Origin: an uncultured Erysipelotrichaceae bacterium
Lineage (GTDB): Bacteria > Bacillota_I > Bacilli_A > Erysipelotrichales > Coprobacillaceae
Length of the DNA stretch: 36,177 nt
Reading direction: 5' to 3'
Assembly: GCA_951801965.1 (NCBI GenBank)
Contig: CATOPA010000003.1
Coordinates: 1 to 36,177 of the forward strand
Below, piece after piece: positions 1-36,177 of this stretch. Every line of letters begins with the position of its first letter. Position 1 is the stretch's first letter. The notes below the pieces were generated by a model. It saw only the letters and a list, made by a program, of their open reading frames with translations. It was not told the origin of the DNA and made no database searches. The position numbers were made by a program, and so were the translations under genes.

Positions 1-57
1 CTATACAACTTCATACAACTACTATTCCTCTTCATCGATTTTTTTTGTACAAAAATC

Positions 58-85
58 ATTATATCATATGTGATTTTTATTGCAA
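58..85 (-). promoter_or_regulatory. Predicted sigma-A promoter reading off the left edge
   Basis: On the minus strand there is TTGCAA (80-85), a 16-bp spacer and TATAAT (58-63). It lies downstream of the ABC gene stop at 118 and points out of the window, so it probably drives a gene whose body is beyond position 1. An ATG follows near position 36, but too little coding sequence is present to identify a product. The -35 match is only 4 of 6. Confidence 0.45.
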
Positions 86-117
86 CTTTTTTAATTTCAA
101 TTTCATTATATTTTTTC

Positions 118-1968
118 TTATTTTAGCGCCTTTATCGTATTTAAGCACATACCATAAAAAAGAGGTGGGAGCTGACTTATAAAAACAAGTATATAAGATG
201 CTCCATAACTATAAAATAACAAACGTAAATCAATAGATAATGAAAAATCTATCAGTAAGACCTGACTCAATATTGTATTGACTCCAAAGATAAAACAACA
301 ATAAACAAATGATACAACTATTTGTGCTAAAAACATTGTTACAAAAGACTCGCCCAAAACAATTTTCATAATATCAAAGGATGTTGCTCCAAAACATTTC
401 ATAATAGCTATATCTTTTTTCTTTTGAACAACATTTAAAAACATCACTTCACCTATCAAAAATAAAGAGGAAATCATTGCTAAGCCAGAAAAAGCCATTA
501 AAACGAATTCAACTTGTTTCATAGTATAAGAAATCTTTTGTGAAGTTGAAGCGCCAATTTCTAAAAAACGATATTGTGGATATTGCTCTTTTAATTGTTC
601 AAAAACTTCGTGCCTTTGAAAGTCAGGATGAACATAAAGAATCCCTAGCTTTGCATTCACTTGAGAATCATCAAATTGGTAAGTTTCTTTCAACAAATGA
701 ATATAAGCATTTGATCTTTGATAAATTGTTTCCAATGCTGTTGTCTGATTAGAAATTCCAACAATATGATAAGCAATAGATTTCACTTCATATCCATATT
801 GATACCATGCATATACTTTTTTACCTACCAATTGAGAAACATCTTCTTGTCCACAGAGCTTTTGCGCAGTTGATAAAGAAACAACTATTTCATGATCTTC
901 TAAGGGCATTCTTCCAGAATGTAAAAGAAGTTGTTGATAAGGTGATGTATCATCACCAATAAAAACAACCTCAGACTCTTGATATCTCTCCATAACAAAA
1001 CCAATTCCTAAAAACTCATAATCATCCAAATAAAGTTGAACCTTTTCAATAGCAGGTAATTTCTCTAATTCTTGACAAAATGACTGTGTTAAAGATTGAC
1101 CTTGACTATGTTGAAAGCTCATTCCTGATGCTGGAACAAGAGAATAAATATAACGATGAATCTGTTCTTCTAACCCTTGGCTCATAGTCAGTGTGAAAAC
1201 AATACATAAAAGTGATAAACTCAAACCTGTTATTAATTGCATTGAACGTATTTTATGAGAAAGAAAAGAGAGTATAGACATATGAAGACATGATAATCTT
1301 TTTCTTTTCACATGATGACATGCTAAAGAATGAAATTGATGATGTTGAAAAATATGATGGTTCTCAATTTGCCCATCTTTCATTTCATAAATTTCATCAC
1401 TATATTTTTCAACAAGATGACGATCATGTGATATTAAAATAACCAATCTCTTTTGTGATTCTTTCTTTAACAGTGCCATCACTTCATCTGCTAAAGAAGG
1501 ATGCAAAGACCCAGTCGGTTCATCACATAACAAAATATCACCATTATGATAACATGCTCTTAAATATGCAATTCTTTGCCTCTGTCCATGAGATAAGGCA
1601 CTCATTTTTAGCTTTTGAAATGATTTGATATCTAGTTGATTTTCTTTTTTACTGTGAGAAGAAAAGAAATGCGAAATCTCAATATTATTCTTAATTGATA
1701 ACCACATAATCAAATGAAATTGTTGAAAAATAAAGCTCACATGTTTCTTTCTATAAAAAGGAAGAAAATGTCTCACTGATTTTCCATTCCATAATAGCTC
1801 TCCTTGAAATTCTCGATCAAGACCACCAATAATATGAAGAAGCGTAGATTTTCCACAACCTGATGGACCTACTATTGAAACTAACCCACATCTAGGAAAT
1901 TTCATAGAAACATCATTCAATACTTTTTGATATTGATACCTTTTGATAATATGTTTTATCTCTAACAT
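118..1968 (-). CDS. ABC transporter ATPase-permease fusion (MacB/FtsX type), degenerate signature
   Basis: 616-aa fusion of an ABC ATPase and an FtsX-like permease, probably a membrane transporter or mechanotransmission module that exports or responds to a peptide or lipid; the substrate is unknown. Visible: Walker A GPSGCGKST (residues 34-42), Q-loop Q82, signature LSHGQ (125-129, usually LSGGQ), Walker B ILLCDE (145-150), D-loop SLH (usually ALD) and switch His in ISHD. One membrane segment follows the ATPase near residue 250, then a large extracytoplasmic part and three more near the C-terminus. The ATG at 1968 is preferred over longer versions because GGGAGG lies just upstream. It starts 2 nt after the stop of the neighbouring fusion, so the two are co-translated and probably form a heterodimer. 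The stretch between Q-loop and signature looks short and divergent. Confidence 0.85.
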   Translation of the reverse strand: MLEIKHIIKRYQYQKVLNDVSMKFPRCGLVSIVGPSGCGKSTLLHIIGGLDREFQGELLWNGKSVRHFLPFYRKKHVSFIFQQFHLIMWLSIKNNIEISHFFSSHSKKENQLDIKSFQKLKMSALSHGQRQRIAYLRACYHNGDILLCDEPTGSLHPSLADEVMALLKKESQKRLVILISHDRHLVEKYSDEIYEMKDGQIENHHIFQHHQFHSLACHHVKRKRLSCLHMSILSFLSHKIRSMQLITGLSLSLLCIVFTLTMSQGLEEQIHRYIYSLVPASGMSFQHSQGQSLTQSFCQELEKLPAIEKVQLYLDDYEFLGIGFVMERYQESEVVFIGDDTSPYQQLLLHSGRMPLEDHEIVVSLSTAQKLCGQEDVSQLVGKKVYAWYQYGYEVKSIAYHIVGISNQTTALETIYQRSNAYIHLLKETYQFDDSQVNAKLGILYVHPDFQRHEVFEQLKEQYPQYRFLEIGASTSQKISYTMKQVEFVLMAFSGLAMISSLFLIGEVMFLNVVQKKKDIAIMKCFGATSFDIMKIVLGESFVTMFLAQIVVSFVYCCFIFGVNTILSQVLLIDFSLSIDLRLLFYSYGASYILVFISQLPPLFYGMCLNTIKALK

Positions 1969-1970
1969 AA

Positions 1971-3752
1971 CTATTCCTCCCTTAGAGTATCTATGATGTT
2001 TGTTTTCATCATTTTTAAAATAGGTTTTAAAGCTCCCAAAACTGTCATAAACATATAAGAAAAGCAAATAAAAACAAATAAATCATACTCATTAAAAAAA
2101 TATGTTTTCAACATCAAGTCAAAATGATAGTGAAGTGATAATTGATAAACATTTTTCATATAATCATAAAAAATAAAACAAATAGCACTGCCACCTGTTC
2201 CCATAATCAACCCTAAAAATAACGATTCCACAATTGATAATAAAAAAAGCCTTGAATGCTCAAGACCAAGCGATAATAAATATGCAACATCATGCCTTCT
2301 CTCATAAAAAAGAATGGACTCAACAATACCTATCAATAACATTGATATCATAAAGCTAACACCAATAAAAACATAAGCAATAACTCTTGCTATCTTTAAT
2401 AATGATTGATAATTGTTTATTCTTTCAAAAACATCACTATAAATCATATAATCTGTTTGTAAAGATTGATATAGTGAATGAAATTGATTTTCCTTTGCCT
2501 CAACAACAAGAACATGACGATTTTCTAAAGATGAAAGAGATGACTTTAAACTCACATCATAATAAACTTCATCTAAAGAAAAAAAATCAGAACACACAAC
2601 CCCTACTATATAAAAATCATGACTATAATCCATAAACTTTCCATGAAGACTCTCTTTGTCTTCTAACTTTTCATACAATGCTGCACTGACAACAATCTCA
2701 TTTGACTGTTTGGGAAATCTTCCTTGTTTTAATTGAATATGTGATTTTTGTAAAGGAAGAAAGGAACTTATACAATGAATACCTTTATTTTGATTCATTA
2801 ATTGAAGTTGGTCCAACTGATATTCATAAGAGCAATCATATAAATAAGGACTTTCTAATAAATCGTCAAATAAAGTACCATCCCATTTTTCCACTTGAAT
2901 CATCTGTGATAAGACAGCATGTTGTTCACTCTTCTCAATAGCATCAAAGACCCCATTCAATGCTGTCACAATAGTAAAAAATGATACAATCACAATCCAT
3001 TGAAATAAAAATAAAAAGATGAGCTTATACTTTTGATAAATCATTTGACGAATAGAATAATGAAATAATGAATATAATCGTCTCTTTAAATAGTCCTTTT
3101 CTATTGATTGCCTTTTTTTCATCTTTCCTTTCAATTTTCCATCTTTTAAAGTCAATAAACTATCACAATACGATTCTAGTAAAACAGGATTATGAGAAAC
3201 AATAATGACTAATGCACTTTTTGATAATCTCTTCAAACTTTTCATCACTTCATGTGCTTGCTGATCATGTAAAGCTCCTGTTGGTTCATCACAAAGAATA
3301 ATCGATGATTTCTTCAACAATGCTTTTGCGATAGAAATACGCTTCAATTGCCCTCCAGATAACTGTGAAGGATAGCTGCTCAAATAATCCTCTAATTCTA
3401 ATTGAGTCACAATTTTTTGAAATTCTATTGTTGAGTATGGCTTTTGACTCACTTGCGTTGCTAATAAAATATTTTCTTTAACAGTCATTGCAAAAATAAC
3501 ATCTTTATTTTGCATAATATAAGAAATATGTTCTTGTATAAATGCTCTTCTATCATAAATAAACTCTCCATCATATAAAATTTCGCCCTCATAATCATGA
3601 TCCAACATGCCTATAATATAAAGCAAGGTACTTTTACCACCTCCACTTTCCCCTTGTATCCCAATAAAACCACTGTCTGGAAAGCAGAGTGATATATCAT
3701 CAAGTATTTGACGCTCTTGAAATTTTTTTGAAATATGTTTTAATTCTAACAT
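1971..3752 (-). CDS. ABC transporter ATPase-permease fusion (MacB/FtsX type), canonical signature
   Basis: 593-aa ABC ATPase fused to an FtsX-like permease and first gene of the pair. Visible: Walker A GESGGGKST (34-42), Q-loop Q81, canonical signature LSGGQ (131-135), Walker B IILCDE (151-156), D-loop ALH in place of ALD, and His of VSHN. A membrane segment near residue 260 is followed by an extracytoplasmic domain and three C-terminal membrane segments. The start at 3752 follows a near-perfect AAAGGAGG. It is divergent from the radical SAM gene with only about 40 bp between the start codons. Fusions of this kind in Firmicutes are often linked to antimicrobial-peptide resistance or cell-envelope stress, but no histidine kinase or response regulator lies inside the window, so the role stays open. 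Confidence 0.85.
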   Translation of the reverse strand: MLELKHISKKFQERQILDDISLCFPDSGFIGIQGESGGGKSTLLYIIGMLDHDYEGEILYDGEFIYDRRAFIQEHISYIMQNKDVIFAMTVKENILLATQVSQKPYSTIEFQKIVTQLELEDYLSSYPSQLSGGQLKRISIAKALLKKSSIILCDEPTGALHDQQAHEVMKSLKRLSKSALVIIVSHNPVLLESYCDSLLTLKDGKLKGKMKKRQSIEKDYLKRRLYSLFHYSIRQMIYQKYKLIFLFLFQWIVIVSFFTIVTALNGVFDAIEKSEQHAVLSQMIQVEKWDGTLFDDLLESPYLYDCSYEYQLDQLQLMNQNKGIHCISSFLPLQKSHIQLKQGRFPKQSNEIVVSAALYEKLEDKESLHGKFMDYSHDFYIVGVVCSDFFSLDEVYYDVSLKSSLSSLENRHVLVVEAKENQFHSLYQSLQTDYMIYSDVFERINNYQSLLKIARVIAYVFIGVSFMISMLLIGIVESILFYERRHDVAYLLSLGLEHSRLFLLSIVESLFLGLIMGTGGSAICFIFYDYMKNVYQLSLHYHFDLMLKTYFFNEYDLFVFICFSYMFMTVLGALKPILKMMKTNIIDTLREE

Positions 3753-3769
3753 CGTATCCTCCTTTATGT

Positions 3770-3775
3770 TATAAT
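3770..3775 (+). promoter_or_regulatory. Possible -10 box in a 39-bp divergent intergenic region
   Basis: TATAAT lies 16 nt before the plus-strand ATG at 3792, between divergent ABC and radical SAM genes. No convincing -35 is present and the resulting leader would be very short. Both genes must share this region or use promoters inside each other's coding sequence. Confidence 0.3.
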
Positions 3776-3791
3776 CATTTTGGTGATAAAA

Positions 3792-4724
3792 ATGAAACAA
3801 TTTCCTTATTCTTTAGATAACAAACGTTATCATACATATAACTACTTTTTAAAAAACAAATATAAGAAAAAAATAGCCAAGGTTTCTTTAAACGCTGGCT
3901 TTACTTGCCCCAATAGAGATGGTACTTGTGGTATTGGGGGATGTATATTTTGTTCTGATAGTGGTTCTGGTGACTTTGCTGGAAATGTTTATGATAATTT
4001 ACAAAAACAATTTCATGATGTTTCTACAATCATGAGAAAAAAATGGCCTGATTGTCAATTTATAGCTTATTTTCAAGCCAATACCAATACATATGGAACT
4101 TTAGACAAACTTCAAGCAACCTTTGAGCCTTTCTTAAATCAAAAAGATGTGGTTGGTATTGCAATTGCGACACGTCCTGATTGTCTAGATGATCATATTT
4201 GTGATTATTTATATGAACTCTCTTTAAAATGTGATTTATATGTAGAACTCGGTTTACAAACTATCCATGACCAGACAGCAGCACTGATTAATCGTGGACA
4301 TGATTTTCAAACATTTCAAGAAGGTGTTAAAAAACTAAGACAACGTCATATTCATACATGTGTTCACATTATCAATGGATTGCCTTATGAAACATATGAT
4401 ATGATGTTAGAAACTGCAAAGATCGTTGGTTCTTTGGACATTCAAGCTATAAAAATACATAACTTGTTTATGTTAAAAAATACAAAGCTTCATCAAATGT
4501 ATTTACAAAAACCATTTCCATTACTCTCCAGAGAAGAATATATCAACCTCGTTGTAGAACAATTGAGTTATATTCCCTCTCATATTGTTATAGAAAGATT
4601 GACTGGTGATGCCCCTATTGACCAACTCGTTGAACCAAAATGGTCTATTAAAAAAGTCACAATTTTAAATGATATTGATAAATTAATGAAAGAAAAAAAT
4701 ATTTATCAAGGATGCCAAATATAA
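3792..4724 (+). CDS. ytqA: YtqA-like radical SAM protein (TIGR01212 family)
   Basis: 310-aa radical SAM protein of the YtqA/TIGR01212 group, a widely conserved bacterial family with no settled substrate; these enzymes cleave S-adenosylmethionine with a 4Fe-4S cluster. The N-terminus carries the family signature CPNRDGT followed by GGCIFC and GSGDFAGN. The cluster cysteines are expected to be the first Cys and the CIFC pair; an extra Cys (TCGIGG) sits between them. Later motifs (QANTNTYG, IATRPDCL, ELGLQTIHD) match the TIM-barrel core. An in-frame TTG at 3780 exists, but the ATG at 3792 has GGTGAT at proper spacing. It stands alone on the plus strand and converges on hpf across a shared terminator. 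Confidence 0.85.
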   Translation: MKQFPYSLDNKRYHTYNYFLKNKYKKKIAKVSLNAGFTCPNRDGTCGIGGCIFCSDSGSGDFAGNVYDNLQKQFHDVSTIMRKKWPDCQFIAYFQANTNTYGTLDKLQATFEPFLNQKDVVGIAIATRPDCLDDHICDYLYELSLKCDLYVELGLQTIHDQTAALINRGHDFQTFQEGVKKLRQRHIHTCVHIINGLPYETYDMMLETAKIVGSLDIQAIKIHNLFMLKNTKLHQMYLQKPFPLLSREEYINLVVEQLSYIPSHIVIERLTGDAPIDQLVEPKWSIKKVTILNDIDKLMKEKNIYQGCQI

Positions 4725-4748
4725 AAAAAGACCCTAAGGTCTTTTTTT
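4723..4748. terminator. Bidirectional terminator between ytqA and hpf
   Basis: An AAAAAAGACC / GGTCTTTTTT stem with loop CTAA is flanked by A-run and T-run, so it can act on both strands. It overlaps the ytqA stop (4722-4724) and the hpf stop (4747-4749), serving both convergent genes. Confidence 0.85.
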
Positions 4749-5274
4749 ATTCAGTTTCAATTAAACCATAATCTCCATCATGTCTTTTATAAACAACACT
4801 AATCAAATCTGTTTCTGTATCTTTATAAACAAAGAATGTATGTCCTATCAATTCCATTTGCATGATAGCTTCTTCTAAATCCATTGGTTTTGGATGAATT
4901 GTTTTTGTTTTAACAATGACATCTTCCTCTTCATGATCTAATGGTTCAATAGAAGCAACATTAAAAGCAAGTTTATGATCTTTAGACTTTCTATTTAATT
5001 TTGTCTTATATTTTCTGATTTGTCCCTCTAATTTGTCAATAACAAGATCAATCGCATTATAAAGATCGTTATCAACAACTTCTGCTCTTAATAAGACATA
5101 TTCTGTTGGAATTGTCACCTCAATTTTTTGACCAACTGGATAAGTTCTAATCAATACTTTTGCTTCAACATCATTCATAATAAAGTACTTATCCAATACT
5201 GCCAATTTTTTATTAATCTTCGTTTCAATCCCTTCTGTAAGATTAATATTTTTTCCTCTAATAATAACTTTCAT
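4747..5274 (-). CDS. hpf: Ribosome hibernation-promoting factor, long form
   Basis: 175-aa long-form HPF. The N-terminal domain (about 1-100; begins MKVIIRGKNINLTEGIE) binds the 30S decoding region, and the C-terminal domain (about 118-175; PMDLEEAIMQMELIGHTFFVYKD) drives 70S dimerisation into 100S particles during starvation or stationary phase. The length matches Firmicute long HPFs. The start at 5274 is preceded by AAAGGAGG. It is monocistronic, with its own promoter and a shared downstream terminator. Confidence 0.95.
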   Translation of the reverse strand: MKVIIRGKNINLTEGIETKINKKLAVLDKYFIMNDVEAKVLIRTYPVGQKIEVTIPTEYVLLRAEVVDNDLYNAIDLVIDKLEGQIRKYKTKLNRKSKDHKLAFNVASIEPLDHEEEDVIVKTKTIHPKPMDLEEAIMQMELIGHTFFVYKDTETDLISVVYKRHDGDYGLIETE

Positions 5275-5298
5275 AAAAACGCCTCCTTTGATACTTTT

Positions 5299-5327
5299 AT
5301 TATACTATAATTTTAGGTAAATTTCAC
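5299..5327 (-). promoter_or_regulatory. Promoter of hpf
   Basis: Minus strand: GTGAAA (5322-5327), 17-bp spacer, TATAAT (5299-5304). The -10 is perfect and the -35 matches 4 of 6. It lies 25 bp upstream of the hpf start. No sigma-B-like elements were recognised. Confidence 0.6.
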
Positions 5328-5340
5328 TACTTTCATACAA

Positions 5341-5368
5341 AAAAGCAAAAAAGCTCTCAAGAGAGCTT
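5341..5368 (-). terminator. Terminator of metK
   Basis: Minus-strand stem AAGCTCTC / GAGAGCTT with a 2-nt loop, followed by a T-run. It begins within the metK stop codon. Confidence 0.85.
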
Positions 5369-6509
5369 ATAAATATTTTTTCAACACTTCTACCTTATCT
5401 AATTTTTCCCAAGGCAAATCCTGATCACCTCTACCAAAATGTCCATAAACAGCAGTATGAGAATAGATTGGTCTTAATAATCCTAATGTATGGATGATAC
5501 CTTGTGGAGTTAAATCAAACTCTTTTTTAATTGCTTGCAAAATAACATCTTTGCTCACTTTTTCTGTTTGAAAAGTTTCAATATAAATACTTGTAGGTTC
5601 CTTAACACCAATAGCATATGAAAGTTGAATTTCAATGCGTTGACAAAGTCCAGCAGCAACAATATTCTTTGCCATATATCTTGCCATATAGGCTGCACTT
5701 CTATCTACTTTAGATGGGTCTTTTCCAGAAAAAGCACCACCACCATGACGAGCACTTCCTCCATATGTATCTACAATAATTTTACGTCCTGTTAATCCTG
5801 TATCTCCGTGTGGACCTCCAATAACAAATCTTCCTGTTGGATTAATAAAAACCTTATAATCTGTGTTCATGTCGTATTTCTTGACAACATCTTTCATAAT
5901 GACATTTTCAATATAATCTCTAAATTCTTTTTCTTGAAAATCATCATCATGTTGAATAGACATCAATATTGTATCGATGCGAAGATGATCAGGATCACTA
6001 TAGTCAATAGTTACCTGTGATTTCATATCAGGACGTGCCCAGCGAAACTCACCAGCATGTCTTTTTTCTGTAGCATAACGAACAAGATGATGAGCAATAG
6101 AAACAGGTAATGGCATATATCCTTCAGTTTCATCACAAGCATAACCAAACATAATCCCTTGATCTCCAGCTCCACCAACATCTACATTTGTCCCCAAAGC
6201 AATATCAGCTGACTGTGTATCTAAAACAACTTGAATTTGACAGTTTTCTCCATCAATACCTAAATCTTCACTCGTATATCCAATATCAAGTAAAGCCTTT
6301 CTAGCAACAGCTTCATAATCTACCTTTGCATTTGTTGTAATTTCTCCACCAATCACTAATAAATTTGTTGTTGTAAAACATTCACAAGCAACTCTAGAAT
6401 TTGGATCTTCTTTCAAACATGCATCCAAAATCGCATCACTAATTTGATCACAAACTTTATCAGGATGTCCTTCTGATACAGATTCTGATGTAAATAAAAT
6501 TTTTTCCAT
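5367..6509 (-). CDS. metK: S-adenosylmethionine synthase
   Basis: 380-aa methionine adenosyltransferase: ATP + methionine gives SAM + phosphate + diphosphate, in the cytosol. Family signatures are all present: SVSEGHPDKVCDQISDAILD at the N-terminus, GEITTNAKVD, the ATP-binding hexapeptide GAGDQG, and the P-loop-like GGGAFSGKDPSKVDRS. The start at 6509 was chosen for GGGAGG upstream and because the homologous N-terminus begins here; the frame extends 13 codons further up but those codons lie in the riboswitch terminator. Expression is controlled by the SAM-I riboswitch immediately upstream, a classical product-feedback loop. Confidence 0.97.
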   Translation of the reverse strand: MEKILFTSESVSEGHPDKVCDQISDAILDACLKEDPNSRVACECFTTTNLLVIGGEITTNAKVDYEAVARKALLDIGYTSEDLGIDGENCQIQVVLDTQSADIALGTNVDVGGAGDQGIMFGYACDETEGYMPLPVSIAHHLVRYATEKRHAGEFRWARPDMKSQVTIDYSDPDHLRIDTILMSIQHDDDFQEKEFRDYIENVIMKDVVKKYDMNTDYKVFINPTGRFVIGGPHGDTGLTGRKIIVDTYGGSARHGGGAFSGKDPSKVDRSAAYMARYMAKNIVAAGLCQRIEIQLSYAIGVKEPTSIYIETFQTEKVSKDVILQAIKKEFDLTPQGIIHTLGLLRPIYSHTAVYGHFGRGDQDLPWEKLDKVEVLKKYL

Positions 6510-6533
6510 TGTCTTTCCTCCCTCTTCACCAAT

Positions 6534-6663
6534 AAAAAAAGCTTTCAAGAGGAAAGCTTTGTTTCCTCTTATTGTTCAAGTAAACTTGCTAGGTAAAGGC
6601 ACCTTCTTATCTAAAGGGTTGCCACCACTTCATCGATCCTCATCTCATGGTTCTAAATAAGAG
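6534..6663 (-). promoter_or_regulatory. SAM-I (S-box) riboswitch with attenuator, controlling metK
   Basis: Minus-strand aptamer closed by P1 strands CTCTTATT (6656-6663) and AATAAGAG (6566-6573). Conserved core elements are visible in order: GATGAAG, GGCAACC, AAGGTGCC and CTAGCAAG. Downstream, AAAGCTTTC (6552-6560) and GAAAGCTTT (6538-6546) form a terminator followed by a T-run. The alternative antiterminator pairs AAGAGGAAA, which uses the 3' strand of P1, with TTTCCTCTT. SAM binding should stabilise P1, free the terminator and switch metK off. Confidence 0.95.
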
Positions 6664-6669
6664 CTTTTG

Positions 6670-6795
6670 TTATTGATATAATTTTATTAATTCTTCATGA
6701 CTTAAAGATGTCATCACTTCAATTAAATCCAAGTCCAGTCCTAACTCATAAAGAATTGTTGCAATTTTTAATTGTTCTTGCTTCCTTGTATTCAT
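6670..6795 (-). CDS. Unrecognised 41-aa ORF directly upstream of the SAM riboswitch
   Basis: A 41-codon ORF starting MNTRKQEQLKI, preceded by GGTGAT 4-5 nt before ATG. Its stop lies only 6 nt before the 5' strand of riboswitch helix P1, with no terminator between, so its message probably runs into the S-box leader. The predicted product is helical and acidic in its second half. The segment GLDLDLIEVMTSLSHEELIK resembles the short helix-turn-helix-like tails of Rpn/PD-(D/E)XK nucleases (pattern GxxxxxIxxxTxLSxEEIxxL), but no nuclease part is present. It could be an independent small protein or a decayed remnant. I do not assign a function. Confidence 0.5.
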   Translation of the reverse strand: MNTRKQEQLKIATILYELGLDLDLIEVMTSLSHEELIKLYQ

Positions 6796-6857
6796 TTTAT
6801 CACCATTTTTATTTTAACCAAAATGATAGACATTATTCTACAAAACAAGACTTTGAC

Positions 6858-6886
6858 ATTATATGATAATATCTCTTGTAAATCAA
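6858..6886 (-). promoter_or_regulatory. Predicted sigma-A promoter upstream of the 41-aa ORF and S-box
   Basis: Minus strand TTGATT (6881-6886), 17-bp spacer, TATAAT (6858-6863). It reads into the 41-aa ORF and then the metK riboswitch. A perfect inverted repeat covers the -35 and part of the spacer. A further extended -10 element (TGCTATAAT, 6908-6913) lies just upstream on the same strand. Confidence 0.6.
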
Positions 6887-6894
6887 GAGATATT
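6868..6894. repeat. Perfect 11-bp inverted repeat over the -35 element
   Basis: AATATCTCTTG and CAAGAGATATT are separated by TAAAT. There is no T-run on either side, so it does not look like a standard intrinsic terminator for mscL. Its position across the -35/spacer of the promoter at 6858-6886 suggests an operator; a role in ending mscL transcripts cannot be excluded. Confidence 0.7.
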
Positions 6895-6944
6895 TCCACA
6901 CTTCATCATTATAGCATATTTTTTTTACTTTTTTTCTCAATTTT

Positions 6945-7361
6945 TTATTTTTCTTTTAATAAATCTCTGATTTCTATCAGTAAATCTTCTGTAGTCGGTT
7001 TTTTCTCCTCTACTTCCTCTTTTTTCTCTTCTTCTTTTTTATGAAGAGAAGATAGTTTATTAATCACTTTCAACATTAAAAAAATAACCAATGCAATAAT
7101 TAAAAAATCTATAATATTTTGAATAAAACTTCCATAATTTAAAGAAATACCTTCTGTTTTACCTACAGGCTCTTTTAAAACAAGTACCAAATCATTAAAA
7201 TCAGCAGCTCCTGTTAATAAAGTGATAATAGGCATAATGACATCATTCACTAATGAAGAGACAATTTTTCCAAAAGCGCCACCAATAATCACACCAACTG
7301 CCATATCCATCACATTACCACGCATAGCAAATTCTTTAAATTCATTCATTAACTTTTTCAT
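6945..7361 (-). CDS. mscL: Large-conductance mechanosensitive channel
   Basis: 138-aa MscL, a homopentameric channel that opens under membrane tension in osmotic downshock. The N-terminal helix and TM1 ([21 protein letters not shown]) are typical, TM2 is [21 protein letters not shown], and the C-terminus is a charged coiled bundle rich in Lys/Glu. The ATG overlaps the stop of the NifU-like gene by one base (TAATG), so it is probably translationally coupled; GGAGG lies about 12 nt upstream within that gene. Confidence 0.95.
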
Positions 7362-7585
7362 TAAATCGCTTGAACCTCCAATACACCTGGAACTTCTTCA
7401 ATCAGAATTTGTTCTACACCATCCTTAAGAGTTGCATCCAACATTGAACATCCTGCACAAGCTCCATGCATTTGCACATAAACTATGCCATCTTCAAATT
7501 TTATAAATTCAATATCTCCACCATCTCTTTGAAGATATGGTCTTAATTTATGTATAACTTTTTTAATTTCTGCAACTTGATCCAT
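7361..7585 (-). CDS. NifU C-terminal domain Fe-S scaffold protein
   Basis: 74-aa stand-alone NifU-like (Nfu type) domain that carries or delivers Fe-S clusters. The core [14 protein letters not shown] and the cluster-binding motif CAGC ([10 protein letters not shown]) are intact. The start is the ATG at 7585, 7 nt after AAGGAGG; the TTG two codons upstream is too close to the ribosome site. It is coupled to mscL, and the main suf operon lies about 25 kb away in this window. Confidence 0.92.
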
Positions 7586-7610
7586 TTTCAATCCTCCTTT
7601 TTGCTTTCTT

Positions 7611-7619
7611 ATTATACCA
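7611..7619 (-). promoter_or_regulatory. Extended -10 promoter of the NifU-like/mscL operon
   Basis: Minus-strand TGGTATAAT (TGn plus perfect TATAAT at 7611-7616), 25 bp before the NifU-like start. No good -35 is present, as expected for an extended -10 promoter. Confidence 0.6.
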
Positions 7620-7767
7620 CATTTTTAAAAATATAAAAGCTATCTTATTATTGAACTCTTTTATTAAAAATCATTCATTTAAAATTTTTTCATTTTTCTC
7701 ATAAAAACAATATTTTAAAAATATAAAATGAACTTCTCTTTTTATTCTTTCTTGTTTTTATCATTTG

Positions 7768-7776
7768 TGGTATAAT
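7768..7776 (+). promoter_or_regulatory. Extended -10 promoter of yugI-pgi
   Basis: TGGTATAAT (TATAAT at 7771-7776), 23 bp before the yugI ATG. The -35 region is poor. It is the divergent twin of the promoter at 7611, and the AT-rich DNA between (about 7620-7767) shows no other feature I can support. Confidence 0.6.
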
Positions 7777-7799
7777 TCCTCTTGATTGGAGGGCTGTTA

Positions 7800-8177
7800 A
7801 TGGAACATCGTGTAAAAGTAGGAGATATTATTGATGTCACCATTACTGGTATTCAACCTTACGGTGCATTTGCATCTTTACCTGATCATACATCAGGATT
7901 GATTCATATTTCTGAAATTTCTGATAAATTTGTAAGGAATGTAGAAAATTTCGTTCATGTTGGTGATATTATTCATGTGAAGGTCATTGATATAGATGAA
8001 AAAACACATCAATCAAAATTATCACTAAAAGCAGTACATACTGTAAGAAGAAAATACAAAAGAGGATTCAAGAATCAAAGAGAAAAGATACAAGAAACAC
8101 CTTTAGGATTTAGTTCTTTAAAAGATAAACTGCCTAAATGGATTGATCAAGGCATAATTAAGGAGGAAAATTTATGA
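7800..8177 (+). CDS. yugI: S1-domain RNA-binding protein (YugI/CvfD/GSP13-like)
   Basis: 125-aa protein with one S1 domain at residues about 4-70 ([19 protein letters not shown] ... GLIHISEIS ... VKVIDID) and a basic tail (RRKYKRGF). YugI (general stress protein 13) of Bacillus and CvfD of streptococci are ribosome-associated, post-transcriptional regulators of this size. The start at 7800 has TTGGAGGG six bases upstream; an upstream in-frame alternative lacks one. Its stop overlaps the pgi ATG by four bases (ATGA). In Bacillus yugI also lies close to pgi, which supports the assignment. Confidence 0.8.
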
Positions 8178-9454
8178 TTAAAGTTGATTTAACACAAGCA
8201 AAGTTATCTGAAAGCATGGATGCATACAAAGAGCAAGTTGCCTCTGTTCATGATATGATCCATAATAAAACTGGTGCTGGTAATGATTTTTTAGGATGGG
8301 TAGACTTGCCTATCAACTATGACAAAGATGAAGTTGAAGCTATCAAAGCAAAAGTTAATGAGTTAAAAGATGAAATTGACGTTTTATTAGTTTGTGGAAT
8401 TGGTGGTTCTTATTTAGGAGCAAGAGCTGCTATTGAAGCCATCAATGGATTATTCCCTACAAATGATATTCAAATTATTTATGTAGGAAATACATTCTCA
8501 TCAAATTATTTATCTCAAGTAAAAGAATATGTAAAAAACAAAGAATTTGCTATTAATGTTATTTCAAAATCTGGAACAACAACTGAAACATCTATAGCAT
8601 TTAGAATTTTTAAAGATTTACTTGAAACAACAAAAGGAAAAGAAGTTGCTCAAAGAAGAATTATTGCTACAACTGACAAAGAAAAAGGTGCTTTAAAAAC
8701 ACTTGCTACAAATGAAGGATATACAACATTTGTTGTTCCTGATGATGTTGGTGGACGTTATTCTGTTTTGACTGCTGTTGGGTTATTCCCAATTGCAATG
8801 GCTGGCATTGATATCGAAGCTATGCTAAATGGTGCTAAAGATGCCAGAGAAAAATATAACAACAATGATTTAAATACAAATGAAGCTTATCAATATGCTG
8901 TCGCAAGACAAATGTTATGCAAACAAGGATATCCAGCAGAAATGTTTGTCACTTATGAATTACAGCTTGCTATGGTCGCTGAATGGTGGAAACAATTATT
9001 TGGAGAATCTGAAGGAAAAGAAAATAAAGGTATCCTTCCTACAAGTGCAACTTTCTCTACTGACTTACATTCTCTTGGACAATTTATTCAAGAAGGAACA
9101 AAAGTTCTATATGAAACTGTATTAAAAGTGAAAAATCCAATAAGTGATTTGACAATTCCTAGTGATGAAGGTAACTTAGATAACTTAAATTATTTAGCAG
9201 GAAAAACTGTTGATTATGTAAATAAAAAAGCTTGTGAAGGAACAATTGATGCACATGTCAATACAGGTGGAGTTCCAAACATTCAAATTACAATTGATGA
9301 AATTTCTGCATATTCATTTGGATATATGGTTTACTTCTTTGAAATTGCTTGTGCTATGTCAGTTTATTTATTAGAAGTCAATCCATTTAACCAACCTGGT
9401 GTAGAAGTTTATAAAAAGAATATGTTTAAATTATTAGGGAAACCTGGTGCTTAA
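8174..9454 (+). CDS. pgi: Glucose-6-phosphate isomerase
   Basis: 426-aa phosphoglucose isomerase converting glucose-6-phosphate and fructose-6-phosphate in glycolysis. Motifs present: [14 protein letters not shown], the phosphate-binding [28 protein letters not shown], and the C-terminal [14 protein letters not shown]. The length is typical of short Firmicute PGIs. AAGGAGG precedes the ATG, which overlaps the end of yugI by four bases. A strong terminator follows the stop. Confidence 0.97.
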
Positions 9455-9481
9455 GAAGTGGAAAATCCACTTCTTTTATTT
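9453..9481 (+). terminator. Terminator of pgi
   Basis: Stem AAGAAGTGGA / TCCACTTCTT with loop AAA, followed by TTATTTT. It begins in the pgi stop codon. Confidence 0.85.
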
Positions 9482-9495
9482 TGTATATTTTTCTC

Positions 9496-9525
9496 TTGAC
9501 GGGAAAAAGTGTATTGTGTTATTAT
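9496..9525 (+). promoter_or_regulatory. Promoter of the tRNA cluster
   Basis: TTGACG (9496-9501), 18-bp spacer, TATTAT (9520-9525), 22 bp before the first tRNA. A near-consensus -35 suits a strongly expressed stable-RNA operon. Confidence 0.7.
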
Positions 9526-9547
9526 ATATAGGCATTAGAAATCAAAT

Positions 9548-9623
9548 GGAGGTTTAGCTCAGTTGGGAGAGCATCTGCCTTACAAGCAGAGGGTCAGCGG
9601 TTCGAGCCCGTTAACCTCCACCA
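9548..9623 (+). tRNA. tRNA-Val (anticodon TAC)
   Basis: 76-nt cloverleaf. Acceptor GGAGGTT pairs with AACCTCC, anticodon loop CTTACAA gives TAC, T-arm GGTTCGAGCC is present and CCA is encoded. First gene of the seven-tRNA array. Confidence 0.95.
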
Positions 9624-9624
9624 T

Positions 9625-9700
<76 letters not shown>

Positions 9701-9704
9701 TGCT

Positions 9705-9788
9705 GGGGAGGTAGCGAAGTGGCTAAACGCGGCTGACTGTAACTCAGTTCCTTTCGGTTCGGTGGTTCGAATCCGCCCCTCCCCACCA
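9705..9788 (+). tRNA. tRNA-Tyr (anticodon GTA)
   Basis: 84-nt class II tRNA. Acceptor GGGGAGG pairs with CCTCCCC, loop CTGTAAC gives anticodon GTA, and the long variable arm (TTCCTTTCGGTTC region) is as expected for bacterial tRNA-Tyr. CCA is encoded. Confidence 0.95.
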
Positions 9789-9796
9789 TTTTTTAT

Positions 9797-9872
9797 TGGG
9801 ATATAGCCAAGCGGTAAGGCAACAGACTTTGACTCTGTCATTTCCCTGGTTCGAATCCAGGTATCCCAGCCA
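9797..9872 (+). tRNA. tRNA-Gln (anticodon TTG)
   Basis: Acceptor TGGGATA pairs with TATCCCA, starting with the U-A first pair typical of tRNA-Gln. Loop CTTTGAC gives anticodon TTG. CCA is encoded. Confidence 0.95.
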
Positions 9873-9876
9873 TTTT

Positions 9877-9952
9877 GACCCGCTAGCTCAGTAGGTAGAG
9901 CATCTGACTTTTAATCAGAGGGTCAGGCGTTCGAGTCGCCTGCGGGTCACCA
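9877..9952 (+). tRNA. tRNA-Lys (anticodon TTT)
   Basis: Acceptor GACCCGC pairs with GCGGGTC. Loop CTTTTAA gives anticodon TTT. CCA is encoded. Confidence 0.95.
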
Positions 9953-9960
9953 TTCTTTTT

Positions 9961-10034
9961 GCGGGTGTAGTTCAATGGTAGAACTTCAGCCTTCCAAGCT
10001 GACTACGTGGGTTCGATTCCCATCACCCGCTCCA
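9961..10034 (+). tRNA. tRNA-Gly (anticodon TCC), copy 1
   Basis: 74-nt tRNA. Acceptor GCGGGTG pairs with CACCCGC, loop CTTCCAA gives anticodon TCC, and CCA is encoded. Identical in sequence to the next gene. Confidence 0.95.
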
Positions 10035-10055
10035 TTTAAAATCAAATATCCCTAT

Positions 10056-10129
10056 GCGGGTGTAGTTCAATGGTAGAACTTCAGCCTTCCAAGCTGACTA
10101 CGTGGGTTCGATTCCCATCACCCGCTCCA
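10056..10129 (+). tRNA. tRNA-Gly (anticodon TCC), copy 2
   Basis: Exact 74-nt duplicate of the previous tRNA-Gly, separated by 21 bp. The flanks differ, so only the tRNA itself is repeated. Confidence 0.95.
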
Positions 10130-10138
10130 TAAGAATTT

Positions 10139-10164
10139 AAAACACACTGTAAAGTGTGTTTTTT
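10139..10164 (+). terminator. Terminator of the tRNA cluster
   Basis: Stem AACACACT / AGTGTGTT with loop GTAA and a T-run, 10 bp after the last tRNA. Confidence 0.85.
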
Positions 10165-10171
10165 ATATCTA

Positions 10172-10233
10172 TAAATAAAACAATGGCCATAACATCTAAA
10201 ATATTGTTCACCATTCTAGACATTATAGCCATT
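10172..10233 (-). terminator. Long hairpin, probable terminator of the ferredoxin gene
   Basis: Arms 10182-10202 and 10213-10233 pair along all 21 positions when read as minus-strand RNA, including four G-U wobbles; read on the plus strand the same positions are mismatches. The 10-nt loop is at 10203-10212. The minus strand continues into GTTTTATTT, a weak T-tract. It converges on the tRNA terminator. Confidence 0.6.
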
Positions 10234-10255
10234 CATAAATATATGAAACTATATT

Positions 10256-10441
10256 TTATAATACTAATGCTTTTTTAGGACAAAAGTTTGAACACTTTCC
10301 ACATCTTATACATTTATCATGATCGATTTTTGGTGCTTCAAAACCTTGTTGACTTAATGCACCTACTGGACATACATTCACAGCAGGACACTTATGATTT
10401 TGTGGGCAATTTTCTACAATTATTTTTAATTCTTTTTCCAT
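10256..10441 (-). CDS. Small 4Fe-4S ferredoxin-like protein with seven cysteines
   Basis: 61-aa electron carrier or redox accessory. The C-terminal motif CIRCGKCSNFCP (C44, C47, C50, C54) is a regular 4Fe-4S motif. The first motif is CPQNHKCPAVNVCP with only three Cys (C12, C18, C24), spaced by five residues each. One complete cluster (C44/C47/C50 plus C24) is expected; a second would have only three Cys ligands. The start at 10441 is supported by AGAGG six bases upstream; longer forms lack a site. It lies downstream of the NimA-like flavoprotein gene, with 53 bp between, and could share its transcript. Confidence 0.8.
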   Translation of the reverse strand: MEKELKIIVENCPQNHKCPAVNVCPVGALSQQGFEAPKIDHDKCIRCGKCSNFCPKKALVL

Positions 10442-10494
10442 ACTTTTCCTCTTTCTCAAATTATTATTTGTCATTAACTCTATAATATTTTCAC

Positions 10495-10971
10495 TTAATG
10501 AATATTATTTCTTCTTTTTCCTATCATATCAGATACTTTTAATCTTAAAACTGTTGTTACATTTGCCATTTTTTCATTAAATTGAAAATCTTCTGCATGA
10601 TATTGTCTCATTAAAATTTTTAATGATTTCAATTTATCTTCATTAGATACAAACTCCATTGTTCCATGTCCAATCACACTCGCATACCCCATTGTACAAC
10701 TCATTCTTTCTTCATACAAAATAAAATTATGTTCACAATCCATCTCAAAAGTCACACGATTATCTTTACGAATTAAATCCAACTTCTTCCCTTCCATAGC
10801 ACAATGGAAATACAAATAGACTTGATCACCTTCAATATCCAATCCAAAATTCAATGGAACAACATATGGAAAACCATCATCATTAAGTGCAATAACACAT
10901 GAATCACATTTTCTGATAATCTTAATCATTTCATCAAAATCATTAATTTCTCTATCTTTTCTTCTCATCAT
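10495..10971 (-). CDS. NimA/pyridoxamine 5'-phosphate oxidase-fold flavoprotein
   Basis: 158-aa protein of the split-barrel FMN-binding family that includes 5-nitroimidazole reductases (Nim). Characteristic motifs are MRRKDREI at the N-terminus, ALNDDGFPYVVPLNFG and YFHCAMEGKKLDLIRKD, followed by VTFEMDCEH and GYASVIGHG. Members bind FMN or haem-like ligands; some confer nitroimidazole resistance, others have unknown roles, so resistance should not be assumed. Two start codons (ATGATG) overlap the stop of a 15-codon ORF with a strong ribosome site, suggesting coupled translation because the gene itself has only a weak site. Confidence 0.85.
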   Translation of the reverse strand: MMRRKDREINDFDEMIKIIRKCDSCVIALNDDGFPYVVPLNFGLDIEGDQVYLYFHCAMEGKKLDLIRKDNRVTFEMDCEHNFILYEERMSCTMGYASVIGHGTMEFVSNEDKLKSLKILMRQYHAEDFQFNEKMANVTTVLRLKVSDMIGKRRNNIH

Positions 10972-11015
10972 TCTTTTTTATGATACACTTGTCCATAAAA
11001 TAAACTAGCTTTCAT
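10968..11015 (-). CDS. 15-codon leader ORF coupled to the NimA-like gene
   Basis: A micro-ORF (peptide MKASLFYGQVYHKKE) begins at 11015 after AAGGAAGGAG, by far the best ribosome site nearby. Its TGA (10968-10970) overlaps the ATG of the NimA-like gene in the arrangement ATGATGA. It may deliver ribosomes to that gene by re-initiation. Alternatively it is a shifted remnant of a longer N-terminus. I recognise no homologous peptide. Confidence 0.5.
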   Translation of the reverse strand: MKASLFYGQVYHKKE

Positions 11016-11053
11016 ATTTCTCCTTCCTTATTTTTTAACTCATAACAATACAA

Positions 11054-11461
11054 TTATTTATCCTCTAATGCTTTTTTTAAATCAGATATAAATTGTGTTT
11101 GCTGTTTCTTTAAATATGACTTTATAAAAGGTTTCATAAAAAACTTTTTAGCCTCAACGCTTTCTATAAACTCTATTTCAGTTCCATCTTCTTTAGAATA
11201 AAAACACCCACTCCAGTGACCACAAATATTTGTATTTTCCATATCAAACTCCCATCGCTTATATGGTTCAGTCACTGTAATAGTAAAAGTTGTAGGATAT
11301 CCTTCTTGGCTATATTCAATAAACTGTCGCTCATCGATAATTTCCACTTTACTAATATCACTTCTCCAATGACTATAATGCCTAACATCTAAAACAATAT
11401 CCCAAACACTATGAACATCACTAGAAACAATTGCTTTTACTTTTGAAACAACCAACTTCAT
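11054..11461 (-). CDS. SRPBCC (START-like) family protein
   Basis: 135-aa protein with the helix-grip pattern of SRPBCC/polyketide-cyclase-like proteins: N-terminal SSDVHSVWDIVLDVRHYSHWRSDI, mid strands YPTTFTITVTEPYKRWEFDM, and a long C-terminal helix ending KKQQTQFISDLKKALEDK. These domains bind hydrophobic ligands, and the role here is unknown. GAAGGGAGG precedes the ATG. A TATAAT at 11482-11487 (minus) could be its -10, but no clear -35 was found. It is 38 bp from the leader ORF of the next gene and may be co-transcribed with it. Confidence 0.75.
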   Translation of the reverse strand: MKLVVSKVKAIVSSDVHSVWDIVLDVRHYSHWRSDISKVEIIDERQFIEYSQEGYPTTFTITVTEPYKRWEFDMENTNICGHWSGCFYSKEDGTEIEFIESVEAKKFFMKPFIKSYLKKQQTQFISDLKKALEDK

Positions 11462-11557
11462 TCCCTCCCTTCGTTGTTAGAATTATACTTAAAACTCTTT
11501 TACAAAGATCTATAATTCAACCTCTAAGTCTTTAATAAAATAAGTCCTAACTTTCAT

Positions 11558-12088
11558 TTATTTTCTTGAATATATATTTGTGATTATTCCATTTTCTTCT
11601 TGACTCTTTTCTAGCTTAAGATTTATATTAGGATTATTTTCCTGAAACAGTCTTATTCCATTTCCAAGAAGAATAGGTATTGTCGTGATATGATATTCAT
11701 CTATCATATCTTGCTTAATCAATTGATTGACAAGCTGTGCCCCACCACAAATCCAAATATTTTTTCCATCTTTATTTTTTAGCTCTTCAATAAACAAAGA
11801 CACATCTTCATTTACAAATCGAACATCTTGAGTATCCTTTTTCTTTTTATTTGTAAAAACATAACTCTGTAAACCTTTATATACCCACTCATGCGGTGAT
11901 AATTCTTCAACAATTTGTCTATATGTGTTATATCCAAAAATGACTGTATCTATATTCTTTATAAAATGATCATAACCATAATCACTTTCGTAATTTTCAT
12001 CACTACCAGCAATCCAATCCACACCACCATTTTTATCTGCAATAAATCCATCTACACTCATAGAAATATATAAAATCACTTTTCTCAT
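11558..12088 (-). CDS. Dihydrofolate reductase-fold family protein (RibD C-terminal type)
   Basis: 176-aa protein of the bacterial 'dihydrofolate reductase family' (YyaP/RibD-C group), NAD(P)H-binding and probably not the true DHFR of folate metabolism. Motifs: ISMSVDGFIADKNGGVDWI at the N-terminus, IFGYNTYRQIVEE, and the C-terminal dinucleotide-binding IWICGGAQLVNQL with ITTIPILLGNGIRLF. The ATG at 12088 follows TGGAG and matches the family start; the frame extends further up without support. It has its own predicted promoter. Confidence 0.8.
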   Translation of the reverse strand: MRKVILYISMSVDGFIADKNGGVDWIAGSDENYESDYGYDHFIKNIDTVIFGYNTYRQIVEELSPHEWVYKGLQSYVFTNKKKKDTQDVRFVNEDVSLFIEELKNKDGKNIWICGGAQLVNQLIKQDMIDEYHITTIPILLGNGIRLFQENNPNINLKLEKSQEENGIITNIYSRK

Positions 12089-12118
12089 TTTACTCCATCT
12101 CCAATAGTTTCTACTATG

Positions 12119-12147
12119 ACTATACATGAAAAACTATAATATGACAA
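12119..12147 (-). promoter_or_regulatory. Promoter of the DHFR-family gene
   Basis: Minus strand TTGTCA (12142-12147), 17-bp spacer, TATAGT (12119-12124); 5 of 6 matches in both boxes. It lies 30 bp upstream of the ATG, just past the end of the DUF3592 gene. Confidence 0.65.
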
Positions 12148-12157
12148 CTCATAATTC

Positions 12158-13204
12158 TCACTTCTTATTGTTTGTTTTTTTGGGTTGCAGTCGCTCAAAA
12201 AATAAACATTTGATAATTTGAAATACCCCCATAAAAATAAATATAATAGGAATACAAATCCAAAACCCCATTTTCTTGACTGCTCCCATTAAAGAATATG
12301 TTTCACCCATTTGAAAACTTATCAATCCAATACCAATGATAAGAAGCGCAATACCTACATAAATTCCCATGACATTGATTTTCATTTTATCAAAGAAACC
12401 CATTATATATAAAAACGCTAATATAAAGACCATTCCACCTAGAAAAAAGAATACTCCAAAATAAATTAAAATACTATTTTTAGTTGTTCCTATGAAAACT
12501 GCTTCCTGAGGATGATTAGGATTATATTTAATTTCTCTCATATCATTTGTATTTGGAATAACTCCACTTCCATAATCCGTTTTTATAGTATATTCTATTC
12601 CATTCACTTTATAAACATAAGCCAAACGATATGTTGGTTGCTCATGTTCTTTCTTATGTGAGTCATATATTTCGTAATCTTTAAAATAAGCTGTTGTTGT
12701 GAAATAGTTTTGTGCCTTTTTGCTCATATATTGAGTCTCTTTTATGCCAAGAGTTATACATATAATCCCAGACAATAATACAAATAAAACTAAAAAAGAA
12801 ACAACTATAGTTACAAAATTGAACTTAGAATCTTTTTGATTTTGTTTTGAATCTATACCTAACAAAGATTTACGAACCATATAAATTCCAAATATCCAAA
12901 GCGGAACAATCAATAACAACATAAAATATTGTCCTTGTTTGAGTGAAAGATAACTCCATGTCATTAAAAATCCTAATCCCAAAAGAAAAGCAATCATGCT
13001 AAATAACTTATGAAAAATGTAAACACCTCGCATCTTATTACACATTTGACATATTTTTTCTCCAATATGACATCCTATCAAAAGTAAAAAGCAAATTATC
13101 ATTATGCGTATATAGAATTGCTCATTTTTATATAAAACAAACAAGAGAAACAGAAAAATAAAAATTGCTCTTATTATTGAATAGTCAAAATGTTTTTTCA
13201 TCAT
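12158..13204 (-). CDS. DUF3592-like multi-pass membrane protein
   Basis: 348-aa membrane protein of unknown function. About five hydrophobic segments lie in the first 155 residues (for example AIFIFLFLLFVLY and IVVSFLVLFVLLSGIICITL), then a soluble stretch near residues 160-235 with the DUF3592-like pattern YRLAYVYKVNGIEYTIK ... YNPNHPQEAVF, then three more membrane segments. DUF3592 proteins often occur in gut Firmicutes as orphan envelope proteins. AAAGAGG precedes a double ATG (13204 and 13201); either could be used. It follows the ElaA-like gene by 33 bp. Confidence 0.65.
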   Translation of the reverse strand: MMKKHFDYSIIRAIFIFLFLLFVLYKNEQFYIRIMIICFLLLIGCHIGEKICQMCNKMRGVYIFHKLFSMIAFLLGLGFLMTWSYLSLKQGQYFMLLLIVPLWIFGIYMVRKSLLGIDSKQNQKDSKFNFVTIVVSFLVLFVLLSGIICITLGIKETQYMSKKAQNYFTTTAYFKDYEIYDSHKKEHEQPTYRLAYVYKVNGIEYTIKTDYGSGVIPNTNDMREIKYNPNHPQEAVFIGTTKNSILIYFGVFFFLGGMVFILAFLYIMGFFDKMKINVMGIYVGIALLIIGIGLISFQMGETYSLMGAVKKMGFWICIPIIFIFMGVFQIIKCLFFERLQPKKTNNKK

Positions 13205-13237
13205 TATACCTCTTTATTATATTATCACTTTTGATAT

Positions 13238-13666
13238 TTATAATGTTAACTCCATAACAACATGTAATATACCTTCCTCTAAAAATTCATTTGAAGTCAC
13301 TTGAAAACCAAACTTTTCATAAAATCCAACAGCATGCTTTTGTGCATCCATACATATTTTTTGACATTTCATTCTTTCTTGAATAATAGGTAGACTTTGT
13401 TCTAAAAGCATTCTTCCATATCCCAAACCATGTTTCAATGTCAAAATTCTACCAACCTGAACATAATCTTCTTTATAAAACGCTCTTAAATAAGCCACCA
13501 CTTTATCATTCTCGCTCATAAAGCAATGCAGACTTTGATAATCAATATCATCCATATCTTGATATTCAATATGTTGTTCTAGAATAAAAATTTGTGATCT
13601 TGCTTTTAAAATTTCATAAAGTTCTCTATTTGATAATTCATCAAATGTTTTGTATATAAAGTTCAT
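13238..13666 (-). CDS. ElaA-like GNAT N-acetyltransferase
   Basis: 142-aa GNAT protein of the ElaA group. The N-terminus ELYEILKARSQIFILEQ followed by YQDMDDID is characteristic. The acetyl-CoA segment VGRILTLKHGLGYGRMLLEQ lacks the full RxxGxG, having KHGLGYG instead, and the C-terminal FYEKFGFQVTSNEF is typical. The substrate is unknown. Its ATG overlaps the stop of the upstream C45-type hydrolase by four bases, with AGGAGG within that gene, so the two are translated together. Confidence 0.85.
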   Translation of the reverse strand: MNFIYKTFDELSNRELYEILKARSQIFILEQHIEYQDMDDIDYQSLHCFMSENDKVVAYLRAFYKEDYVQVGRILTLKHGLGYGRMLLEQSLPIIQERMKCQKICMDAQKHAVGFYEKFGFQVTSNEFLEEGILHVVMELTL

Positions 13667-14691
13667 CTTTTTAATACCTCCTCTCTCAATTTATTACTTT
13701 TCCATTTCAATCGCGTATCTCTCTTAAATTGTTTTCGTGAAGGATTTCCCTCTACTCTATATATTTCTTTATTTCTTATATCATAAATCACTGACCAAAC
13801 AGTATCTGCACCTTTGCTTCTATCATATTGACACATAAAACCATATTTCCCAGATAAAATATCTTGAGCGAGCTCAAATGATAAAGATTGTGTTTTAAGT
13901 GCTTGTGTTGCTATTTGAAGTCTTTCCATCGATCTCCAATCATCAATATCATTTCTTTTATATTTCATAAGTTTTGGTGAACAAAACTGATTTGTTGCAA
14001 CAACAAATCCCTTTCTTTTTTCAATGATTTCTATACCTTGAGAACAGCATTCAATCATCGCCATGCACCCTGATGCATCAACAACAATTAGCACTTGACT
14101 AGAGGCAATTGGTAGTCGCTTGATTTGATGAATAACCTCTTTTGTGGTTTGACATTTTTCTAGTAAATACCTCACAAGCATACCTGCATGAAATCCTGGT
14201 TGCCTCATTCCTGTCATAACAAAAGTCAAACCAATAGCCAATCCATGTTCATTCACACCATCTTCCATTTCAATAAATGCTGTTGTATTGCCACAAAATG
14301 CATAAGCTCCATGAAGTTGATAAAGGCAATTCATATAAAGATTCTCTAATTGCACTAAAAAATCACTATTTCTACCAAAGAAAATATGATCTTTGTGAGA
14401 AAATGCAAAACATGTGCAATGATTTTTCAATTCAAAACAATACATGCTTAATAAAAACGTACAAAGATCATCGTATGGCATTTCTTGCCCCTTAGCAAGT
14501 CCTCTTATTTCTTCTAATATTTCTGGATAAAATTTTTCATAAATTGGTATACATTCCTTAACAAATGCTCTTTTTTCATCATTAACAACAAAAGTTTCCT
14601 GCTGACTAATTTTCTTTTTCTTCTTTAACAGCAGACTCCCAAAATGATATCCTGCTTCTAAATAACTTCCTTTAAATCTACTATGATACAT
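13663..14691 (-). CDS. C45-family (acyltransferase-type) Ntn hydrolase
   Basis: 342-aa enzyme of the peptidase C45/acyl-CoA:6-APA acyltransferase-like family, Ntn hydrolases that act on linear amide bonds. The predicted nucleophile is C92 in NHCTCFAFSHK, where autocleavage before Cys is expected; FFGRNSDF is the conserved Arg/Asn/Asp strand, and NEHGLAIGLTFV and VVATNQFCSP fit the fold. No signal peptide is seen, so action is probably cytosolic. The start at 14691 has GAGGAGG seven bases upstream. It is coupled to the ElaA-like acetyltransferase, which may suggest linked amide or amine metabolism. The substrate is not inferable. Confidence 0.75.
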   Translation of the reverse strand: MYHSRFKGSYLEAGYHFGSLLLKKKKKISQQETFVVNDEKRAFVKECIPIYEKFYPEILEEIRGLAKGQEMPYDDLCTFLLSMYCFELKNHCTCFAFSHKDHIFFGRNSDFLVQLENLYMNCLYQLHGAYAFCGNTTAFIEMEDGVNEHGLAIGLTFVMTGMRQPGFHAGMLVRYLLEKCQTTKEVIHQIKRLPIASSQVLIVVDASGCMAMIECCSQGIEIIEKRKGFVVATNQFCSPKLMKYKRNDIDDWRSMERLQIATQALKTQSLSFELAQDILSGKYGFMCQYDRSKGADTVWSVIYDIRNKEIYRVEGNPSRKQFKRDTRLKWKSNKLREEVLKR

Positions 14692-14734
14692 ATTTTTACC
14701 TCCTCTTTTTTGAGTAAGGCCTTCCTCATGTTTT

Positions 14735-14763
14735 ATGCTAACAGAATAAAAAATTTTAGTCAA
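14735..14763 (-). promoter_or_regulatory. Promoter of the C45 hydrolase/ElaA operon
   Basis: Minus strand TTGACT (14758-14763), 17-bp spacer, TAGCAT (14735-14740). It sits just downstream of the previous gene's terminator, a logical operon boundary. Confidence 0.6.
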
Positions 14764-14769
14764 TCAAAT

Positions 14770-14796
14770 AAAAAAGATTATCTTTTCAGATAATCT
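14770..14796 (-). terminator. Terminator after the tandem GNAT gene
   Basis: Minus-strand stem AGATTATC / GATAATCT with a 6-nt loop and T-run, 6 bp after the stop at 14802. Confidence 0.85.
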
Positions 14797-14801
14797 GAAT
14801 C

Positions 14802-15671
14802 CTATAAATCTTGTTTCATTTCATATTGCTGACTATATTTATCAAAATTCATAGCCTCTAAAAAACACTTCATGCTTTGACACTCTGTATCAACATTAAC
14901 CATTTTTAACACATGACTTTCGCAATGTTCTTCCATTGTTTTCAACAACAAGCTTCCTATACCTTCTCTACGATAATCTTTATGAACTGCCATTTGTGGT
15001 ACATCACCACTTTGCTTATCAACGATACCATATCCTATAATAGAATCATTTCTTTTGATAAGTATATAATAAAAATCTGTAGGAGAGGCTAAAACTGAAT
15101 CCATTGAATTCTGCCATGATGGATAAAAATCCCAAAATGTTTTGATAATATTCCACTCCTCTTGAAGATTATCCTTAACAACAATGATATCCTCATGCTT
15201 TGGCATTGGAAGTGAGTTTTTTTGTCGATAAACATCAAATTCCCTTTCTATAATCAATCCTTGTTTTTGATAGAGTGAAAAAGCCACAACATTATCTTTA
15301 ATAACTTCTAAGATATATTGTTGTATATTATTTTTCTTTAAAAGTTCAATCATATAAGAAAATAACTTTTTGGATAAACCATATTGACGATATTTTAAAA
15401 CAACACCTGTTCCTAAATCATAAGCGCTCTTTTTTCCATTCCACTCTCTTTGTGAATTAAAAATAAATCCAACAAGTTGATGATGTTCTGCTTCAAAAAC
15501 TCCTACAGAACAACTCCCATTAAATCCTCTTCTTCTTAACATCTTTTGAAAATCATCAAATGATAAATTCATAGGGACGCTATAATCAGAAAAAGCATCT
15601 AAAAAAGCATGATACAAAATATCCATAGATACATCCTCTAATGTCTGATAAATATATTCTTCATCATTCAT
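14802..15671 (-). CDS. Tandem-domain GNAT N-acetyltransferase
   Basis: 289-aa protein with two GNAT-like modules. The N-terminal half has the acetyl-CoA region GTGVVLKYRQYGLSKKLFSY (residues about 85-110) and NNIQQYILEVIKDNVVAFSLYQKQG. The C-terminal half has the better preserved motif MAVHKDYRREGIGSLLLKTM (about 225-245; R-R-x-G-I-G) then KMVNVDTECQSMKCFLEAMNF. The substrate is unknown. The ATG at 15671 is chosen because AGGAG lies seven bases upstream; nearer starts sit on top of that site. Last gene before a terminator in a long minus-strand run. Confidence 0.85.
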   Translation of the reverse strand: MNDEEYIYQTLEDVSMDILYHAFLDAFSDYSVPMNLSFDDFQKMLRRRGFNGSCSVGVFEAEHHQLVGFIFNSQREWNGKKSAYDLGTGVVLKYRQYGLSKKLFSYMIELLKKNNIQQYILEVIKDNVVAFSLYQKQGLIIEREFDVYRQKNSLPMPKHEDIIVVKDNLQEEWNIIKTFWDFYPSWQNSMDSVLASPTDFYYILIKRNDSIIGYGIVDKQSGDVPQMAVHKDYRREGIGSLLLKTMEEHCESHVLKMVNVDTECQSMKCFLEAMNFDKYSQQYEMKQDL

Positions 15672-15700
15672 ATTCATTCTCCTCACTTTATATATAAAAT

Positions 15701-16180
15701 TTATAATTTTTCCATCATTTCTTTTATATTTCCATTAATAATAAAAAGCTCTTTTTCTTTATGACAACCCAACTTTTCATACCAACAATAAGGATATCGG
15801 TTTTCACCCTCATATGTATGTGCTTCAAAAATAGTTGCATTATATTTTTCATAGGCATATTCAAACAATGTTTTGAACAATGCTTTTGCAATACCCATAC
15901 CTCTATATTTATCAGAAACAAAAATCTCACCATCTTCTAAATGAAAACCATCCCACCAAGGCTTTAATGCACTTGCAATAATCCCAACAGGATAATGATC
16001 ATCATAAGCCACAAATATAAGATCATTGTAAGACTTATAAAAATAGTGAAAAAGTTCAAGAGCACTTTCTTTTGTCCATTTTTCTTGTAAAATAGAATTT
16101 GTATAATACTGTGCATACTCTTGAGCTATCATTTCTAAATCTTTTATATTTTTTAAGCGTTCTACTTTTATATCACTCAT
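15701..16180 (-). CDS. GNAT family N-acetyltransferase
   Basis: 159-aa single-domain GNAT. The acetyl-CoA-binding motif is GEIFVSDKYRGMGIAKALFKTLFEYA (Q/RxxGxG as YRGMGIA), followed by the C-terminal NRYPYCWYEKLGCHKEKELFII, where FYEKLGF-like geometry is kept. AAAAGGAG precedes the ATG. It is grouped with another GNAT gene 29 bp downstream and an unknown gene upstream. The substrate is unknown. Confidence 0.88.
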   Translation of the reverse strand: MSDIKVERLKNIKDLEMIAQEYAQYYTNSILQEKWTKESALELFHYFYKSYNDLIFVAYDDHYPVGIIASALKPWWDGFHLEDGEIFVSDKYRGMGIAKALFKTLFEYAYEKYNATIFEAHTYEGENRYPYCWYEKLGCHKEKELFIINGNIKEMMEKL

Positions 16181-16227
16181 TGATTATTCTCCTTTTCTAT
16201 CATATATATTTCTACTGATTTCTATAA

Positions 16228-16656
16228 TCACAAAATCATTTCCATATCTTTTAATAAATCTTCTCTTATCATAATATATCCTTCATGCGCAGTCACATAC
16301 AACAAAGGTTCTTTTTGACTATCAAAAAAGGCAATATCATTTATACCAAAATCGGTCTCTATAACTTGATCTCCTTTCTCTGAAATCTCATATTTGCAAA
16401 AAGTTTCAAATCTTCTTAAATATCGAAAAATATCTTTTGTTGCTTTTAATCTATAAACTTTATTCTGATGACTTGACTTTGTTCCCCACCATTTTCTCTT
16501 CAGATTCATAAAAAGAATTTCTTGAGAAAAAGCATTTACAAAAGTTTGATCATCATCAATCAAAACATATTCTATTTCTCTTGTTTTCTTTTCTAAATTA
16601 TTCAAAAGCTTTAGATAGTCTTCATGATTATTCACTCTATCACTATAATCTTTCAT
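16228..16656 (-). CDS. Hypothetical 142-aa protein
   Basis: Soluble, mixed charged protein with no signal peptide or membrane segment and no motif I recognise. Notable pieces are an N-terminal helix YLKLLNNLEKKTREIEYVL, KRKWWGTKSSHQNK, and an end ITAHEGYIMIREDLLKD-like segment (VTAHEGYIMIREDLLKD). It starts at 16656 after AAGGCGG, 20 bp beyond a small zinc-ribbon gene, so the two are probably one transcript. It lies within the unknown/GNAT/TfoX series. Confidence 0.7.
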   Translation of the reverse strand: MKDYSDRVNNHEDYLKLLNNLEKKTREIEYVLIDDDQTFVNAFSQEILFMNLKRKWWGTKSSHQNKVYRLKATKDIFRYLRRFETFCKYEISEKGDQVIETDFGINDIAFFDSQKEPLLYVTAHEGYIMIREDLLKDMEMIL

Positions 16657-16676
16657 ATATGGGTTCCGCCTTATTT

Positions 16677-16862
16677 TTAGATATGATCAATATAAATAGA
16701 TATTTCACCACATTTTGGGCAAATCGCTATTTTAGGATTTCCTACTCTCCCTTTAAATTTCTTATCAATTTCTTTATGAACAACAATTTCATATCTTGTT
16801 CCATCGACTTTCAAACTATAATTCTCATCCATCACTTCTTGACATCTTACACATAATCTCAT
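16677..16862 (-). CDS. Small zinc-ribbon protein
   Basis: 61-aa protein with two Cys pairs, CVRC at residues 4-7 and CPKC at 48-51, forming a likely four-Cys zinc site around a short beta-rich segment (GTRYEIVVHKEID). Small proteins of this type bind zinc and often nucleic acid or partner proteins; the role here is unknown. AAAGGTGA lies upstream of ATG. It is tightly spaced with its neighbours on both sides. Confidence 0.75.
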   Translation of the reverse strand: MRLCVRCQEVMDENYSLKVDGTRYEIVVHKEIDKKFKGRVGNPKIAICPKCGEISIYIDHI

Positions 16863-16892
16863 ATGAACTTCACCTTTCTTTCAAACATCTTT

Positions 16893-17162
16893 TTATCTTT
16901 TGAGTAAACCACTTTTTATCACCTTCACAATACAACCCCATAATAAAAATAGAGCAATAGCAATAAGAAAAATTCCTAATAGAATATTTTCATTCCATAA
17001 AAATATTCCTAAAAAAGCAATCATTCCAATAACTGATGCAAAAAACAAAGCTATAAGAACCATAAAGAAATATCTTATGACTTTTGGTATCCTTTGTGAA
17101 TAACAAATTTGCAACATTCCCTCTAAAATACATTCAAAAATAATCTCAACAATAAATTCCAT
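16893..17162 (-). CDS. Small hypothetical membrane protein
   Basis: 89-aa protein with two predicted membrane helices, VIRYFFMVLIALFFASVIGM and, after WNENIL, LGIFLIAIALFLLWGCIV, and a basic C-terminus KSGLLKR. The N-terminal 27 residues are amphipathic. I recognise no family. AGTAGGA precedes the ATG, and it is 29-30 bp from the genes on each side, consistent with an operon. Confidence 0.7.
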   Translation of the reverse strand: MEFIVEIIFECILEGMLQICYSQRIPKVIRYFFMVLIALFFASVIGMIAFLGIFLWNENILLGIFLIAIALFLLWGCIVKVIKSGLLKR

Positions 17163-17191
17163 ATTATTTTCCTACTCTCTTATAAGTTTTT

Positions 17192-17524
17192 TTATAAAGA
17201 TACTTTTTTTCGTACTCGTTTTTTAGGAACAGGAATGACTTTTTCTAATTCATAAAGCACTTGATATGTTAATTCATGATTATCAATATCTAGGATATAG
17301 TGTTCTTTTGCGCCTTGATATGGACAACCCGTCAAAGCATTTTTCATCAAATGCTCTACCACTTCATGCTTTTTGACATATACAATATTATCACAGACTA
17401 TTAGTAAAGGTTTATCATTTATATAAATCATATATTCTCCAAACATTTTTCTATATCTTAATTCTCCTATTTGAGGAATCTGTTCACAAACATATTCTAT
17501 AAAATCTAAAGTTGTTGACATCAT
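17192..17524 (-). CDS. TfoX N-terminal domain protein
   Basis: 110-aa TfoX/Sxy N-terminal domain protein. The core EYVCEQIPQIGELRYRKMFG followed by EYMIYINDKPLLIVCDNIVYVK is characteristic, and the end is basic (KKRVRKKVSL). In gamma-proteobacteria full-length TfoX regulates competence; single-domain versions in Firmicutes have no established role and are not evidence for competence here. AAAGGAG precedes two adjacent ATG codons (17524 and 17521). It follows the PucR gene by 27 bp. Confidence 0.85.
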   Translation of the reverse strand: MMSTTLDFIEYVCEQIPQIGELRYRKMFGEYMIYINDKPLLIVCDNIVYVKKHEVVEHLMKNALTGCPYQGAKEHYILDIDNHELTYQVLYELEKVIPVPKKRVRKKVSL

Positions 17525-17551
17525 TGCTTCTCCTTTTCTTGTAAAAATATT

Positions 17552-18733
17552 TTAAACTAACTCATCAAAATAATGATTCTCTAACATTTTTTTAATATAA
17601 AATGCTAACATATATGGCATCTTTTCTTCAAAAGTAACCAAATCATTTCCAATTAATTCTTTAATCTTCCCTAAACGATATTGAATTGTGTTACGATGCA
17701 TATAAAGTTCTTTAGACATTGTTTGTTGATGGGCATCATACTTTAAATAATAATACAATGTTTTTTCTAGTTCTCCATGATGTTTTTGATCATACTTTAT
17801 CAGCGGATTAAGCAAACGATCATGAATCTGCTTTAAAACCTGTTTATCTTCAATTAAAAATAAAATTTGATAAACTCCCATCTCTTCAAAAGAAATCACA
17901 GGATACTGAAAAAGAATAGCCATATTTACTGCAGCCAGCGCACGTTTATAACTTAATATAACATTTCTAAAATCTTTCATTCTTGTTCCTATGCCTAAAT
18001 GAATCAAGTGTCCAACGATTCTCTTTTTTGCACGCTGATACATGTTTTCAACAATAACATTCAATTCTTCTTCATCTAAGTTATTCACAATCATAACAAA
18101 ATGACCGTCAAACCAAAAAAAGCTATATGCGCATTCAACCTTTTCAAAACATAACTCTATTTGAAATGAGATTCTTCTTCTTTCAATTGTATCAAATAAA
18201 TCTGCATTCTCTATTCCTATTAATAAAACTTGAAAGTATCCATCAACATCAAATGTACTCATCAATTGTTGCCTTGAATCTTCAAGATGTTGAACATTCA
18301 TAAAGACATTTTTAAAATATTTAGAAATTTGTCTATCTTCTTTTTCTGAACTTAGACATCTCATACTAAAGTCTTTAATCAAATCTGCCATATGAACTTC
18401 CCATGGAGTTATCAATAATGGAAAATCTTGTTCATTGCAATAATCAATAATATCTTGAGAAATATCAAAAATATACTTTCCTGTATTAATAATTAATCCT
18501 ACACTATGGTAACGAACAAGGCACTCAATAAATTTTTTAAGTGCTTCAGAGGTTGGAAATCCAAGTCCAGTTGTGACTGCGAGCTCTTTTCCCCACAATT
18601 GTTTAATAATGGTTGTATCTTCTATCATATGTACCCAACTCATTGCATTTCCACAACCATTTTTACCAGCTAATAGTGTTAATTTATACTGCTGTCCAGT
18701 TTGAAGTAATGCATCTTCTATTGTAAATCCCAT
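17552..18733 (-). CDS. PucR-family transcriptional regulator
   Basis: 393-aa regulator. The N-terminal PucR sensory domain (about 5-125) includes GCGNAMSWVHMIEDT and GKELAVTTGLGFP, a middle GGDEF-like/CdaR-type region follows, and the C-terminal HTH_30 has KELYMHRNTIQYRLGKIKELIG. PucR-type proteins control purine, amino-acid or other nitrogen catabolism in response to small molecules; the effector is unknown. ATG at 18733 follows AGAGGTGAT. A GTG three codons upstream is less likely since it falls inside that site. It is divergent from an orphan 41-aa ORF, a natural candidate target, and heads the minus-strand series towards 14.8 kb. Confidence 0.88.
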   Translation of the reverse strand: MGFTIEDALLQTGQQYKLTLLAGKNGCGNAMSWVHMIEDTTIIKQLWGKELAVTTGLGFPTSEALKKFIECLVRYHSVGLIINTGKYIFDISQDIIDYCNEQDFPLLITPWEVHMADLIKDFSMRCLSSEKEDRQISKYFKNVFMNVQHLEDSRQQLMSTFDVDGYFQVLLIGIENADLFDTIERRRISFQIELCFEKVECAYSFFWFDGHFVMIVNNLDEEELNVIVENMYQRAKKRIVGHLIHLGIGTRMKDFRNVILSYKRALAAVNMAILFQYPVISFEEMGVYQILFLIEDKQVLKQIHDRLLNPLIKYDQKHHGELEKTLYYYLKYDAHQQTMSKELYMHRNTIQYRLGKIKELIGNDLVTFEEKMPYMLAFYIKKMLENHYFDELV

Positions 18734-18839
18734 TTCGATCACCTCTTTTTCTCATATTATATCACGTCTTTGTTCATAATGCACAAATGTATACATTTTT
18801 TTTATTTGTTTTGTCTCTAGGATTATTTATCTATTTATA

Positions 18840-18845
18840 TATAAT
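18840..18845 (+). promoter_or_regulatory. Possible -10 box for the 41-aa ORF
   Basis: TATAAT 41 bp before the ATG at 18887. No -35 hexamer occurs at normal distance (TTGTCT is 23 bp away), which would fit an activator-dependent promoter. This is speculative. Confidence 0.4.
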
Positions 18846-18886
18846 AGAAGTGTATTCAAGATAAAATAAAAAAAGGAGATAACCCC

Positions 18887-19012
18887 ATGAATTTAAACCT
18901 GCAATTTTTTCTAGAAAAGTATGATAATCCTACCCCATCATGGATTTCATCAGAACGTTATTCATACTGTGAAAATTTTTATCGTTTCCTTTCATTTTTC
19001 AAAAAGAAATAA
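18887..19012 (+). CDS. Orphan 41-aa small protein
   Basis: 41-codon ORF with an excellent ribosome site (AAAAGGAGAT) six bases before ATG, an upstream TATAAT and a downstream hairpin: a complete small transcription unit between two minus-strand genes. The peptide begins MNLNLQFFLEKYDNPTP, has one Cys, is rich in aromatic residues (five Phe in the last twelve or so) and ends in FFKKK, so it might associate with membranes or another protein. No signal peptide is clear. I do not recognise a family. It is divergent from the PucR-type regulator. Confidence 0.65.
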   Translation: MNLNLQFFLEKYDNPTPSWISSERYSYCENFYRFLSFFKKK

Positions 19013-19015
19013 ATC

Positions 19016-19061
19016 TATAGTGAAAGCAGATCTCTCCCCATTTTGATCTGCTTTTACTATA
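19016..19061 (+). terminator. Hairpin after the 41-aa ORF
   Basis: Arms 19016-19032 and 19045-19061 pair at 17 positions with one G-U on the plus-strand RNA, and the loop is 12 nt. There is only a short T-run (TTTT) inside the 3' arm, so release efficiency is uncertain. It starts 3 nt after the stop. Confidence 0.6.
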
Positions 19062-19062
19062 C

Positions 19063-19100
19063 AAAAAAGAAGAAAAGCATAAGTTTTCACCTATGCTTTA
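19063..19100 (-). terminator. Terminator of the GH16 gene
   Basis: Minus-strand arms AAAGCATA and TATGCTTT surround a roughly 10-nt loop, then TTCTTCTTTTTT. It overlaps the stop codon at 19098-19100. Confidence 0.75.
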
Positions 19101-22100
19101 TTCTTCTTTTTTTCTTTTAATAAATAGTAGATACAATCCTCCAAACAAAATGAATCCACATACCCCTATCATCATGATATTCATTGTTCCTGATGTTTTC
19201 TTCACCCCAGCTTGTGGTGTTCGAGTATCTTCCACCTTTGTTTCTCCTGGTGCTTTGTTTTCTTCTTCAGGGTCTTGAGTATCTGTTACATCTTCTTCTG
19301 GTCTTTCTTCTATTGAAGCATTAGCTTCTGGTTCATTTGGTCTTGTTGGCTGCATTGGTCTATTTGGCACTGCTGGCTGTGGAGCAACTGGCGTCGGTTC
19401 CACTGGTTTTGGATCAGTTGGTGCTGGTTCTACTGGCTCAGGATCAATAATGACTGGTTTTTCCTTCAATCCTTCAATAGCTTCTAAGATTGCCTTTGCC
19501 ATTGCATCAACCTTACCTTGTTGAGTAATATCTAATCCTTTAACAACTGCTGCAACAGCATCATTTAATGTTTTGATTGTTTCATCAGTATATTGATTTA
19601 AATCATTTGGAATTTTAGAAATTACTTCATCTACCTTGCTGTAATCTGCCTTTTTATAAACGAGAGATTTGATTGCATCTTCAATAGCCAGTGTATAACA
19701 ATCTATATCATCTTGAGATAATAATTCTAATTCAGGTATAGTAACATGTATTGCTTCTTTCAAAGCGTGAACTGTATCAAATGTATATAAAGATTCATTT
19801 TCCAAAATCTTTTCTGCCTCTTCAACGAATGTATTAAATGAAGAAAAATTAATCACTTCAACTTGAAGATCAACTTCTTTTCTTACTCCATTTTTTTCAA
19901 ATACTGATACATATGTCTGATGATTATTTAATAAGAGAGTAGGATCTTTCCAACTCCATCCTTCTGGCAATGTTATCGTTGATAATTTATTACCTTGAAT
20001 ACCTTTCAACATCCAATCAGATGGAAATACTCTTTCTTCTACTGTCAACAATACTGTTTTTCTAGCAAATTGATAACTTTGAGCTGTATCAACTTTTCCA
20101 TTAGTATAACGAATATCATCATCAATTGCTGAATAATGAAGATGATACACTCCTGGTTTCAGTGTAGCTAAAGCAGATAAATCATCCTTACCTTTGCAAA
20201 GAAGACTCACACTTGTTAATCCACCTGTATTTTTAAACATTGGACCATCTTCAATAGAATAATCAACATGATAACCTTCACTCACTTCTATATCTTTAAC
20301 AAGATCTGGTGTGTCTCCTTCTACCATTGTTATATCTTTTAAACCTGTCATATGCGGTGCAGAATCATAATAAGCTTTTGCGTCAGCTTTTTGTTGTTGA
20401 TTTTGTGCATAGTAAACATAATCAATGACAAACTCTGTTCCAGCTAAATTGGTACCAGCATCACCTGGCCAATTTCCACCCATTGCTAAATTCATTTGTA
20501 TATATTGTGGACGATTTAATGCCTTTTGAGCAATAACATTTTTAGCAATTGATGTATCACTATAATCTGCAACACAAACAATTTTGTCATCGACGTACCA
20601 TTCTACTCTATTTTCTGACCAATCAATACCAAAAATATGATAGTCATCATAAAAATCTTCGCTAATTGTATAACCTTGTCCTGCTAACTTTCCATTATCT
20701 TCATGAATACCATCGTCTGTATGAATAGTTTGCCATACAGTTTTATTTCCTTGACCACTTTCTGTTCCTGTCAATTCCATAATATCAATTTCACCACAAC
20801 GTGCCCATCCATATCCCTGTTTAGAATCTATATGACCATCTAAGACAAAGTCAGCACCCAAAGTCCAAAACGCTGGAAATACACCTTTTCCCTTTGGTAA
20901 TTTCGCCTTCATTTCAATTCTTCCATATAAGAATTCATACTTTCCATGAGTCCTTACACTTCCTGAATTGTATATAACATTTCTGTTCCCTCTAGGATTT
21001 TTATACTGATCTTCTAGAGCACGATCAGTTGCTTTTAAAACAAGCTTTCCATCTCTTAAGAAAACATTTTCTTCACTATTAACGTAATGTTGCTGTTCTA
21101 CTCCTCGAATACATCCAAGTTCATAACCCCACTTAGATGCATCTAATGTATTTCCTTGAAAATCATCAGCCCAAATCATTTCATAGTCGCCACTATCATC
21201 TGTTTCACTAACAACCTCATACAATGACACATCATCTACATAAACTTGAGATTGCCATACTGAATCAGAAGAACTATCACTCCATTTCATTGCACATAAA
21301 GCAACTTCTGTATAATTCCCACTATTAAATGATAATTCTACATCTTGATAAACCCATGCTTGATCACATCTTACTGTTTTTTCAGCCTGTGGATGAATAA
21401 GTGTAGAAACATCTTTTGTTTTAACATTAAAAAACATATAGGCATCTGTTGATCCAAGTAATACTTTTGCTTTCGCAACATAATCAGTATTTGGTTTTAA
21501 ATGAACAACTTGATAAACACAAGCATTATTTGACTGTGATGGTAATAATCCACACCACTCACCATTAGCAGCAGCACCTTGATAATTTGTAAACGTTCCA
21601 GTCCCTGTTGTCTGCCAACTTGTATGTCCATTCTCAAAACCACCATCTTCAATTAAATTAACAGAAGATTCTTTAACACTTACACAATCAATATATGCTG
21701 GTGATGCATAAGCAACATTTGATGAATCTTCAACCCATTTTACCAATTCAATAAGTGCATATGAATGTTCTCCACTGTTAAATGTTTGTTCAACGCGTTC
21801 CCACTCATCTCCACCAACAAGAATATCAAACTGTGGTGTTCCACTATTGCTCTTTAATTGATTTTCTGTTCCTACACGCACACAGAAATTCACTTTCGCA
21901 TCTGTATGTTCAGTTTTCACATATGCTGATACTGTATATTCTGTATTTGGTTTTACACTAATAATTTGTCCAATATAAGAATTGCCGTTATTTGCAGGCA
22001 ACATTCCCGCATGTGTTCCCTTGCCATAACTTTGACTCGTTGATATGGATTTTGTAGCTGTCCCTTGATCCCAAGCTAATCCACCTTTTTCAAAGTCTCC

Positions 22101-22256
22101 ATCTTCAATCAGCTCAATTTTTTGTCCCCTATTTAATTCTACTAAGTCATACTCAGTATTAAGTTCATTTGCCTTAACTTCTTGAGCGTGAATTGTCAAT
22201 GTAGAAAAAATCATCATTAAAGAAATTATTGTTTTTACTAATTTTTGCTTTCCCAT
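19098..22256 (-). CDS. Secreted, surface-anchored GH16 endo-beta-glucanase (laminarinase-like)
   Basis: 1052-aa multidomain enzyme. It has a signal peptide (residues 1-29, TIISLMMIFSTLTIHAQ core); two CBM4/9-type carbohydrate-binding modules (about 48-197 and 200-347, each starting LIEDGxFExG); a GH16 catalytic domain (about 355-635) with the active-site motif GEIDIMELTG (nucleophile near E489, acid/base near E494); a region of about 120 residues of unknown fold; two FIVAR-like helical repeats (about 795-925); a Pro-rich linker (EPVEPAPTDPKPVEPTPVAP); then a C-terminal membrane span and RKKEE tail. The likely substrate is beta-1,3- or mixed-linked glucan. Before the span lies TPQAG where LPxTG is expected. 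It is monocistronic, with promoter, cre site and terminator. Confidence 0.9.
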   Translation of the reverse strand: MGKQKLVKTIISLMMIFSTLTIHAQEVKANELNTEYDLVELNRGQKIELIEDGDFEKGGLAWDQGTATKSISTSQSYGKGTHAGMLPANNGNSYIGQIISVKPNTEYTVSAYVKTEHTDAKVNFCVRVGTENQLKSNSGTPQFDILVGGDEWERVEQTFNSGEHSYALIELVKWVEDSSNVAYASPAYIDCVSVKESSVNLIEDGGFENGHTSWQTTGTGTFTNYQGAAANGEWCGLLPSQSNNACVYQVVHLKPNTDYVAKAKVLLGSTDAYMFFNVKTKDVSTLIHPQAEKTVRCDQAWVYQDVELSFNSGNYTEVALCAMKWSDSSSDSVWQSQVYVDDVSLYEVVSETDDSGDYEMIWADDFQGNTLDASKWGYELGCIRGVEQQHYVNSEENVFLRDGKLVLKATDRALEDQYKNPRGNRNVIYNSGSVRTHGKYEFLYGRIEMKAKLPKGKGVFPAFWTLGADFVLDGHIDSKQGYGWARCGEIDIMELTGTESGQGNKTVWQTIHTDDGIHEDNGKLAGQGYTISEDFYDDYHIFGIDWSENRVEWYVDDKIVCVADYSDTSIAKNVIAQKALNRPQYIQMNLAMGGNWPGDAGTNLAGTEFVIDYVYYAQNQQQKADAKAYYDSAPHMTGLKDITMVEGDTPDLVKDIEVSEGYHVDYSIEDGPMFKNTGGLTSVSLLCKGKDDLSALATLKPGVYHLHYSAIDDDIRYTNGKVDTAQSYQFARKTVLLTVEERVFPSDWMLKGIQGNKLSTITLPEGWSWKDPTLLLNNHQTYVSVFEKNGVRKEVDLQVEVINFSSFNTFVEEAEKILENESLYTFDTVHALKEAIHVTIPELELLSQDDIDCYTLAIEDAIKSLVYKKADYSKVDEVISKIPNDLNQYTDETIKTLNDAVAAVVKGLDITQQGKVDAMAKAILEAIEGLKEKPVIIDPEPVEPAPTDPKPVEPTPVAPQPAVPNRPMQPTRPNEPEANASIEERPEEDVTDTQDPEEENKAPGETKVEDTRTPQAGVKKTSGTMNIMMIGVCGFILFGGLYLLFIKRKKEE

Positions 22257-22285
22257 TTTGCATCCCTTTCTCTATTTGATATTTG

Positions 22286-22299
22286 TATTAACGCTTACA
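22286..22299 (-). promoter_or_regulatory. Probable CcpA cre site in front of the GH16 gene
   Basis: Minus strand TGTAAGCGTTAATA matches the cre consensus TGWAARCGYTWNCW at 13 of 14 positions. It covers about +1 to +13 of the predicted transcript, a typical place for CcpA to block transcription when preferred sugars are present. Confidence 0.7.
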
Positions 22300-22304
22300 T
22301 GACT

Positions 22305-22333
22305 ATATTAGCATTCTTAAAGTAAATTATCAA
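22305..22333 (-). promoter_or_regulatory. Promoter of the GH16 gene
   Basis: Minus strand TTGATA (22328-22333), 17-bp spacer, TAATAT (22305-22310) preceded by TGC, making an extended -10. The leader is about 40 nt. Confidence 0.65.
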
Positions 22334-22375
22334 TATTTTTTATTGTTTTTTACTTAATAATTTATCTTTTTTTAT

Positions 22376-22406
22376 CAAAAAAACTACTTACCTAACATAA
22401 GCAGTT
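22376..22406 (-). terminator. Terminator of the metallophosphoesterase gene
   Basis: Minus-strand AACTGCTTA pairs with TAAGTAGTT through one G-U, loop TGTTAGG, then seven T. It is 71 bp past the stop; a weaker dyad lies between. Confidence 0.7.
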
Positions 22407-22477
22407 CCTTATTAAAAAACTATGTTTTATAACATCATATTTGATACTCAAATTTCCCTAGTCATGTAGACATACAT

Positions 22478-23560
22478 TTATATTTCGCCAACAATATCAA
22501 TGATAACAAATTCACTTATTCCTTGTGTTCTAATAGGATATCCCCAACCTACCATACCTGAAGATGTAATCACTTGTAAATGATCAAATGACTTGTATCC
22601 ATAATTCATTTCACCAAACATATCAATAAAATATCCTAATGGAAAAATTTGACCACTATGAGTATGCCCAGATAATTGCAAATCATATTTCAACATATTA
22701 TTTTTTTGTAATTCTACTGGTTGATGATCCAACAGCAAAATAAAATGATCGTCATCTATGAATTGTAAAAAGTCTTCACTTTTTCTTCTTTGTTTATTGA
22801 AAGATCGATCATCCCTTCCTACAATAGTCAACTCATTATCTATTTGAATCAATGTATCTGATAAAAGAATAATATTATTGGAAGTTATCGCCTTATTAAG
22901 CTGATTTACTGTATAATTTGGAGTTAATGTATAAGAACTATGATCATGATTTCCATAAACATAATAAATACCATCAGGGCATGTCATATTTCCTATTGTT
23001 TCAAAAACTTCTTGTAATTGTGTATATGTTGTTTGTTCATCAACTATATCACCACCTAAAATAATAACATCTGGCTTATAATTTTCTATTTGATGACAAT
23101 ATTCTTCAAGTCTTTTTTTATTCATTGTATTAGAATAATGTAAGTCAGAAAGATATGCAATGCGATAAGATTGTGATAAAGATTTTTTTGTTTGTATAGT
23201 ATAGTGTGTCATATGCACATCTCTTATATGTACATATCCATAACCTAGCAACAATGCTGACAGACATATAGGCAAAAGACATAATCTACATATCTTTTTT
23301 AAAAATTGATTTTCTTTAAAAAGCAAATAACAAATGCCTTCACAAATCATATTAATAACAATAAAATGAAACATAAAAAGTGTATAAAGACTAAAAATAT
23401 TCATCATCAAAGCAGCCAATAAAAAACTGACAACTTTTAAAACAATCTTTAATCCTTTTGACAATTCTTCTTTAAAGACTTTCACAAAATTTTTTAAACA
23501 GTGATATAAATACACTGAAATCATGAATACAATGACTAACAAAATAATTATAAACAACAT
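22478..23560 (-). CDS. Membrane-anchored metallophosphoesterase (YkuE-like)
   Basis: 360-aa protein with four hydrophobic segments in the first 125 residues (for example LFIIILLVIVFMISVYLY and LCLLPICLSALLLGYGYV) followed by a calcineurin-like phosphoesterase domain, probably outside the cell. All metal motifs are visible: SDLHY, GGDIVDE, YGNHDHS, LLLDHQP and SGHTHSGQ. The arrangement resembles Bacillus YkuE and relatives that cleave envelope phosphoesters or phospholipids; the substrate is unproven. The ATG at 23560 was preferred because GGGGGAT lies six bases upstream; an upstream ATG has no site. It stands alone with a promoter and terminator. Confidence 0.88.
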   Translation of the reverse strand: MLFIIILLVIVFMISVYLYHCLKNFVKVFKEELSKGLKIVLKVVSFLLAALMMNIFSLYTLFMFHFIVINMICEGICYLLFKENQFLKKICRLCLLPICLSALLLGYGYVHIRDVHMTHYTIQTKKSLSQSYRIAYLSDLHYSNTMNKKRLEEYCHQIENYKPDVIILGGDIVDEQTTYTQLQEVFETIGNMTCPDGIYYVYGNHDHSSYTLTPNYTVNQLNKAITSNNIILLSDTLIQIDNELTIVGRDDRSFNKQRRKSEDFLQFIDDDHFILLLDHQPVELQKNNMLKYDLQLSGHTHSGQIFPLGYFIDMFGEMNYGYKSFDHLQVITSSGMVGWGYPIRTQGISEFVIIDIVGEI

Positions 23561-23586
23561 TTCTTTATCCCCCATAAAACATCATT

Positions 23587-23617
23587 ATTATAACACTAGT
23601 CTTGCCTATATAGTCAA
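23587..23617 (-). promoter_or_regulatory. Promoter of the metallophosphoesterase gene
   Basis: Minus strand TTGACT (23612-23617), unusually long 19-bp spacer, TATAAT (23587-23592) with TG upstream (TGTTATAAT). Unlike the merR promoter no clear dyad lies in the spacer, and the extended -10 may be enough for activity. Confidence 0.6.
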
Positions 23618-23671
23618 GCCATAATAAAAGAAGAAAAATGAAAAAAGGTCTCATGCCTAAAGAGAGAATCT

Positions 23672-24037
23672 TTATTCATTAAAACCTTTTAGTTTTTCAC
23701 AGCAATGTTCAATTTTATAATCTAATCTTTTTAAACTAGATTGAATATGATCTTGTTGTTTTAAAAGTTCATTTTTCGCTTGAATAAGCACATTCATTCT
23801 TTCTTCTAATGTTTCTTCACCTTTTTCTAAAAGATTCAAATATTTTTGTAAAAGCTGAATACTTAATCCTGCCATTCTCATACATTTCACAAATTCCAAG
23901 CGTTGTAAATCACTTTCTTGATAATCTCTTCTTCCACTTTTATCCTTTTGGATTTTATCAAGAAGTCCTATTTTTTCATAATAACGAAGAGTATCTTGTG
24001 TTAATTCAAACATTTCACTCACTTCTTGTATTTTCAT
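23672..24037 (-). CDS. MerR-family transcriptional regulator (AdhR/NmlR-like)
   Basis: 121-aa MerR regulator. The N-terminal winged helix MKIQEVSEMFELTQDTLRYY with EKIGLLD is diagnostic; a long dimerisation coiled coil follows (EERMNVLIQAKNELLKQQD) and the end carries HCCEKLKGF. The group (AdhR/NmlR) senses reactive aldehydes and electrophiles through Cys, and the adjacent CC could serve that role. It sits directly downstream of the aldo/keto reductase, a common pairing. The ATG at 24037 matches the family start, with GAGGTGAGG upstream. It has its own 19-bp-spacer promoter, implying autoregulation. Confidence 0.9.
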   Translation of the reverse strand: MKIQEVSEMFELTQDTLRYYEKIGLLDKIQKDKSGRRDYQESDLQRLEFVKCMRMAGLSIQLLQKYLNLLEKGEETLEERMNVLIQAKNELLKQQDHIQSSLKRLDYKIEHCCEKLKGFNE

Positions 24038-24056
24038 CACCCTCACCTCTTCAATG

Positions 24057-24087
24057 ATTATATCATTTAGAGTTAAGTCCAAGTCAA
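24057..24087 (-). promoter_or_regulatory. MerR-type promoter with 19-bp spacer and operator
   Basis: Minus strand TTGACT (24082-24087), 19-bp spacer, TATAAT (24057-24062). The spacer contains the imperfect dyad CTTGGACTTAACTCTAAA, very like AdhR/NmlR operators. A 19-bp spacer is the hallmark of promoters activated by MerR twisting. It drives merR itself, beginning just after the reductase gene. Confidence 0.8.
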
Positions 24088-24090
24088 TAA

Positions 24091-25101
24091 CTATTTAAAA
24101 AACGTCCAATAATCTTCATAATTCTTTTGAAGTAGTTCAGGCGTATTTAATTCATATGGACAGTGTTTCATACATTGATTACAATGTATACATTCTTCTA
24201 TTTTTTTCATTTCAGTTTGCCATTTTTCAGATAACCACCCTGCCTCAGGTGCTCTTCTTAACATCAATGACATTCTTGCACACTGATTAATCACAATCCC
24301 TTTTGGACAAGGCATACAATATCCACAACCTCTACAAAAGTTACCAGCTAGCTCTTGTCGATCATTTTCTATAATTTTTTTCATCTCATCAGTTAATTTT
24401 ATGTGACAATCCTGATATGAAAGAAATTCATCAAGTTCACTGACCTTTTGAATTCCCCAAATAGGAAGTGCATTTTTATATTGCAATAAAAAAGCATAAG
24501 CAATATCACTACGAGAAATCAAACCACCTGATAAAGCTTTCATACAAATAAAGCCAACATTTTTTTCTTGACATAATGCAACAAGCTCTTCTTCTTTAGA
24601 ACTTGCTAGATAGCTAAATGGAAATTGTAAAGTATCATACAATCCAGATTCAACAGCTTCTCTTGCTATATGAAGAGCATGATTTGTTAAACCAATAAAG
24701 CGTATTTTTCCTTGTCTTTTAGCCTCTAACATTGCTTCATAAAGACCTGTTCCATCTTGAGGTCGAGGACAGAATGATGGATTATGAAATTGATAAATAT
24801 CTATATAATCCGTTTTTAACATTTTAAGGCTTTGATCAAGATCCTTCCAAAACCCTTCTACATCAGTCGCCATTGTCTTTGTTGAAATAATAATATCTTC
24901 TCTCACATCACTTAATGCAAGACCAATTTTTTCTTCACTATCACTGTATGCTCTGGCTGTATCAAAGAAACGAATGCCATGATCATAAGCTTTTCTTAAT
25001 ATCACCTGTGCTTCTTCAATACTAACACGTTGTACTGGTAAAGCCCCAAATCCATTTTTATTGACTTCAATATTTGTTCTTCCTAATTTTACCTTTTCCA
25101 T
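24091..25101 (-). CDS. Aldo/keto reductase with C-terminal 4Fe-4S domain
   Basis: 336-aa NAD(P)H-dependent aldo/keto reductase. N-terminal GRTNIEVNKNGFGALPVQ, catalytic residues in RFFDTARAYSDSEEKIG (Asp/Tyr) and KTMAT (Lys), and the His in YQFHNPS. The C-terminus adds two Cys motifs, CRGCGYCMPCPKGI and CIHCNQCMKHCPYEL, which fit two 4Fe-4S clusters, typical of anaerobic AKRs that may couple to ferredoxin-type electron flow. ATG at 25101 follows GGTGA. It comes after the HEAT methyltransferase gene (16 bp) and before merR; aldehyde detoxification is a plausible role. Confidence 0.88.
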   Translation of the reverse strand: MEKVKLGRTNIEVNKNGFGALPVQRVSIEEAQVILRKAYDHGIRFFDTARAYSDSEEKIGLALSDVREDIIISTKTMATDVEGFWKDLDQSLKMLKTDYIDIYQFHNPSFCPRPQDGTGLYEAMLEAKRQGKIRFIGLTNHALHIAREAVESGLYDTLQFPFSYLASSKEEELVALCQEKNVGFICMKALSGGLISRSDIAYAFLLQYKNALPIWGIQKVSELDEFLSYQDCHIKLTDEMKKIIENDRQELAGNFCRGCGYCMPCPKGIVINQCARMSLMLRRAPEAGWLSEKWQTEMKKIEECIHCNQCMKHCPYELNTPELLQKNYEDYWTFFK

Positions 25102-25117
25102 TGTTTCACCATCCATT

Positions 25118-26584
25118 CTATTCATTATAATTTTTCTTCATACGTATAATAAAGAAATAAAACATATTTTTTCCTCTTGGTATTTCATAATGTTCTTCTA
25201 AAGCAAGATATCCTTCATGAAGTCTTAAATTTTTTCTAATTAACGCTATTTCACTTGTATATAAGAAAATATATCCTCCAGGTCTCACAAGACGTTTTAA
25301 ACGTTCAAAAAAGCGATCGTAAAGTTCTTTTAATAAAACTTCATTTTTCATTTGTGCTAACGTAGGCATATCTGTTATGACTTCATCAAACATTTCATGA
25401 TTGACAAATCTCATGACATCTTTTTGAACAAAGTATATTGTCTGATTGGCATTTTTTGCATGCTTTCTTGCTATTTCTATGCCTTTTCCATAAATATCTA
25501 TTCCCATAGAAAACTGTGTTTCTTTTTCTGTATTTCTTTCTATTAATAAAACACCACTTCCTACAAAAGGATCTAAAACTTTTGCATGAGGTACAAAATA
25601 AGGCTTAGCAAGCTGAACAAGCGTTGCTGCTACATAAGGCTGCATAGCTGTTGGAATTGTTTCTTTTCTATATTGAAAGCGAGTTCCTTTAAAGTCAGGC
25701 AAACTTAAATAAGCATTCACTTTACCCTTTCTCACTTCCTTAAAAACAATCTCTATATCATAGCTCTCTGTAGCATTCAATAATTGATGTGGATATAATT
25801 CAAAAACTTTCTCAGAGATTTTCTTAATCAATTGTGGATTCTTTTCTCTTAACCCATCAACAATACGATAATAAAATGGGAAAGCATCTCCATAAAGTCT
25901 ATCTAACAATTCAATCAAATGACATCTCTTCATTCCTGCAACAATATCCTCTAAATCAATATTCATTGATGAAGCACCACTTAAGGGTATCAATAAATCC
26001 TTATAACTTCTTATATTTACAATATCATATAATGACGTTGTCCTTACTAAGACACCCTGATTCACAGGTTTGTATTTTAAATGCAAAACAGATTCAAAAA
26101 TAACAAATTGATAATAAGGCAATGATGTTAAAACGACATCAACAGGTTCATGACTTAATTTTAAGACTTTCTTTTTATGTGGTTGATTCTTCAACAATAA
26201 TGGATGAAGTCTTTTTAACTGTGCTTGAACATGCTTTGTTTCTTTATCTTCACTATTCAATAATTGATGTTGTATATATTTTAGTTCATGAATATGTTCA
26301 TGACAATCCTGCATACTCATTCCCTTCAAATAAGCTTCCTTCACATACTCCGTTTTTTCTTGGAGATAAGCATGAAAAAGAACATCAAAAACATTTGAAT
26401 AATATCCTAATAAAGATGCACTGTTTTTTCTCACTTTTGGATCCTCATGAGTTAATAACTCAATAAGTTTGTCTTTTAACTCAAGATCAGATTTTATCTT
26501 TTGTGCAACATGAATATCGTTTTTTAATTCAATTAAAGATTCTCTGATATTCTCATTATTTTTTATACCTCTTATCAAATCCAT
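25118..26584 (-). CDS. HEAT-repeat/THUMP-like RNA methyltransferase fusion
   Basis: 488-aa protein. Residues about 1-125 are helical and HEAT-like (LLTHEDPKVRKNSASLLGYY); about 145-310 form a THUMP-like region ending in the family-typical RFQYRKETIPTAMQPYVAAT; and 330-488 are a Rossmann SAM-dependent methyltransferase. Motif I is VLDPFVGSGVLLIE (336-349) and motif IV is TDMPT (404-408) where Trm14/RlmL-like enzymes usually have N/D-P-P-Y. An RNA N-methylation role is likely but the target is unknown and the altered motif IV is noteworthy. GGGGGA precedes ATG at 26584. It has a good promoter and is followed by the reductase. Confidence 0.8.
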   Translation of the reverse strand: MDLIRGIKNNENIRESLIELKNDIHVAQKIKSDLELKDKLIELLTHEDPKVRKNSASLLGYYSNVFDVLFHAYLQEKTEYVKEAYLKGMSMQDCHEHIHELKYIQHQLLNSEDKETKHVQAQLKRLHPLLLKNQPHKKKVLKLSHEPVDVVLTSLPYYQFVIFESVLHLKYKPVNQGVLVRTTSLYDIVNIRSYKDLLIPLSGASSMNIDLEDIVAGMKRCHLIELLDRLYGDAFPFYYRIVDGLREKNPQLIKKISEKVFELYPHQLLNATESYDIEIVFKEVRKGKVNAYLSLPDFKGTRFQYRKETIPTAMQPYVAATLVQLAKPYFVPHAKVLDPFVGSGVLLIERNTEKETQFSMGIDIYGKGIEIARKHAKNANQTIYFVQKDVMRFVNHEMFDEVITDMPTLAQMKNEVLLKELYDRFFERLKRLVRPGGYIFLYTSEIALIRKNLRLHEGYLALEEHYEIPRGKNMFYFFIIRMKKNYNE

Positions 26585-26615
26585 AAATCAGTTCCCCCAT
26601 ATTCCATTAAATAAA

Positions 26616-26644
26616 ATTATAACATATTTCTTTGACTTATCCAA
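26616..26644 (-). promoter_or_regulatory. Promoter of the HEAT-methyltransferase/reductase operon
   Basis: Minus strand TTGGAT (26639-26644), 17-bp spacer, TATAAT (26616-26621) with TG upstream (TGTTATAAT). It overlaps the end of the yutH-like gene, separating vegetative from spore genes. Confidence 0.65.
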
Positions 26645-27489
26645 TCAATTTTAGGGAGTGTTACATAAAATGATAGTATTTCTAACATATTTATATACAT
26701 TTCTTTTTCTTCTTCCATGTGTTGAAAATATGTTTGAATTTTTTGAGGATTTAATCTTTGGCATAGCAAATCATCAAAAAAGGAAGAAGGATATAAAACT
26801 CTTGCATAAATATAAATAATTTCATAAACATCATAGTATTGCATTTCTAATAATTCTTGAACTTGCTGATATGTGATAAAGTGACTCTGTAAAAGACACA
26901 CAAGTTCTCTTGCTCGAGAGGAAATAGTATAATTTTTGGGATTCAAAAGCTCATAAACATTATTTTCAACTGGATGAGTTAATGATAAAGACAAAGGTAC
27001 AGAAGCATTTTGATCAATAGATAAAATCTCATTTAAAACACAGATACTATTTTCTCCAAGACCACAATAATAATAAATTAAAGAAATTAAGTCTTGATCA
27101 TGTTTAAAACTATAAGCATAGTTTTTCACCATATCTCTTGCACAGTCTATCTTACTAATCCATTGTTCTTTAATATTTATAATTTTCATTTTTTGAAATG
27201 TCATTGGCTGCAACGCATAAAATAAATAATTTTGAAAATGAAATGCACTCTTGGTATAACATAGTAAAACAAAATGATGTGAAATGATATCCTGGTTATT
27301 ATTTTTAACAATATGATAACCTGAACACTGACACTGATACATAAAATAACGATAATATCTATATATATCCAAAAATGTATTGATGCAAGCAACCTCAACA
27401 AGGCAATAAAGCTGATCTTGATATACAAAATATCCACGCTCATCAATATGAGCATGTATTCCATAATACATTTCTAAAAGATTTTGCAT
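26617..27489 (-). CDS. YutH-like (CotS-family) spore coat protein
   Basis: 290-aa protein that resembles YutH, a CotS-family spore coat protein with a kinase-like fold. Matching features are the N-terminal LLEMYYGI ... DQLYCLVEV, the central YYYCGLGENSICVLNEIL (compare YYLGLAENAIQ in YutH) and the C-terminal YARVLYPSSFFDDLL. Catalytic kinase residues are not evident, as in the family. It is rich in Tyr and Cys. It directly follows yunB by 17 bp, and the sporulation partner strengthens the assignment. The ribosome site is weak (AAAGAAG). The recognition is from memory of the motif pattern, so this remains tentative. Confidence 0.6.
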   Translation of the reverse strand: MQNLLEMYYGIHAHIDERGYFVYQDQLYCLVEVACINTFLDIYRYYRYFMYQCQCSGYHIVKNNNQDIISHHFVLLCYTKSAFHFQNYLFYALQPMTFQKMKIINIKEQWISKIDCARDMVKNYAYSFKHDQDLISLIYYYCGLGENSICVLNEILSIDQNASVPLSLSLTHPVENNVYELLNPKNYTISSRARELVCLLQSHFITYQQVQELLEMQYYDVYEIIYIYARVLYPSSFFDDLLCQRLNPQKIQTYFQHMEEEKEMYINMLEILSFYVTLPKIDWISQRNML

Positions 27490-27506
27490 AATGATTCTTC
27501 TTTCTA

Positions 27507-28160
27507 TTAAGAGTAAATAAGTGGAACTTGTCCTTGAAAAATTTCTAATAAAACTGGGATTGTAATTGTATGTGTATGATATTGTTCAAAAAATGGATAA
27601 ACCATTGTTAAATTCATATGGACTTCTATAGAAAGTTCTACCATGACATGATTCACTCCATAATTTTGAATATTTTTCACAACAGAGCTTCCAACACTTG
27701 AAAGATGTCTATATTTAATAGGAATTTGAGGTGTACAAAAAGGAATCACTGGTAAATGAAAAAGAGTTGTTATTGGGACTCTTGATATAATTCCTGTTTG
27801 ACTGACTGTTTCTAATCGTTTTTGATAAAAACTATCATCCTGACGATGATAATTTCCTTCTTCTAAAAGAGCATATGTCTGCTCAATATCTAAAACAATC
27901 TTTGAAGCAAGCTGATTGACTTTGACCATATCAAAATCTATAAGTTCAATCTCATTATTATCTCCTCTTTTCATAATAACAAGTTCATCAAACTGTGATT
28001 CACTTGTAAAGTAACAATGAGAAATAATCAATTGATTAAAACGTTCAATTTCCATCTTTCCATATTCTTTTAAAACAGGAATAGAATGAACATATCCAAA
28101 TGAGCTCACCAATAAAACAAGACATAGACTTATAAAAATAATGATCAATCCTTTTTTCAT
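27507..28160 (-). CDS. yunB: Sporulation protein YunB
   Basis: 217-aa sporulation protein, anchored by one N-terminal membrane helix (GLIIIFISLCLVLLVSSFGYV). Family marks are the extracytoplasmic IPIKYRHLSSVGSSVVKNI, QNYGVNHVMVELSIEVHM and the terminal IPVLLEIFQGQVPLIYS. In Bacillus YunB is a sigma-E-controlled mother-cell protein needed for normal spore formation. Two adjacent ATG codons (28163, 28160) follow TTGGTGA; 28160 has the better spacing. A sigma-E-like promoter is seen just upstream, after the fthC terminator. Confidence 0.88.
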   Translation of the reverse strand: MKKGLIIIFISLCLVLLVSSFGYVHSIPVLKEYGKMEIERFNQLIISHCYFTSESQFDELVIMKRGDNNEIELIDFDMVKVNQLASKIVLDIEQTYALLEEGNYHRQDDSFYQKRLETVSQTGIISRVPITTLFHLPVIPFCTPQIPIKYRHLSSVGSSVVKNIQNYGVNHVMVELSIEVHMNLTMVYPFFEQYHTHTITIPVLLEIFQGQVPLIYS

Positions 28161-28175
28161 CATCTTCACCAAGAC

Positions 28176-28205
28176 ATTATATGTAAAAAAGAGATGAAAA
28201 ATAAC
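28176..28205 (-). promoter_or_regulatory. Candidate sigma-E-type promoter of yunB
   Basis: Minus strand -35-like GTTATTTT (28198-28205), 14-bp spacer, -10 CATATAAT (28176-28183; sigma-E consensus CATACAnT, 7 of 8). The leader would be very short and a sigma-A reading of TATAAT is also possible. Confidence 0.45.
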
Positions 28206-28238
28206 AAAAAAAGACAACTATCATTAACGATAGTCATC
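28206..28238 (-). terminator. Terminator at the end of the suf-fthC operon
   Basis: Minus-strand arms GATGACTATC (28229-28238) and GATAGTTGTC (28213-28222) pair over 10 bp with two G-U, loop GTTAAT, then seven T. It begins inside the end of fthC. Confidence 0.8.
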
Positions 28239-28772
28239 TTCTTTATATGTTATGATTTCATCTAAAGGAATATCAAAATCATCATAATCAATATGTTCGA
28301 CATATTGATAAGAAAAAGCCAAACCCAACTTGTATCCACAAAAATCATTTTGAAAATATTTATCATAATATCCTTTACCATAGCCAACACGATAGCATTT
28401 TTGATCATAAGCTAGCAAAGGAACAATCATAAGATCAATATCTTTTGGATCAGTAACTTGACAGCCAATAGGCTCTAAAACATGAAAATGTCCTGGTTTT
28501 AAATCATTCATATCATGAATATCATAAAAATGCATGATATCACCTTGAACCTTTGGTACACAAACACGATGTGTTTGAAGTGCTTTTTGAATCAACAATA
28601 AAGTAGAAACTTCTTGAGGTAAAGAGACATAAATTCCAATTGTTTTTGACTTGAGAAATAATGGATGCCTCAAAACCTGATTCATAATATTTTCATTTTC
28701 TACCATTTGTTGTTGAGATGGAAATTGCTGTCTGAGTTGCTTTATCAAAGAACGAATAGTCGCTTTATCCAA
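28224..28772 (-). CDS. fthC: 5-formyltetrahydrofolate cyclo-ligase
   Basis: 182-aa enzyme converting 5-formyl-THF to 5,10-methenyl-THF with ATP. Family motifs: N-terminal [24 protein letters not shown], and C-terminal [14 protein letters not shown] with [13 protein letters not shown], the ATP/phosphate-binding loop. The start appears to be TTG at 28772, nine bases after GGGAG and inside the last codons of sufB (overlap 8 nt); no ATG fits before the conserved N-terminus. It is the last gene of the suf transcript and ends at a strong terminator. Coupling to the Fe-S operon is unexpected, though gene order alone does not show a functional link. Confidence 0.93.
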
Positions 28773-30171
28773 TACTTTCTTCTCCCATATCTAAACGAAT
28801 CAATTGATTTAATTCAACAGCATATTCCATTGGAAGCTCTCTTGAAAATGGTTCAATAAATCCCATCACAATCATCTCTGTTGCCTGCTGTTTTGTTAAT
28901 CCTCTGCTCATTAAATAAAATAACTGATCTTCTGAAACTTTAGAAACCGTTGCTTCATGTTCAATAAGAGAATCGTTATTTAACATCATATTTGTTGGAA
29001 CAGTATCACTTGTAGAGAGTTCATCTAATATCAATGTATCACACTCTACCTTACTTTTTGAATTTGTAGCATTTTTATTATGCCTCACAAGCCCGCGATA
29101 ATTCACCTTTCCCCCACGACGAGAAATGGATTTCGAAATGATTTGGCTTGAAGTGTTTTTTGCCAAATGAATCATCTTAGAACCAGAATCTAAAATTTGA
29201 CATTCATCAGCAACAGCAATTGTTATACATGTTCCTTTTGCACCTTCACCTGCCAAAAGACATGTTGGATATTTCATAGTGACAAGTGAACCAATATTAC
29301 CATCAACCCACTCCATAGAACCATTTTTAAAAACTTTTGCTCTTTGAGTCACAAGGTTGTAAATGTTTTTTGACCAGTTTTGAATTGTTGTATAACGACA
29401 CTTTGCTCCTTCTAAAACAACAATTTCAACAACTCCAGCATGTAAAGAATCTTTAGAATAACTTGGAGCAGTACATCCTTCTACATAATGAATATCTGAA
29501 CCTTCATCAACAATAATCAAAGTTCTTTCAAACTGTGCCATTCTTTCAGAATTAATTCTAAAATAAGATTGTAATGGTTTTTCTAAAGTCACACCTTTAG
29601 GCACATAAATAAATGATCCACCTGACCAGACAGCACCATTCAAGGCTGAAAACTTATTATCATAATAAGGAATAACAGTATCAAAATACTTCTTAAAAAT
29701 CTCAGGATACTCTCTCAAACCACTATCTATATCTAAAAAAATAACACCTTTTTCTTTCACTTCTTCTAACATGTTGTGATAAACAACTTCTGATTCATAT
29801 TGTGCTGAAGCTCCAGCTAAAAAATGCTGTTCTGCTTCAGGAATCCCTAACTTATTAAAGGTTTCTTTAATTGTTTCAGGAACTTCTTCCCATTTATCAG
29901 TCAAATTATCACTAGGTCGATTATAATAAACATATTCGTCAAAATTCATTTGACTTAAATCAACACCCCATGAAGGCATTGGTTTTTCTAAGAAACATTT
30001 CAATGATTTCAAACGATATTCCAGCATCCATTCAGGTTCATTCTTAATTCTTGAAATCTCTCTGACAATATCTTCATTTAACCCTTTAGGTGTTTTAAAA
30101 ACTGAAACATCTTCATCTATAAAATCATATTCTGCATGATTTGTAGGAATATTTTCTTTATCAATAGCCAT
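28765..30171 (-). CDS. sufB: Fe-S cluster assembly scaffold SufB
   Basis: 468-aa SufB, central subunit of the SufBCD scaffold on which Fe-S clusters are built. Motifs: [11 protein letters not shown] near the N-terminus, [44 protein letters not shown] (conserved Cys), and C-terminal [21 protein letters not shown] with the terminal helix. Length is normal. ATG at 30171 lies 2 nt after the sufU stop with GAGG six bases upstream; the upstream in-frame GTG overlaps that site. It shares the final eight bases with fthC. Confidence 0.96.
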
Positions 30172-30172
30172 A

Positions 30173-30610
30173 TTATTCCTCACTTTCTTCCATCAGTTTT
30201 ATAAGTCCATTCCATCCTAGTGTTGCACATTTGATACGATTGGCTTGTTTGTGTGTGTTTTTAAAAGCAATCGCTTCTTCTAAAAGTTCTTCATCATAAT
30301 CTTTTTCATAAATCATATTCATATAATTATCAATAATTTTTTGAGCTTCTTCCTTCGTTTTTCCAATGACAAGTTCACTCATAATAGATGTTGATGCTGT
30401 ACATATTGCACAAGCTTCTCCATCGTATCTCAAATCTTCAATGATATCACCATCAAATTTCACTTGAATATCCAAGTTATCTATGCATGTTTCAGAATTC
30501 ATATTGACTTTTTGATAAGTATCATCTTGAACCAGTCCTCTATGGCGAGGATTTTGATAATGATCCATGATAATTTGTCTTAATATTTGTGGATTATCCA
30601 AAGAATGCAT
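30173..30610 (-). CDS. sufU: SufU, zinc-dependent sulfurtransferase/scaffold
   Basis: 145-aa SufU, accepting sulfur from SufS through a zinc-bound active site. Key residues align with Bacillus SufU: C42 and D44 (TCIDN), C67 (GEACAIC) and C128 (IKCATLGW); an additional C70 is present. The usual NPxCGD segment reads SETCID, retaining only the metal ligands. The start at 30610 overlaps the sufS end by 17 nt and has a GGGGATGA rather far upstream, so translation probably depends on coupling. Confidence 0.95.
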
Positions 30611-31823
30611 CTAAAAAGTCATCCCCTTTCTTACATACTTCTATAAATCTATCTATTTCTTCAAATGTGTTATAGAAATAGAAAGATACTCTTAATGTTG
30701 AAGTTACCTCTAAAAAATCATCTAATATTTTGGCACAATGTTGCCCTGCTCTTACAGCAATGCCATAAGTATTAAACAAACTCGCAGCATCTTGTGAAAA
30801 AACACCTTTTATATTAAAAGCAATTGCTCCAAGTGATGATTCATTATATATTTCTACATTTTCTATCTTTTTCATTTCTTGTATACAATAATTTCTCAGC
30901 TGTAATTCATGTTGGCGAATATTTTCCATCCCAATAGCTTCAATATATTGAATAGCAGCCCCTAGTCCTATAGCACCTTCAATATGCGGAGTTCCAGCTT
31001 CAAATTTATAGGGTGGATTTTTTAAAGTGACAACACCACAACTGTTATATCTTGTATTTGATCCTCCACCTAAACGTGTTGGTTTCATTTCACATAATAA
31101 ATCATATTTACCATACATGACCCCAATACCTGTAGGTCCACACATTTTATGACCAGAAAAAGCAAGAAAATCTATATCTGATTGTTGAACATCAGTACGT
31201 TGATGAGGAACACTTTGCGCTCCATCAACAACAACGATAATTCCTTGGCTATGAGCATAGGCACAAATCTCTTGAATAGGTGCATCAAAACCTAAAACAT
31301 TTGTCACTTGAGCAATAGAAATAATCTTTGTCTTTGAAGTGATTGCCTTTTTCACATTGTCAAGTGTTAATGTCCCTCTTTCATCAAGATCAATATAACG
31401 AACAATAGATTGCGTTTGTGCAGCAACATCAAACCATGGTAATGTATTAGATGCATGTTCCGCAACAGTCAATAAGATTTCATCCCCTTGATGTAAATGC
31501 GTTAATCCATAGCCATAAGCAATCATATTTAAGGCATCTGTTGAGCCAGATGTAAAAACAATTTCTTCAGCCCTTTTTGCATGAATAAAATTTTGTATAA
31601 TACGTCTTGCTTCTTCATATTTTTCATCGACTTCATGAGATAAATCATAATCTCCTCGATGAGCATTGCCTGAATAACAGCTCAAATACTCACAAACACT
31701 ATCAATTACACACTGAGGTTTTAAAGTTGTTGCACCATTATCTAGATAAGCCAAAGGATGTCCATGCATTTTTTTGCCATTAAGCATAGGAAAATCCTTA
31801 CGAATTTTTTGAACATCTAACAT
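30594..31823 (-). CDS. sufS: Cysteine desulfurase SufS
   Basis: 409-aa type II cysteine desulfurase that removes sulfur from L-cysteine as persulfide and hands it to SufU. PLP-lysine is in FSGHKMCGPTGIGV, the active-site Cys in AVRAGQHCAK, and the N-terminal substrate region YLDNGATTLKP is intact. ATG at 31823 follows AGGTAGGTG with good spacing and lies 1 nt after the sufD stop. Translation is coupled in both directions. Confidence 0.97.
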   Translation of the reverse strand: MLDVQKIRKDFPMLNGKKMHGHPLAYLDNGATTLKPQCVIDSVCEYLSCYSGNAHRGDYDLSHEVDEKYEEARRIIQNFIHAKRAEEIVFTSGSTDALNMIAYGYGLTHLHQGDEILLTVAEHASNTLPWFDVAAQTQSIVRYIDLDERGTLTLDNVKKAITSKTKIISIAQVTNVLGFDAPIQEICAYAHSQGIIVVVDGAQSVPHQRTDVQQSDIDFLAFSGHKMCGPTGIGVMYGKYDLLCEMKPTRLGGGSNTRYNSCGVVTLKNPPYKFEAGTPHIEGAIGLGAAIQYIEAIGMENIRQHELQLRNYCIQEMKKIENVEIYNESSLGAIAFNIKGVFSQDAASLFNTYGIAVRAGQHCAKILDDFLEVTSTLRVSFYFYNTFEEIDRFIEVCKKGDDFLDAFFG

Positions 31824-31824
31824 A

Positions 31825-32730
31825 TCACGCACCTACCTTTGATAAGGCTGTTTCAAAGCGTTCTTTAATCATTTTATTATCTATCACAGCAATAACAGGC
31901 TTTAAATAACCATATGTAATCAAATGCATAGCTTGTTTTTTTGTAAGACCTCTGCTTTGTAAATAATAAAGATGCTCTTCATCCATCTTTCCAACAGCAG
32001 CTGCATGTGATGCCTTCACATCATATTCATCAATATATAAATAAGGATTAGCTTGAGCAACACATTTTTCATCGAAAACCATAATTTTATTCGTTTGATG
32101 GCTAGCAGAACCATGCTGTCCTTTTGTGATAGATCCTACTCCATCAATAATCAGTTTACCTTCATCTTTCACAACACCATAATTATCCATTTGACCATAT
32201 GTCAAAGGACAACAATGTTGAATAAAGACTTCATAATGCTTGCTTTCTTTTTTCTTAGAAAGAACTGCCATTCTGACTTTTGCTTGTGCACCTTCTCCTT
32301 GAAGATAATAATGATATTTTCCATCATAACATCCATCAGACAACTCTGCATAGCCACATTGGCATAATGCATCATTTTGCAAAAAGACTTCTTCTTTCAC
32401 ATAAATATCTTCTTCGTTAGAAGAGTCATTCTCACTAAAGATATGAAGCATAGCACTCTCTTGCACATATATTTTCTTTTGAAAATGAGAATGATTTTCA
32501 AAGATTTTTGTTTCAATCATTTGTACTTCAACATGTTCTTTTATAACTATATTAATATCCATTGACTCATTTTGATCTAAAAGATAAACAAATTGTATTT
32601 CTACAGGCTTTTGATTTTGAAAACAAATTGTATGATTTTCAAAATCAACACCTTCAGGAAGATTCGCTTTTATGCATTGTCCATTATATACAACACAATA
32701 GAAAGAACTACTTAAGACATAATTATCCAT
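31825..32730 (-). CDS. sufD: Fe-S assembly protein SufD (short form)
   Basis: 301-aa SufD-type subunit of the SufBCD complex. The C-terminal half is well conserved: GSITKGQHGSASHQTNKIMV, the motif DEYDVKASHAAAVGKMDEEH and LYYLQSRGLTKKQAMHLI. It is roughly a hundred residues shorter than common SufD proteins and its N-terminal beta-helix region is poorly conserved, as in other short clostridial versions. ATG at 32730 overlaps the sufC end by eight bases; AAGGA lies about 11 bases upstream. The adjoining GTG at 32754 would extend it by 8 aa. Confidence 0.9.
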   Translation of the reverse strand: MDNYVLSSSFYCVVYNGQCIKANLPEGVDFENHTICFQNQKPVEIQFVYLLDQNESMDINIVIKEHVEVQMIETKIFENHSHFQKKIYVQESAMLHIFSENDSSNEEDIYVKEEVFLQNDALCQCGYAELSDGCYDGKYHYYLQGEGAQAKVRMAVLSKKKESKHYEVFIQHCCPLTYGQMDNYGVVKDEGKLIIDGVGSITKGQHGSASHQTNKIMVFDEKCVAQANPYLYIDEYDVKASHAAAVGKMDEEHLYYLQSRGLTKKQAMHLITYGYLKPVIAVIDNKMIKERFETALSKVGA

Positions 32731-33541
32731 GATATGAATTGTCCTTCCTTCCACAATTTTCTAAAATAATTGGTTTTCTTTCTTCTTGGCTTTCTAATTC
32801 ATAACCTAATTCTTTTATCCATTCATAACCTTCTTGATCAATTTTTTCAATCAACTCATAGCCACCACTCATCACAACCTGACCTTTTATCAAAACATGA
32901 ACATGTGTTGGTGGAACAAGTTCAAAAAGTCTTTCGTAATGTGAAACCATTACACATCCAAAATGATCATTTCTCATAGAATTAATGGCTTCACTCACAA
33001 CACGTAATGCATCAACATCTAATCCTGAATCAATCTCATCTAATAAAGCAAAGCGTGGCTGTAATAATTTCATTTGCAAAATTTCATTACGTTTCTTTTC
33101 TCCACCAGAAAATCCTTCATTCAAATAACGATGTGCCAAATTTTCATCCATATCTAATTCTGCTATATTCTTATCTAATGCACGAATAAATTGAAACAAA
33201 GAAATTGGTTTTTCTAAACGAGCATTCATTGCTGCCTTTAAAAAATCTGAATTTGTAATTCCTGGTATTTCCTGAGGATATTGCATTCCTAAAAATAAAC
33301 CTGCACGTGATCTCTCATCAACACTCATTGCTAAAACATCTTGCCCATCAAGCTCTATACTTCCTTGTGTAACACGGTATTTAGGATGTCCCATAATTGC
33401 TGATAAAAGCGTAGACTTCCCATTACCATTTGGTCCCATAATTGCATGAACCTCTCCAGTTTGAATTGTTAAATCAATCCCTTTTAAAATTTCTTTTTCT
33501 CCTACTTCAACATGTAAATCTTTAATCACTAAAGTTGACAT
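32723..33541 (-). CDS. sufC: Fe-S assembly ATPase SufC
   Basis: 272-aa ABC-type ATPase powering conformational change in SufBCD. Walker A GPNGNGKST, Q-loop region GLFLGMQYPQEIPGI, signature FSGGEKKRNEI, Walker B FALLDEIDSGLD and switch VSHYERL are all intact. The C-terminus is about 25 residues longer than usual (ESQEERKPIILENCGRKDN). AAAGGGG precedes ATG. First gene of sufCDSUB-fthC, with a clear promoter upstream. Confidence 0.97.
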   Translation of the reverse strand: MSTLVIKDLHVEVGEKEILKGIDLTIQTGEVHAIMGPNGNGKSTLLSAIMGHPKYRVTQGSIELDGQDVLAMSVDERSRAGLFLGMQYPQEIPGITNSDFLKAAMNARLEKPISLFQFIRALDKNIAELDMDENLAHRYLNEGFSGGEKKRNEILQMKLLQPRFALLDEIDSGLDVDALRVVSEAINSMRNDHFGCVMVSHYERLFELVPPTHVHVLIKGQVVMSGGYELIEKIDQEGYEWIKELGYELESQEERKPIILENCGRKDNSYHG

Positions 33542-33565
33542 AAAATACGCCCCTTTCGAACATAT

Positions 33566-33579
33566 ATTTTACGTAAAAT
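33566..33579. promoter_or_regulatory. Perfect 14-bp palindrome covering the suf -10 element
   Basis: ATTTTACGTAAAAT is fully palindromic and contains the whole -10 TAAAAT. It could be an operator for a dimeric regulator such as an Rrf2-type Fe-S sensor; no regulator gene lies nearby and it may be chance in AT-rich DNA. Confidence 0.45.
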
Positions 33580-33594
33580 TATCACAATTGACAA
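33566..33594 (-). promoter_or_regulatory. Promoter of the suf operon
   Basis: Minus strand TTGTCA (33589-33594), 17-bp spacer, TAAAAT (33566-33571), each 5 of 6 from consensus. Confidence 0.7.
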
Positions 33595-33636
33595 GTAATA
33601 CGATAATAAATTTATTATACCCATATCTTTTTATTT

Positions 33637-33672
33637 CAAAAAGAAAAACTCTATAGATTTCTCTATAGAGTT
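33637..33672 (-). terminator. Terminator after the small hydrophobic peptide genes
   Basis: Minus-strand stem AACTCTATAGA / TCTATAGAGTT, loop GAAA, then TTTTCTTTTT. It is 4 bp after the stop at 33677. Confidence 0.9.
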
Positions 33673-33676
33673 CTGC

Positions 33677-33754
33677 TTAACAAATCCCACAAATGATAAC
33701 TAATAAAATGAATAAAACAAGAATTAAAGTAAAAGATCCTTGATGTGCTAACAT
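33677..33754 (-). CDS. 25-aa hydrophobic peptide, YjcZ-like
   Basis: 25-codon ORF after AAAAAGGAGGG: MLAHQGSFTLILVLFILLVI followed by a short Cys-containing end (two Cys in the last four residues). The pattern of a short polar head, FxLIxVLFILLxI helix and C-terminal Cys closely resembles the YjcZ/SscA family of tiny sporulation membrane proteins. It lies 16 bp downstream of a sister ORF and ends at a strong terminator. Role in the spore is inferred from the family resemblance only. Confidence 0.75.
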   Translation of the reverse strand: MLAHQGSFTLILVLFILLVIICGIC

Positions 33755-33770
33755 ATTCTTTCCCTCCTTT

Positions 33771-33857
33771 TTAACAAACATGCATACACAATAATATTAA
33801 CAAAATAAAAAGAACAAGATTCAACGCATGACAATCATGCTTTTTCTCATGACTCAT
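33771..33857 (-). CDS. 28-aa hydrophobic peptide, paralogue of the neighbouring peptide
   Basis: 28-codon ORF starting MSHEKKHDCHALN, then LVLFILLILLCMHVC. A polar, His-rich head precedes one membrane helix ending in Cys, like the following gene. AGAAGGAGGG is just upstream. The frame stays open further upstream to 33995 but the upper part overlaps the promoter region and lacks a ribosome site. A minus-strand TATAAT (33880-33885) and an overlapping sigma-K-like -10 CATATTATA (33884-33892) are the only promoter signs; no matching -35 is visible. Confidence 0.7.
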   Translation of the reverse strand: MSHEKKHDCHALNLVLFILLILLCMHVC

Positions 33858-33931
33858 TTTAAGCCCTCCTTCTATGCACATTATATAATATGGTGAAATA
33901 TCAGTAAATTTTGTGTAATAGCCTACAAAAG

Positions 33932-33959
33932 TTGAAAAAATCTTGATATCGTGTATAAT
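33932..33959 (+). promoter_or_regulatory. Promoter of the PrsA-like gene pair
   Basis: TTGAAA (33932-33937), 16-bp spacer, TATAAT (33954-33959), 27 bp before the ATG. It is divergent from the small peptide genes. Confidence 0.65.
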
Positions 33960-33986
33960 AGAAGTGTTAAAATCAAGGAGGTTTAT

Positions 33987-34958
33987 ATGAAACAAAAAAA
34001 ATGGATGGGACTTATCATGGCAAGTCTACTTGTCTTAAGTGGATGTTCATCTACTGTAAGTAAAGATGGTAAAGATGTTATAGCTTCTATTGATGAAATG
34101 GATTATCTTGCTGATGATATGTATAATGAACTTTCAAAAACTGCTGCTGGAAAAAGTTTATTATTTTCATATGTTCTAGATGAACTCATTAAAGCTAATT
34201 TTCCAGTCAATGATGCAATGAAAAAGAATGCTGATGATATTATCACAAATATTGAAACCAATTATAAAAATCAGTATGGTGATGAAGCTCAGGAGCAATT
34301 AGAAAATGCTTTGGCTTCTAGTGGATATGCTAGTATGGATGCTTATAGGGAAGCGATGATTTATTCATTACAATATGCTGAATTTATGAAAAAATATGTC
34401 AAAGATCATTATGATGAGGTTTTTGAAGATTATTACAAGCAAGAAAAGCCTCGTTATTTAAGCTTAATTAAAGTTGCTATGAGTGATCCTGAAAATCCAA
34501 CAGAAGAAGAAAGTGAAAAATTGAAAGAAATTGAGACACTACTTAAAACTGACAAAACATTTGCAGATATTGCTTCTCAATATTCTGATGATACTACCAA
34601 AACTTCTAAAGGACAATTAGGTATTGTTGATTCTACATTACAATTATCTAACTCATATGGTAGTGATGTCCAAAAAATAGCTTTATCTTTAAAAGAAGGA
34701 GAAGTTTCTCAATCTATTAAAGGAAGTGATGGATATTATATTCTTTATTGTTCAAGTATGGATAAGGAAACAATGAAAAAAGAACTTCAAACTGTTGATG
34801 TTGATTCTCCTTTACTTGTTTATGATGAATATATGATTTATCTTGTCTTCAATACTTATGAATTAAAATACAATGATGAAGATATTGAAAAACAAATCAA
34901 AGAAACTGTTGAGGAATCATTAAAGAAAAGAACTGAAGCAAGAGGAGGAAAATCATAA
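33987..34958 (+). CDS. prsA: PrsA-like foldase lipoprotein
   Basis: 323-aa lipoprotein: the signal MGLIMASLLVLSGC has a lipobox LSGC, so it should be anchored outside the membrane. An N-terminal helical SurA/PrsA-type region precedes a parvulin (PpiC) segment (about 150-250) with FADIASQYSDD, GQLGIVD, IALSLKEGEVSQSIKGSDGYYIL. The first parvulin strand reads YLSLIKVA where PrsA has SHILV, so the usual His is missing and isomerase activity is doubtful. It probably assists folding of exported proteins such as surface enzymes. AAGGAGG precedes ATG. It is followed, with a one-base overlap, by a second PrsA-like gene. Confidence 0.85.
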   Translation: MKQKKWMGLIMASLLVLSGCSSTVSKDGKDVIASIDEMDYLADDMYNELSKTAAGKSLLFSYVLDELIKANFPVNDAMKKNADDIITNIETNYKNQYGDEAQEQLENALASSGYASMDAYREAMIYSLQYAEFMKKYVKDHYDEVFEDYYKQEKPRYLSLIKVAMSDPENPTEEESEKLKEIETLLKTDKTFADIASQYSDDTTKTSKGQLGIVDSTLQLSNSYGSDVQKIALSLKEGEVSQSIKGSDGYYILYCSSMDKETMKKELQTVDVDSPLLVYDEYMIYLVFNTYELKYNDEDIEKQIKETVEESLKKRTEARGGKS

Positions 34959-35848
34959 TGAAAAAAAGAAATATAATCATTGGTGGTAGTCTTCTTGTTG
35001 TTATTATTGTATGTTGTGTTTTTTATGTATTGACTGGAAATAAGAGTGCATATCAAGTCAAAATATCTCAAGGAAATGATACTCTTGTCAGTGGTAGTGG
35101 TATAGATATTTCTAAACAAGATTATTTTGAAGCTTTATTAGATCGCTATGGTGGTAATGAAGTTTTAAATAATGCCTTATTTACAATTGCTGAAAAAGAA
35201 TTAAGTAAAGAGGAAATCGACAAAAGAGTTGATGAACTTGTTGAAACATATACAAAAAATGTTGCAAATGGTGATTTAGAAAGTTATGCAAAGAATCTTG
35301 GATATGAATCTAAAGAAGAGTATATTGATGAAATGATTGTGACTTCTGCAAAGCAAGAGCTTTTAAGAGAAAAATACTTAAAAGAAAATCTTGATCAATG
35401 CATCAAAGATTATCAAGTGACAAGTTTTAAAAAGATTGCTGTTGATAAAGAATCTACTGCTCTTGAAATCATTAAAGAAATAAAAAGTGTAGAAGATTTT
35501 GATAAGAAGATGGAAGAATATAAATCAACTTCAGAAGATGCTGGACTTGTAACAAAGGAATCATCTGGATTAGATCAAAATTTAAAAACTGCTTTAGAAA
35601 AAATCAGTCAAACAGATAAAGATGGTGTTTATTCAGAAGCTGTCTTATTAAGTGATGGAACTTATGCTGTACTTTATGTTTATAATACTGATCATAAAAA
35701 CACTGATGATATTATTAGTGCTTTATCTTCTATTTCTTCTTTACAAGAAAAAGTTGAAGGTATTTATTTAAAGAAATATCATTTTGATGTTCATGATCAA
35801 AAACTAAAAGAAATCATTCAAGGAATATCTGATCAATATTTAGAATAA
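34958..35848 (+). CDS. Second PrsA/SurA-like foldase, membrane-anchored
   Basis: 296-aa protein with an N-terminal membrane anchor (NIIIGGSLLVVIIVCCVFYVL) and no lipobox. The region KELSKEEIDKRVDELVETYT ... LREKYLKENLD matches SurA/PrsA-like helical domains; the segment FKKIAVDKESTALEIIKEI through DGTYAVLYVYN looks like a diverged parvulin fold lacking the active-site His. It is a diverged paralogue of the preceding gene, starting on its last base (TAATG) with AGGAGG upstream, so both are made together and may form a complex. A terminator overlaps its stop. Confidence 0.78.
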   Translation: MKKRNIIIGGSLLVVIIVCCVFYVLTGNKSAYQVKISQGNDTLVSGSGIDISKQDYFEALLDRYGGNEVLNNALFTIAEKELSKEEIDKRVDELVETYTKNVANGDLESYAKNLGYESKEEYIDEMIVTSAKQELLREKYLKENLDQCIKDYQVTSFKKIAVDKESTALEIIKEIKSVEDFDKKMEEYKSTSEDAGLVTKESSGLDQNLKTALEKISQTDKDGVYSEAVLLSDGTYAVLYVYNTDHKNTDDIISALSSISSLQEKVEGIYLKKYHFDVHDQKLKEIIQGISDQYLE

Positions 35849-35869
35849 GGGATTCCCTTATTCTTTTTT
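35843..35869 (+). terminator. Terminator of the PrsA-like operon
   Basis: Stem GAATAAGGG / CCCTTATTC, loop ATT, then six T. It overlaps the stop codon and lies 27 bp before the HIT gene. Confidence 0.88.
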
Positions 35870-35895
35870 AATAAAATATAAAGGAGATAAAAACG

Positions 35896-36177
35896 ATGGA
35901 TAATTGTATTTTTTGTAAAATTGGGAATCATGATATTCCTGGAAAAATCATTTATGAAGATGATGTATGTATTGCCTTTTTGGACTTAAGTCAAGCAACT
36001 GATGGGCATACTCTTGTTATTCCAAAGCAACATTTTGAACATATTTTAGAAGTTGATGATGAAACTTTAGCTCATGTGATGAAAGTTGTTAAAAAAGTTG
36101 CTTTACATATTCAAAACAAAATGAATGCGAAAGGATTTAATATCATTACAAATATGAATGAGGTTGCTGGTCAAACT
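35896..36177 (+). CDS. HIT-family protein, N-terminal part (cut by window edge)
   Basis: 94 codons of a histidine-triad protein, a nucleotide hydrolase or binding protein (Hit/HinT type). Starts MDNCIFCKIGNHDIPGKIIY, including the CxxC of zinc-binding HIT proteins, then FLDLSQATDGHTLVIPKQHF with the conserved G-H-T-L-V-I-P-K. The HxHxH catalytic triad lies beyond the window, so activity cannot be judged. AAGGAG precedes ATG. hit lies near prsA in Bacillus as well. Confidence 0.92.
   Translation, partial: MDNCIFCKIGNHDIPGKIIYEDDVCIAFLDLSQATDGHTLVIPKQHFEHILEVDDETLAHVMKVVKKVALHIQNKMNAKGFNIITNMNEVAGQT

Follow-up and report, generated by a model that had tools for sequence, protein, structure and literature searches.

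PucR-type regulators are known as switches that turn on catabolic enzymes, and those that have been characterised respond to small molecules. Among the short RNAs of Firmicutes, SR1/SR1P and RNAIII/delta-haemolysin combine a small peptide with base pairing. In the SgrR-SgrS/SgrT system of enteric bacteria, the RNA encodes a 43-aa peptide, and Yersinia keeps the RNA without the peptide (PMC4021124). RoxS and FsrA are known to pair with ribosome-binding sites through C-rich loops (PMC10433868). Characterised PucR-type regulators are mostly activators; AdeR, PutR and GabR bind inverted repeats of 17-24 bp, and B. subtilis PucR binds a non-palindromic site (PMC7652997).

The locus described here lies in the window, by which we mean the whole stretch of 36,177 nucleotides that was analysed, and by analogy its nearest working parallel would be SgrR-SgrS/SgrT. 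As in that system, where SgrR is a metabolite-stress regulator, a dedicated regulator adjoins a short peptide-coding RNA with a conserved intergenic promoter, and in some species the locus has the RNA but not the peptide. The module is nevertheless not a member of the SgrR system because its regulator belongs to a different family, PucR/HTH_30; the host phylum also differs, the peptide has no convincing Pfam or NCBIfam match, and base pairing of the kind carried out by SgrS is suggested here in some genera only. The locus also resembles GabR, AdeR and PutR in that a PucR-family regulator is found with an inverted repeat, the putative operator, at the target promoter, but those regulators control catabolic enzymes, whereas the only constant target here is a small peptide gene. 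Several predicted single-stranded C-rich stretches in an RNA of genus g8 recall RoxS and FsrA of Bacillus; unlike these, the RNA has no Rfam match, its promoter control is different, and most loci encode a peptide. The regulators of SR1/SR1P and RNAIII/delta-haemolysin are different, and no Pfam, NCBIfam or Rfam match was found for the module.

We consider it probable that the locus is a two-gene response circuit in which PucR represses itself and activates the peptide gene as essentially its sole output, with the peptide acting intracellularly. PucR would be a cytosolic small-molecule sensor that is activated by a metabolite and binds a 19-bp palindrome lying between both genes; there it would cover its own -35, leading to self-repression, and, from about -74 relative to the peptide start site, would activate a promoter that has no -35 box. 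The output would be a short monocistronic RNA encoding a peptide of 41-50 aa, which would bind an enzyme or a membrane transporter inside the cell and modulate it in the manner of SgrT; C-rich stretches in the RNA of some lineages may also base-pair with ribosome-binding sites. The features of the source unit are as follows.

17552..18733, minus strand: PucR-type regulator gene, 393 aa from its likely start ATG 18733, with PF07905, GGDEF-like and HTH_30 domains.
18756..18761, minus strand: pucR -10 (TATAAT), in the layout TTGTGC-19 bp-TATAAT.
18781..18786, minus strand: pucR -35-like TTGTGC, within the palindrome.
18769..18787, strandless: putative operator palindrome TTTGTTCATAATGCACAAA, 13/14 against TTTGTGC-N5-GCACAAA.
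18812..18819, plus strand: TGTCTCTA element, directly 5' of the peptide -35 region and partly conserved in the family.
18840..18845, plus strand: peptide -10 (TATAAT), no -35, palindrome centre 62 bp away.
18873..18879, plus strand: ribosome-binding site AAGGAGA, 7 nt before ATG 18887.
18887..19012, plus strand: 41-aa peptide ORF MNLNLQFFLEKYDNPTPSWISSERYSYCENFYRFLSFFKKK, with homologues and protein-level selection.
19016..19061, plus strand: 17-bp hairpin at the transcript end, 94% complementary, with the 12-nt loop TCTCCCCATTTT.
19063..19112, strandless: second hairpin and T-run, located where the peptide and GH16 genes converge.

Most of this unit had been described in the sequence-only reading, and the 41-aa ORF, the good ribosome site and the TATAAT without a proper -35 all stand, the promoter scan pairing no -35 with the TATAAT. 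The 17-bp hairpin is likewise present, but on the plus strand no U-run follows it and a TTTT lies inside the stem. The second hairpin scored as a terminator on the minus strand, for the converging GH16 gene, and may be a bidirectional terminator. That gene (19098-22256, minus strand) encodes a large GH16 glycosidase with CBM_4_9 domains and an apparent C-terminal membrane anchor. Leader-peptide attenuation was considered and rejected, since downstream of the peptide gene the next gene in the window runs towards it. The divergent gene had been called a PucR regulator, and domain searches bear this out: the matches to PucR (PF07905; 85.4 bits, E 4.8e-24) and HTH_30 (51.3 bits, E 9.9e-14) are both above the curated cut-offs, with GGDEF_2 at E 3.5e-5, and the protein has the N-terminal PucR domain and C-terminal HTH_30 domain by which the family is recognised. 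Its start is likely ATG 18733 rather than GTG 18742, because the AGAGGTG ribosome site goes with ATG 18733.

The sequence-only reading had also called the peptide an orphan matching no known family, and held that absence of the frame from close relatives would count against it. The frame is present in close relatives, and we found no convincing match to the peptide in Pfam, NCBIfam, PHROGs or the PDB, and nothing on it in literature searches; in one respect the word orphan does not fit, since the peptide belongs to a small family, confined to one order as far as the sampled genomes were searched. A single-sequence search with the 41-aa peptide already matches many same-family genomes (best E 1.9e-7). 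A profile of 22 sequences matches 22 same-family genomes with E-values of 1e-16 to 5e-24, which these builders of the profile reach by construction. It also matches three genomes that were not among the builders, all from one genus in a second family of the same order, with E-values of 4e-12 to 4e-6. Counting three genomes of genus g8 with a divergent 50-aa copy, 25 of the 43 same-family genomes encode the peptide, and carriers include Longibaculum muris, Thomasclavelia cocleata and Candidatus Stoquefichus massiliensis. The plasmids and phages searched contained no match, and sampled genomes, 395 from the class and 392 from the phylum, yielded no member outside the family. A weak match in G026 (L051, E 0.007) was rejected because that genome has no PucR orthologue and there is no palindrome upstream of the match.

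Members of the family are 41-50 aa long and share the core P-x-W-x3-E-x-Y-x2-C; M1, P17, W19, E23, Y25 and C28 never vary in the first 22 sequences and are nearly invariant overall, with conservation highest across residues 17-31. The pooled pN/pS is 0.22, dN is below dS in every close pair compared, and codon position 3 holds 135 of the 240 differences among close pairs; by these sequence comparisons, the gene is real, it is under purifying selection at the protein level, and its family is undescribed until now. The peptide has no signal sequence, and its C-terminal segment is basic and amphipathic in most members (moment 0.5-0.76). AlphaFold gives a low-confidence model of two helices (mean pLDDT 62, pTM 0.25), in which the C-terminal helix reaches a pLDDT of about 75. 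Because it combines the lack of a signal sequence with a fixed aromatic-acidic-cysteine core and a basic amphipathic tail, the peptide would suit a partner-binding role, perhaps at the membrane surface.

The only constant neighbour of the peptide gene is the divergent pucR gene. In gene maps of 19 regions, pucR adjoins the peptide gene in all but one, which is a second peptide copy in G041, and the adjoining PucR orthologues in relatives are mostly 55-79% identical. Strong PucR orthologues occur in 25 of the 43 same-family genomes, the same genomes that have the peptide including the diverged g8 copy, an agreement that is inflated by shared ancestry. In G001 (L111), pucR is read as two overlapping frames, through either a frameshift or an assembly error. 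The other neighbours differ between genera and include PadR modules, PEPCK, a helicase and a flavin oxidoreductase, among others. In genus g8 an ATP-dependent PEP carboxykinase gene lies directly downstream of the module (L093, L114, L123).

An element absent from the sequence-only reading ties the two genes together. The palindrome TTTGTGC-N5-GCACAAA, exact or with 1-2 mismatches, lies upstream of the peptide gene at all loci; the window's copy, at 18769-18787, has one mismatch, and none of 5000 first-order resamples of the upstream region matched it. Its centre lies 62-63 bp from the TATAAT in 27 of the 27 peptide loci examined, across two families, and likewise at four g8 promoters without a peptide; the 5' leader, from -10 to ATG, varies from 38 to 77 nt over the same 27 loci. 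On the opposite strand the palindrome overlaps the pucR -35, a role that its TTGTGC half can fill; this half lies 18-19 bp from a -10 in the window, and about half of the listed loci have a similar layout. An activator that sits at about -74 and represses its own gene would be expected to show this geometry. The earlier suggestion that the neighbouring regulator activates the peptide gene probably holds, the fixed distance between operator and -10 and the co-occurrence of the genes arguing strongly for it. A TGTCYCTA-like / GACCCT element (18812-18819 in the window) is conserved in part of the family and not in the second family.

The window's genome has no second site with 0-1 mismatch, and G000, G036, G042, G033 and G016 have exactly one such site each, a single perfect one in the complete genomes G036 and G042; several other perfect palindrome-core sites, in G027 and G030-G033, lie inside ORFs and were set aside, an inspection that did not extend to the sites in G025, G026, G035, G040 and G041. 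Extra peptide copies distant from pucR retain both palindrome and spacing, which fits control in trans. In G036 a palindrome with the same core, GTTGTGC-N5-GCACAAC (L100:4294-4312), separates the gene of another HTH_30 regulator from an NADH:flavin oxidoreductase gene, which suggests an operator type common to this regulator group. From this palindrome, the adjacency, the co-occurrence and the operator-keeping copies elsewhere, we infer that PucR is the binder, though the palindrome could instead serve a different regulator with control over both genes.

Three species of genus g8 have, behind the promoter and palindrome on the pucR side, a region of about 158 nt without a credible ORF (L093:4960-5117, L095, L098 and L097). 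This RNA folds better than its shuffles (z -4.9), with predicted single-stranded C-rich regions, and four CCC motifs are invariant among its four copies; covariation could be judged from four sequences with two changed pairs, and Rfam gave no match, a loose threshold returning sub-threshold matches only. One orphan copy, in G012 at another locus without pucR, is 83% identical to the G011 query and retains all four CCC motifs. The g8 RNA seems to derive from the peptide mRNA, because its 3' part matches the sequence directly behind the peptide's stop codon in two sister species whose locus has kept the peptide. In the g8 species the diverged peptide of 50 aa is encoded at another place, divergently from a MetE-like (Meth_synt_2) gene (L094, L096, L099), and has its own copy of the palindrome at 63 bp spacing.

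Since the promoter at the pucR locus appears to drive a structured non-coding RNA in three species, some lineages may use a dual-function RNA, a possibility that goes further than the sequence-only reading. In its general form, one PucR-controlled RNA would carry both the peptide and C-rich seeds, and in some lineages the two functions would have come to lie at different loci, each behind this operator; we regard this as a possible reading, but a tentative one. Genera g11 and g15 also have C-rich hairpin loops, as does the window, in whose transcript the loop is the only C-rich region that is clearly exposed. Otherwise, few terminator loops contain CCC. Most g20 and g19 loci, and nearly all g2 loci examined, lack C-rich stretches, which are therefore not a universal function. 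A base-pairing function is plausible for the C-rich lineages only.

The remaining readings concern what the peptide does. It might be made under stress and be membrane-active through its amphipathic C-terminal helix, either as a self-directed toxin or in the manner of a phenol-soluble modulin, and both the basic amphipathic segment of most members and the predicted helix agree with this. However, neither an antisense nor an antitoxin gene consistently adjoins the peptide gene, and the conserved P, W, E, Y and C lie mostly before the tail, which points to a specific partner; we consider membrane activity unlikely.

The pairing of regulator and peptide around a common control region would also suit a peptide quorum circuit, in which the peptide is processed and exported as an intercellular, autoinducing signal sensed by PucR. 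The lack of a signal sequence argues against export, the strongest conservation, at residues 17-31, is not limited to a terminal pheromone, no exporter or peptidase is seen as a constant neighbour, and the PucR-type regulators characterised so far respond to small molecules; such a circuit is quite unlikely.

It is just as doubtful that the transcript is mainly a regulatory RNA with C-rich seeds to which the peptide is secondary. The g8 loci, which keep promoter and palindrome with a well-folded RNA and its invariant CCC motifs, the orphan copy that retains these motifs and the rarity of CCC terminator loops elsewhere speak for it, but the pN/pS indicates selection on the peptide, many loci have no C-rich stretches, and the g8 species retain the peptide elsewhere behind the same type of promoter. 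That the ORF, short and without a family match, is a chance intergenic frame is refuted by its cross-genus homologues, protein-level selection and constant promoter.

In the two-gene circuit that we favour, the sole conserved output of a PucR-type regulator would be a tiny peptide and, in places, an RNA. If true, gut bacteria would have in this circuit a Gram-positive counterpart of the stress response run by SgrR-SgrS/SgrT. Direct tests are possible with the operator, spacing and peptide core exactly defined, and the g8 loci offer a natural experiment that separates the function of the peptide from that of the RNA.

Elsewhere in the window, a SAM riboswitch (6566-6663, minus strand) lies 5' of a 393-aa ORF, and seven tRNA genes are clustered at 9548-10129, including two tRNA-Gly genes with the same anticodon.
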